Below, piece by piece: positions 1 through 64,000 of a stretch of DNA of 64,000 nucleotides (position 1 is the stretch's first letter; each line of letters starts with the position of its first letter). Source of the DNA: Rhodothermales bacterium (GTDB lineage: Bacteria; Bacteroidota; Rhodothermia; Rhodothermales; VXPQ01). The translations under genes were made by a program, and so were the position numbers. The notes under the pieces were generated by a model that searched no databases, was not told where the DNA came from, and saw nothing but the letters and a program-made list of their open reading frames with translations. Where the stretch lies: contig JAJDWX010000040.1 of assembly GCA_022825385.1 (NCBI GenBank), forward strand, positions 40,487-104,486. The letters run 5' to 3'.

Positions 1-113
1 CGCGCCTGAAAGAAGGGACATAAGGATAACGCCGATAAAAAACCTGTACTCCAGTACGCCCCCGCAACCGCCCCTGCATATCGATATAACCTGTCGCGTT
101 TGCGAAACGACCC
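1..113. other. Upstream region of the first gene
   Basis: No gene is visible here. It contains a short palindrome (gtact-cc-agtac) and presumably the promoter of the class V aminotransferase gene. I cannot see a clear Shine-Dalgarno sequence or promoter motif. Confidence 0.3.
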
Positions 114-1283
114 ATGCTGACCTGTCAAAAAAATCTTTTTTCGCTCCCGGACCGCCTCCATTACCTGAATTGCGCCTTCATGGCGCCCATGGCGCGAAGC
201 GTGGAGGAGGCGGGCGTGGCCGGCGTCCGGCAGCGCCGGGACCCCTCCAGCATACAGATCGAGGACTTTTTCGAAGCCAGCGGGCGGCTGCGGGCCTTGT
301 TCGGGCAATTGATCCACGCCCCCGCCGATTCCGTCGCCATCATTCCCTCCGCTTCGTACGGAATCGCGACCATGGCCGCCAACCTGCCTGTCGAGCAGGG
401 CGACCGAATCCTGGTGCTGGACGAACAATTTCCGAGCAATGTGTACGCCTGGCGGCGCAAGGCGGCGGAGACGGGCGCGACGCTAATAACCGTCGGGCCT
501 GGAGAGGGAACCCGCGACCGGGCCACTCGATGGAACGAACGCATCCTTGAAGCCATCGACAAGCGGACCGCCGTCGTAGCCGTGCCCCACATACACTGGA
601 CCGACGGTACGCTTTTCGATCTCGAAGCCATTGCGCGGCGGGCCCGGGAGGCGGGGGCGGCGCTGGTCGTGGATGGAACGCAATCCGTAGGCGCCCTGCC
701 CTTCGACGTCGGGCGCATCCGCCCCGACGCGGTCATCTGCGCCGGATACAAATGGCTGCTCGGACCGTATTCGCTGGGGCTGGCCTATTACGACGAACGC
801 TGGCATGGCGGGCGGCCCCTCGAAGAAAACTGGATTACCCGGGAAAACAGCGAGCAACTCAGCGCGATCGTCGATTACCGGGACCGGTATCATCCGGGAG
901 CCATCCGGTTCGACATGGGCGAGCGCAGCAATTTCGTGCTGGTCCCCATGCTGGCGGCGGCCCTGAAGATCGTGCTGGACCTTACGCCGGCGGCTATTCA
1001 GGCCTATTGCCGCAACCTGACCCGACCGCTGGCGCGCAGCGCCAACGAACTCGGATTCCTGATCGAACCTCCCGAAACGCGCGCCCATCACTTGTTCGGG
1101 CTGCGAAGCAAAGACCCCGGCGGCATGGCCCCCGACCGCCTGCGGGACAGCCTCGGGCGGCGCGGCATTACGGTGTCCGCCCGCGGAAGCGCCATCCGCA
1201 TCTCCCCCCACGCGTATAACGACGAACGGGATATCCAGGCGCTCGTCGAAGCGTTGCGGGCGGCGAGAGGGGCGAGCGACTGA
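114..1283 (+). CDS. Class V aminotransferase / cysteine desulfurase-like PLP enzyme
   Basis: The 389-residue protein has the fold-type I PLP layout of class V aminotransferases (SufS/NifS/kynureninase group). The cofactor-contacting aspartate lies in VVDGTQSVG (near residue 190), and the Schiff-base lysine is in AGYKWLLGPYS (near residue 210). An active-site cysteine loop typical of true cysteine desulfurases is not obvious, so the substrate is uncertain; it may be a generic class V transaminase or lyase. The flanking gene is a flippase-like membrane protein on the same strand 43 bases downstream, which does not reveal the substrate. The ATG at 114 is the first in frame and leaves a full-length N-terminus. 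Confidence 0.8.
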   Translation: MLTCQKNLFSLPDRLHYLNCAFMAPMARSVEEAGVAGVRQRRDPSSIQIEDFFEASGRLRALFGQLIHAPADSVAIIPSASYGIATMAANLPVEQGDRILVLDEQFPSNVYAWRRKAAETGATLITVGPGEGTRDRATRWNERILEAIDKRTAVVAVPHIHWTDGTLFDLEAIARRAREAGAALVVDGTQSVGALPFDVGRIRPDAVICAGYKWLLGPYSLGLAYYDERWHGGRPLEENWITRENSEQLSAIVDYRDRYHPGAIRFDMGERSNFVLVPMLAAALKIVLDLTPAAIQAYCRNLTRPLARSANELGFLIEPPETRAHHLFGLRSKDPGGMAPDRLRDSLGRRGITVSARGSAIRISPHAYNDERDIQALVEALRAARGASD

Positions 1284-1326
1284 CAGATTTCGTTCGAAAC
1301 CATAGCCTGCATCCCCCGCTCCCGCC

Positions 1327-2448
1327 ATGCGCAACCGCCTTGCATACGCAGGAACCCTTGCGCTTGCCGCGCTGCTGTTGTACCTGGCCTTGCGCGGAAT
1401 GGATACGGACGCCATGGCGGACGCGCTCCGCACGGCGAACTACGCCTGGATTCCGGCGCTTGCGGCGGTCACGCTGCTTGCCTCCCTGGCGCGCGCCTGG
1501 CGATGGCGGTTGCTCATGGAAGCGCTTCCCGAAGTGGCCGACGGGCGTTCGTCCCCTGAGAAAACCGGCGCGGACCCACCCGGACTCCCGGGAATAAAAC
1601 CCGTTTTTTACTCGGTTATGATCGGCTATATGGTCAACTTCGCCGCCCCCAGGCTGGGCGAGGTGGCGCGAACGGCCAATCTCTCCGCGCAAAGCCGCCT
1701 GCGCTTCAGCGGCCTGCTGGGCACCGTGGTTACGGAGCGCTTGCTTGACGCCGCCGTGCTGGGCATGGGCCTGGGCAGCGCCTTTCTGCTTCTGGCGGGA
1801 CGCGCGGCCATCCTGAGGGATATTCTGATCGATCCGGCTATCGAGCGACTTGGCGCCGTTTCCTGGTACGTAACGATTCTGGTCGTGGTTGCGCTTGCGG
1901 GCGCCGTACTGCTGGGCTACGTATTTCTGTTGCGAAAAGCGGAGGAAAACGAGGCGGCGGACCGAAAAAATCCCCTGAAAACCCGCGTCGCAGGGGCCCT
2001 TGCGGCTTTTCGGGACGGGATGGCGACCATCCTGCGCGTCCCCGGGAAACAGCGCATCGCATGGAGCACGGCGGCCATGTGGCTGCTGTACTTGCTGATG
2101 GCCTACATTCCCTTCCTGATGCTGAATATGGCGGACGCCTACGCCCTGTCGCTGACCGACGGATGGATTGTCATGATCTTCGGCGCGCTGGGCGTACTCG
2201 TTCCGCTCCCGGGAGGGACCGGTTCGTATCATTATATTACGATTCAGGCGCTCGTTTACCTTTTCGCCGTCCACCATGAAGCCGCCGCCGCCTACGCCGT
2301 ACTCTGCCATGCCGCCCAACTGCTGCTGCACGTCGCGGCGGGCGGCGTATGCCTGGTCCTTCAGGGCGCTCGATGGCCCCGGTTGCGCCCGCCGGGGGCG
2401 GCCACGCCAGCAGAGCAGGCAACGCAACGCCATGCAACAGACTCGTGA
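1327..2448 (+). CDS. Flippase-like integral membrane protein (LPG synthase TM region / UPF0104 family)
   Basis: This 373-residue protein has about eight hydrophobic segments. Family signals are RAWRWRLLM near residue 60, GYMVNFAAPRLGEVARTA near residue 100 and LPGGTGSYHY near residue 300. Those motifs mark the lysylphosphatidylglycerol synthetase membrane region family (YbhN/AglD-like), whose members move or modify membrane lipids. It lacks the soluble aminoacyl-transfer domain of MprF, so I expect a lipid flippase-type role rather than lysyl transfer. The 3' end overlaps the start of the HEAT-repeat gene by 17 bases, which suggests co-translation. Confidence 0.8.
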   Translation: MRNRLAYAGTLALAALLLYLALRGMDTDAMADALRTANYAWIPALAAVTLLASLARAWRWRLLMEALPEVADGRSSPEKTGADPPGLPGIKPVFYSVMIGYMVNFAAPRLGEVARTANLSAQSRLRFSGLLGTVVTERLLDAAVLGMGLGSAFLLLAGRAAILRDILIDPAIERLGAVSWYVTILVVVALAGAVLLGYVFLLRKAEENEAADRKNPLKTRVAGALAAFRDGMATILRVPGKQRIAWSTAAMWLLYLLMAYIPFLMLNMADAYALSLTDGWIVMIFGALGVLVPLPGGTGSYHYITIQALVYLFAVHHEAAAAYAVLCHAAQLLLHVAAGGVCLVLQGARWPRLRPPGAATPAEQATQRHATDS

Positions 2449-3679
2449 ATCGCACCGCGGGAGACAGGGCGGGCCCGCTTCCCTCCTGCGCCGCATCGCG
2501 CTGGCGGCGGCTTTCCTGACAATCCAGGCAACCGGCCCGGAAGCCGCGCGCGCCATGCAGGAGCAATCCGCTTCCGAGTGCATCGTCGTTGCGCCCGCCG
2601 AGCCGGACGCGATGCGGCAAGCATGGGCGCGCCAGCGACAAATCGTCCTGGCGGCAACCGGCGTCGATGCGCTCGGCGTCGCCAACGCCTGGTTGCGGCG
2701 CCCCGTGTTTTCCGTTCGGCGCGAAAGCGTCGCCGGCACGCTGCGCGTAGCGATCGAAGAGGTCCCGGACGCCCTGCGCGAACCGGCGACCTATCCGATT
2801 CCGCTTGTCCTGGAAGCGGGCGCGCTGGGCGTAACCGAACGCTTCAACGTACCGTTGCGCGGGCCTTCCGAAGCATTCGATCTGCCCTTTCCGTACCGGG
2901 CGCGTTTCGTGACGGTCCGCCCCGAAGAACCCTTGCCGATGGACATCCGCGTCGACCAGACGGCGGCGGGCTGGGTGGCCCAGTTGCGTCATGCCTCTTC
3001 CGCGGCGGCGCGGCTTGCCGCCGCGGAAGCGCTGCGGGCGTTCCCGCCCGACCCGGCCCTCGTCATTGGCCTGCGGACCGCCCTGGGCGAAGAACCGGAT
3101 CCCCGCGCGCGGGCCGCCATGGCGCAATCCATAGCCCGCCTCGCTTCCGGCGGAGCTGCCGACCGGGCGCTGGCCGCCGCCTATGAAGACCCGGCGCCCG
3201 CAGTGCGCAAAGCCGTGTTCGCCTCGCTCGACGAGACAAGGTCAAGCGCCGCATTGGTTGCCCTCGCCTTGCGCGCCGCGCAGTCCGATCCGGACCAGGC
3301 CGTGCAGGCGGAAGCGGTGCGGGCGCTCGCCAACATGGGCGCGGCGGAAGCCTTGCTGGTGGCCCGCTCCGCCTTGATCACGCCGTCGCAGGGCGAAATC
3401 ATTCGGATCGCAGGGCTCCATGCGCTGGGTACGCTCTACGCCTACGCGCAGGCTCCTGCGGACGACGCGGCGGAAACGGCATCCGCGGAGACCGCATCGG
3501 AGGCGCCGCTTGAAATTCCTGCCGAAGCGCTGACAGAAGGACTGCAATTCTGGGCGCCAGACTGGCCGCTGCCCCTCAGAAACGCGGCCCGGCGCCTTTT
3601 CCTGCGAATCCGACAATACGAACCGACGGCAACCTACGGCGCCCCGGCCTCGCTGCATGCGCTGCGGCCTTGTCCGTGA
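2432..3679 (+). CDS. Exported HEAT-repeat protein
   Basis: I place the start at the ATG inside the end of the upstream gene. It gives a basic N-terminus followed by a hydrophobic stretch (about residues 20-38, ending in an Ala-rich segment) that reads as a signal peptide. The mature part has roughly 130 residues without a recognised domain, then helical HEAT-type repeats (about residues 185-310) with repeating patterns such as AARLAAAEALRAFP and AQSIARLASG. HEAT repeats are protein-binding scaffolds, so no catalytic role is suggested. The ORF track starts earlier at 2276, inside the membrane protein gene, and I reject that extension. Confidence 0.65.
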   Translation: MQQTRESHRGRQGGPASLLRRIALAAAFLTIQATGPEAARAMQEQSASECIVVAPAEPDAMRQAWARQRQIVLAATGVDALGVANAWLRRPVFSVRRESVAGTLRVAIEEVPDALREPATYPIPLVLEAGALGVTERFNVPLRGPSEAFDLPFPYRARFVTVRPEEPLPMDIRVDQTAAGWVAQLRHASSAAARLAAAEALRAFPPDPALVIGLRTALGEEPDPRARAAMAQSIARLASGGAADRALAAAYEDPAPAVRKAVFASLDETRSSAALVALALRAAQSDPDQAVQAEAVRALANMGAAEALLVARSALITPSQGEIIRIAGLHALGTLYAYAQAPADDAAETASAETASEAPLEIPAEALTEGLQFWAPDWPLPLRNAARRLFLRIRQYEPTATYGAPASLHALRPCP

Positions 3680-3771
3680 AGCGCGTTCCTGAAAGGCAAG
3701 GCGACGGGAACGAGGCGTTTTCCACGCGCTTTGAATCCCCTGCGCGCCGCCTGCGAAAAGCCCGAATCAAG

Positions 3772-3795
3772 CAGGTAGACTGATCGGTCTACCTG
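3772..3795. terminator. Hairpin between convergent genes
   Basis: There is a perfect 9-bp inverted repeat (caggtagac / gtctacctg) with a 6-base loop, lying between the converging HEAT-repeat and rlmB genes. There is no U-tract on either strand, so it is a plausible bidirectional stop or RNA-stabilising hairpin rather than a classical intrinsic terminator. Confidence 0.45.
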
Positions 3796-3854
3796 AAAAT
3801 GATCCGATCATCCGGGGCGGATTTCAGCCTGTTGCAATCCCGAAACAGCGATTG

Positions 3855-4631
3855 CTATGTATCCTGTGATCTTGCGGCGGCGAAAAGCAGGATGCCCGCC
3901 GCCACGGAGGCATTCAGCGATTCCATCGGGCCGGGCAGGGGAATGCGTACGCGATAATCGCACGCTTCGAGCACCGCCGGACGAATGCCCCTCGCTTCGT
4001 TGCCGATAACGATCGCCATGGGACGGTTCCATTCCATGTCCCAGACGCTGACGTCGCCCCCGGCGTCGGCCCCGGCCACCCAGTATCCCCGCTCCTTCAG
4101 CTGATGCATGGCATCCGGCAGGCGGCTCGCGCGGGCAATGGGAATGCGGCCAGCAGCCCCTGCGCTGGCTTTCATGGCGGCGGCGTTCAGCGGAGCCATG
4201 CCCGTCTGCGGCGCCACGACCCCGGCCACGCCCGAAGCCACCGCGCTGCGCAGCACCGCCCCGAAATTGAACGGGTCTTGCATCCCGTCGAGCACGAGTA
4301 GCCGGGGCTTGCGCGCCTTCACGTCCTCAAGCATGGGAGCCACAGACGTCAGCAGGTCGTCCAGCGACAGATACGGTACGGGGGCCATGATCGCTGCCGC
4401 GCCCTGATGCGCCACGCCGCGCGCCAACTGCCGGAGCCGCCCCGGCGGCACGAACTGCGCCTGTACGCCCGCCCGGGCCGCCAGGCGGCGAAGCTCGGCC
4501 AACTCGCCTCCTCCCGAACGCTGAAGCAACACCTTTTCAACGCGGCCCGGCGTACGCTCCAGCGTCTCGCGAACCGGGCGGCGGCCTAAAACAAGCAGGG
4601 CGTCTTCATTCTGATCGGAAGGCATGATCAC
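3855..4631 (-). CDS. rlmB: 23S rRNA 2'-O-methyltransferase RlmB-type (TrmH family, SPOUT)
   Basis: The 258-residue protein belongs to the SpoU/TrmH family of SAM-dependent RNA ribose methyltransferases. It has an N-terminal L30e-like substrate-binding domain (about residues 10-85), then the trefoil-knot SPOUT domain. SPOUT motifs are LDGMQDPFNFGAVLRSA (motif 1, near residue 115), IVIGNEARGI (motif 2, near residue 210) and RIPLPGPMESLNASVA (motif 3). RlmB methylates G2251 of 23S rRNA in E. coli; close paralogues modify tRNA, so the exact base is inferred. The neighbour lgt lies 14 bases upstream on the same strand. Confidence 0.88.
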   Translation of the reverse strand: MIMPSDQNEDALLVLGRRPVRETLERTPGRVEKVLLQRSGGGELAELRRLAARAGVQAQFVPPGRLRQLARGVAHQGAAAIMAPVPYLSLDDLLTSVAPMLEDVKARKPRLLVLDGMQDPFNFGAVLRSAVASGVAGVVAPQTGMAPLNAAAMKASAGAAGRIPIARASRLPDAMHQLKERGYWVAGADAGGDVSVWDMEWNRPMAIVIGNEARGIRPAVLEACDYRVRIPLPGPMESLNASVAAGILLFAAARSQDT

Positions 4632-4645
4632 CTCAAGGGACGCCC

Positions 4646-5602
4646 TCAGGACCCCGGCGTCGCCCGAACGTCCGGCATGGCCGAAGCAAGATCGGGCGGC
4701 GCGGCTTGCTCGCGTCGCTTCCAGGTATACGCCAGCCCGGCCACGCCAATCAGCAACGCGGCAAGAGAAATGACTTCGGCTTGCGTAACGGCCATACCAA
4801 ACAGGTCGAACTTGTTATTCACCCGTATCTGCTCGATGAGAAATCGTTCGCCCCCATTGAAAACCAGATACCAGGAAAAAAGCCACCCATTGCGATACGG
4901 ATGCTTGCGAAGCGCCCATAACGCCCCGAACAGCGCCATCGCCATCAGGAATTCGTAGATGGACGTAGGATACACCCCCGATTCCGGCAATTGTACGCCC
5001 AGGATATTATTCGGGTAGGTTTCCGCCCATAACCACATGGGAATCCAGCCGGGCTTCGCCAGAACATCCGCAGGAATTCCCCAGTCTCCGTCCCCCGCAA
5101 GGTGGCAACCGATCCGCCCGACGCCATAGGCCAGCATGAGCGACGGCGCCAGCGCATCCGCAAAAGCGGCTCCCGACACCCCCTTTTTGCGCACATACAG
5201 CGTAATGGCGACGCCCGCGGCAATCAGGCCACCGTAGAACGTCAAGCCGCCCGACGCAAAAATCATCCCGGCGGGATCGGCAACGAACGTTTCCAGATTT
5301 TCCAAAATGTGGAAAACTTTAGCACCGCCTATCCCGCACACCACAGCCAGCACGGTGACCGTGCCCATCAGCGCGGCGGGCGAGGCGGTCTGCATAGCGG
5401 GACGCCCTTTCTTGCCGCCGCGCTTCCCGCCCAGGCGTATGCTGCCGATGCGACCGGCCCCGTGCATACGGTTCAGTTCGCGCTGCGCCACCCACATGCC
5501 CACGATCACCCCCAGCGCCACCATCGCCCCGAACGAATAAATGGGAAACGGCAAACTGAAGCCGAAAATATCCTGAAACAGGTCGCTCAATCGCGGATAC
5601 AT
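4646..5602 (-). CDS. lgt: Prolipoprotein diacylglyceryl transferase
   Basis: Lgt moves diacylglycerol from phosphatidylglycerol to the lipobox cysteine of prolipoproteins in the inner membrane. The 318-residue protein has about seven membrane segments and the family signature near YGVGRIGCHLAGDGDWG (around residue 175), plus FNGGERFLIEQIR near residue 250. A Lys/Gly-rich insertion (residues about 55-72) lengthens the first cytoplasmic loop, making it longer than the usual 260-290 residues. It lies 21 bases from hisS on the same strand. Lipoproteins are present in the window, such as the 35.5 kb gene. Confidence 0.93.
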   Translation of the reverse strand: MYPRLSDLFQDIFGFSLPFPIYSFGAMVALGVIVGMWVAQRELNRMHGAGRIGSIRLGGKRGGKKGRPAMQTASPAALMGTVTVLAVVCGIGGAKVFHILENLETFVADPAGMIFASGGLTFYGGLIAAGVAITLYVRKKGVSGAAFADALAPSLMLAYGVGRIGCHLAGDGDWGIPADVLAKPGWIPMWLWAETYPNNILGVQLPESGVYPTSIYEFLMAMALFGALWALRKHPYRNGWLFSWYLVFNGGERFLIEQIRVNNKFDLFGMAVTQAEVISLAALLIGVAGLAYTWKRREQAAPPDLASAMPDVRATPGS

Positions 5603-5623
5603 GGCGCAGGGCGTTGCGTACGG

Positions 5624-6964
5624 TTATGGGGAAGGAATCGAAACGGGGGCGTCGTTGGCGCGGGCGTCCCCGAGGCATTGGAGAATATGCGTGGGCGCCG
5701 CGTCCGCAGGAAGCTGCGTCTGCTCGCCGGAATCCATGTTTTTCAGTTGAACCACGCCCGCCGCCAGTTCGGATTCTCCCGCAATCAAGGCAAAAAGCGC
5801 CCCCTGCCGGTGGGCTTCGCGCATTTGCGCCTTCATGGAGCGACCCTTCAGGTCGAAACTTGCCGACGCGCCCTCCCGCCGCAAACGCTGCGCCTCCCGA
5901 AACGCCCACTGCTGCGCGTCGCGCCCAAGCGCCACCAGAAATACGTCGAGGGAGGCCGTTTCCGGGACAGACAGGCCTTGCGCGTCCAGGGCCAGAAACA
6001 ATCGCTCCATGCCGGCGGCGAAACCTGTGCCCGGCGCAGGCCGATCCGATCCAAGGGCCGCGCCCAGCAAATCGTATCTGCCGCCGCCCGCCAGCGCGCT
6101 TTGGGCGCCGAGGTCCGGACTGTCCAGTTCGAACGCCGTGTGCATGTAATAATCCAGCCCGCGGACCAGCATGGCGTCCTCCTCGAAATCAATCCCCGCC
6201 TCGTCCAGGCACTGCTTTACGCTTTCGTACCGGCTGCGCGTTGGCTCTCCTGTAAAATCAACGAGCAGGGGCGCGTCCCGAAGCAGCGCTTGCTCGCGCT
6301 CGTCTTTCGTGTCGAGCAGGCGAAGCGGGTTCTTGTCGAGCCGCCGCCGACCGGTTTCCGAAAGCGCGTTCCGATGCGGCTCCAGCCAGTCCCGCAGCGC
6401 GGCTGCATACCGGCGACGTTCTTCCGGCAGGCCCAGCGTATTGATGCGGAGGCGGCTCCCCGTCACGCCGAACGCATCGTATACGGTCAGCATGAGCGCA
6501 ATGGCTTCGGCGTCGGCCCGCGGGTCGTCCGACCCGACGATCTCGCATCCAAACTGGTGAAATTGCCGATACCTTCCTTTCTGGGGACGTTCCGCTCGAA
6601 AACACGGACCAATGTAGTAAAGGCGCTGGACGCCGCCGCGCTGTTCGAGGCGATGCTGAAGCCAGGCGCGCATGACGGGCGCCGTCACTTCGGGGCGCAG
6701 AACGTACCGGTCGCGCCCGCGATCCACCACGAACATTTCCTTGGCGACAATATCCGTCCCTTCGCCGACGCCCCGGGCAATCAAACCCTCTTCTTCCAGA
6801 ATCGGCGTACGAATCTCCTCGAAACGGAACCGGGCCATCGTCTGGCGAATCGCATCCTCCACATACCGCCAGGCCGCGCTGCCGGGCACGGCGGCCCCGT
6901 CCGCCACCGACGCCCAGGGCAGAATATCGAACGCGCCGCGTATGTTCCGCCAGGTCTTCGTCAT
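5624..6964 (-). CDS. hisS: Histidyl-tRNA synthetase
   Basis: This class II aminoacyl-tRNA synthetase attaches histidine to tRNA-His in the cytoplasm. The 446-residue protein has motif 2 in FRAERPQKGRYRQFHQFGCE (near residue 120), a His-specific segment LVRGLDYYMHTAFE (near residue 265), motif 3 around AGGGRYDLLG and GTGFAAGMERL, and the C-terminal anticodon-binding domain (about residues 340-430). Length is normal for the family. No T-box or attenuator is visible in the 97-base gap upstream. Confidence 0.96.
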   Translation of the reverse strand: MTKTWRNIRGAFDILPWASVADGAAVPGSAAWRYVEDAIRQTMARFRFEEIRTPILEEEGLIARGVGEGTDIVAKEMFVVDRGRDRYVLRPEVTAPVMRAWLQHRLEQRGGVQRLYYIGPCFRAERPQKGRYRQFHQFGCEIVGSDDPRADAEAIALMLTVYDAFGVTGSRLRINTLGLPEERRRYAAALRDWLEPHRNALSETGRRRLDKNPLRLLDTKDEREQALLRDAPLLVDFTGEPTRSRYESVKQCLDEAGIDFEEDAMLVRGLDYYMHTAFELDSPDLGAQSALAGGGRYDLLGAALGSDRPAPGTGFAAGMERLFLALDAQGLSVPETASLDVFLVALGRDAQQWAFREAQRLRREGASASFDLKGRSMKAQMREAHRQGALFALIAGESELAAGVVQLKNMDSGEQTQLPADAAPTHILQCLGDARANDAPVSIPSP

Positions 6965-7061
6965 AGAAAATTGCGCAGGAACAGCAAGGGGTCAGGAAAC
7001 GCCAGGAGCAGACAAGCCGTTAACGTCCTGCATGGCGCCTTGTTCGCTGTGCAAGCAATGC

Positions 7062-8162
7062 TCATCCCGCGTTCGCGCGGCCTGCGCGGCGCAGACGCTC
7101 GACGACATGCGCCATGTCCGCCGGCATGTCGGCCCGAAACGATACGTTTTCCCCGGTCCGGGGATGCACGAACCCCAGCGTTTCCGCATGAAGCGCCTGC
7201 CTGTCCAGACGCGCAAAAAGATTCTGGACGAACGCCCTGCGGCTTCCCGAAACCGGGCCGAACCGCACGGCCCGCCCGCCATACGTCTCGTCCCCGAATA
7301 CAGGATGCCCCAGGTGTTGCGCATGCACGCGAATCTGGTGCGTCCGCCCCGTCTCCAGTCGCAAGGCGGCCAGTACGGCATGATCCAGGCGCTCCAGCGT
7401 TTCGTACTGCGTGACGGCGCGCTTGCCCTTGTCCGAAGCAACGATAGCCATCCGTTTTCGGTCGCGGGGGTCGCGTCCGATAGCGCCTTCGATACGCCCG
7501 GCGGGCGGGTCCGGAACGCCCCATAACACCGCAAGATACCGCCGCGCAATGGTATGCTCCGCGAATTGCGCCGCCAGGCGGCGATGAGATACGTCGTCCT
7601 TGGCGACAACCAGCAAGCCGGACGTGTTTTTGTCAAGACGGTGCACGATACCTGGACGGATCGCCGGGTTGTCCGGGCGGTCCGGAAGCGCATGCAGGAC
7701 GGAAAGTCCGAGGCCCTCGCTGTCGTCGGGGGCAAAGGATTCGCTATCCGGCTCGGCGTCCATGCTGATCGGACCGGCGCCGACATGGTGCAGCAATGCA
7801 TTCACCAGCGTACCCGCGCGGTGCCCGTACGCAGGGTGCGTCACCATGCCCGCGGGTTTGTTCACCACGATCACGGCGTCGTCTTCGTACGCAATGTCCA
7901 GCGGGATCGGCTCGGGGCGGGCTTCGATCGGCGGCGGGCGCATGAGCGTACATACGATAACGTCGCCCGCCTGCACCACATGGGACGGCTTCGCGATCGC
8001 AACGCCATTCACCGCCACCCGGCCTTCTTCGATGCCCTGGCGCACTTTGGTCCGGGATACGTTCGGCAAGAACCGGGCAAGGTACCGGTCGATGCGAAGG
8101 CGTTCCGCGTACCCGGCGGGCGCCTCAAGCGTCACGATTTGTTCGACTCGTTCTTCGGACAT
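7062..8162 (-). CDS. rluD: RluD-type 23S rRNA pseudouridine synthase
   Basis: The 366-residue protein has an N-terminal S4 RNA-binding domain (about residues 20-75, SRTKVRQGIEEGRVAVNG) and a RluA-family catalytic domain. The catalytic aspartate is in HRLDKNTSGLLVVAK (near residue 175), and GRTHQIRVHAQHLGHPV lies near residue 270. RluD modifies helix 69 of 23S rRNA in E. coli. RluC and RluB paralogues share these motifs, so the symbol is family-level. There is a family insertion of about 35 residues between the HPAYGHRAGTLVNALLHH segment and the catalytic motif. It marks the left edge of the AT-rich island. Confidence 0.88.
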   Translation of the reverse strand: MSEERVEQIVTLEAPAGYAERLRIDRYLARFLPNVSRTKVRQGIEEGRVAVNGVAIAKPSHVVQAGDVIVCTLMRPPPIEARPEPIPLDIAYEDDAVIVVNKPAGMVTHPAYGHRAGTLVNALLHHVGAGPISMDAEPDSESFAPDDSEGLGLSVLHALPDRPDNPAIRPGIVHRLDKNTSGLLVVAKDDVSHRRLAAQFAEHTIARRYLAVLWGVPDPPAGRIEGAIGRDPRDRKRMAIVASDKGKRAVTQYETLERLDHAVLAALRLETGRTHQIRVHAQHLGHPVFGDETYGGRAVRFGPVSGSRRAFVQNLFARLDRQALHAETLGFVHPRTGENVSFRADMPADMAHVVERLRRAGRANAG

Positions 8163-8218
8163 AACGAATGCGCGGCGACAGCGAATATATTTATCGTATA
8201 GATAGTACGTCCCCTGGA

Positions 8219-8674
8219 TTATGGAATACCCTCTCCGGTCTTTTTTATGACTTCTCCGAACGCCTCCGCAGTTTTATCCCAATATTTCGCTAAGTTTTCT
8301 TTTTCCTTATTGAACCAGGCCAATGCAAAATTCCTTGCATCTGGCCAGTCCAACTCCTTCATAAATTTCTCCCGAAATAAAGAACGAAACGAAGATTCCA
8401 TTGAAGATAACCACTCCTTATCTGCAACCTTGGCCCGGATTCGTTCAGCCTGTTTCCGCGCATTGCTTTGCCCCTTCTGTGCCCTTAAAACACATCTTTG
8501 CACATTCGGAAATTTTTCCCACTCTCGCGAATCGGAATTCCATGCTCGTATTGCAGCTTTTTGGGAGCTCTGCGCAATTTTACATATATCCTTACCCTGA
8601 TCTTTTGACTCGGCACTGTAGGCCTCCGCTTCCGCTTCCAGTGCATTTACAAATTTTTCTTGTAAAGTTGTCAT
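8219..8674 (-). CDS. Uncharacterised charged helical protein in the accessory island
   Basis: I do not recognise this 151-residue protein. It is rich in Lys, Glu, Ala and Trp, looks largely alpha-helical, and has no signal peptide or membrane segment. Base composition is much more AT-rich than the flanking rluD and dprA, pointing to transfer. It lies downstream of the three-gene MBL operon in the same orientation, but an intrinsic terminator at 8700-8726 separates them, so it probably has its own promoter in the 118-base gap. Confidence 0.6.
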   Translation of the reverse strand: MTTLQEKFVNALEAEAEAYSAESKDQGKDICKIAQSSQKAAIRAWNSDSREWEKFPNVQRCVLRAQKGQSNARKQAERIRAKVADKEWLSSMESSFRSLFREKFMKELDWPDARNFALAWFNKEKENLAKYWDKTAEAFGEVIKKTGEGIP

Positions 8675-8699
8675 TACAATCCTGAGAGTTTATCCGAGG

Positions 8700-8726
8700 A
8701 AAAAAAATAAGACTGTTAACAAGTCT
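8700..8726 (-). terminator. Intrinsic terminator after the MBL operon
   Basis: Read on the minus strand, a short stem (AGACT / AGTCT) around a TGTTAAC loop is followed by TATTTTTTTT. It sits about 65 bases past the stop codon of the MBL-fold gene, so it should end that operon's transcript before the 151-residue gene. Confidence 0.65.
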
Positions 8727-8792
8727 GCCATCATTTTTGGCCACACGTAAGTCATGTGTAGTCCTTCCAAGCAATTATCTATAGTTCTCATT

Positions 8793-9851
8793 TCAAAAAT
8801 CTTTTAGTGCACATGCCGGTGAAATTTTTTCAACATGCCAGGCTGCCTGAGAGTCAATTTGCCTACGCAGGCGAATCATTCCGCGGGATAGGCTGACAGG
8901 AGTAATCGTCACTCCGCTTTCTCGAATAGTCCGAGCTACTGAAGGATTTCGATGTTTGCGCATCGGTCGCCTCGCTGATGCGGTAGCATAAGCATACGGA
9001 GTATATGCAAGAATACGGTCAATATCCTGTTGACTGGGTAATTGTTTTGCACCACGTTTCCAAGGAGTAAGAACTGCAACAGGTTCACTGAGCAGCATTT
9101 CGTTCCAAACTCTATTCTCATGTGCATTTGAAGAACCATGATGTGGAATTTTGAAAACTGAAGCTTTACCATTCGGATGTATTCGATTATCCAGTATTTC
9201 TAACCAGCCTTGTTTTTCAAGATCGGAACCAAGAAGAATCAATGTCTTTTTTATTTTTATCAACAAAACAACTGCTAATTTATTAAGATTTGTGGAAGAA
9301 ATACGTCGTCCTTTATTCGTTTCATTATCTTGTGAAATCAGAGATGAAATGTTTTCCAAAAAAGCATTAAATCTTTTGTCAGAAGGTGACAAAGACCATA
9401 TTTTACAATTTTTTGCCTGATATATCAGACGATTAGATAAAGCATTGACAGGCCCGCATTTTCTCTGATTTAATAAAGAAAAAATTTGATGAAGTTCTCG
9501 CATACCGTAACCAACTTTAGGTGCGGATTTATTTGCTACTGCTCCCATTCGAATAAGAAATTCCTTTTGACATAGCACACCTGCACAGCAAAATCTTGCC
9601 TGTTTACAAATATCAACGAGCTTACTTATTCCTCGCACATGGTCGTCATGCCAGTGTGTTGCAACAATAAGACGAACGACTTCGGCAGGGTTTAATCCCA
9701 ATTCTCTCAAATAAGATAATGCTGCCGGTTGATGATTTGTATTTATACAAGAATCGACAATAACCCATTTGCCATTTCCAATATGAATCAGGATGGATTC
9801 TCCATACCCAGGTCCAAAGAAATTTAGTTCTATTTGACTCTTGTCAGTCAT
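8793..9851 (-). CDS. MBL-fold metallohydrolase, ComEC/Rec2-like soluble form
   Basis: The 352-residue protein has the metallo-beta-lactamase fold. The metal-binding HxHxDH motif is seen as THWHDDH (residues 66-71), and a ComEC-type PHHGSSNAH motif lies near residue 243. These match the hydrolase domain found at the C-terminus of the DNA-uptake protein ComEC, here as a stand-alone cytosolic protein with no membrane segments. Family members are often nucleases or phosphodiesterases; the substrate here is unknown. Its start overlaps the stop of the 207-residue gene by 4 bases (ATGA), so the two are translationally coupled. AT-rich composition and the local operon suggest an accessory, possibly defence, function. 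Confidence 0.8.
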   Translation of the reverse strand: MTDKSQIELNFFGPGYGESILIHIGNGKWVIVDSCINTNHQPAALSYLRELGLNPAEVVRLIVATHWHDDHVRGISKLVDICKQARFCCAGVLCQKEFLIRMGAVANKSAPKVGYGMRELHQIFSLLNQRKCGPVNALSNRLIYQAKNCKIWSLSPSDKRFNAFLENISSLISQDNETNKGRRISSTNLNKLAVVLLIKIKKTLILLGSDLEKQGWLEILDNRIHPNGKASVFKIPHHGSSNAHENRVWNEMLLSEPVAVLTPWKRGAKQLPSQQDIDRILAYTPYAYATASARRPMRKHRNPSVARTIRESGVTITPVSLSRGMIRLRRQIDSQAAWHVEKISPACALKDF

Positions 9852-10471
9852 AATACTTGTATATTTTTTGAGATTTCTTCAGCCCACCTTGCACCGGCTA
9901 TCATATCTAATTTTGATAAGGCAGGTATATCTCGAAAAACTATATGAGATACACGTTTTTTAGTTCCCGCTAAAGATCGTTCATACCCTATACTCCAACG
10001 AAAAATGCTACCAGGACCAATTTGGTCACGATCATTTTTTGAAATTTCGGACAAGGGGATTTCTGCTTCCTCTTCAGCCAAAGATGCGTCGGCCGTTAAA
10101 TCCAATAAACGTGCCGTAAATTTTTCATCTCCAATTTCAAGTATATAACCCTCCCATTCTTGAAGTGCGTTAAACGTTATTTTCGGAATAAAATCTTTAT
10201 TTTTATTGGATATATAATTAAAAAAATATTCATCTATAAGATTACTATATATATTATTATGAGTATCTTTTGTATTATGATTTTCTGAGTATCCAATATC
10301 CAAAGAATATGTTCTAAAATCCAGAGAATATACTAGCGATATTTGTTCTTGCCTTGTACTGTTTTCTATTTCATCATTTTTTTGCAATGATGATGCTTTT
10401 TCAGATGATTTCTCATCTGAAATTGATCCTAATACATATCTATCTGTATATGCAGAAAGAAGTTGTGGCAT
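9848..10471 (-). CDS. Uncharacterised middle protein of the MBL cassette
   Basis: I cannot assign this 207-residue protein. The N-terminal half (about residues 1-100) is Asn/Ser/Asp-rich, low complexity and looks weakly constrained. The C-terminal half looks like a compact beta-rich domain, with segments such as EWEGYILEIGDEKFTARL, EAEIPLSEI, SIFRWSIGYER and RVSHIVFRD. There is no signal peptide or transmembrane segment. It is sandwiched between the 230-residue gene (2-base gap) and the MBL gene (4-base overlap), so it is almost certainly part of one functional unit. An adaptor or substrate-recognition role is only a guess. Confidence 0.65.
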   Translation of the reverse strand: MPQLLSAYTDRYVLGSISDEKSSEKASSLQKNDEIENSTRQEQISLVYSLDFRTYSLDIGYSENHNTKDTHNNIYSNLIDEYFFNYISNKNKDFIPKITFNALQEWEGYILEIGDEKFTARLLDLTADASLAEEEAEIPLSEISKNDRDQIGPGSIFRWSIGYERSLAGTKKRVSHIVFRDIPALSKLDMIAGARWAEEISKNIQVL

Positions 10472-10473
10472 AT

Positions 10474-11166
10474 TTATTCCTCCGTTAACGACATGATATG
10501 ATTTACGATTTTGTCTGCGCGCTTGAGAGATTTATCGAAATGCAGTTCCAGCAAATCAATAATTCCATGATCCGTAGTTTGCCTTTCCCAGGCATAGTGA
10601 TCATTAACTCTCACATATACACCTGTTTTGCCTCCACCAATTCGGCTTGATGGCTCTATCGTTACATTGATTTCTCCTCCCGGCGGCCTATCATCCGGGT
10701 TCACTTGCATCATGGTAATGGAGCGCATCCCCCCGTGCCTTCCATCCGGTTCAAGTTTCCTTCCCCAATCTCCCCAAGGTCCGGTGGGAGCCAATTGCCT
10801 GCCAAGTTTATCACGCACCTGCATATTTTGCACTAAGAAATGCACACTCCGATTAATCCCCATATTTCGCAAAGGCGTATGAAGCAAATGTTTCTGGAAA
10901 GTATGAACGACCAAATCCTGCAAACGAGAATAGGGCGATTGGGATGTAGTTGCTATAAAACGCTCTGGATCGACATGTATATGGAGCCAATCAGCTTCAA
11001 ATACAATCAGCTGCGGGTTGGCGTGTTTCAAAGTGGCAGATTCGACGATTTGTTTGGGTAGCAAATCTTGCCAGCCAAACCATGCTGGTGTGAAAATGGC
11101 CGGATTGAAATTGCCAAGCAAGACAAGCGAAACATCGGCAATCTCGGGTTCAGTCTTCATTGTCAT
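10474..11166 (-). CDS. Uncharacterised first protein of the MBL cassette
   Basis: The 230-residue protein has no domain I can name with confidence. Visible ordered segments are LLGNFNPAIFTPAWF (near residue 20), a region around residues 80-100 with MGINRSVHFLVQ, GPWGDWG near residue 130, GGMRSITMMQV near residue 145, and GEINVTIEPSS near residue 165. The pattern resembles cytosolic orphan families that are sporadically distributed in accessory islands (TIGR04255-like in flavour), but I cannot confirm that. It is the promoter-proximal gene of the cassette. Starts at 11166 and 11160 are both possible. Confidence 0.65.
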   Translation of the reverse strand: MTMKTEPEIADVSLVLLGNFNPAIFTPAWFGWQDLLPKQIVESATLKHANPQLIVFEADWLHIHVDPERFIATTSQSPYSRLQDLVVHTFQKHLLHTPLRNMGINRSVHFLVQNMQVRDKLGRQLAPTGPWGDWGRKLEPDGRHGGMRSITMMQVNPDDRPPGGEINVTIEPSSRIGGGKTGVYVRVNDHYAWERQTTDHGIIDLLELHFDKSLKRADKIVNHIMSLTEE

Positions 11167-11290
11167 TTTTATATAGAAACAGGTTGTTGGTATGTTTTAC
11201 GTGACCGAATAGATTGACGTGTAACATGCGTTCTGCATAAGTGCAGCGACAAGATGCCGAGACGTTTCCTGCCCATACACCGCAAGACAT
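11150..11290 (-). CDS. Possible small ORF ahead of the MBL cassette
   Basis: This 46-codon frame starts in a TGATG overlap with a 22-codon frame (11290-11358) that has a good Shine-Dalgarno sequence (GAGG, about 8 bases before its ATG). It runs 17 bases into the 230-residue gene. The two frames could be leader peptides, or one decayed small gene interrupted by a frameshift. Neither product is recognisable. Confidence 0.25.
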   Translation of the reverse strand: MSCGVWAGNVSASCRCTYAERMLHVNLFGHVKHTNNLFLYKNDNED

Positions 11291-11358
11291 CACCTTTTGC
11301 GCTTGTCCGTGAGGGCTTCTGAAGGCGCAGGCATTCTTTCAACATCGCCATTGAACAT
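11290..11358 (-). CDS. Possible 22-codon leader ORF
   Basis: It starts at an ATG preceded by TGAGG and ends in the TGATG overlap with the next small frame. It lies about 60 bases downstream of the second promoter candidate. The sequence is charged at the C-terminal end and has no known relatives that I can recall. Confidence 0.25.
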   Translation of the reverse strand: MFNGDVERMPAPSEALTDKRKR

Positions 11359-11416
11359 TGCGTCACCTCATTGACCAGCCTCAATGCCAAGGTCGCGCCG
11401 TGCGGTGGTTCCGAAC

Positions 11417-11429
11417 GTACAGAGTGTAC
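11417..11429. promoter_or_regulatory. Palindromic operator candidate
   Basis: The perfect palindrome GTACA-CTC-TGTAC overlaps the -10 element of the second promoter candidate, a classic place for a repressor site. The flanking sequence across the -35 element also holds an inverted repeat (cccgct / agcggg). Confidence 0.45.
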
Positions 11430-11452
11430 AGAAATCTTCCCGCTGGCGTCAA
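11423..11452 (-). promoter_or_regulatory. Sigma70-like promoter P2 of the MBL cassette
   Basis: On the minus strand TTGACG and TACACT are separated by 18 bases. It points towards the 230-residue gene and its -10 box overlaps the GTACA/TGTAC palindrome. Bacteroidota core promoters normally use a different consensus (TTTG and TAnnTTTG), so an E. coli-like promoter fits a foreign origin. Confidence 0.45.
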
Positions 11453-11509
11453 GGGAAGCGGGCAGGTGAACCGCGCATGGCATCGCCCGGCATAGCGATC
11501 CCTGCTCAT

Positions 11510-11539
11510 AGAATAGGGCAGCGGTCATGCGACTGTCAA
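11510..11539 (-). promoter_or_regulatory. Sigma70-like promoter P1 of the MBL cassette
   Basis: On the minus strand a perfect TTGACA and TATTCT are separated by 18 bases. It lies about 60 bases upstream of P2 in the same direction, giving a tandem promoter arrangement for the accessory operon. Confidence 0.5.
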
Positions 11540-11658
11540 GTACCCGACTCAGATGTCTTCCAGTGGGGCACACCCTGTGAGGAGCAATATGTTTTGAAAC
11601 GTTCATGGCTCAATTCAACTCTTGCATAGCGATAATACGCCATCGTCTCGCAAAAGGT

Positions 11659-12840
11659 TCACTCCACCGCGGCAATCAGAAAAAATTTCTTGCCCGCCAT
11701 CTGCTTGACCACGCCTTTCAGTTCCAGGCCGAGCAAGCGCGCAAGGGCCGCGGCCGGGTCCATCTTCGCAGTCAGGCACAACGTATTGATGTGCAACGGT
11801 TCCGCCGAGGCGGCAAGGGCCCGGCACAAAATCTTCTCCTCCGGATCCAGCGCCGGCGCCGGCTTTGCGGGCGCAGACGCCGCTCCCGGCGCAATCCCCA
11901 GTTCTTCCAGAATATCTTCCACCCGCTGAACGAGTTTGGCCTCGCCCTTCTGGATCAGCCTGTGTACGCCCTCGCTGGACGGATTGTGCACGCTGCCCGG
12001 CACGGCGAACACTTCCCGGTTCTGCTCCAGCGCAAGGCGGGCCGTAATCAACGCGCCGCCCTCTTCATGGGCTTCCACGATCAGCGCGCCCAGGGCAAGC
12101 CCGCTCACGATCCGGTTTCGGCGCGGAAAATGCGGCCCGTCCGGCGGCGCGCCCAGGGGGTATTCGGACAACAAGGCGCCCGTGGCGATCAGGTCTTCGG
12201 CAAGACGCCGATGCCGCGCCGGATACACCCGGTCGATGCCCGAACCCAGCACGGCGATCGTGCGCCCGCCCGCATCCAGCGCCGCCTGATGCGCCGCCGC
12301 ATCCACGCCATAAGCCAAACCGCTCACAATCGAAAATCCCTCCCGAACCAGCGCCTCGGTCAACTCGCCCGTCACGCGCAAGCCGTACGGCGACATGCGC
12401 CGCGTTCCCACCACAGCCAACGCGCGCATGGGGCCCTCTGCGAACGGCAAACGCCCCCGCATCCACAAAAACGCAGGCGGATCGTCTATCTGGCGCAGTA
12501 AAAAAGGGTAATTCGCATCCCCAAGGGCCACCATCTCCGCGCCAATCTCTTCGGCGAGCGCAAACTGCTTCTCGACCGCTTCTCCGCAGTCGGCGGCGGC
12601 AATCTGCGTCGCCAAATCCCGTCCGACGCCCGGAACGGACGCAATCGCCGCCGCCGAAGCGCCCAGCGCGGCCTGCGCCGACCCCATTCGCGACATAAGG
12701 GCCCGCAGGCGCCCCGAACCCACGCCCGACACCAGCGAAAGCGCCACCATCGCCCGCCGTTCCGCACGATCCAGCGCATCCGGCGTCGCCCTGCCGCCTT
12801 TGGCCCCCGCGGGCCGCTGTTTGGCCGTATTCTCCATCAT
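11659..12840 (-). CDS. dprA: DNA processing protein DprA (Smf)
   Basis: DprA loads RecA onto incoming single-stranded DNA during natural transformation. The 393-residue protein has an N-terminal HhH/SAM-like region (about residues 25-85, VSGVGSGRLRAL and VPGVGRDLA), the Rossmann-fold core with VVGTRRMSPYG near residue 140 and SGLAYGVDAAAHQAAL, GSGIDRVYPARH and SEYPLGAPPDGPHFPRRNRI, and a C-terminal winged-helix-like domain (about residues 320-393). The start at 12840 overlaps the obgE stop in ATGA. The longer ORF to 13527 runs through obgE in another frame and is rejected. Confidence 0.94.
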   Translation of the reverse strand: MMENTAKQRPAGAKGGRATPDALDRAERRAMVALSLVSGVGSGRLRALMSRMGSAQAALGASAAAIASVPGVGRDLATQIAAADCGEAVEKQFALAEEIGAEMVALGDANYPFLLRQIDDPPAFLWMRGRLPFAEGPMRALAVVGTRRMSPYGLRVTGELTEALVREGFSIVSGLAYGVDAAAHQAALDAGGRTIAVLGSGIDRVYPARHRRLAEDLIATGALLSEYPLGAPPDGPHFPRRNRIVSGLALGALIVEAHEEGGALITARLALEQNREVFAVPGSVHNPSSEGVHRLIQKGEAKLVQRVEDILEELGIAPGAASAPAKPAPALDPEEKILCRALAASAEPLHINTLCLTAKMDPAAALARLLGLELKGVVKQMAGKKFFLIAAVE

Positions 12841-13850
12841 GGCGCGCCTCTTCGGCTCTGGCGGACCGCCTCCCAAAGCCGCCGTTTCAGCGCAGGCAAA
12901 CCAAAACCCGCCACCGAACTGACAGGCAACGGCGCTACGCCTTCGGGAAACGCCTCTGCGACGATATCCGATGCGATATCCCGCTCCTCGGGAGGCAACA
13001 AATCGGTTTTCGACAACGCGACGACGCGGGGTTTGGCGAGCAAGGCGGGGTCGTAGGCGGCAAGTTCCTGCAGCAAAACTTCGTACTCCCCTCTCAGATC
13101 CTTCGAATCGATGGGAATGAGCAACAGGAGCGCCGCATTGCGCGCAATATGGCGCAAAAACCGGATACCCAGTCCTTTGCCTTCGTGCGCGCCCTCGATA
13201 ATGCCCGGAATATCCGCAATCACGAACGACTGATACTCCTCGACCCGCACGACGCCCAGCGAAGGTTTGAGCGTCGTAAAAGGATAATCCGCCACTTTCG
13301 GCTTCGCTGCCGACAACACGGAAACCAGCATGCTCTTGCCCGCATTCGGAAAGCCCACGACGCCCACGTCGGCCAGCAAGCGGAGTTCGAGCGCAAGGTT
13401 CCGCTCTACCCCCTCTTCTCCCGGCTGGGCGTGCCGGGGCGCCCGGTTCGTCGGCGACCGAAAAAACGCATTCCCCCTGCCGCCTCGCCCGCCCGTCGCC
13501 AGCGCCAGCCGCTCGCCCGCTTCGCACACCTCGCCCAGTATTTTCCCGGAATCGCGCTGTTTGACGATGGTGCCAAGCGGTACGCGCAGCACAATATCCT
13601 GACCGGAGCGCCCGGTTCGGTTGTTTCCGGCGCCCGCCTCGCCGTTTTCGGCGAAGTGGTGCCGGTTGTAGCGCAAATCGAGCAGGGTGTACAGATTGCT
13701 GTCCCCTTCGAGCAATACAGAGCCTCCGCGCCCGCCGTCTCCCCCTGCGGGACCGCCGTTCGGTTCGTATTTTTCCCTACGGAAGGCAACGGCTCCCGCC
13801 CCCCCGCGTCCGCTCCGAACGGTGATCGTTACGTAATCGACAAAGTCCAT
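12837..13850 (-). CDS. obgE: GTPase ObgE/CgtA
   Basis: Obg is an essential ribosome-associated GTPase. The 337-residue protein begins with the glycine-rich Obg fold (residues 1-158, with GGPAGGDGGRGGSV and FRSPTNRAPRHAQPGEEG). The G domain follows with the P-loop GFPNAGKSM (near residue 167), switch I YPFTTLKPSLGVV, G3 DIPGIIEGA and G4 SKTD. It has no long C-terminal extension, as in many bacteria. It is translationally coupled to dprA downstream. Confidence 0.96.
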   Translation of the reverse strand: MDFVDYVTITVRSGRGGAGAVAFRREKYEPNGGPAGGDGGRGGSVLLEGDSNLYTLLDLRYNRHHFAENGEAGAGNNRTGRSGQDIVLRVPLGTIVKQRDSGKILGEVCEAGERLALATGGRGGRGNAFFRSPTNRAPRHAQPGEEGVERNLALELRLLADVGVVGFPNAGKSMLVSVLSAAKPKVADYPFTTLKPSLGVVRVEEYQSFVIADIPGIIEGAHEGKGLGIRFLRHIARNAALLLLIPIDSKDLRGEYEVLLQELAAYDPALLAKPRVVALSKTDLLPPEERDIASDIVAEAFPEGVAPLPVSSVAGFGLPALKRRLWEAVRQSRRGAP

Positions 13851-13988
13851 AATTGTGCGCGCGTATGCGTATACTTCGCTGCCAACGCTTTCGTACCGGA
13901 TTCATGCGGCGACGGTTCTGTCTCCGTATCCTCGCAGGCCTTTACGCTTTGCAGACTTACCCAGAGTATCCCCTATAGACACTTGATT

Positions 13989-14447
13989 TTGCAAAACATA
14001 ACCATCTATACGGACGGCGCGTGCAGCGGAAACCCCGGCCCCGGCGGCTGGGCCGCTTTGCTTATGCACGAATCGCGCCGCAAGCAACTAAGCGGCGGGG
14101 CGTCGCGCACCACCAACAACCGCATGGAACTGACGGCGGCGCTCGAGGCGCTTCGACATCTTCGCACACCCTGCAAGGTGCGGCTCCACACGGACAGCGC
14201 CTATCTGGCGAATGCCTTCAACCAGAACTGGCTCCGCGGCTGGCAACGCAACGGATGGAAAACGGCGGGCAAAAAACCCGTAGAAAATCGGGATTTGTGG
14301 GAGGCGTTGCTTGCAGAAAGCGCCCGGCATCGCATAACATGGATCAAGGTCAAGGGGCATGCGGACAACGAATTCAATAACCTGGCCGACGCCGCGGCGG
14401 TAGCCGCCATGCAGGAATACAAACGTCCGCAAGATAGCGAAGCCTGA
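13989..14447 (+). CDS. rnhA: Ribonuclease HI
   Basis: RNase HI cuts RNA in RNA-DNA hybrids. The 152-residue protein has the carboxylate active site in ITIYTDGACSGNPGPGGW (Asp near residue 9), MELTAALEAL (Glu near 47), HTDSAYL (Asp near 70) and the histidine/aspartate end HADNEFNNLAD. No ATG lies near the conserved N-terminus, so I choose the TTG at 13989; a TTG at 13983 is also possible. The long ORF from 13149 is antisense to obgE and not real. Length matches E. coli RnhA (155 residues). Confidence 0.92.
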   Translation: MQNITIYTDGACSGNPGPGGWAALLMHESRRKQLSGGASRTTNNRMELTAALEALRHLRTPCKVRLHTDSAYLANAFNQNWLRGWQRNGWKTAGKKPVENRDLWEALLAESARHRITWIKVKGHADNEFNNLADAAAVAAMQEYKRPQDSEA

Positions 14448-14521
14448 TCCGACGACAGGCCGCCCCGCGCCCGCCTTCCGCCCAAGCGAAGCCAGCGGCC
14501 CATGGTTTGCGCCGCTTCCTG

Positions 14522-14773
14522 TTATTGTATTTTTTTCACGGAAATTTCAAAATCCTCCATCACAGGATTGGCCAGGAGCCGTTCGCAGGCCGCGCGCGCC
14601 GCGCGTTCGGCTGCTTCCTCCGTACGTTCGTCGATCCACATCTCCACGAACTTCCCGATACGCACCCGCTCCACCCTGTCGAAACCAAGGTTTTCAAGCG
14701 CATGGCGGGTTGTTTTTCCCTGAGGGTCCAGAATGGAGGGGCGCAAGGTAACGCGGACGCTGGCTTTATACAT
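14522..14773 (-). CDS. purS: Phosphoribosylformylglycinamidine synthase subunit PurS
   Basis: PurS is the small structural subunit that joins PurL and PurQ in the fourth step of purine synthesis. The 83-residue protein shows the family pattern: VTLRPSILDPQG, then HALENLGFDRVERVRIGKF and a C-terminal CERLLANPVMEDFEI. PurQ and PurL are not in the window. It lies 77 bases downstream of pssA. The start at MYKASV fits PurS proteins; the track's 400-codon ORF is a frame through pssA. Confidence 0.92.
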   Translation of the reverse strand: MYKASVRVTLRPSILDPQGKTTRHALENLGFDRVERVRIGKFVEMWIDERTEEAAERAARAACERLLANPVMEDFEISVKKIQ

Positions 14774-14850
14774 GGCATTGCGAAACGATAAAACAAAGGG
14801 CATACATTCCCGTCGGCGGGGCAAGCCCCAAGATACGCCATGCGCCGCTC

Positions 14851-15621
14851 TCACGCTCCCCTTTTGTCCCGCTCCGCAGGCAATCCGTTGAAAAGCGAAT
14901 ACACCGCGTAGCATACGTTGATCGACACGTAGCTGGCGAGCGCCGCAAGCAAGCCGATCTGCTGCAAGAAAATAATCAGCAGCAGGCCGATTCCGTACAA
15001 CGTCGCCTTGCGCGGATGATTCCGAATGTACGCGCGGGAAGGCCGGGGCAGCGCGTCGAATTTGATCGTGGAGATCATCAGCATCGACAAACCGATCGAC
15101 AAGGGAATGAAAACCGGCAGTCCGCCCGGGCTGAAGGGACGAAACCAGCCCGCCTCGTCGAAATTGAGAATGAAGGCCACGATAACCGCCGCCATGGCGG
15201 GCGTAGGCAACCCCCTGAAATAATCCCGCTTCTCGCCGTCGAACCGGACATTGAACCGGGCGAGGCGGACAGCCCCGCAAATGGTTGGCAAGGCCGAAAC
15301 CATCAGGCCCACAACGCCATATTCCTGCAAGCCGAACACGTAGATCAGGGCAGAGGGCGCCACGCCGAACGACACCATGTCGGAAAGCGAATCCAGTTCG
15401 ACGCCAAACAGGGTCATGCTGTCCGTAAGGCGGGCCATCATGCCGTCGAACGCATCGAACAGTCCGGCCAGCACGATCAGCCAGCAGGCGTAATCGAACC
15501 GTCCCTCGATCGTCTGCACGATGGCCAGATACCCGGACAACAGGTTCATCAGGGTAAAAAACGAGGGCACGACGGCGCGGGGCAGCCCTTTTCGTCTTTC
15601 GTCGGAATCGCCGTTCGTCAT
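14851..15621 (-). CDS. pssA: CDP-diacylglycerol--serine O-phosphatidyltransferase
   Basis: PssA makes phosphatidylserine from CDP-diacylglycerol and serine in the inner membrane. The 256-residue, multi-pass protein carries the CDP-alcohol phosphatidyltransferase signature DAFDGMMARLTDSMTLFGVELDSLSD, split here as DGMMAR and GVELDSLSD (about residues 57-80). The start at 15621 overlaps the psd stop in ATGA, so synthesis of the two enzymes of the phosphatidylethanolamine branch is coupled. Confidence 0.94.
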   Translation of the reverse strand: MTNGDSDERRKGLPRAVVPSFFTLMNLLSGYLAIVQTIEGRFDYACWLIVLAGLFDAFDGMMARLTDSMTLFGVELDSLSDMVSFGVAPSALIYVFGLQEYGVVGLMVSALPTICGAVRLARFNVRFDGEKRDYFRGLPTPAMAAVIVAFILNFDEAGWFRPFSPGGLPVFIPLSIGLSMLMISTIKFDALPRPSRAYIRNHPRKATLYGIGLLLIIFLQQIGLLAALASYVSINVCYAVYSLFNGLPAERDKRGA

Positions 15622-16289
15622 GGCTTGCGGTCCGCAACCGGAAAATGTCCAAGCATCGTTTCTCCCGCGCGCACCCGGTCCCCGACGGATACGTCCAGCA
15701 CGACGTCCCCCGGCACGAATACATCCATTCTCGACCCGAATTTTATGATCCCGAAACGCTGTCCGGCCTCCACCCGATCTCCCTTCTTTACGCGATACGC
15801 AATACGGCGGGCCACGGCGCCGGCGATCTGCCGAAAAAGCACGCGCCGCCCGGACGGATGCCGCAGGCCGATCTCCGAACGCTCGTTTCGTTCGCTTGCC
15901 TCCGGGCGCCACGCGGCAAGCCAGTCGCCCGGAATATACGCTACATGCTCCACCACGCCGGACGCCGGAATGCGATTCACGTGCACGTCGAACAGGGAAA
16001 GAAAGATAGAAACCTTTTGCGCCTCGCTCCCCACGTACGGCGGCCCAGGCGCCTCATGCTCCACAAGCACCACCTTGCCGTCCGCAGGCGCCAGCACCAT
16101 CCGGTCGGCGTCCGGCGGAGGCGTACGGACCGGGTCGCGAAAGAAAAGCAGCGCGCCGCCGCCAAGGCCCGCCGCCGCCGCGAAAAAGAGCGCGCTCCAG
16201 GGCCATGGCAAGAACAACCCGACGCCCCCAAGCGCCGCCGACAGCGCCAGCGCAACGCCTGCGATACCGTATCCTTCGCGGGCAATCAC
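15618..16289 (-). CDS. psd: Phosphatidylserine decarboxylase proenzyme (short form)
   Basis: Psd converts phosphatidylserine to phosphatidylethanolamine. The 223-residue protein is of the short (Psd-A) type: a hydrophobic N-terminus (about residues 10-45), VHVNRIPASGVVEHV near residue 105, and the self-cleavage site in IKFGSRMDVFVP near residue 185, where the serine becomes the pyruvoyl group. It lies 10 bases downstream of carB and overlaps pssA. Confidence 0.94.
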   Translation of the reverse strand: MIAREGYGIAGVALALSAALGGVGLFLPWPWSALFFAAAAGLGGGALLFFRDPVRTPPPDADRMVLAPADGKVVLVEHEAPGPPYVGSEAQKVSIFLSLFDVHVNRIPASGVVEHVAYIPGDWLAAWRPEASERNERSEIGLRHPSGRRVLFRQIAGAVARRIAYRVKKGDRVEAGQRFGIIKFGSRMDVFVPGDVVLDVSVGDRVRAGETMLGHFPVADRKP

Positions 16290-16299
16290 GCAAGCCTCC

Positions 16300-19128
16300 C
16301 TATCGGCTCAGGTAGAGATTGCGCATTTCGTACGGGCGCTGAAAATGCTCGTCGGTGAGCGCGTCCACAAAGGCGATCGCTTCGCCGGTGGATTTCATTT
16401 CGGGACCCAGTTCTTTCGGCACTTCGGGGAATTTGTCCCAGGAAAACACGGGTTCCTTGATCGCAAATCCCTCCAGGCTCGACGCAAGCCGCCCCGCCTT
16501 CCGGAAATCAGCCAGTTTCTGACCCAGCATCACTTTGGTGGCGATATCGGACACGGGGATCCCCGTCGCCTTCGCCACGAACGGCACGGTCCGCGACGCC
16601 CTCGGATTGGCCTCGATGCAATACACAATCCCGTCCTTGACGGCAAACTGCACATTCATCAACCCGATAATGTCCAGCCGGTCGGCGATATCCCGCGCAT
16701 ACGTCCGCACCGTCTGCAAAATTTCCTCCGGCAGGGAGAACGGAGGCAGCACCGCCGTCGAATCGCCGCTATGCACTCCCGCCGGCTCGATATGCTGCAT
16801 GACGCCCGCTATCCACGTCTCCTCCCCGTCTCGCACGACGTCCACATCCATTTCGATGGCGTTCTCCAGAAACAGGTCGAGCAGCACATGATTTTCCGGG
16901 AAAAGGGTCCATATTTTTTTGGTGTAATGCTGGACTTCTTCCTTGTTGATCGCAATGCGCATCCCCTGCCCGCCCAGCACGTAACTCGGGCGAATCAGAA
17001 TAGGATACCCGATGCGCTCGGCGGTGGCCACCGCCTCCTGCACCGTCACCGCCATGCCATAGGGCGGAAACGGTATCTCCAGTTCCCGGAGCAAATGCGA
17101 GAATTTGCCCCGGCTCTCCGCCAGGTCCATCATTTCGTACGACGTGCCGAAAATCCGAATGCCGTGCTCGTGTATTTTTTCCGCAATTTTCAACGCCGTC
17201 TGCCCCCCCAGCTGCACGATAACCCCCTCCGGGCGCTCGTGCTCGACGATATCAAGGACCCGTTCCCAGTACACCGGCTCGAAATACAACTTGTCCGCAA
17301 TATCGAAATCCGTGGAAACGGTCTCCGGGTTGCAGTTGATCATAATGGCTTCGTAGCCGCTGTCCCGCACCGCGTTCACGCCATGCACGCAGGAATAATC
17401 GAATTCGATGCCCTGCCCGATGCGATTCGGCCCGCTCCCCAAAATGATCACCTTCTTGCGATCAGACGCCTCGCTTTCGTTGCCTTCTTCGTACGAAGAA
17501 TAAAAATAGGGCGTTTCCGCAGGAAATTCGCCCGCGCAGGTATCGACCACCTGATACGAAGGGATCACGCCCAGCGCCTTGCGGCGCGCCCGAACCTGCG
17601 CCTCGGTCGCGTCTTCGTTCAGCAAGTACGCAATCTGTACGTCGGAAAAGCCGTACTGCTTCGCCCGCTTCATGAATTCGGCGTCCATCTCCTGCAAGGT
17701 TCGCTCGCCGATCTCTCCCTCCAGCCGCACGATATCCCGAATCTGATACAGAAACCACGGATCAACCTTGGACACGTCCGCAATCTCCTCTACGGACGCG
17801 CCCAGTTTGAAGGCGTTGCGAATCTGGAGCGTCCGGTCCCACAGCGGCCTGGCCAAACGCTCGCGCACTTCCGCAGGGGGGGCGTCCTCCCGGTCGCCGC
17901 CCAGGCCGTTGTAGCCGATTTCCAGGCTTTGCCAGGCTTTTTGCAAACTCTCCGCAAAGGTCCGCCCGATGGCCATGACTTCGCCCACCGCCTTCATCTG
18001 GGTCGTAAGCTCCTCGTCCACCCCTTCGAACTTGTCGAAGTTGAAACGCGGAATCTTGGTCACTACGTAATCTATGGCCGGTTCGAAACAAGCGCTCGTG
18101 TCGCCCGTGATCTCGTTTGGCAACTCGTCCAGCGTATACCCCGCCGCCAGCCGCGCCGCCACCTTCGCAATGGGGTATCCCGTCGCTTTCGAAGCCAGCG
18201 CGGACGACCGCGATACGCGCGGATTGATTTCTATGACGATCATCCGGCTGCCGGACGGATCGAAGGCGAACTGGATATTGCATCCCCCGGCAAAGGTGCC
18301 TATCGACCGCATGGCGCGAATCGCCGCGTCCCGCATCCCCTGATACTGCTTGTCCGTAAGGGTCTGCGCAGGCGCCACCGTCACGGAATCGCCGGTATGC
18401 ACGCCCATGGGGTCCACATTCTCGATGGGACACACGATAATGACGTTGTCGTTGGCGTCCCGGAGCAGCTCCAGTTCGTATTCTTTCCAGCCGAACAGGC
18501 ACTCCTCGATAAGCACCTCGTGCACCGGAGACATCTCCAGCCCCCGCGTAACTTTGCGGTCGAATTCCTCATGCGTCCATACGATGCCTCCTCCAGATCC
18601 GCCCAATGTGTACGACGGACGAATCACGACGGGAAGCTCCCCGATTTCCTGCGCGATTTCCTTGGCTTCGAGCAAACTTTTCGCCACGCGGCTGCGCGCC
18701 TGATCAATCCCGATGCGCTCCATCAGGTCGCGAAACGCTTGCCGATCTTCCGTAATCTGTATGGCGTCGATATCCACCCCGATCACCTCCACGCCCTGCG
18801 CTTCCCAGAATCCCTCGTCCTGAAGCGCGCCGGCAAGGTTCAGCGCAGTTTGTCCGCCCATCGTGGGCAACACCGCGTCCGGCTTCTCTATATCGACGAT
18901 TTCCCGAATGGAGGCGGGCGTCAAATCCTTCAAATAAATCTTGTCCGCCGTCAACCGGTCCGTCATGATGGTGGCCGGATTCGAATTGATCAGGACCACC
19001 TCGTACCCTTCCTTGCGGAGCGCGCGCGCCGCCTGCGTGCCGGAATAGTCGAATTCGCACGCCTGACCGATGACGATAGGCCCGCTTCCGATCAGCAAAA
19101 TCCGGTGAATGTCTTCGCGTTTGGGCAT
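16300..19128 (-). CDS. carB: Carbamoyl phosphate synthase large subunit without the MGS domain
   Basis: CarB makes carbamoyl phosphate for arginine and pyrimidines. The 942-residue protein has both ATP-grasp halves: [16 protein letters not shown] and GGQTALNLA at the N-terminal half, and [27 protein letters not shown] and VLGGQGMRI in the second half. It ends at [10 protein letters not shown], about 130 residues short of E. coli CarB, so the C-terminal methylglyoxal-synthase-like regulatory domain (UMP/ornithine site) is absent. I believe this short form is common in Bacteroidota and is not a truncation. carA lies 46 bases upstream. Confidence 0.95.
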
Positions 19129-19174
19129 GGCGTCCCCTGTGAAACGATTTTTGCGAGGATACTGCGCGGCGCGC

Positions 19175-20317
19175 TCAGGCCGTGACTTTTTTCTTGTTCC
19201 GCGCCGATGCGCGCCGATACGCTTCCACTTCCTTGAAAAACCGATCGAACAGGTACTGGCTGTCGTGCGGTCCCGGCGACGCTTCCGGATGATACTGCAC
19301 GGAAAAGGCCGCGCGATCCCTGAAACGCAGCCCTTCCACCGTCTGATCGTTCAAATTCCGATGCGTCACCTCGGCGACTTTCGCCCCGATGGATTCTTCC
19401 TGGACTGCGAACCCGTGGTTCTGCGTCGTGACCTCCACATGGCCGGTGCCCAGATTCTGCACCGGCTGGTTGGCCCCCCGGTGTCCGACGAACATTTTGT
19501 ACACCTTGCACCCGGAAGCCAGCGCCATAAGTTGATGCCCCAGACAGATTCCGAACAGCGGGATATCCGTTCGGAACGCTTCCCGAACCGTTTCTATCGC
19601 CTGGGGCATGGCCCGCGGATCGCCTGGGCCGTTCGAAAAAAAGAGCCCGTCCGGCTCCCAGGCAAACACCTGTTCGAGCGACGCGGAAGCGGGGAAAAGG
19701 CGCACGGCGCAGCCCTGCGCCTCGAACGACCGAAGGATGTTGCGCTTCACGCCGTAGTCGAACACCGCAATGCGCGGGCCGTCTCCCGCATGCCAATCCT
19801 CCGCCGCGTCCATCGTCACCCGGGACGCCAGTTCGAGCCCATCCATGGAAGGCCAGTTGCGCGCTTTCTCGATCAGCCGGTCGTCGTCCAGGTCCACCGA
19901 CGAAATCACGGCGTTCATAACGCCCTGCGTACGGATATGGCGCACCAGCCGACGGGTATCCACGCCGCTGACGCCCACCAATTCGTGCCGCTTCATAAAA
20001 TGGTCCAGCGACTCGTCCGCCTGCAAGTTGGAGTACTCCGCGGCGAACTGACGCACCACGAAGCCCGCCACCATGGGCGCGACCGCCTCCATATCGATAT
20101 CCATGGCCCCGTAGTTCCCGATGTGCGGGTAGGTCATCATCATGATCTGCCCGTGATAGGACGGATCCGTCATGATCTCCTGATACCCTGTCATGCTGGT
20201 GTTAAAACAGAGTTCGCCGCCCGTTTCGCCCGGATGGCCAATGGCGTATCCCTTCACGACGATTCCGTCTGCCAGGGCCAGCTTGCACGGAGAACCATTC
20301 GTCGACGTTTGTTGCAT
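19175..20317 (-). CDS. carA: Carbamoyl phosphate synthase small subunit (glutaminase)
   Basis: CarA supplies ammonia from glutamine to CarB. The 380-residue protein has the N-terminal CPSase domain ([17 protein letters not shown] near residue 45) and a class I glutamine amidotransferase domain with the nucleophile in [11 protein letters not shown] (near residue 265) and the His/Glu pair in [14 protein letters not shown] choose ATG 20317 over the track's TTG at 20332, because GGAG sits about 10 bases upstream of it. That GGAG lies inside an 8-codon Arg-rich frame (see 20323-20349). Confidence 0.95.
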
Positions 20318-20322
20318 AGGAG

Positions 20323-20349
20323 TTATCTCCAATCGAATCGTAAGCGCAT
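20323..20349 (-). promoter_or_regulatory. Arg-rich mini-ORF just upstream of carA
   Basis: The minus strand reads ATG CGC TTA CGA TTC GAT TGG AGA TAA, an 8-codon frame with three arginine codons that stops 5 bases before the carA ATG. The carA Shine-Dalgarno lies inside it. Arginine is one end product of carbamoyl phosphate, so translation-based arginine sensing is possible, but a frame this short can arise by chance. Confidence 0.3.
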
Positions 20350-20510
20350 TCTTGTTAAATTAGGACAAATTAGGCATTTTTGCGCCCGGTCTCAATATCT
20401 TCACAGTCTTTTTGAAGTAAAAGCCGTCCGGGGCTTCATTCCGGGCCGCCGCCGCTCGGCGAACCCTTCCCCGCAAGGCGGGTTCAAATAAAAAACCCAG
20501 GCGCCCGTCG

Positions 20511-21188
20511 ATGCCGCGTTCCGATCCGCACCATATCGCGACCCATCGCACCCGCTTTCTGGCGTGCCTCGCCGCGGCGCTGGCCCTCGTCATCGGCGCC
20601 GTCCGCTTCTGGCCCCTCCGCGAAACCGCCCCCGAACGGCCCGCAACCTGGCGGACGAACGACGCCGAACGCATTGCGATAGAGGAAATCCAGCCCACGC
20701 GACACGCCGCGGCGGCCCCGGCTCCGCCCGCCCCGCTGGTGCCCGTACTGGTTCCGGACGACGAATACCTTGCCGAAGACGAGCTGGACTTTTCCGACAG
20801 CGCGCTTTCGCTCGAACCCGCAGAAGCGTCCCCGACCCGCGCTGGCGAACAGGCGGAAGCGACCGCGGGCGCCACGAGAGGACCGCGCATCGTGCGGGTA
20901 GCCACGCCCGAGTACACGGAAGAAGCCCGGCGGAAACGGGTGCGGGCCAAACTGGTGGTAGAGGCGCTGGTGAACGCCCGGGGGCGCGTAGAGCAAGCCA
21001 CGGTAACCGAACGATTCCTGCTCGACGAAAACGGCGAAGTCAAGGAACCCGTCGATGCGCTTGGGCACGGCCTGGAGGAAGCCGCCATCGCGGCGGCCAG
21101 CCAGTATATGTACCGCCCCGCCCGCAAGAACGGCCAGGCGATAGCAAGCCGCGCCACCATCACGTTTACGCTTGGCGTCGAGCATTGA
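20511..21188 (+). CDS. TonB-family energy transducer protein
   Basis: The 225-residue protein has one N-terminal membrane anchor (about residues 15-33), a Pro/Ala/Glu-rich periplasmic spacer (about 55-125) and a C-terminal TonB domain (about 130-222, with TPEYTEEARRKRVRAKLVVEA and YRPARKNGQ). It would pass proton-motive force from ExbBD to TonB-dependent outer-membrane receptors. It is transcribed divergently from carA. No receptor gene is nearby. Confidence 0.87.
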   Translation: MPRSDPHHIATHRTRFLACLAAALALVIGAVRFWPLRETAPERPATWRTNDAERIAIEEIQPTRHAAAAPAPPAPLVPVLVPDDEYLAEDELDFSDSALSLEPAEASPTRAGEQAEATAGATRGPRIVRVATPEYTEEARRKRVRAKLVVEALVNARGRVEQATVTERFLLDENGEVKEPVDALGHGLEEAAIAAASQYMYRPARKNGQAIASRATITFTLGVEH

Positions 21189-21246
21189 CTGCGCAAACCT
21201 TTTCCATCATTTTCCACCCGGCGACCGGAAACGGCGGGATGCGCCG

Positions 21247-21459
21247 CTATACGTCTACGTAGTCCGCATCTTCCACCTGCTCGCCTCCGCGCGCGCTTTT
21301 TCGAGGCCGGGGTCCCGCCCATTGCCCGTCCTTGCGCGGGGGGCGGGGTGGTCGCGGCTGCTGGCCCGCCGCCAGACGCGCCAGCGCCCGCAAAAGCGTC
21401 CGCGCCATCCTGAATACCGTGTAAACCAGTACGCAAAAAGCGAAGATTTTCAGGAGCAT
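21247..21459 (-). CDS. Small membrane protein, DUF4834-like
   Basis: The 70-residue protein has one N-terminal hydrophobic helix (residues 1-20), then a Pro/Arg/Lys-rich tail ending in an acidic VEDADYVDV. That plan, one helix, a basic linker and a short acidic VDY-like end, matches DUF4834 proteins of Bacteroidota as I remember them. It overlaps the end of folK by 10 bases, so it is probably translated with it. Function is unknown. Confidence 0.6.
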   Translation of the reverse strand: MLLKIFAFCVLVYTVFRMARTLLRALARLAAGQQPRPPRPPRKDGQWAGPRPRKSARGGEQVEDADYVDV

Positions 21460-22013
21460 GACGGAAAGAATGCGTTTGAAACTTCAAAGGACGTTCGAAT
21501 AACCGGTCCCGGGTCCGGGCATTTTGCAAGCAACGAGCCAACCTGCTCGTCGAACGGCGCAGGCACGTACAAGTCCGGGGCCACGTCGCACAAGGGACGC
21601 AGGACGAAGCGGCGGGAAGCAAGCCTCGGATGCGGCACGGAAAGCCCCGCCCCCGAAAAACACAGCCGGTCGAATACGAGCACGTCTATATCCAGCGTCC
21701 GGGGCGCCCAGGCAGTCGAGCCGGAAGCGCGGCGACGGCCTCTCGCCCGCTCGATCCGCAGCGCAAGCGCAAGCAAGGTCCCGGCGTCCAGGCGCGTCCG
21801 CACCGCCGCCGCCATATTCAGATAAGGCGACTGCGGCGCGGCGCCAGGCCGCAGGTGGGCCTCCGATTCGTAGACGGGCGACACGGCGGTCACGCGCACA
21901 TCCCGCGCGGCGTGCAGTCGCGCTACGCCAAAGCGAAGATGCTCGACCCGCTCGCCGAGGTTCGATCCCAATCCAAGAAACGCCCGATGCTCCTGCAACG
22001 CCTTCCGCGCCAA
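21450..22013 (-). CDS. folK: 2-amino-4-hydroxy-6-hydroxymethyldihydropteridine pyrophosphokinase
   Basis: HPPK transfers pyrophosphate from ATP to the pterin in folate synthesis. The 187-residue protein has the signatures FLGLGSNLGER (near residue 12), VYESEA, the APRTLDIDVLVFD active-site motif (near residue 105) and VPHPRLASRRFVLRPL. There is a family-typical length with about 20 extra C-terminal residues. It overlaps the DUF4834-like gene and lies 4 bases upstream of the DUF1080 gene's stop codon on the same strand. Confidence 0.93.
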   Translation of the reverse strand: MARKALQEHRAFLGLGSNLGERVEHLRFGVARLHAARDVRVTAVSPVYESEAHLRPGAAPQSPYLNMAAAVRTRLDAGTLLALALRIERARGRRRASGSTAWAPRTLDIDVLVFDRLCFSGAGLSVPHPRLASRRFVLRPLCDVAPDLYVPAPFDEQVGSLLAKCPDPGPVIRTSFEVSNAFFPSCS

Positions 22014-22017
22014 TCGA

Positions 22018-22800
22018 TCAGAAGTCCGTATCCGGGTCGTCGAAGCTCATCTCCTGCATCCAGATGTTGCGGTAGCGCACGTCGTGCCCTTCGGCCTGGA
22101 GCTTGACGCCGCCCGGCGCGTCGGTAATGCGCTCGCCGCCCTCGTTGCCCCCGTCAAGCGCCGAGCAGGGACCGCCCCAAACCTTGTTGATGGGCACATT
22201 CTCATGCACCTTCTCGCCATTGAAATACAGGGTGACCATCGCCTTCTCGCTGCGTTCGCCGTTTTCGTCGAAACGGGCGCCGCGATACTGGATGTCGTAC
22301 GCATTCCATTTTTGCAAGCCGTTGAACAACTCGTAGGGCGCTTCCTGCTCGTTGATCACAGAAGCCATGCCATGCAGGCCGTCCTCGCCCTCCACCACCT
22401 GGATTTCGTACCGGTTGTCGAGGTAAACGCCGCTATTTCCCCGGCTGCGCGGGATCAGAAATTCGACATGCAGCCGAAAATCGCGGGGCTTCTTCTTCGT
22501 GACGATGTCGGCCTGGCCATAGGTGCTCGAGTACGGCTCCTTGCTGGACATGGCCGTGCCTTCGCCGTCGTCGAAATGGTTCGGCACGACATTCCACTTG
22601 ATGGGCATGGACGAGGCGAAGCAGGGGCCTTCCCAGTATTCCCAGTTTGCGTCAAGGGAGGCGCGCGTTCCGTCAAAAAGGACGTCGGCGCTCTCCGGGG
22701 CTTCTGCGCCCACGCCGACCTGGGCGAAAGCGCTCGTCGAAGCGGCGAACGCAAAAACGAGCGCGGCGCATATCGGCGACAAAACGTTTGAACGAATCAT
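22018..22800 (-). CDS. Exported DUF1080 (3-keto-disaccharide hydrolase) protein
   Basis: I start at ATG 22800, which gives a clean signal peptide (residues 1-25, ending AFA-Q). The mature part is a concanavalin-like jelly-roll DUF1080 domain: VLFDGTRASLDANWE near residue 40, FRLHVEFLIPRSRGNSGVYLDNRYEIQV near residues 108-135 and NAYDIQYRGARFDENG near residue 170. Members act on glycosidic or 3-keto sugar substrates in the periplasm or outside. The substrate here is unknown. The upstream track start at 22980 is rejected because it precedes the signal peptide. Confidence 0.83.
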   Translation of the reverse strand: MIRSNVLSPICAALVFAFAASTSAFAQVGVGAEAPESADVLFDGTRASLDANWEYWEGPCFASSMPIKWNVVPNHFDDGEGTAMSSKEPYSSTYGQADIVTKKKPRDFRLHVEFLIPRSRGNSGVYLDNRYEIQVVEGEDGLHGMASVINEQEAPYELFNGLQKWNAYDIQYRGARFDENGERSEKAMVTLYFNGEKVHENVPINKVWGGPCSALDGGNEGGERITDAPGGVKLQAEGHDVRYRNIWMQEMSFDDPDTDF

Positions 22801-23019
22801 GTTTGGATACCGTAGATGAATAAGGCGGGGGTAAACGCCTGCGTCCGTACGGAACGCCATCCCTTTGCGCAGCGAGGCGCGCGGGACAGACGCAAGGCGA
22901 CAGTTCTTCCAAGGATACGGCGAAAATGCATGAAATGCCGAAGCGTTCGCGAATTTTACGCCGCGCAACCCGGAAACCACGCGGATTCATCCCGCGAAAC
23001 CCGGATTATCCCTGGCGGG

Positions 23020-23106
23020 CGGAGGGGGAGGGATTCGAACCCTCGGTGCCCCGAAGGGCACAACGGTTTTCGAGACCGCCCCGTTCGACCACTCCGGCAC
23101 CCCTCC
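23020..23106 (-). tRNA. tRNA-Ser(CGA)
   Basis: The 87-base class II tRNA folds completely. The acceptor GGAGGGG pairs with CCCCTCC, the anticodon loop is CTCGAAA (anticodon CGA) closed by a 5-bp stem, a long variable arm (GTGCCC-TTCG-GGGCAC) is present, and the T-arm is GAGGG-TTCGAAT-CCCTC. The discriminator is G and CCA is not encoded. The CGA anticodon reads UCG. Confidence 0.95.
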
Positions 23107-23295
23107 GTGGCTCGTCAATGGCGCTATCTGCCCGCGAAGGGAAGATAGCCCGGCTCGCTCGATTTCGGGCGAAGAATCAACAAGCGATGCGGGCGTCTGT
23201 TCCGCAACGTTTGCCGCCAGGCTCCACAAGAACGTCGCGGCGCCCCATGCAAGCGAACGCCCGGCGGCGGACGAAAGCGGTTTCGGCAGCGCATC

Positions 23296-23769
23296 CTATT
23301 TCGACTCCCGATGCCCGCCGGAGTGCTTATGATGGTCGGAATGCTCTGAATGCGACTTCTTGCGCTCGGGTCCTATAGAAGAGGAATCCTTGCGCCCGCG
23401 GGACTTCCTGTATTTCCACGCCCGCTCCATGCGTTCGTTCAGCGCCTCCAGTTGCTCCTCCGTAAGCAAGCTGTCCAGCGAGGCGCGAAACGTCCCCATG
23501 ATCTCCTCCAGCGCCTCCCGGCTCTCTGCATGGTGCGCGTTGAGCGCCGCCGCCGCATCCTCCAGCGCCGCCTGGATGGCTTCGCGCTGGGCGTCGTCCG
23601 TCGGTTCGATCATCTTGTCCATGAAGCGCACGAATCCGGCCTGGGAGCGCAAGGAGGTGAGCCGTTCGATACGGTTTTCCACCATAAGCGCATGGATAAA
23701 TACGCCCAGCAACATGCCGATGAGCAACGTGCCCAGCAACAGCAAGATCGATTTCGTACGAGCAGTCAT
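23296..23769 (-). CDS. Membrane-anchored Spy/CnrX-like periplasmic sensor with His-rich tail
   Basis: The 157-residue protein has an N-terminal membrane anchor (residues about 7-28) and a long helical periplasmic part (about 35-125). A segment like CpxP/Spy/CnrX heavy-metal sensors follows (SLLTEEQLEALNERM near residue 115). The tail is Lys/Ser/His-rich with eight histidines in the last 25 residues or so, a likely metal-binding tract. It lies downstream of the anti-sigma and sigma genes, the arrangement of CnrYXH-type systems. A role as a metal-sensing modulator of the anti-sigma factor is inference. Confidence 0.6.
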   Translation of the reverse strand: MTARTKSILLLLGTLLIGMLLGVFIHALMVENRIERLTSLRSQAGFVRFMDKMIEPTDDAQREAIQAALEDAAAALNAHHAESREALEEIMGTFRASLDSLLTEEQLEALNERMERAWKYRKSRGRKDSSSIGPERKKSHSEHSDHHKHSGGHRESK

Positions 23770-23814
23770 GGTTTCCCGGTTCGACCCGGAATGCGTGAAA
23801 AGGTATCCTTGTAG

Positions 23815-24234
23815 TTACATAACCGACCAGGACAGCGCGTCCGCCAGCGATACGGACGGCAAGCCAAACACGGCTTCCAGCAAGGAAGAAGCCGCGCCCA
23901 GCGACTGGTACGTGACGGCGTTGTAGGCCGCGAACGCAAGCGCCGCCGCAAAACTGGCGGTCGCCGTACGCAGAAATATCCATTGCAGGCCCCGATAGAA
24001 CGACTCGCCGAGCGCGCGTCCGTCCCCCTGCAATCGCCGCATCGCGCGTTCGCTGAAATACGGCCCGAACGATTCCGCCCGGCTCGCCCGCAACACGCCC
24101 TGCAACCCGCGCAACGCATCCAGCGCCTCCTGCAAAGAGGCTTCCTCTGCAAGCCGCGCTTCGAGCTTGCGGCGCGCCGCGGCAGGCAAGCGGCCTTCCA
24201 TGTATCGCAGCAATGTTTCCTGATCCGGGTGCAT
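23815..24234 (-). CDS. Anti-sigma factor, single-pass membrane protein
   Basis: The 139-residue protein starts with a short cytosolic helical domain typical of anti-sigma proteins (HPDQETLLRYMEGRLPAAARRKLEARL, here in part, residues 2-28), then one membrane helix (about residues 86-107) and a short outer part. It lacks the zinc HxxxCxxC motif. It follows the ECF sigma gene by 20 bases, so it should hold that sigma factor inactive. The track's longer start (24696) lies inside the sigma gene. Confidence 0.72.
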   Translation of the reverse strand: MHPDQETLLRYMEGRLPAAARRKLEARLAEEASLQEALDALRGLQGVLRASRAESFGPYFSERAMRRLQGDGRALGESFYRGLQWIFLRTATASFAAALAFAAYNAVTYQSLGAASSLLEAVFGLPSVSLADALSWSVM

Positions 24235-24254
24235 TTCGCGCCTCGCAAATAGGT

Positions 24255-24884
24255 TTACGAATAATCCGAAAGCAGCGGGCCAAGCAACTTTTCGAGCTGC
24301 GCCAGCCCTCGCGACAATCGGGACATGACCGTGCCTTCCGGGATATTCAGCATCGCCGCCGTTTCCCGGGTCGAATACCCTTCCAGCATCCGCAGCGTCA
24401 CAACCGCCCGCTGCGACGCGCTGATTTCCTGCAGGGCGCGATGCACAAGCCGTTCGCGTTCCCGCCCGTCCAGCGCCTCTTCCCCCTTGACGACCGGCTC
24501 GGAAAGCCGCTCCGCCTCCGGGTCGTACCGAACGAACCGTTGCCGCCGCCGCTTGCGCCGTTTCAGCGCCTTGAGCGACTGATTGATGGCGATGCGCACA
24601 ATGTACGTACCCAGCGCGGCGTCCCCCCGGTACTTGTGCAGATAGGTATGGAGACGAATAAACGTCTCCTGCCCTGCGTCTTCCACCTCCGGGCACCTTC
24701 CCATCATGCCAATCACGGTCGCGGCCACTTGTCCCTCGTATCGTCGTATGATTTGCTCGAATGCGGAGGCGTCTCCGGCGCGCGCACGCTCCACCAGGTC
24801 TTTATCCGTAGGCTTCACCGCATGCGGCATAACGAATTCGCACGGTCCGTTCCGGGCAAGTACAGTTTCTGTTGTCGTATGCAT
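24255..24884 (-). CDS. ECF RNA polymerase sigma factor
   Basis: The protein (209 residues from ATG 24884; 191 if ATG 24830 is used) has sigma region 2 (AFEQIIRRYEGQVAATVIGMM and EDAGQETFIRLHTYL) and region 4 with a helix-turn-helix (GYSTRETAAMLNIPEGTVMSRL). A basic KRRKRRRQR linker lies between them. This is a group 4 (ECF, RpoE-like) sigma factor that would direct polymerase to stress promoters, held by the anti-sigma factor encoded next. The true start is uncertain, because neither candidate has a good Shine-Dalgarno. Confidence 0.88.
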   Translation of the reverse strand: MHTTTETVLARNGPCEFVMPHAVKPTDKDLVERARAGDASAFEQIIRRYEGQVAATVIGMMGRCPEVEDAGQETFIRLHTYLHKYRGDAALGTYIVRIAINQSLKALKRRKRRRQRFVRYDPEAERLSEPVVKGEEALDGRERERLVHRALQEISASQRAVVTLRMLEGYSTRETAAMLNIPEGTVMSRLSRGLAQLEKLLGPLLSDYS

Positions 24885-24967
24885 GACGCAACCGATCCAT
24901 AAAAACGGCGCGCAACGATTCGATCCCCCTAAACGGGTTTTCATTCCATCCGGCGCGCACAAACTTC

Positions 24968-25228
24968 AAGGATACTCTGATTAAATCCGCGAAGCTCAGA
25001 GGCTGCGAGGGGTGCGCTGGCAAGGAATGACGAAGCGAGTAGTGTGGCGGCCCCGCATAATGAGGAATGACACAGCCAGCGTGCCCCTCGCAGCCTCCCG
25101 AAGGGCGCGTCACGTACCCTAAGACACGAATCTACGGTTTTTTCTACTGATTTCAACGATACAAGTATGACGACTTGTACAGGCAAACGTGACGCGCTGA
25201 GCGAAGTGGATTTGATCAGAGTATCCTT
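24968..25228. repeat. MITE-like element with terminal inverted repeats and a long internal hairpin, copy 1
   Basis: The ends are imperfect inverted repeats: aaggatactctgat at the left and its reverse complement atcagagtatcctt at the right, extended with mismatches to about 32 bases. Inside, 24999-25020 and 25076-25097 form a 22-bp stem in which the only two non-Watson-Crick positions are G-U pairs. An inner hairpin (TGTGG / CCGCA) sits in its loop. A second copy of the left 140 bases is at 63861-64000. No transposase is encoded, so if mobile it would need help from elsewhere. No target duplication is clear. Confidence 0.75.
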
Positions 25229-25259
25229 AACGCGCCTGCATGAAGCAAAAAGCGCGCCG

Positions 25260-28200
25260 TCAGGAGGCCGCGCCCTCCAGAGCCGCGCGAACCGTTTCGG
25301 CTGTCGCAGCCAGCGCCTCGTCCAGTCGCTCCGGGCGCCGTCCGCCGGCCGTGGCCAACCCGGGCCGCCCGCCCCCGCCCCCGCCGACGATCCGGGCAAG
25401 GCGCCCCACCAGATCGCCCGCCTTCAACGCGCCCGACTGCGCGAGATCGTCGGATACGGCGGCGGCAAGGTACGCCTTTCCGCCCTCCGGATCCGGCGCG
25501 CCCAGCGCCGCCACAGCCGAATCTCCCATGCGCTCGCGCATCGTTTCCGCCAAACTGCGCAACATATCCATCGGCGCCGCTTCTATCCGGCCCGTGACCA
25601 CGCGAACCCCCGCCACGTCCTGCGCTTGCGCAAGAAAACCCGCCAGTTGCGCGGCAAGCGCCTCTTCCCGCAGGCGCTCCGCCTCGCGCCGGAGGCGTTT
25701 GTTTTCCGCCACCAGCCGGGCGACCTCCTCGGAAGCCGAACGCGCCGCAGAACCGAGACGCTCCCGAACGCCCGCCAATTCCTGCCGCTCCCGCTCAATG
25801 ACCTCCAGCGCTTCTTCGCCAACCACAGCCTCCAGGCGCCGTATGCCCGCCGCAACCGATCCTTCCGACAAAAAGCGAAAAACGCCCAATTCCCCCGTGG
25901 CGCGCACATGCGTGCCGCCGCACAACTCCACCGACCAGGCCGGATCGAACGTAACGACGCGCACCCGATCCTCGTATTTCTCGCCAAACAACGCGAGGGC
26001 GCCCCGCGCTTTCGCCTCCGCGATCGGAACGTCGAATTCAATGCGCGCCGGGACGTCCCGCTGAATCACCCCGTTAATCCGGGCCTGCACCGCTTCAAGC
26101 ACGTCCGGCGCCACCCGCTCGTAGTGGCTGAAGTCGAAACGCAGCCGGTCGGGCGCCACAAGCGACCCCCTTTGCTGCACATGCTCTCCCAGCGCCTCGC
26201 GCAACGCCGCATGCAGCAAATGGGTCGCGGTATGATGTTTTTCGATGCGAAGCCGCCGATCCGCATCCACGACGGCGTGCACGAGCGCGCGGGGATCGGC
26301 AGGCAACCGGTCCACGCAATGCACGATGCGCCGCTGCTGTTTCTTCGTATCAAGGACCCGAATTCGCTCCCCGCCTACGTCGAGAATGCCCGTATCCCCT
26401 ACCTGCCCGCCGCCTTCCCCGTAGAACGGCGTCCGGTCCAGCACGATTTCGTGCCGCCCGGAAACGGTTTGGCCCGCCTTCCCGTCCGCCTGCTCGCCAT
26501 TCGATGGCGACCCAACCGTGCGCATGGCCGCAATGCGGACATCCGTGGCTTCAAGGGCCGCGTACCCTGCGAACAACGAATCTCCCGGCTCGGCCTCCTC
26601 TCCCGACGTGAAAATATCCCATGCTTCTTCCCCGTCCGCCGCTGCCCTGAACGAAGCGCCCGCCCGCGCCCGCTCCTTCTGCATGCGCATAAGGTCTTCG
26701 TACCGCGCCAGGTCCTCGTCATTGACTGCAAGGCCCTTCTCCCGCGCCATAAGTTGCGTCAAGTCCACGGGAAACCCGTAGGTGTCGTGCAACAGGAATA
26801 CGATCTCCCCCGGAACGCGCCCGCCCATGGCCGCAAAGATGAATACCCGGTAGGCTTCGTACCCCGGACGCTTCCCGAAAGCCTTTTGCAGAATATCCAG
26901 CATCTTGCGATCGGAACCCAGCAAACTGAGCACGCCCTGCGCAGCCAGTTTCGTTTCCCGGACGCGCTGGTAATTCGCGCCGGCATGGCCGGACCGGGCC
27001 CTGCTGTTCGCCTCGTGGACCGACAGGCCCTCTTGTTCCGCTGCGTCCCGAGCCGCCTCTTCCGCCTCCCTGATGGCGTCGGACAACGCCTTCACATGGT
27101 TCGCAATGTACTCGAAGAATTCAATGCCCGTGCCGAGCGTACGCAGGAAATGCTCTTCTTCGGCTCGCGTGACGCGCTCCATATGCTCGCGGCGCGTACG
27201 CAATTCCGGGAAGGCGTCGCCCATCGCGTCTGCAATGGGCGCAATGAGCCGGTAGACGAACGGCTCCCGAATCCCCAACGCCTGATACCCGAACCGCACG
27301 GCGCGCCGCAAAATACGCCGAATGACATAGGAGCGCCCCATATTGCCGGGGGCCACGCCATCCGCTATGGCGAAGGCGATGGCGCGCGCATGATCGGCGA
27401 CCACGCGCATGGCTACGCGGCGCCGTTCGCGCTCGGCCTCGTCCTCCACGCGTATATCGTCGTACGAAACGATTTCCCGCTGCGGCGAAAGCGCCGCCAC
27501 GCCAGCAAGCAGGGGCGCAAACAAATCCGTGTCGTAATTCGACCGCTTGCCCTGCAAGACCGCGACCAGCCGCTCCAGCCCCAGCCCGGTGTCCACGTGG
27601 ACGGCCGCAAGCGGTTCAAGCGACCCGCCGGGCAGCGCATTGTACTGAATGAACACGAGATTCCACAACTCGATGACTTCCGGATGATCCGCATTCACCA
27701 GGTCCTTGCCGGGCGCAGCCCGCCGCGCTTCGTCCGCGCGCAAGTCGATATGGACTTCCGAGCACGGCCCGCACGGCCCCTCGTCCCCCATCATCCAGAA
27801 ATTGTCCTTCGAAGGAAAAAAGAGGATGTGCGCCGGGTCGATGTTCGTTTCGGATTCCCATAGCGCCGCGGCCTCCGAATCGGGCGGCAGGTCCAGCGCC
27901 TCGTCGCCTGCGTGCACCGTAGCGTACAGCCTGTCCGGGTCCAGCCCGAACGCGTCCACAAGCAACTCCCAGGCCCACCCGATGGCCTCTTTCTTGAAAT
28001 ACTCCCCGAAAGACCAGTTGCCCAGCATCTCGAAAAACGTATGGTGGTACGTATCGAGACCCACCTCTTCGAGATCGTTGTGCTTCCCGGATACCCGCAG
28101 GCATTTCTGGGTGTCCGCGGCGCGGCGGTACGAACGCTGGCCCGCCCCGAGAAACACGTCCTTGAACTGGTTCATCCCGGCATTCGTGAAAAGCAGCGTG

Positions 28201-28310
28201 GGATCCCCCTCGGGCGCCAGCGAATCGCTCGGCACGATCTCGTGCCCCCGCTCCCGGAAAAAATCAAGGAACGCGCTGCGAATGTCGTTGGAAGAAAGCA
28301 AATCGGACAT
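25260..28310 (-). CDS. alaS: Alanyl-tRNA synthetase with a large insertion
   Basis: AlaS charges tRNA-Ala and edits mischarged serine or glycine. The 1016-residue protein has the class II core (LLFTNAGMNQFKDVFLG near residue 40 and RRILRRAVRFGYQALG near residue 325), the editing domain with HHTATHLLHAALRE and CGGTHVRATGELG, and a C-terminal DHHA1 domain (GGGGGGRPGLATAGG). The usual length is about 870-880. An extra stretch of about 95 residues (roughly 385-490) replaces a short loop just before VPGEIVFLLHDTYGFPVDLT. I choose the ATG at 28310, since upstream in-frame codons have no family match. Confidence 0.95.
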   Translation of the reverse strand: MSDLLSSNDIRSAFLDFFRERGHEIVPSDSLAPEGDPTLLFTNAGMNQFKDVFLGAGQRSYRRAADTQKCLRVSGKHNDLEEVGLDTYHHTFFEMLGNWSFGEYFKKEAIGWAWELLVDAFGLDPDRLYATVHAGDEALDLPPDSEAAALWESETNIDPAHILFFPSKDNFWMMGDEGPCGPCSEVHIDLRADEARRAAPGKDLVNADHPEVIELWNLVFIQYNALPGGSLEPLAAVHVDTGLGLERLVAVLQGKRSNYDTDLFAPLLAGVAALSPQREIVSYDDIRVEDEAERERRRVAMRVVADHARAIAFAIADGVAPGNMGRSYVIRRILRRAVRFGYQALGIREPFVYRLIAPIADAMGDAFPELRTRREHMERVTRAEEEHFLRTLGTGIEFFEYIANHVKALSDAIREAEEAARDAAEQEGLSVHEANSRARSGHAGANYQRVRETKLAAQGVLSLLGSDRKMLDILQKAFGKRPGYEAYRVFIFAAMGGRVPGEIVFLLHDTYGFPVDLTQLMAREKGLAVNDEDLARYEDLMRMQKERARAGASFRAAADGEEAWDIFTSGEEAEPGDSLFAGYAALEATDVRIAAMRTVGSPSNGEQADGKAGQTVSGRHEIVLDRTPFYGEGGGQVGDTGILDVGGERIRVLDTKKQQRRIVHCVDRLPADPRALVHAVVDADRRLRIEKHHTATHLLHAALREALGEHVQQRGSLVAPDRLRFDFSHYERVAPDVLEAVQARINGVIQRDVPARIEFDVPIAEAKARGALALFGEKYEDRVRVVTFDPAWSVELCGGTHVRATGELGVFRFLSEGSVAAGIRRLEAVVGEEALEVIERERQELAGVRERLGSAARSASEEVARLVAENKRLRREAERLREEALAAQLAGFLAQAQDVAGVRVVTGRIEAAPMDMLRSLAETMRERMGDSAVAALGAPDPEGGKAYLAAAVSDDLAQSGALKAGDLVGRLARIVGGGGGGRPGLATAGGRRPERLDEALAATAETVRAALEGAAS

Positions 28311-28420
28311 ATTAAGGATACTCAGACAGATGCGGAGCGGACGCAAGGCGCCCTGCGCAAAGGATTCGGCAGTCGCAAGTGAACGAAGCGGCGGGCGCAA
28401 TGTGCCCGCGCGGCGGATGC

Positions 28421-29086
28421 CTACGCCATGGCGCCCTGCTTCGCTCGCCGTTTCCGGGCTTGCGCGACGTCGCTGGGCGCGCCCCGCGAAACGTACGGAT
28501 TGTCCGCCGCATAAAACCGCCACGGCAAATCGACGCCGCGGGTAATCCCGATGCGGGACGAGGTTTCGACGGCGAGCGGGGCTTCGCCTTCCGGGTCCGT
28601 CGCATACAGCGGGGGCTCCGTAAAAGGCGTATTGTGCAACGCCCCGTCGATCCCGAAAGCCTGGGCCAGTTTACCCGGGCCGTTCGCCAGGTCGATATCC
28701 CGCTGCGCCCTTGCCCGCCGCGCGTACATGGAGGCCAGGCCCTGGAGCGGCTCTACGGCGCGCAGAAGCACCCCTCCGCCCGTACCCTCTGGCTCCGTCA
28801 CCACATTCATCAGCCAATGGACCCCATAGGTCAGGTATACGTACGCGGTCCCCGGCTTGCCGAACAGGTCGCGCCCGCGGCCTTCCGGCTTGAGCGCCCC
28901 GGTTCGCCGATCCAGCAGGCCCCATCCATGGAACGCGGGGTCGTCCTGCGTATAGGCCTCCGTCTCCACGATGCGGCCCGCGAGCCGGGTCCCGTCGTCC
29001 AGTACGCGCACAAGATGCTTGCCGACGAGGTCGCGGGCCACCTCCAGCGTGGGCCGGTTATAAAAATTTTTCGTTAAAATGCGCAT
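28421..29086 (-). CDS. mpg: 3-methyladenine DNA glycosylase (AAG/MPG family)
   Basis: This base-excision repair enzyme removes alkylated purines. The 221-residue protein matches the AAG/MPG fold: FYNRPTLEVARDLVGKHLVR at the start, the active-site segment RIVETEAYTQDDPAFH (near residue 38), GTAYVYLTYGVHWLMNVVTE (near residue 78) and LANGPGKLAQAFGI (near residue 134). It lies upstream of alaS with a 110-base gap, so it is probably a separate unit. Confidence 0.93.
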   Translation of the reverse strand: MRILTKNFYNRPTLEVARDLVGKHLVRVLDDGTRLAGRIVETEAYTQDDPAFHGWGLLDRRTGALKPEGRGRDLFGKPGTAYVYLTYGVHWLMNVVTEPEGTGGGVLLRAVEPLQGLASMYARRARAQRDIDLANGPGKLAQAFGIDGALHNTPFTEPPLYATDPEGEAPLAVETSSRIGITRGVDLPWRFYAADNPYVSRGAPSDVAQARKRRAKQGAMA

Positions 29087-29198
29087 GGCGAGCGTAACCT
29101 TGTAACCGAATTATTCGTAACGGCGATATACGCGCCGGAATTTTCCGCCCGGAACGCGCCCGAACCCGGACGAGAAGCCTTCGCGGCGGCAAACATAC

Positions 29199-29225
29199 GA
29201 TGCAAGCGATGCAAAGGATGCAATC
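29199..29225. repeat. Three tandem 9-base repeats in the mpg upstream region
   Basis: GATGCAAGC, GATGCAAAG and GATGCAATC follow one another directly. They lie in the 261-base divergent region between mpg and the HGD-repeat gene, so they could be binding sites, but the 9-base phase does not match a DNA turn. The region also has a small CGTTG/CAACG hairpin. Confidence 0.4.
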
Positions 29226-29347
29226 CCGCGTCGCGATCGTTGTTTTTGCAACGCCCGGAAGAAAGGCGAAATACCCGAACGCAGGTTCAGGCGCAAGGCG
29301 CCCACGCGGCGCTTTCCCGATTTTCTCAAAACAATCTCCCCGTTTCC

Positions 29348-30502
29348 ATGCGCCCCACGCTCCGTATCGCAGGCTCCGCCATGGCCTTGTTGCTTCTGGC
29401 CGTCGCCGCCACCCTGTTTTTTCATCGCGCAGAACCCGCTGCGTACGCCGCGCAGCATCATACCGCCCGCTTTGCGCTCCATGCCGACGCCCGGAACCCG
29501 GACGGGGTCCGGGGCCAGGCCGAAGAAAAGATGATCGACGAAACCTTTTCCGTGCAGCCTGGAGAAGCGCTGCGCGTGGACGTCGGGCACAGCGACGTCC
29601 ATATCGAAAAAAGCAATGGAAACGAAGCGCGCATTCGCGTCGTGCTGGAAGGCGAGCAAATCACCGACCGCCTGCGCGACTTTTACGAATACCTGAACTT
29701 CGAGACAGGACAAGCGAACGGCGCGCTTTTCGTCCGCACGAATCCCGACGGCAAGTGGCGCTGGAACCGGAACGGATGGCGCCTGCGCGGCGGCGTCCAC
29801 GTGTATATTTCCGTGCCGGAAGTGTTCGACGCCGATATGGACATAGCCCATGGCGACGTGGAAATCGACGCCCTGAAAGGCGACCTGAAGATGGACCTTG
29901 CCCATGGAGACATAGACGCCGGATCGTTGAGCGGCGCCTCGCTATCCATAGACATAGCGCATGGCGACGTGCAGACGGGCCAGGTGGGCAGCGAGCGCGT
30001 CCGGCTGGCCTTGCAGCATGGCGACCTTTCGGCGAACAGCATCGACGCGCAGGGCGTGGAAATGCATACCGCGCACGGCGATATCGAACTGAACGAAGTA
30101 GCGGCGGAAACGGTCCGCATCCGCGCGGCGCACGGGGATATCGACCTGGACCGCATTGCCGCCGGAGAAATCGACGTGGACGTATCCCATGGGGACATTC
30201 ATGTGCGGGAAATGAACGGCTATCCGCGCATGGAAGTCCAGCATGGAGACATCAGTCTGTACTTCGTCGAAGCGGCGGGCGGCAAGTTCAGCGCCGCGCA
30301 TGGAGATATCGACCTGTACGCGCCGGCGCAGGCCGCACTGGACGTCGATCTGAAGGCCTCGGACATTGCTATGGCAAACGCTTTCCGGACGCGGTTCGAG
30401 GGCGTAAGCAAGGACAAGGAAGTGCAGGGCCGGGTGAATGGCGGCGGTCCCGAATTGCATGCCCGCGCCTCCCATGGAGACGTTGCGCTCCGGGCGCGAT
30501 AA
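29348..30502 (+). CDS. Exported DUF4097-like beta-strand repeat protein with ten HGD motifs
   Basis: The 384-residue protein has a signal peptide or single anchor (residues about 5-25) and a non-repeating N-terminal part (about 45-155). Ten repeats of about 20 residues follow, each centred on (A/S/Q)HGD(I/V/L) and alternating with hydrophobic beta-strand residues. This is the DUF4097/adhesin-like right-handed beta-helix pattern. The regular His-Gly-Asp at each turn would stack side chains into a ladder. The start at 29348 is chosen for the signal peptide. The role is unknown; cell-surface structure or metal binding are possible. Confidence 0.75.
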   Translation: MRPTLRIAGSAMALLLLAVAATLFFHRAEPAAYAAQHHTARFALHADARNPDGVRGQAEEKMIDETFSVQPGEALRVDVGHSDVHIEKSNGNEARIRVVLEGEQITDRLRDFYEYLNFETGQANGALFVRTNPDGKWRWNRNGWRLRGGVHVYISVPEVFDADMDIAHGDVEIDALKGDLKMDLAHGDIDAGSLSGASLSIDIAHGDVQTGQVGSERVRLALQHGDLSANSIDAQGVEMHTAHGDIELNEVAAETVRIRAAHGDIDLDRIAAGEIDVDVSHGDIHVREMNGYPRMEVQHGDISLYFVEAAGGKFSAAHGDIDLYAPAQAALDVDLKASDIAMANAFRTRFEGVSKDKEVQGRVNGGGPELHARASHGDVALRAR

Positions 30503-30545
30503 GGCGAACCTGCGCAGGCGGCGGGCCCTGCCCGGGCGGACAGAC

Positions 30546-30579
30546 GGCGCCGGAAACTCAGGAACGAGGTTCCGGCGCC
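30546..30579. terminator. Hairpin between convergent genes
   Basis: A perfect 10-bp inverted repeat (ggcgccggaa / ttccggcgcc) with a 14-base loop spans the stop codon of the thioesterase gene. It lies 43 bases beyond the stop of the HGD-repeat gene. It can serve as a bidirectional terminator, although no U-tract follows. Confidence 0.5.
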
Positions 30580-31031
30580 GCGAGCACGATGATGGTCAAA
30601 CGGCTCACGCCCACAAGCGCGCCGGCGGCGTTTTCGATGCGAATTTCCCAGACGTGCGTGCTTCGCCCGATGTGCAAGGGGCGCGCCGTGCCCGTGACTT
30701 CGCCGGGGGCGGGCGCCTGCCGAATATGATTTACGGAAATGTCCAGGCCCAGACAACGCTTTCTGGACCGGTCCACGCACAGCCAGGCCGCCACGCTCCC
30801 CAATGTTTCCGCAAACGCGGCAGACGCCCCTCCATGCATGATGCCCCGGGGCTGCATGGTGCGCTCGTCTACCGGCATGACGCCGCGCAGAAAATCGGGG
30901 CCAATCTCCGTAAACCGGATGCCGAGGTGGGAAGCAAGCGTACCCTCGGTCATGGCGGCAAGCGCGTCGAGGTCGAGCGCGTCGAACCAGATGGGCGCCG
31001 CAGCGGATTTTTGCGAAGTGGGTTTACGCAT
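30558..31031 (-). CDS. Hotdog-fold thioesterase (PaaI/MenI-like)
   Basis: The 157-residue protein has the hotdog thioesterase pattern: LGIRFTEIGPDFLRGVMPV near residue 35, the catalytic-loop signature QPRGIMHGGASAAFAETLGS (about residues 60-80) and a strand SVNHIRQAPAPGEVTGTARP. Such enzymes hydrolyse acyl-CoA thioesters. MenI (DHNA-CoA hydrolase in menaquinone synthesis) and PaaI are both possible. Its ATG lies only two bases after the encoded CCA of tRNA-Gly, so its mRNA may be made by tRNA processing. Confidence 0.85.
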   Translation of the reverse strand: MRKPTSQKSAAAPIWFDALDLDALAAMTEGTLASHLGIRFTEIGPDFLRGVMPVDERTMQPRGIMHGGASAAFAETLGSVAAWLCVDRSRKRCLGLDISVNHIRQAPAPGEVTGTARPLHIGRSTHVWEIRIENAAGALVGVSRLTIIVLAAPEPRS

Positions 31032-31033
31032 TA

Positions 31034-31109
31034 TGGAGCGGAAGACGGGATTCGAACCCGCGACCTTTTGCATGGCAAGCAAATGCTCTACCAACTGAGC
31101 TACTTCCGC
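31034..31109 (-). tRNA. tRNA-Gly(GCC) with encoded CCA
   Basis: The 76-base gene folds fully. The acceptor GCGGAAG pairs with CTTCCGC, the D-arm contains AGCTCAGTTGGTAGAGC, the anticodon loop is TTGCCAT (anticodon GCC), and the T-arm is GCGGG-TTCGAAT-CCCGT. The discriminator is T and CCA is encoded, unlike the tRNA-Ser gene here. The thioesterase ATG begins two bases further on. Confidence 0.97.
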
Positions 31110-31404
31110 AGAATCCCAAAACGGAACGGCCTAAAAAACGCAACGAAGGCATACATGTTCCCCGCAGTGGCAAACCTGAAGATACGGCGATGAAAGCTGT
31201 TTTGCTCCGTGCTTAACGTTCGCCGCACAGGCTCTCAAGCAAAAGCGCAAGCAACAGGGTCTGGGGCGCGCATTTTCACGAAACATAGGGCCCGGGATCG
31301 GCTGCTCCCTCGTAGCCTACCGCACGTTTATGTTTCGTGAAAATGCGTGTCCCAGGCCCAGGCTATCGCCGCCTTAATTTTTAAGGAACGCGCCAGGACA
31401 ACGT
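31110..31404. other. Intergenic region between tRNA-Gly and asd
   Basis: No gene is seen. It holds the long inverted repeat at 31257-31359, a small ccttaa/ttaagg hairpin just past the asd stop, and presumably the tRNA-Gly promoter near 31115-31200. Confidence 0.5.
31257..31359. repeat. Long inverted repeat downstream of asd
   Basis: The arms 31257-31287 and 31329-31359 are 31 bases long with three mismatches. The inner 19 bases (from cgcattttc to gaaacata) are a perfect match. The 41-base spacer has no gene. It lies 45 bases past the asd stop, so it could end or protect the met operon transcript, or it could be a small palindromic mobile element. No other copy is visible in the window. Confidence 0.7.
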
Positions 31405-32514
31405 CTATTCCGCACCCGTAGCAACCTCCGCAAACGCCGCCCGTCTTGCCAGGCGCCCCTGCTTGGCCAGCAATTCGGCGTTGAGCACGGCGCCGCCCGC
31501 AGCGCCCCGGATCGTGTTGTGCGAAAGGACGATAAATTTCACGTCCAGGACTTCGCAGGGACGAATGCGGCCGACGGACACGGTCATGCCGCGCCCCAGA
31601 CCGACATGCCGACGGGGCTGGGGAAAACGTTCGTCCTCGAAGACTTCGATGAATCGCGCAGGGGCCGTCGGCAGGCCATAGTCCGCGATCGGGCTGCGCC
31701 ACGCGCGCAAGGCGCTTTTTACGTCTTCCGCCTGCACCTTGCCCGGAAACCGCACGGAAACCGCCTCCAGGTGCCCTTCGAGGACGGGCGCCCGCGTACA
31801 CTGCGCGCTGATGCGCAGCCCCGCCGGATCGATGCGGCCCTCCGTCAGGCGGCCCAGCAACTTGTTGGGCTCCGTAACCACCTTGTCCTCTTCGCCTGCG
31901 ATATACGGCACCACGTTGCCCAGCGCATCCAGCGAAGACACGCCCGGATACCCGGCCCCCGATAGCGCCTGCATGGTCACCACATGCACCGCATCGACGC
32001 CGAAACGGTCGAAGAGCGGCTTGAGCGCGCACACCAGGCCGACCGTACTGCAATTCGGGTTCGTAACGATAAATCCGTCGCCGCGGTCCTGAAAATCGAT
32101 CAGCCCCGTATGGTCCGGGTTCACTTCGGGAATGAGCAGCGGAACGTCTTCGGCCATGCGGTAATTGCTCGCATTCGAAATCACCGGATAGCCCGCCCGC
32201 GCAAAAAGCGGCTCGATCTCCCCCGCCGCGGACGAATCCAGGCCCGAGAATACGAAATCGGCGTCGAGGTCCGGCGCAGCCGCCACGACCTCCATGCCTG
32301 CGATGCGCGGCGGAATAGCCGAGGACCCGATCCAGTTCGCCGCGTCCGCATACCGCTTCCCGGCGGAACGCGCCGAAGCGGCGAGGGCCGTAATCTCGAA
32401 CCAGGGATGTCCGTCGAGGACTTCAATGAATTTCTGGCCTACCGCGCCGGTAGCGCCAAGGATGCCCACCCGGAGTTTTTCCTTCGTCATTCGCTTTGTT
32501 TCGTACGTTGCCAT
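31405..32514 (-). CDS. asd: Aspartate-semialdehyde dehydrogenase (archaeal/fungal-type)
   Basis: Asd reduces aspartyl phosphate to aspartate semialdehyde, the branch point to lysine, threonine and methionine. The 369-residue protein has the NADP loop GILGATGAVGQKF, the catalytic cysteine in TNPNCSTVGL (near residue 160), and QALSGAGYPGVSSLDALGN, which is typical of the archaeal/fungal ASADH group. It is the last gene of the metY-metX-asd operon, 69 bases after metX. An ATG eight codons later (32490) is an alternative start. Confidence 0.93.
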   Translation of the reverse strand: MATYETKRMTKEKLRVGILGATGAVGQKFIEVLDGHPWFEITALAASARSAGKRYADAANWIGSSAIPPRIAGMEVVAAAPDLDADFVFSGLDSSAAGEIEPLFARAGYPVISNASNYRMAEDVPLLIPEVNPDHTGLIDFQDRGDGFIVTNPNCSTVGLVCALKPLFDRFGVDAVHVVTMQALSGAGYPGVSSLDALGNVVPYIAGEEDKVVTEPNKLLGRLTEGRIDPAGLRISAQCTRAPVLEGHLEAVSVRFPGKVQAEDVKSALRAWRSPIADYGLPTAPARFIEVFEDERFPQPRRHVGLGRGMTVSVGRIRPCEVLDVKFIVLSHNTIRGAAGGAVLNAELLAKQGRLARRAAFAEVATGAE

Positions 32515-32583
32515 TCGGCGGCGGCGGGGTAAAACAAGGCGTACGCCATGGCATCCTGCCGAACGCCCGCAACGCCTGCGACC

Positions 32584-33660
32584 TCAAACGCCCATAAGTT
32601 TCTCGCTCCGAACCCCACGCGCGCGCGACGGTTCCGGGCGCCGCAACTCGTCCGCTATCCACGAACGAAGGATCCGGTCCAATTGCGCGAATTCGATCAG
32701 GAACGCATCGTGTCCGGCAGGCGAGCGAATGACTTCGAGCCGGGCGCCAGGAACGAGCGAAGCCAGCTCCTCCTGTTCGGCCAATGGATACAACACGTCG
32801 GTATCCACGCCTATCACCAGCGTTTTGCGATCTATGCCGCGCAAAACGTCCGCGTAGTCTCCGCGTCCTCGCGCTACGTCGTGCGTATCCATTTGCCGGG
32901 TGAGATGCACGTAACAATTGGCGTCGAATCGATCCGCCAGTTTGGCGCCCTGGTAACGCAGATAGCTCTCGACGGCGAACAGATCGTCGCCGGTTTCCTG
33001 GAGATTTCGTCCGAATCGCGCGGCAAGCGAACCCGGAGACCGGTACGTGAGCATGGCGATCATGCGCGCCGCAGCCAGGCCTTGCCGGGGCTGTTCCGCG
33101 TAGCGGCCGCCGTTCCAGCCGGCGTCCGCGTAGATGGCCTGCCGCTGCGCCTCGCTGAATCCGATGCACCAGGCGGAATGCCGCCCTCCTGCCGCGATCG
33201 GCGCGACGCCGTCCACGAAATCGTCCTCGAAGGCCCATTCCAGCGCCTGCATGCCGCCCATGGACCCCCCAAGCGCGCACAGCGCCCGGCGCGCGCCAAG
33301 CGTTTCCAGCGCCCGGCGGTGCGCCCGCACCGTATCGCGAATCGTTATGGCCGGGAAGGCGGGGCCGTACGGACCGCCCGTCTCGGGGTTAATCGAGACG
33401 GGCGAGGCCGAACCGTACGGCGACCCCAATACATTCAGGCATACGACGAAGAACCGGTTCGTATCGAGCGTTCGACCCGGCCCGATAAGCGGTCCCCACC
33501 AATCGTCCGCCGCCGAACTGCCCGTCAGGGCATGGCAAACGACGATGGCGTTGTCGCCTTGCGCATTCAGTTCGCCCCAGGACGAAAACGCGACGGACAC
33601 ATCCGTCATCGTACGTCCCGATTCAAGCTGGAGCGACGGAAGCCTGATTGCCTCAGCCAT
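32584..33660 (-). CDS. metX: Homoserine O-acetyltransferase
   Basis: MetX activates homoserine for direct sulfhydrylation. The 358-residue alpha/beta-hydrolase has the nucleophile elbow LGGSMGGMQALEW (near residue 138), an early CHALTGSSAADDWW oxyanion segment, and the Asp/His pair in GVDTDVLYPLAEQ and SPAGHDAFLIE. Acyl-CoA preference (acetyl or succinyl) cannot be fixed by eye. It lies 17 bases after metY under the SAM-I riboswitch, which supports the methionine role. Confidence 0.93.
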   Translation of the reverse strand: MAEAIRLPSLQLESGRTMTDVSVAFSSWGELNAQGDNAIVVCHALTGSSAADDWWGPLIGPGRTLDTNRFFVVCLNVLGSPYGSASPVSINPETGGPYGPAFPAITIRDTVRAHRRALETLGARRALCALGGSMGGMQALEWAFEDDFVDGVAPIAAGGRHSAWCIGFSEAQRQAIYADAGWNGGRYAEQPRQGLAAARMIAMLTYRSPGSLAARFGRNLQETGDDLFAVESYLRYQGAKLADRFDANCYVHLTRQMDTHDVARGRGDYADVLRGIDRKTLVIGVDTDVLYPLAEQEELASLVPGARLEVIRSPAGHDAFLIEFAQLDRILRSWIADELRRPEPSRARGVRSEKLMGV

Positions 33661-33677
33661 GAATCGATTCGCTGTCT

Positions 33678-35075
<1,398 letters not shown>

Positions 35076-35143
35076 TCAGAGGCTCTTCCCGAAGAGATGG
35101 AGGCTGCAAGCGGCGCAGCCTTCGCGCCGGACAGGAGGGGCAT

Positions 35144-35178
35144 AAAAAAACCCCTTCCGCGCCGACGGGCGGAAGAGG
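35144..35178 (-). terminator. Riboswitch-linked intrinsic terminator
   Basis: On the minus strand CCTCTTCCGC and GCGGAAGGGG form a 10-bp stem (one G-U pair) with an 8-base loop, followed by TTTTTTT. It lies about 30 bases after the SAM-I aptamer and 130 bases before metY, the expected place for the expression platform that stops transcription when SAM is bound. Confidence 0.88.
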
Positions 35179-35208
35179 CGGTGTCCTTTCGGACAGGGAA
35201 TCTCTCCC

Positions 35209-35360
35209 GCTCATCTTTCCTCGCGGGTTTCCGGGACGCCTGGAGCGTCGCGAAGCGAGGCAGGACTTGGCACCTTTCCTGCCCGGCGGGTAGGTCCCGA
35301 CCGAACAAGGCGGTTGCCAGGGCTTCAAAGGGCCTGCACCCTCCACCCTTCTGGATGAGC
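35209..35360 (-). ncRNA. SAM-I riboswitch (S-box leader) of the met operon
   Basis: Read on the minus strand, the P1 stem is GCTCATC / GATGAGC. The conserved SAM-I elements follow in order: AAGGGTGGAGGG, GAAGCCCTGGCAACC, AAGGTGCCAAGTCCTGC and GGAAAGATGAGC. These are the core residues of the SAM-I aptamer, including the pseudoknot and SAM pocket segments. An extended P4/P5 region makes it about 150 bases. It precedes metY-metX-asd, so SAM would turn off methionine synthesis. Confidence 0.95.
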
Positions 35361-35507
35361 TATCTGAAACATCGTTTCATGGGCCTTGAAACAGGCGCGT
35401 TCCGGCGAGGTTCCCGAAAACGGAAATTTTTTTCGAAGGCCTGTTTTAAGGGGAAGGGCACATGGGCGCACAGGAAATCTGGCGCCTGTCGTGGGGCAGC
35501 CTGCGCC
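35361..35507. other. Region between the SAM-I riboswitch and the lipoprotein gene
   Basis: No gene is seen. The met operon promoter should lie here on the minus strand, within about 60 bases of 35360. The 3' end of the lipoprotein transcript also falls here. I see no clear terminator. Confidence 0.4.
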
Positions 35508-36488
35508 CTACAGCGTTCCCAGGCAATAATCGCCCCCGTTCCGCTGTATGTAATCGAAGAACGGGGTGTCGGCGACGGCCTTCCCGGAGGGATATAAAGC
35601 CATCTCTTCATTGTATCCCCCTACCACCAGGCCATATCCGTTCTCCACGTTCGAAAGCGTACCTGGATAAACCCGTACGCGTTCGTCCGACAGATCGGCT
35701 CCCGGCGGATCCCAATCAGAACTCCCGATCGTGACCTCCAATCGCAGGCCCAGCAAGGCCAAACCATCCTGAGCCGGATTCTCGAATTCGAGCATCCATT
35801 CCTCATAATGATCCTCATAATAATATGATCGCATGGTTTCATAAAAAATATTTAAATCGACAGTGAATTCCCATCCCTTATCTATTTTTTCCTCGGCGCC
35901 CTGGTGTGAAATAGTATACTGCTTACGCGGAGTATTACATACCGTATCGGGATTATCTTTATGGTAAAATGATACATCGTATACGGTTTCTATTCGTGGC
36001 AGAACGAAAGACATATCATCAAGGCCCAAAACACGCACATACAGGTCCCTGGTACTCGAGTCGTAATTTTCAACGCGTACTTCTCCAGGAACCTCCACAT
36101 TTACGACGCTCCGCTCCCCGTCGGAGCGCACCACTTCCATACGATGACGACTCCCGTACCCGGGCGTAAAATCGGCCCAATAGATATGATCCAGTTGCCC
36201 CGTAGCGTTGGCCGTCACCGAATCTCGCCATACATAGGCCTTGCCGCTACCCAAGTCGGTTGAGGTAACGACCGCATCAAGCGCCTCTCCCGTTTCCGGG
36301 AAAAGCAGGTCTTCCACAGAGCCCACAAGCACCGTCTGCATAGGCAGTCGGGGATTAAAAACACCGTACAGCGAAAACGGTTCATCTACCTCGGTCGGTC
36401 CCGCCACATCCTCCTCGCATCCGACAAGGAACACAAAAAGCAACAAAGACCCGGCGTAAAAGAAATTTCGTACATTCAGAGACTGCAT
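35508..36488 (-). CDS. Lipoprotein of unknown function (DUF4249-like)
   Basis: The 326-residue protein has a lipoprotein signal with lipobox LVGC (cysteine near residue 24), followed by an acidic EEDVAGPTEVDEPF. The rest looks beta-rich with a bacterial-Ig-like start (FSLYGVFNPRLPMQTVLVG). This order, lipobox, short acidic spacer, then a YGVFNP-like strand, is reminiscent of DUF4249 lipoproteins that accompany TonB-dependent receptors in Bacteroidota, but no receptor is nearby. Base composition is less GC-rich than the core genes. A secreted-protein gene lies 25 bases upstream on the same strand. Confidence 0.65.
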   Translation of the reverse strand: MQSLNVRNFFYAGSLLLFVFLVGCEEDVAGPTEVDEPFSLYGVFNPRLPMQTVLVGSVEDLLFPETGEALDAVVTSTDLGSGKAYVWRDSVTANATGQLDHIYWADFTPGYGSRHRMEVVRSDGERSVVNVEVPGEVRVENYDSSTRDLYVRVLGLDDMSFVLPRIETVYDVSFYHKDNPDTVCNTPRKQYTISHQGAEEKIDKGWEFTVDLNIFYETMRSYYYEDHYEEWMLEFENPAQDGLALLGLRLEVTIGSSDWDPPGADLSDERVRVYPGTLSNVENGYGLVVGGYNEEMALYPSGKAVADTPFFDYIQRNGGDYCLGTL

Positions 36489-36513
36489 TATATTGCCGTT
36501 CCGAAGACTTGGC

Positions 36514-36954
36514 CTACCAGGGTGCAGTATCAAGTTCGGCAACACCTCCACCTATGCCGCCTGAATATTTAATTCCTATAATCACGATTCTACTGGTAGG
36601 TGCAACGGTATTGATCCTAGACCCGCCTGAACAACCACGATAAATGCATGTTGCTCTTGCAATTTCCTTTCGAGACCCATTATACTGCACCTCATAAACA
36701 TAGAAATGAGTAGGGTTGGGGCCTCCTACGGGAGCACTAAAGCCCACCTGAAAATGTGTACATGCTCCTACGACACCAGTGTCGGAGGTTCGAACTACAT
36801 AGCCAGATCCTGTATGGATCTGCACAGTGGCGGACGGGCAATACCCCGCGCCTGCCGCATTACCGGATTCGGGGGAAACGTCCGCAGGCGCATGCGAGCC
36901 AAGCAGGAAGGGAAGCGTCAGGAAAATGGCCAGCGGGCCGATCAAGCGTTTCAT
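36514..36954 (-). CDS. Small exported cysteine-containing protein of unknown function
   Basis: I start at MKRLIG (36954), which gives a clear signal peptide (about residues 1-23). The mature part of about 120 residues has four cysteines, enough for two disulfides, and many Gly/Ser/Thr/Val residues that suggest beta structure. I find no known domain. It is the first gene of a two-gene unit with the lipoprotein. The track start at 37053 adds a non-homologous leader and is rejected. Confidence 0.55.
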   Translation of the reverse strand: MKRLIGPLAIFLTLPFLLGSHAPADVSPESGNAAGAGYCPSATVQIHTGSGYVVRTSDTGVVGACTHFQVGFSAPVGGPNPTHFYVYEVQYNGSRKEIARATCIYRGCSGGSRINTVAPTSRIVIIGIKYSGGIGGGVAELDTAPW

Positions 36955-37220
36955 GGTGCATGTCGGTTTGGTTACACAAGACGTAAAGCGCATGGGCGAA
37001 CCCATGTTTGAATCATACATTCTCTCAGAACGAAACGCAAGGGCTTCATTCATTTTTCAACGAAAAATCTCGCCTCGACTTCATGAAGGCCCCTGCCTTC
37101 GCATGGTTTCTGTCCGTATCTTGTCCAATGCGCCGCGGACGCAAAAGGCGACATTAGCGCGAAACGGATCGCCCGCGGCGCAAGGACCCGCTTCCCGTAC
37201 TGCTCATCCTTTCCTTCCAC

Positions 37221-38102
37221 ATGACGCAAACCCGAATCATAGACGGACGCGCCGTAGCGCAAGCCGTTCGCGAAGAAGTCCGCGAAGAAGTCTCGACCTG
37301 GATTGCGCAAGGGCGCCCGGCCCCGCGCCTTGCGGTCGTACTGGTTGGAAACCATCCGGCCTCGGCCTCCTACGTACGCGGCAAACGCAAAGCTTCCGCC
37401 GAAGCAGGCGTGGAAAGCGAAACGCTGGTCCGCGACGAAAACATATCCGAAGAGGCGCTGCTGGACCTCGTCCGTACGCTCAACGCGGACCAGGAAATCG
37501 ACGGAATACTCGTGCAATTGCCGCTCCCGGAGCATATTTCCGAAAAACGAATCATCCACGCCATCGATCCGGCAAAAGACGTGGACGGATTTCATCCCGA
37601 AAACGTAGGGCGCCTGCTGATCGGAGACCCGGCGTTCGTGTCCGCCACGCCGGCGGGGATCATGGAATTGCTTTCCCGCGCCGGAATCGCGCTGCGCGGC
37701 CAGCGGGCCGTCGTCGTGGGGCGGTCGAATATCGTGGGGAAACCCCTCGCGGCCTTGCTCATGCAACGCGGAACGGACGCCACGGTGACGGTCTGCCACA
37801 GCCGGACGCAGCGCATCGAAGAAATTACGCGAGAAGCCGATATCCTGGTGGCCGCCATAGGCCGGGCCGGATTCGTTACCCGAAATATGGTGAAGCCCGG
37901 CGCCGCGGTCATCGACGTGGGGATCAACCGGGTGGAGGACCCGACGCGGGCGCGAGGCTATCGGCTGGCGGGGGACGTGGATTTCGACGACGTACTGGAG
38001 CAGGCCGGACATATCACGCCCGTGCCTGGCGGCGTAGGCCCCATGACGATCGCCATGTTGCTTCGGAACACGCTGGCCGCCGCGCAGGGAGCGTACCGAT
38101 AG
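37221..38102 (+). CDS. folD: Methylenetetrahydrofolate dehydrogenase / methenyl-THF cyclohydrolase
   Basis: FolD interconverts methylene-, methenyl- and formyl-tetrahydrofolate. The 293-residue protein has the catalytic lysine segment ASYVRGKRKASAEAG (near residue 52), GILVQLPLPEHISE (near residue 97), the NADP-binding VVVGRSNIVGKPLAALL (near residue 165) and the C-terminal TPVPGGVGPMTIAMLLRNT. Length and motifs are normal. It is transcribed away from the exported-protein gene, with a 266-base divergent region. Confidence 0.96.
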   Translation: MTQTRIIDGRAVAQAVREEVREEVSTWIAQGRPAPRLAVVLVGNHPASASYVRGKRKASAEAGVESETLVRDENISEEALLDLVRTLNADQEIDGILVQLPLPEHISEKRIIHAIDPAKDVDGFHPENVGRLLIGDPAFVSATPAGIMELLSRAGIALRGQRAVVVGRSNIVGKPLAALLMQRGTDATVTVCHSRTQRIEEITREADILVAAIGRAGFVTRNMVKPGAAVIDVGINRVEDPTRARGYRLAGDVDFDDVLEQAGHITPVPGGVGPMTIAMLLRNTLAAAQGAYR

Positions 38103-38200
38103 AAACCATAAGGCAACATTCCGTATCTATAATGTCTGCTATGGAAACGTTCTGCCGTTGACCGGCGTACCAGCCAAAATCACCATACGCTCACGCCCCC

Positions 38201-38299
38201 ATGCATGCATCCCGCGCCGATAGAAACCGTTTCGCCGTCTCCCCGCTGCGTCTGCGACGAGGAGACCTTCCTTGCATGTGGAGAAGCGCTTCGCCATGA
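38201..38299 (+). CDS. Putative arginine leader peptide (attenuator)
   Basis: The 32-codon frame from ATG 38201 to TGA 38297 has seven arginine codons (residues 5, 8, 10, 17, 19, 20, 28), three of them in the run RLRR. Three are CGA or CGA-CGA and two are AGA, which look rare in this GC-rich genome. Residues 29-30 are encoded by AGCGCT (38285-38290). That stretch can pair with AGCGCT (38336-38341) in the 5' arm of the downstream terminator, giving an antiterminator that a stalled ribosome would leave free. Translation has not been shown, and a second frame (ATG 38205) overlaps. Confidence 0.6.
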   Translation: MHASRADRNRFAVSPLRLRRGDLPCMWRSASP

Positions 38300-38335
38300 C
38301 AACCGCAGGGGCTGCCCTGGCCAAATTGCTCGTAC

Positions 38336-38367
38336 AGCGCTGATTCACCCGGGTCAGCGCTTTTTTT
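38336..38367 (+). terminator. Attenuator terminator before argG
   Basis: The perfect 8-bp stem AGCGCTGA / TCAGCGCT with a 10-base loop is followed by seven Ts. It ends 58 bases before the argG ATG, so unless it is opened it should stop transcription before the arginine operon. Confidence 0.88.
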
Positions 38368-38424
38368 GTACCGCGCCCCCTCCCTGCGCCACACCCTCTT
38401 TTTTCTTTTTACTGCATTGACGCC

Positions 38425-39660
38425 ATGGCCATAGTCCTTGCTTTCAGCGGCGGCCTCGATACGTCTTTTTGCGTACCGTATCTCGCCGAAACCTTCGACG
38501 AACCGGTCTATACGGTTACGGTCAATACCGGCGGCCTTTCCGAAAAAGACGCGCAAGCCGTCGAAGCGCGCGCCCGGACGCTGGGCGCCGCCCGGCACAT
38601 CCTCGTCGACGCCCGGAAAACCCTCTACGACGATCACCTGAGCTACCTGATCAAGGGAAATGTGCTGCGCGGCGGCGTATATCCGCTGTGCGTAGGGCCG
38701 GAACGGGTAACCCAGGCCCGCATGGTGGTGCAAGCGGCGCGAGAAACAGGGGCGCGGGCCATCGCCCACGGATCCACCGGCGCCGGAAACGATCAGGTCC
38801 GCTTCGACGTCGCCACGCGCCTCCTGGCGGAAGATCTGGATATTTTGACCCCCATCCGGTCCCTCGGGCTGGATCGCGAGCAAACGACCGCTTTTTTGCA
38901 GGAACGCGGCTTCGAGGTGCCCCGCAAAACCACGGTGTGGTCCATCAACCGGGGCCTGTGGGGCGCCACGATCGGGGGAGGCGAAACGCTGACCCCCGCC
39001 GACCCGCTGCCGGAAGAAGGATGGGCGGACACGGTAACGCCTTCGCAGGCGCCCGATGCCGGGCAGGAATGGGTTATCGGGTTCGAGGCGGGCCTGCCCG
39101 TCTCGCTGAACGGATCGCCCATGGATCCGGTCGCGCTCGTTGAAACGCTCAATGCCGAAGGGGCGGCGCACGGCGTGGGAAGAGGCATGCACACGGGCGA
39201 TACGATCCTTGGCGTCAAGGGGCGCGTGGCCTTCGAGGCGCCTGCGCCGGCCCTCCTGATTCCGGCCCACCGGGAACTGGAAAAAATCGTGCTGACCAGC
39301 CGCCAGCGCTTCCAGAAAGACCATCTGGCGGATTATTATGGACAGATGCTGCACGAAGGACACTATTTCGATCCAGTCATGCGAGACATAGAGGCCCTCG
39401 TCGATTCGTCGCAACAACGCGTTACCGGCGCGGTGCGGGCGAAGGCGCGTCAGGGATGCGTCGAAATACGGGGATGCGAAAGCCCCTGGTCCATGTTCGA
39501 TCTGGACGTGGCGGTCTATGGCGAAACGAACGCTTTGTGGGACGGACGGGACGCCGAAGGATTTACGCAGATTTACGGCGTACAGGCGCTCTTGGCGCGC
39601 AGGGCGCGGCGGCAAGCGGAAAACGCGGCTGAAAAACCTTCCGAGGAACGACATGAATAG
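38425..39660 (+). CDS. argG: Argininosuccinate synthase
   Basis: ArgG condenses citrulline and aspartate using ATP. The 411-residue protein has the N-type ATP pyrophosphatase loop LAFSGGLDTSF at the start, the AHGSTGAGNDQVRFD segment (near residue 115) and the citrulline-binding region KTTVWSINRGLWGATIGGG. It is the first gene of the seven-gene arginine operon and sits right behind the attenuator. The stop overlaps the argC start by 8 bases. A less common detail is that argG leads the operon instead of argC or argJ. Confidence 0.95.
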   Translation: MAIVLAFSGGLDTSFCVPYLAETFDEPVYTVTVNTGGLSEKDAQAVEARARTLGAARHILVDARKTLYDDHLSYLIKGNVLRGGVYPLCVGPERVTQARMVVQAARETGARAIAHGSTGAGNDQVRFDVATRLLAEDLDILTPIRSLGLDREQTTAFLQERGFEVPRKTTVWSINRGLWGATIGGGETLTPADPLPEEGWADTVTPSQAPDAGQEWVIGFEAGLPVSLNGSPMDPVALVETLNAEGAAHGVGRGMHTGDTILGVKGRVAFEAPAPALLIPAHRELEKIVLTSRQRFQKDHLADYYGQMLHEGHYFDPVMRDIEALVDSSQQRVTGAVRAKARQGCVEIRGCESPWSMFDLDVAVYGETNALWDGRDAEGFTQIYGVQALLARRARRQAENAAEKPSEERHE

Positions 39661-40681
39661 CCAGCGCCACAGGACCGCGCTGCTTCACGGCGCAGGATAT
39701 ACGGGCGGCGAACTGATCCGCCTGCTCCTTGCCCATCCTGCCGTCCGACTGCATGCGGTCACCAGCCGGTCCTGCGCCGGAGAGCCGCTGTGGCGCGCGC
39801 ACCCGCGTCTGCGCGGCCAGACGGACCTGGTCTTCAGCGATCCGGACGCGTTCGACGCCGCCGAGGCGGACAGCATCTTCATTGCGGCGGAACATGGCCA
39901 AAGCGCCCGCCTCGCCGCCGCCTTGCTCGCGGACGGCTTCGACGGCATACTTATCGACCTGAGCGCGGATTTTCGGCTCGACCGGGCGGGCCTCTACGAA
40001 ACCTGGTACGATTTCGAACATCCGGCGCCCGACCTGCTCTCGTCCTTCGCCTATGGCCTCCCGGAGCTTTGCGCCCCGTATCCGCCCGGGACAAGGCGCA
40101 TTGCGAATCCGGGGTGCTTCGCCACGGGCGTCACGCTGGCGCTATGGCCGGCGGCGCGGCATATGGACCGAATGGACGCTTTCGTAACGGCCTGGACCGG
40201 CGCTTCGGGTTCGGGCGCGCGGCCCAAAGCCACGACCCACTTTCCAACCCGGGAGGGGAACGCGCGGGCCTACAAGGCGCTATGTCATCAGCATCTCCCC
40301 GAAATACAGCAAATGCTGGGCCCTGGCGCCACCATTCGCTTCGTGCCCGTTTCCGGCCCCTGGAGCCGAGGCATCTGGGGCGTGGCGGATATTCCGCTCC
40401 CGGCGGGCGTCGCCGCAGCCGACGTAGACGCATGGTATGCGGAAGCCTATGCGGACTGCCCGCTCGTCCGGCGCTATCCGGGCGCGCTTCCGGAACTTCG
40501 GTTCGCCGCGCATTCGCCGTTCTGCGACATCGGGTGGATGGTGCGGGACGGACGCCTGCTGGTCGGATTCGCAGAAGACAACCTGATCAAGGGCGCCTCG
40601 GGACAAGCCATCCAGAACCTGAACCTGCTCATTGGCTTGCCGGAAGCGACGGGCCTTTTGCCTCGTCCGCAAGCATCCTGA
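39653..40681 (+). CDS. argC: N-acyl-gamma-glutamyl-phosphate reductase
   Basis: ArgC reduces the N-acylglutamyl phosphate to the semialdehyde. The 342-residue protein has the Rossmann loop LLHGAGYTGGELIRLLLAHP, the catalytic cysteine in IANPGCFATG (near residue 145) and SGARPKATTHFP near residue 195. The ATG at 39653 overlaps the end of argG by 8 bases. If the pathway uses succinylated intermediates, this enzyme would act on the succinyl form. Confidence 0.94.
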   Translation: MNSQRHRTALLHGAGYTGGELIRLLLAHPAVRLHAVTSRSCAGEPLWRAHPRLRGQTDLVFSDPDAFDAAEADSIFIAAEHGQSARLAAALLADGFDGILIDLSADFRLDRAGLYETWYDFEHPAPDLLSSFAYGLPELCAPYPPGTRRIANPGCFATGVTLALWPAARHMDRMDAFVTAWTGASGSGARPKATTHFPTREGNARAYKALCHQHLPEIQQMLGPGATIRFVPVSGPWSRGIWGVADIPLPAGVAAADVDAWYAEAYADCPLVRRYPGALPELRFAAHSPFCDIGWMVRDGRLLVGFAEDNLIKGASGQAIQNLNLLIGLPEATGLLPRPQAS

Positions 40682-40693
40682 CCCACTCGGAAT

Positions 40694-41875
40694 ATGACGA
40701 CCCAGGACGTTATCGCGCTCGAACAGCGCTATCAGATTCCCACGTACGCTCATATGCCTCTCGCGCTTGCGCGGGGGGAAGGAAGCTACGTATGGGACCT
40801 TGACGGGCGCAAATATCTGGACCTGTACGGCGGGCACTGCGTGGCGCTCCTCGGCCATAGTCCGCCCCGCGTGACGGAAGCCATCCGGAAGCAAGCCGGA
40901 CGCCTCCTGTTTTATTCGAACACCGTCTACAACGATACGCGGGCGCGGGCGCTCGAACGACTCGGGCAGCTGGCCCCCGAAGGACTCCGGCATATATTCT
41001 TTTGCAATTCGGGCGCCGAGGCCAACGAAACGGCCATGAAACTGGCGCGCAAGCATACCGGGCGGTCCCGCATCCTCGCGATGGAAGGCGGCTTCCACGG
41101 GCGCACGCTTGGCTGCCTGGCCGCCACCTGGCAAGAAAAATACCGGGCGCCGTATCGGCACGCGCTGCCCGCAACCACCTTCGTTCCGTTTGGGGACGCC
41201 GCCGCGGCAGAGGCCGCCTTCGCCGAGCATGGCGATATCGCAGGGGTGATCCTCGAACCGATTCAGAGCATGGCCGGCATGGTCGAGGCGGACCCGTCGT
41301 ATTACCGGGCGTTGCGCGCGCTCTGCGACCGGCACGGGGCCCTGCTCGTCTTCGACGAAGTGCAAACGGGCGTGGGACGCACGGGGACCTTTTCCATCAG
41401 CGAGCGCTACGGGATGCGCCCGGATTGCATTTCGCTGGCGAAAAGCCTGGGGGCGGGCGTACCCGCAGGCGCCGTGCTCTTGTCCGACGAACTGGCCTCC
41501 TCGGTGAAGCCCGGAGACCAGGGGACTACGTTTGGCGGCGGCATGATCGCCATGGCCGCCGTAGAAGCCACGCTGCAAACCCTTGTGGAAGAAAACCTCA
41601 TGCCGCGCGCAGCCCGTCTGTTCGAGCATATACGGGACGGCCTGGCGTCGCTGGACTGCGCGGTGCGCGGGCGAGGCGGCCTTCTTGGCATCGTCCTGGA
41701 TCGGCCCTCCGCGCCCGTTCGCTCGGCGCTGCTGGCGCAGGGCGTCATTACGGGCGGGGCGGACGATGCGAACGTGATCCGGCTGATGCCCCCGATCAAC
41801 ACCCCTTTCGACGCGCTGGACAGGTTTTGCGAAGCGCTTTCCTCGGCCTTGAAAGAACAGCATAATTCATTATGA
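40694..41875 (+). CDS. argD: N-acylornithine aminotransferase
   Basis: This class III PLP aminotransferase makes N-acetyl- or N-succinylornithine. The 393-residue protein has FCNSGAEANETAMKLARKHTG (near residue 100, quoted in part), the PLP aspartate in LLVFDEVQTGVGRTG (near residue 220) and the lysine in ISLAKSLGAGVPAGAVL (near residue 250). It lies 12 bases after argC and overlaps the carbamoyltransferase gene by 4 bases. Confidence 0.93.
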   Translation: MTTQDVIALEQRYQIPTYAHMPLALARGEGSYVWDLDGRKYLDLYGGHCVALLGHSPPRVTEAIRKQAGRLLFYSNTVYNDTRARALERLGQLAPEGLRHIFFCNSGAEANETAMKLARKHTGRSRILAMEGGFHGRTLGCLAATWQEKYRAPYRHALPATTFVPFGDAAAAEAAFAEHGDIAGVILEPIQSMAGMVEADPSYYRALRALCDRHGALLVFDEVQTGVGRTGTFSISERYGMRPDCISLAKSLGAGVPAGAVLLSDELASSVKPGDQGTTFGGGMIAMAAVEATLQTLVEENLMPRAARLFEHIRDGLASLDCAVRGRGGLLGIVLDRPSAPVRSALLAQGVITGGADDANVIRLMPPINTPFDALDRFCEALSSALKEQHNSL

Positions 41876-42864
41876 GACACCTGATCGACTGGCAATCGCT
41901 CAGCCGCGCCGTATGGAACGCGGCGGTGGAGCGGGCCTTGCATTATTACGAAAACGCCGGGGTATGGACCGACGCGGCGCGGGGGCGCAGCATCGGACTC
42001 ATGTTTTTCAACCCTTCGCTGCGTACGCGAACGTCCATGGAACTGGCGGCGGCGCAGCTGGGCGCGTATTCGACCGTGCTCAGCCCGGGACAAGACACCT
42101 GGCGTTTCGCTTTCAAGGAGGGCGGCGTTATGGATGGCGCCGAGGCCGAACATATCCGGGAAGCCATCGGGGTGCTGTCGAAGTATTACGACGCGCTGGG
42201 CGTACGGCTTTTCGCCTCGCTCAAGAGTTACAACAAGGACCGGGACGAGCGGCTTATCCGCACCATTGCGGCGGCCTCGTCGGTGCCGGTCGTGAACCTC
42301 GAATCCGCATTCTACCATCCCTGCCAGGCCCTGGCCGACGCCGCGGTCATTCGGCGGCGCCTGGGCGATCCGCGCGGAAAGAAGTTCGTGCTGGCATGGA
42401 CGTATCATCCCAGAGCCCTCCCCATGGCCGTACCCAATTCCGCCGTGCTGATGGCGGCCCGCTCCGGCATGCAGGTAACCGTCGTACGACCGGACGAGTA
42501 TGCGCTGGATTACGGAATCATGGAAAAGGCCCGGACCTATGGCGCGCAGGTCGAGGAAACGGATAACCGCGAGCAAGCCTTCGACGGAGCGGACGTCGTG
42601 TACGCCAAGGCATGGAGCGGACAGATGGTCTATTCCGATCCCGAACACGAAGCGGCGCGGCGGGAAAACCTGCGGGACTGGTGCGTCACGACGGAATGGA
42701 TGCAGAAAACGCGGGAGGCGCGCTTCATGCATTGTTTGCCCGTACGGCGCAACGTGGTCGTGGAAGACGACGTGCTGGACGGGCCGGGCGCCATTCACCT
42801 CGAACAGGCCGAATTTCGCTTGCACGCGCAAAAAGCGATCCTCGAATACGCCTGGGGACTATAG
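41872..42864 (+). CDS. argF': N-succinyl- or N-acetylornithine carbamoyltransferase (ArgF')
   Basis: The 330-residue protein has the carbamoyl phosphate loop NPSLRTRTSMEL (near residue 49), HPCQALADA (near 146), and the Bacteroidota/Xanthomonas-type HPRALPMAVPNS (near 183) and HCLPVRRNVVVEDD, which separate this family from normal ArgF. At the residue known to set substrate (Glu92 in Xanthomonas acetylornithine enzyme, Pro90 in the Bacteroides fragilis succinylornithine enzyme) the aligned segment MDGAEAEHI has Ala. Published substitution of that Glu by Ala, Pro, Ser or Val favours succinylornithine, so I lean to N-succinylornithine. Confidence 0.9.
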   Translation: MRHLIDWQSLSRAVWNAAVERALHYYENAGVWTDAARGRSIGLMFFNPSLRTRTSMELAAAQLGAYSTVLSPGQDTWRFAFKEGGVMDGAEAEHIREAIGVLSKYYDALGVRLFASLKSYNKDRDERLIRTIAAASSVPVVNLESAFYHPCQALADAAVIRRRLGDPRGKKFVLAWTYHPRALPMAVPNSAVLMAARSGMQVTVVRPDEYALDYGIMEKARTYGAQVEETDNREQAFDGADVVYAKAWSGQMVYSDPEHEAARRENLRDWCVTTEWMQKTREARFMHCLPVRRNVVVEDDVLDGPGAIHLEQAEFRLHAQKAILEYAWGL

Positions 42865-42878
42865 CATGCCCTGACGAA

Positions 42879-43664
42879 ATGCCAGCAAGGACCACCGTGA
42901 TCAAAACGGGCGGCGCATCCGTCGAGCGAACGGCGTCTCTCGATGCGCTTTGGACCGCCGTGGCCGAACGGACGGGCGGCGAGCGCGTCGTGGTCGTGCA
43001 TGGCGGCGGCGCGCGAGCCACCGAAGTCGCCGAACGGCTCGGTCATGCCCCGCGCATGGTGCATGGCCGCCGGGTCACCACGGACATCGACCTGCGCATC
43101 GTGCAATGGACCCTGCGCGGCGAACTGAACGGACGCCTTGCGGCCCATGCGGCGCGGCGCGGCGTACGGGCCGTGGGACTGTCCGGAGCCGACGGGCCCA
43201 CGGTATACGTTACGAAAAGGCCTCCCTGGAACGTGGACGGGGAAACGATCGGCTTCGGATGGGTCGGCGATATCGCATCGGTCGATACGGACCTGCTGGA
43301 CCTCCTGCTGGATCGGGGGTACGTGCCGGTCGTCGCCCCGATCGGCGTGGACCGCGCAGGACAATTGTACAACATAAACGCGGACACCTTTTCGTGCGCG
43401 CTGGCGCGCGCCCTGGAGGCGGACGAATACCTGCTGGTCACGGAGGTCGGGGGCATTCGCCGCAAGGCGGACGACCCGGAGTCCCTTTTGCCCTCCCTCG
43501 ACGCCGAACAACATGCCCGGGGCGTACGGGAAGGGTGGATCGCGAACGGCATGCGCGTAAAAATCGACGTGGGATTCGCCGCGCTGAAAGCCGGGATTCC
43601 GCGCGTATTCGTCGTGTCTCCCGACGGCGTCCGGGCGCCCTCGACAGGCACGCAAATAACGTAA
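42879..43664 (+). CDS. argB: N-acylglutamate kinase
   Basis: ArgB phosphorylates N-acetyl- or N-succinylglutamate. The 261-residue amino acid kinase has VIKTGGASVERT at the N-terminus, VVVVHGGGARATEVAERLG (near residue 38), a YNINADTFSCALARALEADE segment (near residue 165) and VTEVGGIRRKADDPES. Feedback inhibition by arginine needs an N-terminal helix that is absent here, as in arginine-insensitive forms. That would leave the attenuator as the main visible arginine control. The ATG at 42879 gives the correct N-terminus. Confidence 0.92.
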   Translation: MPARTTVIKTGGASVERTASLDALWTAVAERTGGERVVVVHGGGARATEVAERLGHAPRMVHGRRVTTDIDLRIVQWTLRGELNGRLAAHAARRGVRAVGLSGADGPTVYVTKRPPWNVDGETIGFGWVGDIASVDTDLLDLLLDRGYVPVVAPIGVDRAGQLYNINADTFSCALARALEADEYLLVTEVGGIRRKADDPESLLPSLDAEQHARGVREGWIANGMRVKIDVGFAALKAGIPRVFVVSPDGVRAPSTGTQIT

Positions 43665-43675
43665 CCCCTGACGGT

Positions 43676-44740
43676 ATGCCGCATGAAGAAGTCATAGCGC
43701 TTTTGAAATCCCTTGTGCGCATCCCCTCCCTGAGCGGCGAGGAGCAAAACATCGCCGGATTCGTGGAGCGGTATGTGGCGCAGCGCGGAATCGAGGCGGG
43801 GCGCATGGACAACAATGTGTTCTTCGGCCTGGGCGACGGCGAAGACGTCTTGTTGCTGAACACGCATCTGGACACCGTGCCCCCGTCGGAGCGCCATCCG
43901 CACGGCGCATTCGACGCCTGCGAGGCGGACGGCTGCGTGTACGGACGCGGAAGCGTGGACGCGAAAGCCTCCGTCGCCGCCATGACCACCGCATTGCTTT
44001 CGCTGGCCGCCGAGGGCTTCCGGCCTTCCGGGCGCGTTATCGTAGCCCTGACCGCCTGCGAGGAAACGGGGGGCGAATACAACGGACTCCAGGCGTTGCG
44101 TCCGCATTTGCCCCCGATAACGGCGGCGCTCGTGGGCGAACCCACAGACCTTGCGCCGTGCATCGCCCAAAAAGGCCTGCTCGTTCTGCGCGTGGAAGCG
44201 CAGGGCGCAACGGCCCATGCTGCACGGGCGCATCTTGGAAAAAACGCCATCGAAATCGCGGCGAGAGACATTCGGCGCGCCGCAGAGATGACTTTCGAGC
44301 GGGAAGACCCTTTTCTCGGGCGCCCTACGGTAACCGTAACCACCGTAACGGGAGGGTCCGCCCGCAACGTGGTGCCGGAGCATTGCGCGTTCACGCTCGA
44401 CATTCGCTCGACGCCCGCCTGGACGCACCGGGAACTGATCGACCGGGTTCGCGATACGCTGGAATCGGAGGTGCTCGTGCATAGCGAACGGATCGCGCCC
44501 GTCGCGACGGACCCGAGCGAACGCATCGCGCAGGCATGCTTCCGCGCCCTGCCGGACGCCAAACCGTTCGGCTCCCCCACCGCGTCGGACTGGATATTTC
44601 TGGCCGACGTCCCCACGGTCAAGATAGGGCCGGGATCAAGCGCGTTATCCCATACTCCCGAAGAGCGTATCCCGGTCGCCGAAGCCAGGCGAGCCGTGGA
44701 TGCGTATCGTTCCATTATCAAAGCGTACTTCGAATCATGA
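43676..44740 (+). CDS. argE: M20 N-acyl-citrulline/ornithine deacylase
   Basis: The 354-residue metallopeptidase of the M20 (ArgE/DapE) family has the zinc histidine in NTHLDTVPPS (near residue 64), the bridging aspartate in GRGSVDAKASVAA (near 97), the catalytic glutamates in TACEETGGEYNG (near 126) and a late SDWIFLADVPTVKIGPG. In operons with an acyl-ornithine carbamoyltransferase the substrate is N-acetyl- or N-succinylcitrulline, so I expect this to free citrulline for ArgG. It overlaps argH in ATGA. Confidence 0.9.
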   Translation: MPHEEVIALLKSLVRIPSLSGEEQNIAGFVERYVAQRGIEAGRMDNNVFFGLGDGEDVLLLNTHLDTVPPSERHPHGAFDACEADGCVYGRGSVDAKASVAAMTTALLSLAAEGFRPSGRVIVALTACEETGGEYNGLQALRPHLPPITAALVGEPTDLAPCIAQKGLLVLRVEAQGATAHAARAHLGKNAIEIAARDIRRAAEMTFEREDPFLGRPTVTVTTVTGGSARNVVPEHCAFTLDIRSTPAWTHRELIDRVRDTLESEVLVHSERIAPVATDPSERIAQACFRALPDAKPFGSPTASDWIFLADVPTVKIGPGSSALSHTPEERIPVAEARRAVDAYRSIIKAYFES

Positions 44741-46071
44741 CCCGCCCCTCGACCCCGCCGCTCTGGAAAAAATCGGACGCCTCCGCAACGATGGAGGACA
44801 AGGCGATGCGCTTCGCCGTAGGCGAGGACTATCGGTGGGATACGCTCCTTTTGCCCTACGACATACGGGCTACGCGGGCGCATGCCTGGGGCCTTGCGGA
44901 AATCGGCATCCTGAGCCGGACGGAATTCGAGGCGGTCGACAGGGCGCTGGATGCGCTGGCGGAGCAGGAACTGTCCGTCCGACCCGAAGACGAAGATTCC
45001 CATACGGTGATCGAGCATCGCCTGACGGAAGCGCTTGGCGACACAGGCAAAAAAATCCATGCGGGCCGCTCCCGGAACGATCAGGTGCTCGCTGCGCTGC
45101 GGTTGTATCTGCGGGACGCCCTGGCGGACGTCATGCGGCAAACCGCGGGGATGGCGCGCATCCTGTGCCGCCGGGGCAAGGAGTGGGAACAGTACCTGAT
45201 GCCCGGCTATACGCACATGCAACGGGCCATGCCGTCTACGGCGGGATTGTGGGCCATGGGCTACGCCGAACTGTTCGCCGTCGATATCGAGCGGCTGGGA
45301 GAGACCCTCGGACGGATCAACGTATCGCCCCTCGGATCGGCGGCGGGGTACGGCGTACCCGGGCTGGCGCTGCCGCGCAAGGAGGTGGCCCGGCGGCTCG
45401 GCTTCGACGGCGTACAGGAACATGTTACCGTCGTACAGCTGTCGCGCGGCAAACTCGAACTGGACGTAGCGCATGCGCTTGCGCAGATCGCCGGGACCTG
45501 CAACCGCCTCGCTTCGGACCTTGTGCTGTATCACACGGCGGAATTCGGTTTTCTGGAACCCGCCGACGCGTACGGCACGGGCAGTTCCATCATGCCGCAA
45601 AAACGGAACCCGGACATACCGGAGCTGGCGCGGGCCTCGTACCACCGCGTCCTGGCCGAAATGCACCTGCTGGCCTCCCTGCCCGCCAACCTGCCTTCTG
45701 GCTATCACAGGGACCTGCAGCTCGCCAAGGAAGCCGTCCTGCGCGCCGTGCATACGACGTCGAGCGTGGCGGACGCCATGACGGCGACGCTCCGAAACAT
45801 GCGCTTTGACCCGGCGCGCCTGGAGGAGGCGGTATCGCCCGACTTGTTCGCTACCGCCAGGGCTATTGACCTGACGCAAAAAGGCGCGCCCTTTCGGGAA
45901 GCGTATCGGCAAACCGCCGCCGAACTGGAAACGCTCCGGAAACCTTCCGCCGAGGAAGCCCTGTCGGCGTACCGGGTAGACGGATACCCCGGGCAATGCA
46001 GGCCCGAGCGCATCCTCGAACGCCTGAAATCGGCTTTGGGGGCGGTCGAGAAAGAGGAAGAATCGGCGTAG
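44737..46071 (+). CDS. argH: Argininosuccinate lyase
   Basis: ArgH splits argininosuccinate to arginine and fumarate. The 444-residue protein has the fumarase/aspartase superfamily motifs: EDEDSHTVIEHRLTEALG near residue 85, AGRSRNDQVLAALRLYLRD near residue 110, and the signature GSSIMPQKRNPD (near residue 285). Length is normal. It ends the seven-gene operon; the next gene is on the other strand. Confidence 0.95.
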   Translation: MTRPSTPPLWKKSDASATMEDKAMRFAVGEDYRWDTLLLPYDIRATRAHAWGLAEIGILSRTEFEAVDRALDALAEQELSVRPEDEDSHTVIEHRLTEALGDTGKKIHAGRSRNDQVLAALRLYLRDALADVMRQTAGMARILCRRGKEWEQYLMPGYTHMQRAMPSTAGLWAMGYAELFAVDIERLGETLGRINVSPLGSAAGYGVPGLALPRKEVARRLGFDGVQEHVTVVQLSRGKLELDVAHALAQIAGTCNRLASDLVLYHTAEFGFLEPADAYGTGSSIMPQKRNPDIPELARASYHRVLAEMHLLASLPANLPSGYHRDLQLAKEAVLRAVHTTSSVADAMTATLRNMRFDPARLEEAVSPDLFATARAIDLTQKGAPFREAYRQTAAELETLRKPSAEEALSAYRVDGYPGQCRPERILERLKSALGAVEKEEESA

Positions 46072-46109
46072 AATCTATGCCAATCTCGCAATCCATGGAT
46101 ACGCGAAAA

Positions 46110-46622
46110 TCAATGTCTAACATTCAGGCGTATCCACTGGGCAAGTTCCTCCACGGGTAGCATATCGGAAAGCTTTTTTGTCAACTTAAACGTTATGGAT
46201 TGCCCTTCTGCCATCCGTACAAGATGCCCGGCGGCGCCTTCGGAAATATCTCCCTTTCGCCAACCGTTAAACACGATGGCGTTGGGACATACGCCAAGGC
46301 AAAGAAGATACTTATACGCCTTGTCATGCCGTATATGATTAAACTGGAAAGTGCCGTTAGCCCCCAAAGATGCGGTTTTTACTTCTATGGGCACTCCCAA
46401 TATGGTCATATCGGTTGGATCCGTTCGATGTTCGCTCTTCGCTACGCTTATGCCGTTCTCCTCGGCATAACGCCTTACAAATTCTTCGCCAATTGCGCCT
46501 CGGTTTGTCATACCGACATGTCTATATGACTCCAAAGCAGAATTCTTCCATATTGATTCAGGAGTATGATCCCGAATCACATCACGCATGATTTGCAGGA
46601 TTTCTATGCTGGAGGTTTCCAT
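46110..46622 (-). CDS. Restriction endonuclease-like PD-(D/E)XK nuclease
   Basis: The 170-residue protein fits a PD-(D/E)XK nuclease core: GAIGEEFVRRY, then TDPTDMTILGVPIEVKTASLG (about residues 70-90, quoted in part), where the acidic residues and the E-V-K give the metal and catalytic set. It overlaps a DNA methyltransferase gene by 19 bases, so it is almost certainly the restriction half of a small type II-like system. I cannot predict the target sequence. The composition is more AT-rich than argH. METSSI at 46622 is preferred over MPGWPR at 46643. Confidence 0.7.
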   Translation of the reverse strand: METSSIEILQIMRDVIRDHTPESIWKNSALESYRHVGMTNRGAIGEEFVRRYAEENGISVAKSEHRTDPTDMTILGVPIEVKTASLGANGTFQFNHIRHDKAYKYLLCLGVCPNAIVFNGWRKGDISEGAAGHLVRMAEGQSITFKLTKKLSDMLPVEELAQWIRLNVRH

Positions 46623-47350
46623 ACGCCGTGGCCATCCTGGCATTTCCAGAAAACAAGAAAGTATGAATGATTCTTTCGTGCATGAACCTGCCTAACGGCC
46701 CTGCTCACTCCTGGACGATTGTTTCTCACGACGACAAAAAGGTCTTCTGCAACGAAGCCTATTTCAGCATATTTCTGCATGATTTCGACATGTGTAAACC
46801 GCTGCCTGTTAGAGCAAACCTCATCTTGGCACTTGACGATCATAACACCTCGATCGCGTAGTACCCGATATGCCTCCTCGCCTGCCTCGAAATACAAATC
46901 CAGAACAGCTTCGTGGTATTTTTTGTTCGTACGATTTCCACTGTCGTTGTTCCGGTAGTATCGCTCAAAGGAGCGATGCGTTTTAGCCGAATGCGCCGTT
47001 CCGCCAGGTGAATGCATATAAGGCGGGTCGAGAACAACGGCATCTATTTCTCCATTGGAATAGGGTAAATCCCGGCAATCGGTGCCCGTTAGAATATCGG
47101 TTGCGCGAAGAGCGTATAAACCATCCGGCACTCTCCGCCAAAAAACGCCTTTTCCATAGGTTACGTCAGCAACGATGCTGCCAGGTTTTAGGTAGAGGCT
47201 GAGGATTTGCGGAAAGGCATATTCGTTCCCCGACTGGAAAACGCTAAAAACAAGGTTGTTCGTTGCTTTTCCGTTTTGAACCACCCGCCTGTCCGACTCC
47301 GGCAACGACGGGCTTGGCAATCCCTGAATAACAGGCTGTGTGTAGACCAT
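46604..47350 (-). CDS. DNA methyltransferase of the restriction-modification pair (DPPY type)
   Basis: The 248-residue protein has a SAM-binding motif I (VADVTYGKGVFWR, near residue 60) and the catalytic motif IV DPPYM (near residue 108), an order that puts motif I first. The DPPY form indicates adenine-N6 or cytosine-N4 methylation. No separate target-recognition domain is obvious, apart from about 60 residues after motif IV. The MVYTQP start at 47350 is chosen over the track start at 47419, which runs into transposase remnant sequence. Confidence 0.8.
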   Translation of the reverse strand: MVYTQPVIQGLPSPSLPESDRRVVQNGKATNNLVFSVFQSGNEYAFPQILSLYLKPGSIVADVTYGKGVFWRRVPDGLYALRATDILTGTDCRDLPYSNGEIDAVVLDPPYMHSPGGTAHSAKTHRSFERYYRNNDSGNRTNKKYHEAVLDLYFEAGEEAYRVLRDRGVMIVKCQDEVCSNRQRFTHVEIMQKYAEIGFVAEDLFVVVRNNRPGVSRAVRQVHARKNHSYFLVFWKCQDGHGVWKPPA

Positions 47351-47354
47351 CGTG

Positions 47355-47639
47355 CTATGCGTTGTGGCACTTGATACGGCGGTTTCTTGTGACCAGGGCC
47401 CTGGGTGTCGTCTGGCCAACCTCCAGGGATACGGCCTCCCTGACGCGCCGATCCATGATCCAGGCGGCGAGCCGCGATACGCCCAAATCCCGGTACAACC
47501 TCATGGAGGATACGCTTTTCAGGTTGGCTTTCATAAGATACATACCAAATACCCACGTACGCAAGGACAAATTTGCGTCGGCCATGACTGTTTTTGTCTT
47601 CAGCCGGAAAAAAGCGCGGCAATGCCCTACCACCCCCAC
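47355..47639 (-). pseudogene. IS1595-family transposase remnant
   Basis: A 94-codon minus-strand frame contains LSLRTWVFGMYLMKANLKS, VSSMRLYRDLGVS and AAWIMDRRVREAV. These match the segment after the zinc ribbon in IS1595/ISXO2-like transposases (pattern: LRKW..AIYLM..., S...LHRDLG..QKTAW...HRIREA). The zinc ribbon at the front and the DDE catalytic part at the end are missing, so it is a fragment. It lies between surE and the restriction-modification genes, which suggests that an insertion sequence helped to place them here. Confidence 0.75.
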
Positions 47640-48535
47640 TCCGACAAAGGCTTCACAAAGTCGCGCGCCGTGAGATCGTAGTGAATGGGGGTGATGGAAA
47701 CGTACCCGTCCCGCACCGCCGCTACGTCCGTACCTTCGGCGGTGTCCCGGTGTTTGGACGTGCCGGTCATCCAGTAGTACGGCCGGTTGTTTGGATCAAG
47801 GCGCTTGACGAACGATTCCTGCCAGCTGGAATGCGCCTGCCGGGTAACGCGAAAGCCCCGTATGGACGACAGCGGATCGTACGGAATGTTTACGTTCAGC
47901 AACATGCCGGGCGGCAATATCTTCGGCAGGCGTCGCGCCCGATCCTTCGGAAGGTCTTTTGGCAAATCCTGCGCCCGGTCCTGCTCCAGCTTTTTCTTCT
48001 TCTCCAACTTCTTCCTGACCACCTTCTCGACGACCTGGTAGGCGATTTTCTGAGCGCCAGCGAAGTCTTCCGCCTCCCACTCGCAAAGCGACACGGCCAC
48101 CGCGTCGATGCCCAGAATAGCCGCTGCCATCGCCGCGCTGACCGTGCCCGAATAAAGCACGTTCAGCCCCATATTCTGGCCCCGGTTGATCCCGCTAACC
48201 ACCAGGTCCGGCTTGCGGGGCAGCAATTTCTGAACCCCCAGTTTGACGCTATCGGCCGGCGTACCCTGTATGCTGTAGACCTCCTTAACGTCGTACATAG
48301 GGGACGCTACCGGGAAACCGTACTCCAGGTCCGCGCGCACCGGAGCGCGCACCGTAATCGCGCACCCCACGGCGCTTTGCTCCAGATGCGGGGCGACCAC
48401 ATACACATCCACCTCCAACTCCTCCAATCCCCTCAGCCTGACCATGGCGTCCGCAAGCGCCGCAATCCCCGGCGCGTCTACCCCATCGTCGTTACTGACC
48501 AGAATAAGCAGGCGATCTTCAGACCGAGAAGCCAT
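47627..48535 (-). CDS. surE: 5'-nucleotidase SurE with a charged insertion
   Basis: SurE dephosphorylates nucleoside monophosphates and acts in stress survival. The 302-residue protein has the metal-binding ILVSNDDGVDAPGI at the start, VVAPHLEQSAVGCAIT (near residue 45), GTPADSVKLGV and SGINRGQNMGLNVLYSGTVSAA. A Lys/Arg/Asp-rich insertion (about residues 175-212, with repeated KDLPKD/RRLPK) lengthens it beyond the usual 250 residues. The track start at 48853 lies in another gene's upstream region; I choose 48535. Confidence 0.93.
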   Translation of the reverse strand: MASRSEDRLLILVSNDDGVDAPGIAALADAMVRLRGLEELEVDVYVVAPHLEQSAVGCAITVRAPVRADLEYGFPVASPMYDVKEVYSIQGTPADSVKLGVQKLLPRKPDLVVSGINRGQNMGLNVLYSGTVSAAMAAAILGIDAVAVSLCEWEAEDFAGAQKIAYQVVEKVVRKKLEKKKKLEQDRAQDLPKDLPKDRARRLPKILPPGMLLNVNIPYDPLSSIRGFRVTRQAHSSWQESFVKRLDPNNRPYYWMTGTSKHRDTAEGTDVAAVRDGYVSITPIHYDLTARDFVKPLSEWGW

Positions 48536-48582
48536 GGCGTGTATCTCTTGCGATTTCGCGCGTACGCAGCGAGCGCCACGCC

Positions 48583-49416
48583 TCAATAACTTTCGTTTTC
48601 GGATGGAAAAGCGCGCACGCGGACATCCGCGACGTATTGCTGCACCGCTTCCGTAATCGTTTTTTCGAGCTGCGCGTACCGCCGCACGAACCGGGGGGCA
48701 AAATCCGTATTCAGCCCCAGCATGTCGTGCGTAACCAGCACCTGCCCGTCGCAATGCGCCCCCGCCCCGATGCCGATCACCGGAATCGAAAGGGCCGACG
48801 AAACGTCCTGCGCCAGGCCCGCCGGAATTTTTTCGAGCACCAGCCCGAAACAACCTGCGTCTTCGAGCAGCCGGGCGTCCTCCCGAATGGCGTCCGCCTC
48901 CTCCGTGTCCTGCGCGCGCACCCGGTACGTCCCGAACCGGTAAATGCTCTGGGGCGTAAGGCCCAGGTGCCCCATCACCGGAATGCCCGCGTCGGTGATG
49001 CGACGGACCGCCTCAAGGGCCGGTTTCCCGCCTTCCATCTTGACGGCGTGCGCGCCCGCCTCTTTCATCACCCGAATGGCGGAAACCAGCGCCTCCTTCG
49101 AATTGCCCTGATACGATCCGAACGAGAGGTCCACCACGACGAGCGCATGGCGCACCGCCCGAATGACGGACTGGGCATGGTATATCATCTGGTCCAGCGT
49201 AATGGGCAGGGTCGTTTCGTAGCCCGCCATCACATTGGACGCCGAATCGCCGACCAGGAGCACATCCACGCCGGCGGCGTCCAGAATGCGCGCCGACGTA
49301 TAATCGTAGGCCGTCAGCATCGCGATGGGTATGCCGTCGCGCTTCAGGTTCTGCAGGGTCTGCGTGGTGATGCGCGGGGCGTCCACCGCGCCGGTAACAA
49401 CGGGTTCACGGCTCAT
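48583..49416 (-). CDS. panB: Ketopantoate hydroxymethyltransferase
   Basis: PanB adds a hydroxymethyl group to 2-oxoisovalerate in pantothenate and CoA synthesis. The 277-residue protein has [41 protein letters not shown] (quoted in part), VKMEGG (near residue 130), [15 protein letters not shown] (near residue 150) and a late [21 protein letters not shown]. It is on the same strand as surE, 47 bases upstream. Confidence 0.95.
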
Positions 49417-49459
49417 ATCGACGTCTCCTTGCCCCTGTCCCGACTCCTGCGAATAGCAA

Positions 49460-50053
49460 TTAATTCGCGCCCGAGGCCGCCGGGGCGTCGGCGGCTCCTT
49501 CTTCGTCTACGTCCAGACCCATCGCGCGCGCTACGTGCAGCGTAATGTCCTGCACGGTATCCGGGTTGACGAACAGCAAAAGCGGCTCCGCGCCGACCCG
49601 CGTACGCAATACGATATCAAGGCCGTTCGCGGCGGCGACTTCGTTGATGGCGTCCTGTATCTGCTCCAGAAGCGGCTGCATCAGTTCCGCCTGGCGCGCC
49701 GCCAGTTGCTGATCCTGGCTCTGGGCTTCGGTCTGAATCTGCTCTTGCAATTGCACCAGTTCCTGCTCGCGCTCCAGCCGTCGATCCTCGGAAAGCAGGG
49801 ACTGCTGCCGCTGATACCGCTCCAGTTTATCCTGATAATCGGCGTACAAGGCCTGCAATCCTTCCTGACTGGCGTCGAAATCCGTCTGAAGTTGCTGCTG
49901 CACCTCCTGGTACTGCGGCATGTTGATCAGGATAATCTCATGGTCGGTGAAACCCACGGAGAGCGACTGGGCATGGACGTCGCTGGCGCGGCCAACGAGG
50001 GCAAACAAAAGGACGGCGAAAAAAAGGCTTCCTGCAGAGCGGCGCGTAAACAT
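49460..50053 (-). CDS. OmpH/Skp-like periplasmic chaperone, second copy
   Basis: The 197-residue protein has a signal peptide (residues 1-28) and a long coiled-coil (about residues 48-130) rich in Gln/Glu/Arg, as in the OmpH/Skp family that holds unfolded outer-membrane proteins. Family-end residues [29 protein letters not shown] (in part) match the beta-strand core. Start at MFTRRS is chosen for the signal peptide. It follows a sister gene and bamA. Confidence 0.85.
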
Positions 50054-50132
50054 AACGGATCGTTGACGTTTTCTTGTGATGCGCGGCATCCGGCAAGCAG
50101 GGCGCAAGGCGCCGGAATGCAACGCGGGGCAA

Positions 50133-50717
50133 TCAATTTTGACTATCTACATCGACGCCAAGTTCCTCAAGCACATCGTCGCTCAGGTCCAGTTGCTCCC
50201 GAACGTACATGAAAATATAATCCCCGCTCTTGTCGAATACATAGTCGTACCCGTCTCGTTCGGCCACCGTCTCGATGGCTTCGAGCACGGTCTCCTGGAT
50301 GGGACGGACCAGGCGCTCCTGCTCCTGAAAAACGCGCCCTTCCGGGCCAAAGTACTGGGACCGAAGTTGCTCCACCTCCTCTTCGGCCCGAATGATTTCG
50401 TCGCGTTTCCGCTGCCGCTCCTCGTTCGTATACAACAATTCCCGGGCCTGATACTCCCGAAAGAGTTCCTCCACTTCGTCGCGGCGGGTTTCGACCTCCT
50501 CCTGCCATTCCTGCGCCATCCGGTCGAGCTGCTGCTGCACCGTGGCGTACTCCGGCAGGTTGTCCAGGATATACTCAGAATCCACGTATCCCAGTTTCTG
50601 GGCGTACGCGGGCGCCGTCCCGAGCGCCGCGCCGAAAAGCAACGCGGCGAATACATGCGTCGCCGGGCGGGCGCTTCGCCTTAAAAACCTTGCCCAAGCG
50701 TAAACTGGAATCTCCAT
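50133..50717 (-). CDS. OmpH/Skp-like periplasmic chaperone, first copy
   Basis: The 194-residue protein has a signal peptide (about residues 1-39, ending AYA-Q), the family opening KLGYVDSEYILDNLPEYATVQ (in part), a coiled-coil rich in Glu/Arg (about residues 60-130) and a C-terminal GYDYVFDKSGDYIFMYV strand. It overlaps the end of bamA by 37 bases. Tandem Skp-type genes behind bamA are usual in Bacteroidota and supply chaperones for BamA clients. Confidence 0.87.
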   Translation of the reverse strand: MEIPVYAWARFLRRSARPATHVFAALLFGAALGTAPAYAQKLGYVDSEYILDNLPEYATVQQQLDRMAQEWQEEVETRRDEVEELFREYQARELLYTNEERQRKRDEIIRAEEEVEQLRSQYFGPEGRVFQEQERLVRPIQETVLEAIETVAERDGYDYVFDKSGDYIFMYVREQLDLSDDVLEELGVDVDSQN

Positions 50718-53284
50718 GATTTCGAACCGTCCTGGTTCCGGGTGGAAGCGAATTCGTCGAAATTATACCCGTAGGTTAATTCCACCATCCGCAAAATTGG
50801 AAGATACATGCGCACCCCAACGCCGGCGGACCGGAATAGTTCTGCCGGATTGTACAGATCGAACCGGTCCCAGGCATTGACGGCGTCAAGGAACGCGTAG
50901 GGTTGCGCCGAAAGCTGCTCGGTCTGGATCGCCATCCATTTTATTTCAGACATGTATTTGTTCAGCACGACGCCGCCCACCGGCTCGTCGTTCAGACGCG
51001 GACCTATCGCGGCGGACGGATAGCCGCGCATATACACGATATCCCGCCCGAAATAATTATAATAGCCCTGCGTATCGAACGGCGACCCGCCCACGACGAA
51101 GCGCTCGAAATTCACGCGATCCCCCGTAAGCGACCCCACATATCCGAAGTCGGAGCCGAACCGGACAGACAATTTGCGAAACAGCGGGACATTCCATTCC
51201 GTCTTGAAGCGCGTCTTGTAATACTGCACGAATCCCGGAACGGGCGGCGCGATTTCAAGAGACAGCGAAAAACTGGATCCGGTGGAGGGAAAAATCGGAT
51301 GGTCCAGCGAATTTCTGGAAAGGCTTTGCTGGAAGGTGGCGATGCGGCTGACGCCTTCCGGAATCGAGCGAAAGAGGTCCTGATTGTCGTAGTGCTGATA
51401 GCGCAGGGCGCTCCCCATGCTGAATTTGTCGTCCGGCCATTGCAGGCGCCGCTCGTAGAATATCCGGGCCGACGCCGTTCGCAAATGTCCCTGCGAACTG
51501 AATCCATAGTTGTACAAGCGACTGCTTCGACTGCGATTCCCGCCGCCGTAACTCGAATAGGAAAGCGACATGCCCACCGGCGTAGGACGCCCCCGGAACC
51601 AGGGCTCCGTATAGGAAAGCGAATAATTCTGATAAAACGATCCGGTCGTCTGTACGCCGAGGGATAGCTGCTGCCCGTCGCCCGAAGGCAGCGGATCCCA
51701 CGCCGATCCCTTGAACAGATTTTGCGCCGAAAAATTATTGAAGCCGAACCGAAGCATCAGAATAGGCCCGAAAGATCCCCACGATCCCGAAAGTTCCAGT
51801 TGATCGCTGCTCTGCTCCACGACGGAATACGTCAGATCAACCGTTTTTTCGGCCTCGTCGATGTCTATGCCGGGCCCGCCGCCCAGCGATTCCTGCGTAA
51901 AATAATTGAGTTGGCTCAGGCGGCGAATCGATTCCTGAATGGCGTCGCGGCTGAAGGTCCGTCCCGGAATCGTATACAATTCCCTCCGGACGACATGCTC
52001 CTTGGTTTTCGTATTCCCGGAAATGCTCACGTCACCGAATTCATATACTTCTCCTTCGAGGATATCGAAATGAATGTCGAGCGAATCCCCTTCGACCGTG
52101 CGGATCGTCGGTTCGATGCTGAACCGCATGTAGCCGCGGTTCATATACAGGCTGGAAATATCGCTGTTGTTCCTGTTCTGGTACAGATTCTGCTCCAGTT
52201 TCGAACGGTCGAACGCCTCTCCGTGCGCGACGCCCAGCGCGGCGCCCAGAAAATCGTCGGGGTAGACCGTATTGCCCTCCCATACGACGTCCCGGATATA
52301 ATAGCGCGGCCCTTCCTCGACCGATAATTCGACCGTGACGCCCGGATCGTCCCCCTCTTGCACGAACACGGAATCGCGGGTAATGCGCGCGTCGTAATAT
52401 CCGTTGTCGTTGTAGTGCCGAACGATATTGGCCAAGTCGGTTTCGTATTCGTTCCGGTCGAATTTCGCCCCGCTCCAGAAACGCCACCATTTGTTTTCGT
52501 TCGTCTTCTTCATTTTACGCTTCAGGCGAAAATCGGAAACGGCTTCGTTGCCTTCGATCCGGATATCCTCGACCCGCACTTTCTTGCCCCGGTCGATTAC
52601 GAAATCAAGCGTCACTTGCCCGTCGGCGGTTTCTTCCCGGCGTACGTCTACCTTGGCGAGCAGATATCCCTTTTCCCGATAATATTGCTTGATCTGCCGA
52701 TCTGTCCGCTCGATATCGGAGGGACGAACAGGCGTACCCCGCAAAAGCGGCGCTTCTTCCCGCAAATCTTTCTGCTGCCCCTTCTTGATCCCGGAAAAGG
52801 TATACTCGGCAAGGCGCGGCTCCTCTTTCACCGCGATAGAAAGATATACGCCGTCTCCCGAACGCCGCTCCTCTACGATCTTGACGTCCGAAAAAAGGCC
52901 CAGCCGATATATCGAGCGCACGGCGTCCGCGATCGTTTCGTCCCCGGGCAACGTAACGGTATCGCCCGCCGTCAGGCCGCTGGCCTGCGCGATAATGGCG
53001 CGGGCGCTTTCGCTATCCGATCCCTCCACCGTAATGTCGAGAATCTCGTAGGCCGCGGGCGGCGACGAATACGGCCCCGCCGCAGCGAAGGCGCCGGCTC
53101 CGTTAGACACGCCTTGCGCCCAGGCGGGCGCGGCGGACAAGGCGGCGGCAAGCAGAAAAAGGGGCGTTCTGGCGCTCATAATGCGTGGCATGCGCAGGGC
53201 CAGCCTCGTCCGGCGGATCGGCGAACGAATCCGGGCGGCGGGCGAGGCGGGCGCGCGTTGTATCGACACGGTGGTTCTTTTCAT
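50681..53284 (-). CDS. bamA: Outer membrane protein assembly factor BamA
   Basis: BamA inserts beta-barrel proteins into the outer membrane. The protein (867 residues from ATG 53284, 832 from ATG 53179) has a signal peptide ending APAWA-Q, POTRA domains (about residues 95-470, with YREKGYLLAKVDVRR, NDNGYYDARIT and ISGNTKTKEHVVRRE) and a C-terminal barrel that contains VRMYLPILRMVELTYGYN and ends in aromatic GQGF. I give the longer start because it lies 8 bases after uppS, but the 53179 start gives a normal-length signal peptide and may be the true one. Confidence 0.94.
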   Translation of the reverse strand: MKRTTVSIQRAPASPAARIRSPIRRTRLALRMPRIMSARTPLFLLAAALSAAPAWAQGVSNGAGAFAAAGPYSSPPAAYEILDITVEGSDSESARAIIAQASGLTAGDTVTLPGDETIADAVRSIYRLGLFSDVKIVEERRSGDGVYLSIAVKEEPRLAEYTFSGIKKGQQKDLREEAPLLRGTPVRPSDIERTDRQIKQYYREKGYLLAKVDVRREETADGQVTLDFVIDRGKKVRVEDIRIEGNEAVSDFRLKRKMKKTNENKWWRFWSGAKFDRNEYETDLANIVRHYNDNGYYDARITRDSVFVQEGDDPGVTVELSVEEGPRYYIRDVVWEGNTVYPDDFLGAALGVAHGEAFDRSKLEQNLYQNRNNSDISSLYMNRGYMRFSIEPTIRTVEGDSLDIHFDILEGEVYEFGDVSISGNTKTKEHVVRRELYTIPGRTFSRDAIQESIRRLSQLNYFTQESLGGGPGIDIDEAEKTVDLTYSVVEQSSDQLELSGSWGSFGPILMLRFGFNNFSAQNLFKGSAWDPLPSGDGQQLSLGVQTTGSFYQNYSLSYTEPWFRGRPTPVGMSLSYSSYGGGNRSRSSRLYNYGFSSQGHLRTASARIFYERRLQWPDDKFSMGSALRYQHYDNQDLFRSIPEGVSRIATFQQSLSRNSLDHPIFPSTGSSFSLSLEIAPPVPGFVQYYKTRFKTEWNVPLFRKLSVRFGSDFGYVGSLTGDRVNFERFVVGGSPFDTQGYYNYFGRDIVYMRGYPSAAIGPRLNDEPVGGVVLNKYMSEIKWMAIQTEQLSAQPYAFLDAVNAWDRFDLYNPAELFRSAGVGVRMYLPILRMVELTYGYNFDEFASTRNQDGSKSWRFQFTLGQGF

Positions 53285-53292
53285 TAACGAAG

Positions 53293-54075
53293 TTAATCGT
53301 CCGTTAGTATCCGTCCAAACCGACGTTCCCGATCCTGATAATCCCGAATGGCCTCGTACAACGCCTGCTGGCGAAACGCCGGCCAGTAGCAATCGGTGAC
53401 ATACAGTTCCGCATACGCCAGGCGCCACAGAAGAAAATTCGATATTCGAAACTCGCCGCCGGTGCGGATAAGCAAATCCGGGTCCGGCAAATACGACGTC
53501 ATCAGGGCAGATTCAAAAAGCGCTTCGTCGATATCGCCGGGCTCGAAGTCGCCTGCGCGCACGCGCTCCGCCAGTTTCCGAGCGGCGCGCACGATTTCGA
53601 GTCGTCCGCTATACGATACCGCAATGGTCAAGGTCATCCGGTCGTTGTCGCGCGTTTCGTCTATCGCTTCCTGCAACCTGCGCTGCACTTCGTCGGGCAT
53701 CCTGGACAAATCCCCTACGGCGCAAAGACGGATATTGTTCTTGTCCAGCGTCCTCTTTTCGTGGCGAATGCTGTGCAAAAGCAACCGCATGAGGGCGCGC
53801 ACCTCTTTGGAAGGCCGGTCCCAGTTTTCGTGGCTGAAGGTATAGAGCGTAAGATATTTCACTCCCAGCTGCGCGCACGCCTCGGCGACTTCCCGTACGG
53901 AATCGACCCCGGCGCGGTGTCCCGCCACCCGGCGCTTGCCCTGTTCGCGCGCCCAGCGCCCGTTTCCGTCCATAATCGCGGCAATATGGGACGGAATCTC
54001 CCCGCGCCGCTTCAGCGCATCCTGCAATGCTGCGTCGTCGTCCGTGCGCATATCCCTGTTTGCCGTAACCTGCAC
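53293..54075 (-). CDS. uppS: Undecaprenyl diphosphate synthase
   Basis: UppS makes the C55 lipid carrier for cell-wall sugars. The 260-residue cis-prenyltransferase has IMDGNGRWAREQGKRRVAGH (near residue 35), LTLYTFSHENWDRP (near residue 80) and the end segment LLIRTGGEFRISNFLLWRLAY (in part). It lies between rseP and bamA, in the conserved order dxr-rseP-uppS-bamA. The usual cdsA gene next to uppS is absent. Confidence 0.95.
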   Translation of the reverse strand: MQVTANRDMRTDDDAALQDALKRRGEIPSHIAAIMDGNGRWAREQGKRRVAGHRAGVDSVREVAEACAQLGVKYLTLYTFSHENWDRPSKEVRALMRLLLHSIRHEKRTLDKNNIRLCAVGDLSRMPDEVQRRLQEAIDETRDNDRMTLTIAVSYSGRLEIVRAARKLAERVRAGDFEPGDIDEALFESALMTSYLPDPDLLIRTGGEFRISNFLLWRLAYAELYVTDCYWPAFRQQALYEAIRDYQDRERRFGRILTDD

Positions 54076-54087
54076 CGTCGAAAAAAT

Positions 54088-55479
54088 CTACAAACGCAAA
54101 ATGTCGTTGAACACAAGAAATACCATAAAGGCGAGCAGCAGAACCATGCCCACCTGCTGCGTAACCATGCGAAACCGCAAGGACGGTTCCCGCCGGACGA
54201 TCCCTTCGTATATCAGAAAAACGAGATGGCCCCCGTCCAGCGCCGGAATAGGCAGAATATTGATGATGGCCAGCGTAATCGACAGCATCGCCAGGATATC
54301 CCAGAAAAGCCCGCCCCCGACTTCGGCGGCCTGATTAATAACCTGCGCGATCATGATCGGTCCGCCGAGATTTTCCCGAAGATCTTCCCGGCCCGTGAAA
54401 ATGCGTTTGAGGCTCAGCACGATGACCCGCGTGTTGACCCAGGTATCGCCTATGCCCGCAGCCACCGCTTCAAACAGCCCGTACCGCCGCTGCGCCGCGC
54501 CGAATTCCTGCATCAGCATGGCCCCCGTAGGCCGGTACACGCCGATAAAATACCCGGTTTCCTGCAGCGTCGGCGCGACCTGCGCTTCGGATACGACAAA
54601 GCCTCCGGCCGCCGCAGAATCGGACCGTAGCCAGCGGATGGTCACCGGACGCCCCTCGGTAGCCTGTATGCGCTCGATCATTTCCGCCCAAAAGCGGATT
54701 TCTTCTCCGTCCAGGGCCACGATGCGGTCCGCGGGGCGCAAGCCGGCCGAATCGGCGGGCGAACCCCGCAAGACGCCGCCAAGCCACGCCGGCGCGATAT
54801 GCACCCCGAGCCCGCCGCGACGGTTGATCTGGGTGAAAATGTCTTGCGGACCCTGCGCAACGAGGGTATCGCCGCCCCGAAGCGCCGTGACCGTGAACGG
54901 ATCCGCCGCCAGCGACTCCATGCTTTCGAAGTCCTCGTATCGTTCGAGGGGTTTGCCGTTTACCGCCAGCAGGCGATCCCCCGTACGCAAGCCCATATCG
55001 TAGGCAAGGGACGAATCCGCGACGAACACGGCGTCGATATTTTCCGCCGGAATCGTCGTCTCTCCGTACGAAAGCCGCAACCCGGTGAAAATCGCGAACG
55101 CCAGCAAGACGTTGAATACCACGCCCGCGGAAATCACGACCATGCGCTGCCACACCGGCTTTGCGCGAAACTCCCAGGGCTTCGGCGCCTCTTTCAGGCC
55201 GTCCGTATCCATACTCTCGTCCACCATGCCCACGATTTTCACATAGCCCCCGATCGGCGTGGCCCCCAGCACATATTCGGTCTCGCCAACCTGTTTTTTC
55301 AGGATTTTCGGCGGAAATCCGATGGAAAATCGCTCCACGCGCATCCCGAACAGCTTGGCGAACAGGAAATGCCCCATCTCGTGCACGAACACAAGCAGGG
55401 TAATGGCGAGAAGAAACGGAACAACGTACGACAGAAAAATCCCGGCGACGAGCCGGAAAATCTCAACAATTATCTCCAT
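54088..55479 (-). CDS. rseP: Site-2 protease RseP
   Basis: RseP cuts membrane-bound anti-sigma factors inside the bilayer. The 463-residue protein has the zinc motif VFVHEMGHFLFAKLF (near residue 33), PDZ domains in the middle (about residues 125-300; GLRTGDRLLAVNGKPL, GLRPADRIVALDGEE) and the third metal ligand in NILPIPALDGGHL (near residue 418). Start at MEIIVE (55479) matches the family N-terminus. The ECF/anti-sigma pair at 24 kb is a possible client. Confidence 0.93.
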   Translation of the reverse strand: MEIIVEIFRLVAGIFLSYVVPFLLAITLLVFVHEMGHFLFAKLFGMRVERFSIGFPPKILKKQVGETEYVLGATPIGGYVKIVGMVDESMDTDGLKEAPKPWEFRAKPVWQRMVVISAGVVFNVLLAFAIFTGLRLSYGETTIPAENIDAVFVADSSLAYDMGLRTGDRLLAVNGKPLERYEDFESMESLAADPFTVTALRGGDTLVAQGPQDIFTQINRRGGLGVHIAPAWLGGVLRGSPADSAGLRPADRIVALDGEEIRFWAEMIERIQATEGRPVTIRWLRSDSAAAGGFVVSEAQVAPTLQETGYFIGVYRPTGAMLMQEFGAAQRRYGLFEAVAAGIGDTWVNTRVIVLSLKRIFTGREDLRENLGGPIMIAQVINQAAEVGGGLFWDILAMLSITLAIINILPIPALDGGHLVFLIYEGIVRREPSLRFRMVTQQVGMVLLLAFMVFLVFNDILRL

Positions 55480-55582
55480 TGATCTCGATATGCTGTGAAA
55501 TGCTGCGAATCGCCCCGTACAAGGCGCGTTCAACAAGAACGGGGCCCAGAGCAGTCCTGAAAAGCAGTAGTAAAGGGGTACG

Positions 55583-56824
55583 TTATACGGGAATCGACGG
55601 AATATGTTTCAGGACCGCGCGGCGGGCCTCGGCGTCGCAGGCGACAAGGTCTTCGAGCGACGGGTCCGCTTGCGCAGGGATGCGGCCAAGCGCTTCGCCA
55701 ATCAGGTCGGAAATGTCCGTGAAGCGAATTTTTTCCTCCAGAAAAAGGGCGACGGCTTGCTCGTTCGCCGCGTTCAGGACGGCCGGCGCCGTCCCGCCAG
55801 CGGCGAGGGCCTCGTACGCAAGGTCGAGACACGGGAATTTGGCGCGGTCCGGCGGTTCGAAATGCAAATGCATGACGTCCGACCAATCGAGGCGCTCGCG
55901 CGGCGCGGCCCACCGCTCCGGGTAACTCAGCGCATACTGAATCGGCAGGCCCATATCCGGCAGGCCCAGCTGCGCCTTGACGGAACCGTCCTCGAAAACC
56001 ACGAGGGAATGCACGATGGACTGCGGATGCGTCAGCACCGCGATGCGCTCCGGCGGCATGTCGAAAAGCCAATGCGCCTCCACCACTTCCAGCCCCTTGT
56101 TCATCATGGTGGCCGAGTCGATCGTAATCTTGGCCCCCATCGACCAGTTCGGATGCGCGAGGGCTTCCGCTTTGGAGATGGTCCCGAACGTTTCCGCGGG
56201 GCGCGTCCGAAATGGCCCGCCCGACGCCGTCAGCGCCAGCGATTCGACGCTCCGCTCGGGTTCGCCCGCAAGGCACTGAAAAATAGCCGAATGCTCGCTA
56301 TCGACAGGCAGCAACATCCCCTGGTCGTCTTGCAGAAGGGATGTGACCAGGCGCCCGGCGACCACCAGGGTTTCCTTGTTCGCCAGGGCTACTTTTTTCC
56401 CGGCGCGCAGCGCGGCGAGGACGGATTCAAGCCCGGCGAAGCCCACAAGCGCCGCCACCACCGTATCTGTTTCGTCCAGCGCCGCCGCCTCGCAAAGCCC
56501 TTCCTGTCCCGTCAGTACGCGGACGCCGAGCGGGCAGAGCGCTTCCTCGACCTGCTTGCGGCGGCGGGCGTCTCCTATGACCACGCATGCCGGCGAAAAT
56601 TCCCGGGCCTGCGCAATCAGAAGTTCCGCGTTCGAACCGGCGGTCAGCGCGCGCACGTCGAGGCGGTTCGGGAAAAGGCGTACGACGTCCAGCGTTTGCG
56701 CGCCGATGGAGCCGGTCGATCCCAATATGCTCAGTCGCTGTACGTCCGCCTCCTGATCGGGCGAACGCGCAGGTCGCGTATGCGTCGAATGCATGGAGCG
56801 CAAGGAAGGTATTGTTTTGTGCAT
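55583..56824 (-). CDS. dxr: 1-deoxy-D-xylulose 5-phosphate reductoisomerase
   Basis: Dxr carries out the second step of the MEP isoprenoid pathway, which feeds UppS. The 413-residue protein has the NADPH loop LSILGSTGSIGAQTLDVV (near residue 31), ANKETLVVAGRLV (near residue 145), LPVDSEHSAIFQCL and the substrate loop LTASGGPFRTRP, plus MGAKITIDSATMMNKGLEVVEAHWLF (in part). The N-terminus before the loop is about 25 residues longer than usual, so ATG 56794 could be the real start. Confidence 0.94.
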   Translation of the reverse strand: MHKTIPSLRSMHSTHTRPARSPDQEADVQRLSILGSTGSIGAQTLDVVRLFPNRLDVRALTAGSNAELLIAQAREFSPACVVIGDARRRKQVEEALCPLGVRVLTGQEGLCEAAALDETDTVVAALVGFAGLESVLAALRAGKKVALANKETLVVAGRLVTSLLQDDQGMLLPVDSEHSAIFQCLAGEPERSVESLALTASGGPFRTRPAETFGTISKAEALAHPNWSMGAKITIDSATMMNKGLEVVEAHWLFDMPPERIAVLTHPQSIVHSLVVFEDGSVKAQLGLPDMGLPIQYALSYPERWAAPRERLDWSDVMHLHFEPPDRAKFPCLDLAYEALAAGGTAPAVLNAANEQAVALFLEEKIRFTDISDLIGEALGRIPAQADPSLEDLVACDAEARRAVLKHIPSIPV

Positions 56825-56955
56825 CTCCCGGAAAATTTACGCAGGGCGATCCGGACGCCCATGACCGCATGAAACATACCGCGCCGGAAAACAATATCAA
56901 AAGGCAGTCCGATTCGATCTTGCCGCCCGCGCGCCGTACGCGCTGCGGACACCCT

Positions 56956-58848
56956 ATGTATACGCTGATACGAACGTTCTCCTTGCCTGCCCGGTCATGG
57001 GCTGGCGCGCTTTTGCTTGCCGCGCTGCTCTCGGCGCCGTTTGCCGACGCGGCGGGCCAATCGCGGGAGGACCCGCAAATGGCCCGTTTTCGCCTGGCCG
57101 ACGCTTTTATGCGGGCGGGACAGTTCGAACAGGCCATTGGCTTGCTGGAGGATCTGTACGCGGGCGCCCCGCGCAACGAAACGTTCTACCAGAAACTGAA
57201 AGAGGCCTACGAGAACGTCAAGCGCTACGACGAAGCCATTGCGCTCATCCAGTCGCGGCTGGCCGATACGCGCTCCGCGGCGCTCCTCTCGGACCTGGCG
57301 CGCATCCGCTATTTGCAAGGAGACGAGGAAGCGGCCCGGGCAACGTGGGAAGAAGCCGTGGCCACGGCGCCCGCCGATCCGATGGCCTGGCGGGTCGCAT
57401 ACCAGTCCCTGGTCGCAGTGCGGCAGTTCGACCAGGCCGTCTCCTTGCTTGAAGAAGCGCGGGAAGCCACAGGAATGCCTGCGCTGTTCCGGGTGGACCT
57501 GGCCTGGCTATGCAGCATTTCGGGGCGTTACGGGCAGGCCGCGGAAGAATACCTGGCCCTCCTCAAGGAAAACGAGGGACATCTGGATTTCGTGCGGGCG
57601 CGCATGACGCCCTTTATGGAGGACCAGGAGGCGCTGGCCCCCAGCATCGCGGCGGCGCGGAATGCCGTCCAGACCGATCCGCTCTACCGGGCATGGCGCG
57701 AATTACTGGGATGGCTGTACGCCGAGGCGGCGGATTTTCCGCGCGCGCTGGAAGAATACCGGGCCATAGACGGATTGGAAAACGGTCAGGGGAGCAGGCT
57801 GTTCGAATTTGCCCTTGCGGCGGCCGACGCCGGGGCCTGGGAAGAAGCAGCCAAAGCCTGGCAGGAAGTGTTGACGCGGTATCCGGACGCCCCGGCGGCG
57901 CCGCGAACGCTTGCCGCTTTGGGCGCTATGCATACGCAGCAGGCAGAGGAAATCGGGGAACGCGCCTTTGACGAAACCGGCCAGCGCATCCCGGCGCCGC
58001 ATTACGAGCGGGCGCTGGTCGCCTACCAGACGTTCCTGCAAGAGCACCCGAACCATGCGATGTATCCGGACGTGCTGCACCGCGTCGGGCGCCTGCAACA
58101 GGATGTGTTTCTTGACGTCGGCGGCGCCGAGTCCGTTTTCCTGCAAGCCCTTGCTGCTTTTCCAAACACCCGCGCCGCCGACCGGGCCGCGTTCGACCTG
58201 GCGCATATCGCCATCGCGCGGGGACAACTGGACGAGGCCCGCCTCCGCTTCAACCGGCTCGTCGAACGACTGCGGACGGGCGAACTGGCCGAGCAAGCCC
58301 GGTTCGATCTGGCGCGCATTCATCTGTTCGCCAAAGAATTCGACGCGGCGCTGGCCCTGGTGGATATTCTCGACGCGCATACCTCGACAAACATTTCCAA
58401 CGATGCGATCGCCCTGAAAATATTGCTCCTCGAAAATCGCGGCCCCGATTCGCTTGACACGCCGCTCCGGCGGTATGCGGGCGCCCTGCTTGCCCAAAAA
58501 CAACGACAACCGCTGGCCGCCCTCGACTCGCTGGACGCCTTGCTCGCCGCATACCCCGGCCATGCGCTGGCGGACGAAGCCCGTTTCCTGCGCGGGGAAA
58601 TCCTGCTTGCCGCCGGGCGCCGCGAGGAGGCGTACGCAACGTTTGCGGAAATTCCCCTGATCCATCCGGCGAGTTTCCTGACGGACCGGGCGCTTTTCGA
58701 AGCCGCAGGCATTTTGTCGCGCGACCCGGATACCCGGGAAGAAGCCGCCGCCGCGTACCGACGATTATTGTCCGAATATCCCGGCTCCCTCCTTGCGGAC
58801 AAGGCCCGCGACCGCCTCCGTCGCCTCCGGGACGACGAGGGCGTCTGA
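56956..58848 (+). CDS. Exported TPR protein
   Basis: The 630-residue protein has a signal peptide (residues about 1-36) and many 34-residue tetratricopeptide-type repeats across nearly its full length, with patterns such as GQFEQAIGLLEDLYAGAP, KEFDAALALVDI and HALADEARFLRGEILLAAGRREEA. It would act as a protein-binding scaffold in the periplasm or at the outer membrane. It is divergent from dxr, with a 131-base shared promoter region, and 52 bases upstream of the asparagine synthetase-like gene on the same strand. The track start at 56587 is antisense to dxr and rejected. Confidence 0.8.
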   Translation: MYTLIRTFSLPARSWAGALLLAALLSAPFADAAGQSREDPQMARFRLADAFMRAGQFEQAIGLLEDLYAGAPRNETFYQKLKEAYENVKRYDEAIALIQSRLADTRSAALLSDLARIRYLQGDEEAARATWEEAVATAPADPMAWRVAYQSLVAVRQFDQAVSLLEEAREATGMPALFRVDLAWLCSISGRYGQAAEEYLALLKENEGHLDFVRARMTPFMEDQEALAPSIAAARNAVQTDPLYRAWRELLGWLYAEAADFPRALEEYRAIDGLENGQGSRLFEFALAAADAGAWEEAAKAWQEVLTRYPDAPAAPRTLAALGAMHTQQAEEIGERAFDETGQRIPAPHYERALVAYQTFLQEHPNHAMYPDVLHRVGRLQQDVFLDVGGAESVFLQALAAFPNTRAADRAAFDLAHIAIARGQLDEARLRFNRLVERLRTGELAEQARFDLARIHLFAKEFDAALALVDILDAHTSTNISNDAIALKILLLENRGPDSLDTPLRRYAGALLAQKQRQPLAALDSLDALLAAYPGHALADEARFLRGEILLAAGRREEAYATFAEIPLIHPASFLTDRALFEAAGILSRDPDTREEAAAAYRRLLSEYPGSLLADKARDRLRRLRDDEGV

Positions 58849-58900
58849 AGCCGCCCGCCTTTCGAACCTTTGCCCCCGAATCACCCGGCTCGTCAAAACC

Positions 58901-60175
58901 ATGCCTCTTCGCAGTATTCGATTGCTGTTGCTGGCCGCGCTGCTGCCGCTCGCCGCGATGTCTGCACGGGCGCAGGACGTCCTCATTCCCATGGACATTC
59001 GGCAGTCCAACCACCTGAAGGCGTACGGCGTCGCGTTCTGGCTGCTTGAACAGGGCGAGCCCGTGGACTGGCTGCTCAACTACCGGGGCGGCTCCTTCCT
59101 GAGCGCCGGGTTCGACCGGCTCGAAGAAGAATTGCAGGTGCGCGGCGTGTATTTCGAACGCATTGGGCCAGACGCCTCCGCCCGCATCGTGGCCGAAGTA
59201 GAAAGCGAAGAATACAACACGGCGACCGTACGCCTCGAAACGGCGCCGAATATCGCCGTGTACGCGCCGGAGCAAACGCTCCCCTGGGACGACGCCGTCC
59301 TGCTGGCGCTCGAATACGCCGAAGTGCCGTACGACATGCTGTACGACGACGCCATTCTGGACGGAGCGCTCCGCGAATACGACTGGCTGCACCTGCATCA
59401 CGAAGATTTCACGGGGCAATACGGCAAATTCCTGCAATACCGGAACATACCCTGGTACATCGAACAGCAACGGAAGGCCGAGGCCATGGCCGCGCGGTAC
59501 GGCTTTCGCAAGACCAGCCGCCTGAAACTGGAAGTGGCCCAGACCATCAAGGACTATGTGGCGCAAGGCGGCTTCCTCTTCGCCATGTGCTCCGGCACGG
59601 ATACCTACGATATCGCGCTGGCGGCGCGCCAGACCGACATTGTGCCGTCCGAGTACGACGGCGACCCCGTGGACCCCGACGCCCTGTCGCGCCTTGATTA
59701 CGACGCAACGCTCGCATTCGAGCATTTTACGCCCGTATTCCATCCCGGCGAATACGAACACGCAAACATCGACGTCGGCCCGCCGCCGCCCGCCTTGCGG
59801 AATCAGGCCGTCGACTATTTCACGCTGTTCGACTTCAGCGCGAAATGGGACCCGGTGCCCACCATGCTCACGCAGAATCATGTGGCTACCGTCAAGGGAT
59901 TCGTTGGGCAAACCACCAGTTTTCGCAAGCGCCTTGTGAAACCGTCGGCGGTCGTGCTGGCGGAAGCGCCCAACCGGGACGAAGTCAAGTACTTGCACGG
60001 GAATTTCGGAGAAGGGACCTTTACGTTCTACGCCGGCCACGACCCGGAGGATTATCAGCATTTCGTAGGCGATCCGCCCACGGACCTCGACTTGCACAAG
60101 AATTCGCCGGGCTACCGACTCATCCTGAATAATATTCTCTTCCCCGCCGCAAAGAAGAAAAAGCAAAAAACCTGA
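58901..60175 (+). CDS. Exported 'asparagine synthetase B'-annotated Bacteroidota family protein
   Basis: The 424-residue protein has a signal peptide (about residues 1-24) and a start VLIPMDIRQSNHLKAYGVAF, VDWLLNYRGGSFL that is typical of a Bacteroidota family often named asparagine synthetase B. It has no glutamine-amidotransferase cysteine at position 2 and no ATP pyrophosphatase loop, so the name is likely wrong. A segment GGFLFAMCSGTDTYDIALAA (in part, near residue 225) and a late HGNFGEGTFTFYAGHDPEDYQH suggest a GATase-like or DUF4159-like fold. Function unknown. Confidence 0.7.
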   Translation: MPLRSIRLLLLAALLPLAAMSARAQDVLIPMDIRQSNHLKAYGVAFWLLEQGEPVDWLLNYRGGSFLSAGFDRLEEELQVRGVYFERIGPDASARIVAEVESEEYNTATVRLETAPNIAVYAPEQTLPWDDAVLLALEYAEVPYDMLYDDAILDGALREYDWLHLHHEDFTGQYGKFLQYRNIPWYIEQQRKAEAMAARYGFRKTSRLKLEVAQTIKDYVAQGGFLFAMCSGTDTYDIALAARQTDIVPSEYDGDPVDPDALSRLDYDATLAFEHFTPVFHPGEYEHANIDVGPPPPALRNQAVDYFTLFDFSAKWDPVPTMLTQNHVATVKGFVGQTTSFRKRLVKPSAVVLAEAPNRDEVKYLHGNFGEGTFTFYAGHDPEDYQHFVGDPPTDLDLHKNSPGYRLILNNILFPAAKKKKQKT

Positions 60176-60234
60176 CCCCGGCCCGGCAGGCGCTTGCCGC
60201 GCATACGCCCTGCTTCAGTAAAGCCCAAGCCGTT

Positions 60235-60717
60235 ATGAATGTGTCCAACGCATGCGCGCTGCGAACCGCCGCAGTCCTGACGCTCTGTATGCTGGCGACG
60301 ACCGGGATCGAACCCGTCCATGCGCAACGGCAAGCGGGCAGCGCGGGGGCGGGGGTGCAGTTCGGAACGCCCGGCGGCGTCTCCTTCAAGTGGTACAGGA
60401 CGCCGAGGTTCGCCTACGAGGGGCTGGCCGCATGGAATCTCAACGATTTTTTCTTTCTTTCCTGGCACGTATTGCAGGAACGGACTATCCCTGCTTCCCC
60501 GCTTGGTTATTATTTTGGGGCAGGCCTCGCGACAAGCATCCGGAAAAAGGAATCGAAAGAAGATTTCGTTGCGGGCGTCAGCGGAACGTTCGGGGTCCAT
60601 TTTTTTACAGATCGCTACGAAATCTTTTTGCAAGCGACCCCCCGATTCGACCTGCTTCCCGGGACCGAGGGCCACCTTGGCGGCGGCATCGGGGTGCGCT
60701 ACTATTTCCGGAAATAA
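60235..60717 (+). CDS. Small exported outer-membrane-barrel-like protein
   Basis: The 160-residue protein has a signal peptide (about residues 1-30) and a mature part of alternating polar and hydrophobic residues with many Gly and aromatic residues, ending in GGGIGVRYYFRK. A final aromatic strand of this type is the usual signature of an outer-membrane beta-barrel. It lies 59 bases after the asnB-like gene and 28 bases before the rmlD-like gene. Function unknown. Confidence 0.6.
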   Translation: MNVSNACALRTAAVLTLCMLATTGIEPVHAQRQAGSAGAGVQFGTPGGVSFKWYRTPRFAYEGLAAWNLNDFFFLSWHVLQERTIPASPLGYYFGAGLATSIRKKESKEDFVAGVSGTFGVHFFTDRYEIFLQATPRFDLLPGTEGHLGGGIGVRYYFRK

Positions 60718-60745
60718 CCATGCCCCTGTTTCGTCCATAAAATTC

Positions 60746-61645
60746 ATGTTGTACGAGCGCATACTGGTAACGGGAGCAAACGGCCTGCTCGGCACGGAAC
60801 TGATTGGCCTGCTGGGCCGACATCCCGAATACGATGTCCTGGCCACGGGTCGCAGCGAAACGAGCCGGTCCGAAGGGTCGCACGGATACATGCCGCTGGA
60901 TATTACGGCGAAACGCGACGCGCGACAGGCGATCCGGGATTTCCAGCCCACCGTGGTGATCAACTGCGCGGCCATGACCGACGTCGATCGCTGCGAAACG
61001 GACCGGGAAGCTTGCTGGAAAGTGAATGTGGACGCCGTGGAAACGCTTGCGCGGCAATGCAAGGATATCGGCGCGCGCCTCATCCAGCTTTCCACGGATT
61101 TCGTGTTCGACGGGCTGGACGGTCCGTACCACGAAGACGCCCGCCCGAATCCTGTGAATTTCTATGGGAAATCCAAACAAGCCGCCGAGAATGCGGTGCG
61201 GAAAGCCGGCTTCGGCAAATGGGCTATTGTCCGCACGGTCCTGGTCTACGGGGCTGCGTCGCGCGCGAACCGCTCCGATTTCGTACTTTGGTTGCTGGAA
61301 CGGCTGTCGGCGGGACAATCCGTCCGGATCGTTACGGACCAGTGGCGGAACCCTACCTGCGTAACAGACCTGGCCGAAGGCGTCGAACGCCTCGTGCAGC
61401 GGCGGCGCGGCGGCGTCTTTCATCTTTCGGGAGCGGAATGGATGTCCATGTACGACTTTGCCCAAACGATCGCCGAGACGTTCGGCCTGGACGCCGGGCT
61501 GATCCAGCCGGTCGATAGCGCCACGTTTCGGCAAACCGCCGAGCGGCCGGCCAAAACAGGATTGATTATTCTGAAAGCCCAAACAGAACTCGATTACCGC
61601 CCCAGGCCCCTCCGGGAGCGCCTGCGCAAGATCGGGCGTCCGTAG
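60746..61645 (+). CDS. RmlD-like NAD-dependent sugar-nucleotide reductase
   Basis: The 299-residue short-chain dehydrogenase of the RmlD (dTDP-4-dehydrorhamnose reductase) group has the loop ILVTGANGLLGTELIGLL at the start, VVINCAAMTDVDRCE (near residue 73), the STDFVFDGLDGPYHED catalytic segment (near residue 115) and YGKSKQAAENAV with the Tyr/Lys pair (near residue 142). No other rhamnose genes are nearby, so the substrate could be another sugar nucleotide. ATG 60746 is chosen for the full Rossmann loop. Confidence 0.82.
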   Translation: MLYERILVTGANGLLGTELIGLLGRHPEYDVLATGRSETSRSEGSHGYMPLDITAKRDARQAIRDFQPTVVINCAAMTDVDRCETDREACWKVNVDAVETLARQCKDIGARLIQLSTDFVFDGLDGPYHEDARPNPVNFYGKSKQAAENAVRKAGFGKWAIVRTVLVYGAASRANRSDFVLWLLERLSAGQSVRIVTDQWRNPTCVTDLAEGVERLVQRRRGGVFHLSGAEWMSMYDFAQTIAETFGLDAGLIQPVDSATFRQTAERPAKTGLIILKAQTELDYRPRPLRERLRKIGRP

Positions 61646-61717
61646 GCGCGACATCCGACCCGGCGTTCGCATTTTCCGCCGCGCAACCCATCGTTTGCCT
61701 TAATCAGAATATCCCAA

Positions 61718-62998
61718 GTGATCGACATTCAGATACTTCGCGAAGACCCCGAACGGATCCGCAAAGCCATCCGGGACAAGGGAACCGGGGACCCGGCGCG
61801 GGTCGACGAACTGGCGGAACTGGATCGGCAGCGCCGGAAGCGTCTGGCGGCGCTCCAGGCGGCGCAAGCGCGATCCAACGCCGTATCGAAGGACATCGGG
61901 CGCTACATGCGAAGCGGTCGCGCCGAGGAAGCCGAGGCGCTTATCGCCGAATCGAACGAACTGAAAGCGTCCATCCGGGAAAATCAGGAAGCCGCTGCCG
62001 AGGCAAACGAACGCCTGTCGCAAGGCCTCCTCGAAATTCCGAATATCCCCCAGCCCGACGTGCCCGTGGGGCGTACGCCGGCGGAAAACCAGGTCGTCGC
62101 CCGGCGAGGCGAGCCGCGCGCGTTCGATTTCGAGCCGCTTCCGCACTGGGAATTGGCCGAGCAGCATGGACTGATCGATTTCGAGCGCGGCGCCAACGTT
62201 TCCGGGGCCGGATTTCCTTTCTACCGGGGCAAGGGAGCGCGACTCCAGCGAGCGCTTGTCAATTACTTCCTGGACCTCGCCACAGCGCGCGGAGGCTACG
62301 AGGAAATACAAGCCCCGCTGCTGGTAAATGCGGACAGCGCGCGCGGCACCGGGCAGCTCCCGGACAAGGAGGACCTGATGTACGAAGTCGCCCGGGACGG
62401 GCTGTACCTGATTCCCACGGCGGAAACGCCGGTGACCAACCTGCATCGCGGGGAAATTCTGGACGGGAGCCGCTTGCCGATCCGGTACGCGGCCTGGACG
62501 CCCTGTTTTCGGCGCGAGGCGGGTTCGTACGGCAAGGACGTGCGCGGGCTGAACCGCCTGCACCAGTTCGACAAAGTGGAACTCGTCTGGTTTACCCGCC
62601 CGGAGCAAAGCGGCGAAGCGCTGGAAACCCTGCGGAGCGACGCAGAACGTCCGCTGAAAGGATTGGGCCTCGTCTGGCGCGTCCTGTTGATGTGCACGGG
62701 GGACATGGGCTTTACGCAAGCCAAAAAATACGATCTGGAGGTCTGGAGTCCGGGTCAGGACCGCTGGCTCGAAGTGTCTTCGATATCGAATTTCGAAGAT
62801 TTTCAGGCCCGGCGGATGCAGATTCGGTGCCGCCTCGAAGACCGTAAAAAACCGGCGCTCGCGCACACCCTCAACGGATCGGGACTTGCGCTTCCGCGCG
62901 TCGTGGCGGCGTTGCTCGAACAGCGCCAGCAGCGCGACGGAAGCATCGCCATCCCGGAGGCGCTGCAACCCTGGACCGGTTTTGACCGTATCGGGTAA
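61718..62998 (+). CDS. serS: Seryl-tRNA synthetase
   Basis: SerS charges tRNA-Ser (one tRNA-Ser gene is at 23.0 kb). The 426-residue class II enzyme has the long N-terminal coiled-coil arm (about residues 28-105), motif 2 FRREAGSYGKDVRGLNRLHQF (in part, near residue 265), a serine-binding TAETPVTNLHR segment and motif 3 LNGSGLALPRVVAALLE near residue 390. The start codon is GTG at 61718, giving the family-normal MIDIQILRE N-terminus. Confidence 0.96.
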   Translation: MIDIQILREDPERIRKAIRDKGTGDPARVDELAELDRQRRKRLAALQAAQARSNAVSKDIGRYMRSGRAEEAEALIAESNELKASIRENQEAAAEANERLSQGLLEIPNIPQPDVPVGRTPAENQVVARRGEPRAFDFEPLPHWELAEQHGLIDFERGANVSGAGFPFYRGKGARLQRALVNYFLDLATARGGYEEIQAPLLVNADSARGTGQLPDKEDLMYEVARDGLYLIPTAETPVTNLHRGEILDGSRLPIRYAAWTPCFRREAGSYGKDVRGLNRLHQFDKVELVWFTRPEQSGEALETLRSDAERPLKGLGLVWRVLLMCTGDMGFTQAKKYDLEVWSPGQDRWLEVSSISNFEDFQARRMQIRCRLEDRKKPALAHTLNGSGLALPRVVAALLEQRQQRDGSIAIPEALQPWTGFDRIG

Positions 62999-63018
62999 GC
63001 CACACTGGATAAGCCCCC

Positions 63019-63861
63019 ATGACCGCCGCACGCTCGTTTGCAGACCGCCTTTCGGACCGTCAGGCCCAAGCCGCCTCGCTCGTTTGCGTAGGACTGGACC
63101 CCGATCCCGCGCGGCTTCCCGCGCCGCTCTCCGGAGGGAAAAACACAGCCGAGGCGGTCCTTGCCTTTAACCGGACCCTGGTGGAAGCCACGTCCGACCT
63201 CGCGGCGGCCTACAAACTGAATCTTGCGTTCTTCGAGGCCCTCGGCCCCGACAGCTGGCGCGTTCTGGAAGCCACGTTGCGCGCGATCCCGCCGGATACG
63301 CCGGTCATCGCCGACGGGAAACGCGGCGATATCGGCAATTCGGCGCGCTTTTACGCGCAGGCCTGCTTCGACCTGCTCGGCTTCGACGCCTGCACCGTAT
63401 CGGGATACATGGGTCGGGACAGCGTAACGCCGTTCCTCTCCTGGCCAGGCCGGGGCGTTTTTTTGCTTGCCCGCACGTCCAATCCGGGCGGCGCGGATTT
63501 TCAGCAGGCGGAATGCGAAGGCAGGCCTCTCTACGAACGGGTAACGCGGGCGGCGCAGACCTGGGCGGCCTCCATCCATGAATCGAAGGGGGCGCTGGGC
63601 TTTGTGGCGGGCGCTTCGGACACGGAAGCCCTGCGTCGCATCCGCGCCCTCGCGCCCGACGCGCCGCTCCTTATCCCCGGCGTGGGCGCGCAGGGAGGCC
63701 ATATCGAAAGCGTGCTGGAGGCCGTGCGCGAAGGATCGGGGCCCGTGCTGATCAACAGCAGCCGGGCGATCCTGTACGCCTCTTCGGGACAGGACTTTGC
63801 CCAGGCGGCCCGCAGCGCAGCGGAAAACTTGCGCGCGTCGCTGGCCCCTGCCCTGTCGTAA
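63019..63861 (+). CDS. pyrF: Orotidine 5'-phosphate decarboxylase (type 2)
   Basis: PyrF makes UMP, the last step of pyrimidine synthesis. The 280-residue protein is the longer, type 2 form: VCVGLDPDPARLPAP near residue 22, FNRTLVEATSDLAAAYKLN (in part), the catalytic motif IADGKRGDIGNSARFYA (near residue 96) and a late IPGVGAQGGHIESVLEAV. CarAB, encoded at 16-20 kb, feeds this pathway. Its TAA stop overlaps the first base of the second copy of the structured repeat. Confidence 0.94.
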   Translation: MTAARSFADRLSDRQAQAASLVCVGLDPDPARLPAPLSGGKNTAEAVLAFNRTLVEATSDLAAAYKLNLAFFEALGPDSWRVLEATLRAIPPDTPVIADGKRGDIGNSARFYAQACFDLLGFDACTVSGYMGRDSVTPFLSWPGRGVFLLARTSNPGGADFQQAECEGRPLYERVTRAAQTWAASIHESKGALGFVAGASDTEALRRIRALAPDAPLLIPGVGAQGGHIESVLEAVREGSGPVLINSSRAILYASSGQDFAQAARSAAENLRASLAPALS

Positions 63862-64000
63862 AGGATACTCTGATTAAATCCGCGAAGCTCAGAGGCTGCG
63901 AGGGGTGCGCTGGCAAGGAATGACGAAGCAGCGTGGCAGGCCCCACGTAATGAGGAATGACACAGCCAGCGTGCCCCTCGCAGCCTCCCGAAGGGCGCGT
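63861..64000. repeat. MITE-like element, copy 2 (cut by the window end)
   Basis: The first 140 bases match copy 1 (24968-25110) almost exactly, including the left terminal repeat, the 22-bp outer stem and the aggctgcgagggg arm. The inner hairpin differs: CGTGG / CCACG here, TGTGG / CCGCA in copy 1. Both forms keep base pairing. It abuts the pyrF stop codon. The right end lies outside the window. Confidence 0.75.

Follow-up and report, generated by a model that had tools for sequence, protein, structure and literature searches.

Leader Peptides and the Control of Arginine Genes

Attenuators of the classical kind are known for His, Trp, Thr, Leu, Ile/Val, Phe and Cys. Where arginine is concerned, the short ORF preceding speF (orf34 in Salmonella, SpeFL in Escherichia coli) controls ornithine decarboxylase via Rho-dependent termination, sequestration of the ribosome binding site and RNase G (PMC6386406), while for carA in Pseudomonas aeruginosa, which has a leader peptide, attenuation is ascribed to pyrimidines and control by arginine to repression of transcription (PMC4997734). 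Leaderless attenuators with poly-cysteine frames are known in mycobacteria (Canestrari 2020, as cited in PMC13236596), and Firmicutes have arginine T-box leaders (as cited in PMC1262725). A survey of attenuators in Actinobacteria reported none for arginine (PMC1262725), and the survey of premature terminators published in 2010, which likewise has none for arginine operons, knew leader peptides from no phyla other than Proteobacteria and Actinobacteria, with Firmicutes as a new addition (PMC2965389). The passage on this subject in a study of a flavobacterial transcriptome presents clues for leader-peptide attenuation before amino acid operons, arginine not being named there (PMC9723704). In the open-access literature we found no arginine attenuator of a biosynthetic operon; an earlier prediction may exist.

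Here we analyze the arginine operon in a stretch of 64,000 nucleotides (hereafter, the window) from an assembly of 3.0 Mb, the named relatives of its argG being those of Rhodothermales. Comparison of its upstream region with the genomes of the class indicates that a ribosome-mediated transcription attenuator sensing charged tRNA-Arg very probably controls this operon, and does so as a mechanism of the class; the evidence comes from the leader, its control codons, the terminator, the alternative pairings with their covariation and the absence of ArgR.

The Arginine Operon of the Window and Its Leader

The operon has the gene order argGCDF'BEH, and folD lies upstream of the leader on the same strand:

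38425–39660, plus strand: argG, argininosuccinate synthase, first gene of the operon (TIGR00032, 312.7 bits vs. a cut-off of 268.2)
39653–40681, plus strand: argC, overlapping the end of argG (TIGR01850, 307.7 bits, above cut-off)
40694–41875, plus strand: argD, acetylornithine transaminase family (best models under their curated cut-offs)
41872–42864, plus strand: argF', N-acetylornithine carbamoyltransferase (NF003384, 421.6 bits, above cut-off)
42867–43664, plus strand, approximate start: argB (TIGR00761, above cut-off)
43679–44740, plus strand, approximate start: deacylase of the argE/dapE family (TIGR01910, under the curated cut-off)
44815–46071, plus strand, approximate start: argH (TIGR00838, above cut-off)

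The same window carries carA, for the small chain of carbamoyl-phosphate synthase, at 19904–20281 on the minus strand, with no Arg leader before it. The elements that we recognize upstream of argG are the following:

38158–38163, plus strand: proposed -35 element TTGACC (TTGACA in four genomes of the same genus)
38181–38186, plus strand: proposed -10 element CACCAT, weak, placed by comparison 17 nt after the -35
38201–38299, plus strand: ORF of the leader peptide, ATG to TGA, 32 codons with 7 Arg, kept in 6 of 6 genomes of the genus
38237–38266, plus strand: hairpin GUCUCC...GGAGAC enclosing the Arg cluster, probably the pause hairpin
38249–38260, plus strand: Arg control codons R17-L-R19-R20, CGT CTG CGA CGA (RLRRG invariant in the genus)
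38278–38290, plus strand: segment 2 (GUGGAGAAGCGCU), 5' strand of the antiterminator, invariant in the genus, with equivalents that co-vary between families
38336–38348, plus strand: segment 3 (AGCGCUGAUUCAC), partner of either segment 2 (antiterminator) or the 3' arm of the terminator
38336–38361, plus strand: intrinsic terminator hairpin, 11 pairs, loop ACCC
38361–38367, plus strand: T run of the terminator

The frame of 32 codons with seven for Arg, claimed by an earlier note on this DNA, is indeed present; it translates as MHASRADRNRFAVSPLRLRRGDLPCMWRSASP and has Arg at codons 5, 8, 10, 17, 19, 20 and 28. The cluster RLRR with its CGA-CGA pair is also as described, whereas the AGA attributed to the cluster is not part of it, being the codon of positions 8 and 28. 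The ORF is presumably translated. Taken alone, this leader has no significant excess of Arg (cluster, p 0.33; total, p 0.074), and relatives were therefore compared. The six genomes of the genus, including that of the window, conserve RLRRG, segment 2 and the terminator.

The perfect 8-bp terminator with a U-tract that had been proposed before argG turns out to have a longer stem, in which the eight perfect pairs are followed by U-G, U-G and C-G; the hairpin has a z of -2.5, shuffles of the region 38095–38430 give an expectation of 0.1 vs. the one found, and in vivo transcription would terminate near 38367. The hexamer AGCGCT occupies both positions given for it, 38285–38290 and 38336–38341, even if such a match is weak by itself because the hexamer is its own reverse complement. 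The antiterminator extends beyond what had been noted, as GUGGA at 38278–38282 pairs with UUCAC at 38344–38348, so that in full 38278–38282 and 38285–38290 pair with 38344–38348 and 38336–38341. When a ribosome occupies the Arg cluster and the 3' arm of the terminator is still unmade, this antiterminator is the best fold of the emerged RNA, at -25.6 kcal/mol. The whole leader of the window has folding energies no different from those that its composition would give; the high GC content of the DNA makes shuffle tests on single leaders weak, and between-family permutation was used in their place.

Neither segment 2 nor the terminator stem varies within the genus, and hence they carry no information on pairing. 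The hairpin GTCTCC/GGAGAC, which had been suggested as the pause hairpin, is supported at this level: among the six sequences available, a small number, 95.5% of cells are paired and two pairs have changed on both sides. It precedes segment 2 and therefore fits the role of pause hairpin better than that of the 1:2 competitor. The 1:2 hairpin is a feature of the class, and in this genus the hairpin of the Arg cluster itself lies outside segment 2.

Distribution of the Leader among Rhodothermales and Their Relatives

The argG gene was located in 52 of 60 near genomes and in 164 of 195 genomes of the class, and the upstream regions of 117 argG loci, sampled from 20 families, were read. A short ORF with an Arg run followed by an intrinsic terminator stands before argG, at a distance of 9–259 nt, in 73 of these loci; the question raised with the original observation, whether the Arg frame or the terminator would be missing from relatives, is thus answered by the presence of both in 18 of the 20 families. 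One further locus, L160, has the same pattern by eye and was missed by the script, while L168, with only a weak Arg run, was left out of the count. Arginine makes up 24% of the residues in the 73 leaders, where other amino acids seldom form runs, and 67 of the leaders have at least four Arg within eight codons. Most carry denser runs than the RLRR of the window, for example RRRRR (L014, L019), RRRLRRVRR (L156), RRRRIRRR (L169) and RRRRFRRR, and L007–L011 have RPIRPVRRPRRPR. The geometry of the leader is kept too, with mostly 24–69 nt from the last Arg codon to the stop and mostly 21–55 nt from the stop to the terminator.

The detector found no match before argG in 40 genomes from other classes of the phylum. 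Its background, estimated around argG of other organisms, was one spurious match in 0.76 Mb read on both strands (~1.5 Mb), and the other 76 named argG loci gave matches only in L100, a real one from Balneolales, and in L130, a spurious one lying 4 kb away.

No Arg leader was found before argG in two families, f15 (15 loci) and f18 (21 loci), and seven further loci without the device are scattered in other families; among these scattered loci argG follows another kind of gene in L018, L048, L049 and L135. Some of the loci lacking the leader have features of their own. In f15 (L026, L027, L028, L030, L044, L146, L149, L153 and L185), a conserved TGATCCAAGATT-N7-GCGT lies ~25–50 nt before argG. 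The f18 loci (L175–L191) have argG behind a gene for a GNAT-like acetyltransferase with the C-terminal motif CxSCPNYDI...CLCTGMLYDP, the gene order seen in other Bacteroidota, but with ArgR absent. A GGCGCTGATT hairpin resembling the terminator of the attenuator persists in L138 and L151, which have no Arg ORF.

Covariation of the Alternative Pairings

The 60 nt following the Arg run were paired with the 5' arm of their own terminator and with the arms of other families. The computed pairing of segment 2 with its own arm has -17.6 kcal/mol vs. -12.4 kcal/mol for foreign arms (family means), which corresponds to a between-family covariation for the 2:3 pairing with z -8.4 and p 5e-5, the lowest value that 20,000 permutations allow. 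The 1:2 pairing, in which the 36 nt leading up to the Arg run combine with the region after it, has z -6.8 and the same p of 5e-5, its promoter control giving z -1.5. No signal with the terminator arm was obtained for the control regions, namely the 36 nt before the Arg run, the promoter region and the Arg run itself. The alternation of 2:3 and 3:4 pairings proposed from the window alone is therefore supported by covariation between families, with null controls.

In nearly all families segment 2 ends before or at the stop codon, and it mostly starts 10–20 nt after the last Arg codon; with this placement, a ribosome held up at the Arg run would leave segment 2 exposed, and one at the stop codon would mask it. 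When a ribosome was modelled on the Arg run, folding gave the antiterminator in 72 of 73 leaders; when modelled at the stop codon, it gave the terminator in 73 of 73, a figure due in part to the model itself, since segment 2 is hidden by the footprint. At equilibrium, the finished transcript with a stalled ribosome favours the terminator in 54 of 73 leaders, so that formation of the antiterminator has to depend on kinetics, as it does in attenuators already known.

These results bear on the view that the hairpin is a mere terminator of upstream (folD) transcription, or an insulator, with an accidental Arg ORF in the window. The nonsignificant Arg content of the window leader and the position of folD on the same strand would agree with it; against it stand the conservation of the ORF and hairpin together in 18 families, the promoter that most loci have between the upstream gene and the leader, and the covariation of the terminator arm with the leader ORF. 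We give this view practically no credence, and continue with attenuation.

Predicted Promoters and the Start of the Leader

The promoter of the window leader would be formed by the -35 and -10 elements listed above, which are aligned with TTGACA-17-TATTAT in L003–L006 of the same genus; the -10 at this position is either TATTAT or TAACGT elsewhere in the genus, the latter in L002. A scan for consensus promoters found none in the window. A TATAAT at 38129–38134, without a good -35 and 66 nt before the leader ORF, is present only in the window and L002, in which it is possibly an alternative promoter.

Among 57 leaders of the class with a recognisable pair of -35 and -10 elements, 43 have their start codon 4–11 nt behind the -10 hexamer. 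The transcript would then start at the AUG or a few bases away, and most of these leaders appear to be leaderless. The genus of the window is an exception, with 41–46 nt from the -10 to the start codon in four genomes, while in the window and L002 the start codon lies 14 nt behind the weak -10 boxes.

Could the attenuator of the class be decaying in the genome of the window and its sister G001? The Arg run of the window is only RLRR, and the -10 is CACCAT here and TAACGT in L002 vs. TATTAT in four genomes of the genus, as expected from decay. Yet the window and L002 have the same segment 2, the same terminator arm and the same terminator while neighbouring bases differ, and RLRRG is kept, so that we hold such decay to be unlikely and a working attenuator to be the better account of the window.

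Codon Choice in the Arg Runs

The 73 leaders contain 591 Arg codons, of all six kinds. CGA accounts for 36% and CGT for 25% of these; in the argG genes that follow at these loci the shares are 5.4% and 9.0%. The preference may reflect slow or isoacceptor-specific decoding, or else the need for CGACG–CGUCG pairing.

The same preference could be invoked for an RNA- or DNA-binding protein acting on a CGACG-rich motif, with the Arg codons as a by-product, since the 61% share of CGA plus CGT in leaders (14% in argG) produces recurrent CGACG strings. The runs of low-GC families, however, are AGG CGC CGT or CGC CGT CGT, without CGACG (L171, L173, L169); moreover, the frame, its start and a stop at fixed distance are conserved, and the covariation of 1:2 and 2:3 pairings fits control by a ribosome, not a binding site. 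Such a protein is thus a most improbable cause of the pattern.

Another alternative retains the ribosome and changes the signal: like TnaC, SpeFL or the fungal arginine attenuator peptide, the leader would be an arrest peptide, binding free arginine (or a related metabolite) inside the ribosome tunnel instead of sensing tRNA charging. It has in its favour a short Arg-containing peptide preceding arginine genes, the fact that any stall gives the same RNA switch, and the conservation of the peptide RPIRPVRRPRRPRGGGTG within family f3. Between families, however, only the Arg run and its distance from segment 2 are common, and the use of all six Arg codons is likewise at odds with this mechanism. 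Stalling by free arginine would also have the wrong sign, turning the operon on at high arginine. We consider an arrest peptide very unlikely, and charged tRNA-Arg remains our preferred signal.

ArgR and the Leaders of Other Operons

Neither the genome of the window nor 194 of the 195 genomes of the class contain PF02863, the C-terminal domain of ArgR; of 14 control genomes, 8 gave a match in the same search, including Bacteroides. The sole exception, G039, has ArgR directly before a divergent argG, where the leader is absent. This ArgR lies at G039:C181:2713-4093 (L049, L132), with an argG of 48% identity, on a contig that may derive from horizontal transfer or be a contaminant. Families f15 and f18 and a few other genomes have neither the attenuator nor ArgR.

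In evolutionary terms, arginine control has evidently moved from the ArgR repressor of other Bacteroidota to a leader read by the ribosome across most of the class. A more far-reaching reading, which we put forward tentatively and think somewhat less probable than its contrary, is that attenuation is both the original and the principal arginine control in the class, in the place of ArgR, operating on a leaderless transcript in which the preference for CGA and CGT serves to read the charging of a single isoacceptor, tRNA-Arg(ICG) with its inosine, at the codon that it decodes most slowly.

This type of attenuation seems to be at home in the clade, since more than half of 30 relatives have Trp-run leaders with terminators upstream of trpE, probably trp attenuators of Rhodothermales. 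The leader ORFs of L260–L265, L269, L279, L281, L284 and L285 contain WWW or WWLW, with terminators ~110–155 nt before the match to the trpE domain; the trpE of the window genome (L273) has no Trp leader and lies directly behind another gene. No Arg leader was found before carA in 30 relatives. Before hisG, His-run ORFs resembling leaders occur near hairpins in two loci only, L240 of G039 and L238 of G009 (THHHHHLM, HFHHHS), which are possible his attenuators of a few genomes.

Proposed Mechanism

In the scheme that we propose, RNA polymerase would transcribe the leader while a ribosome translates it. If Arg-tRNA were short, the ribosome would stall on the Arg codons and cover the preceding sequence, leaving segment 2, 10–20 nt downstream, free to pair with segment 3; the terminator would then not form, and argG with the downstream genes would be transcribed. 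If Arg-tRNA were plentiful, the ribosome would reach the stop codon close behind segment 2, which would be covered or, after release, paired back to segment 1, so that segment 3 would pair with segment 4 and transcription end near 38367. Termination would in this way respond to the supply of arginine. The logic of his and trp attenuation, which had been applied to arginine from the window alone, finds its support in the leader, the terminator and the 1:2, 2:3 and 3:4 pairings described above.

Comparison with Known Systems

We have found classical attenuation of the his/trp type with arginine specificity nowhere described. Its spread in the class offers a clean natural case of regulator replacement, and the 73 natural variants can be used to test design rules for attenuators; they also make it testable whether control codons are chosen by the sensitivity of isoacceptors.

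Among the systems introduced at the beginning, the T-box likewise senses the charging of tRNA-Arg in cis, but it binds the tRNA directly, without a leader peptide; a search of positions 36000–40000 against Rfam gave no match at E up to 5, and the locus does not qualify as a T-box. The carA gene of P. aeruginosa is similar in having a leader peptide before a gene that feeds arginine synthesis, while carA in the present clade is without such a leader. Like orf34/SpeFL of speF, the argG leaders have consecutive Arg codons in a short ORF; the speF leader senses arginine by ribosome pausing with refolding of the mRNA, and the argG leaders would do likewise. They differ from the speF leader, which has no intrinsic terminator, encodes a conserved peptide (DUF2618) and precedes a degradative gene; the SpeFL core HIRRT.HIMM was not found in the leader peptide of the window or in those of the class, and the downstream gene is argG. 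The poly-cysteine attenuators of mycobacteria, which are Actinobacteria, resemble the argG leaders as short leaderless ORFs in which the sensed amino acid, there cysteine, is repeated in succession.

The closest likeness in architecture is to leaders of the hisL and trpL type, which belong to the his, trp, thr, leu, ilv and phe operons, mainly of Proteobacteria. Both have a leader rich in the regulated amino acid, a stop codon near segment 2, the set of 1:2, 2:3 and 3:4 pairings, and an intrinsic terminator before the first gene; no homology of sequence is claimed. The argG leaders depart from that type in that most of them appear leaderless, and in their specificity for arginine, their place before an operon beginning with argG and their occurrence in a clade of Bacteroidota formed by Rhodothermales and Balneolales-like organisms.
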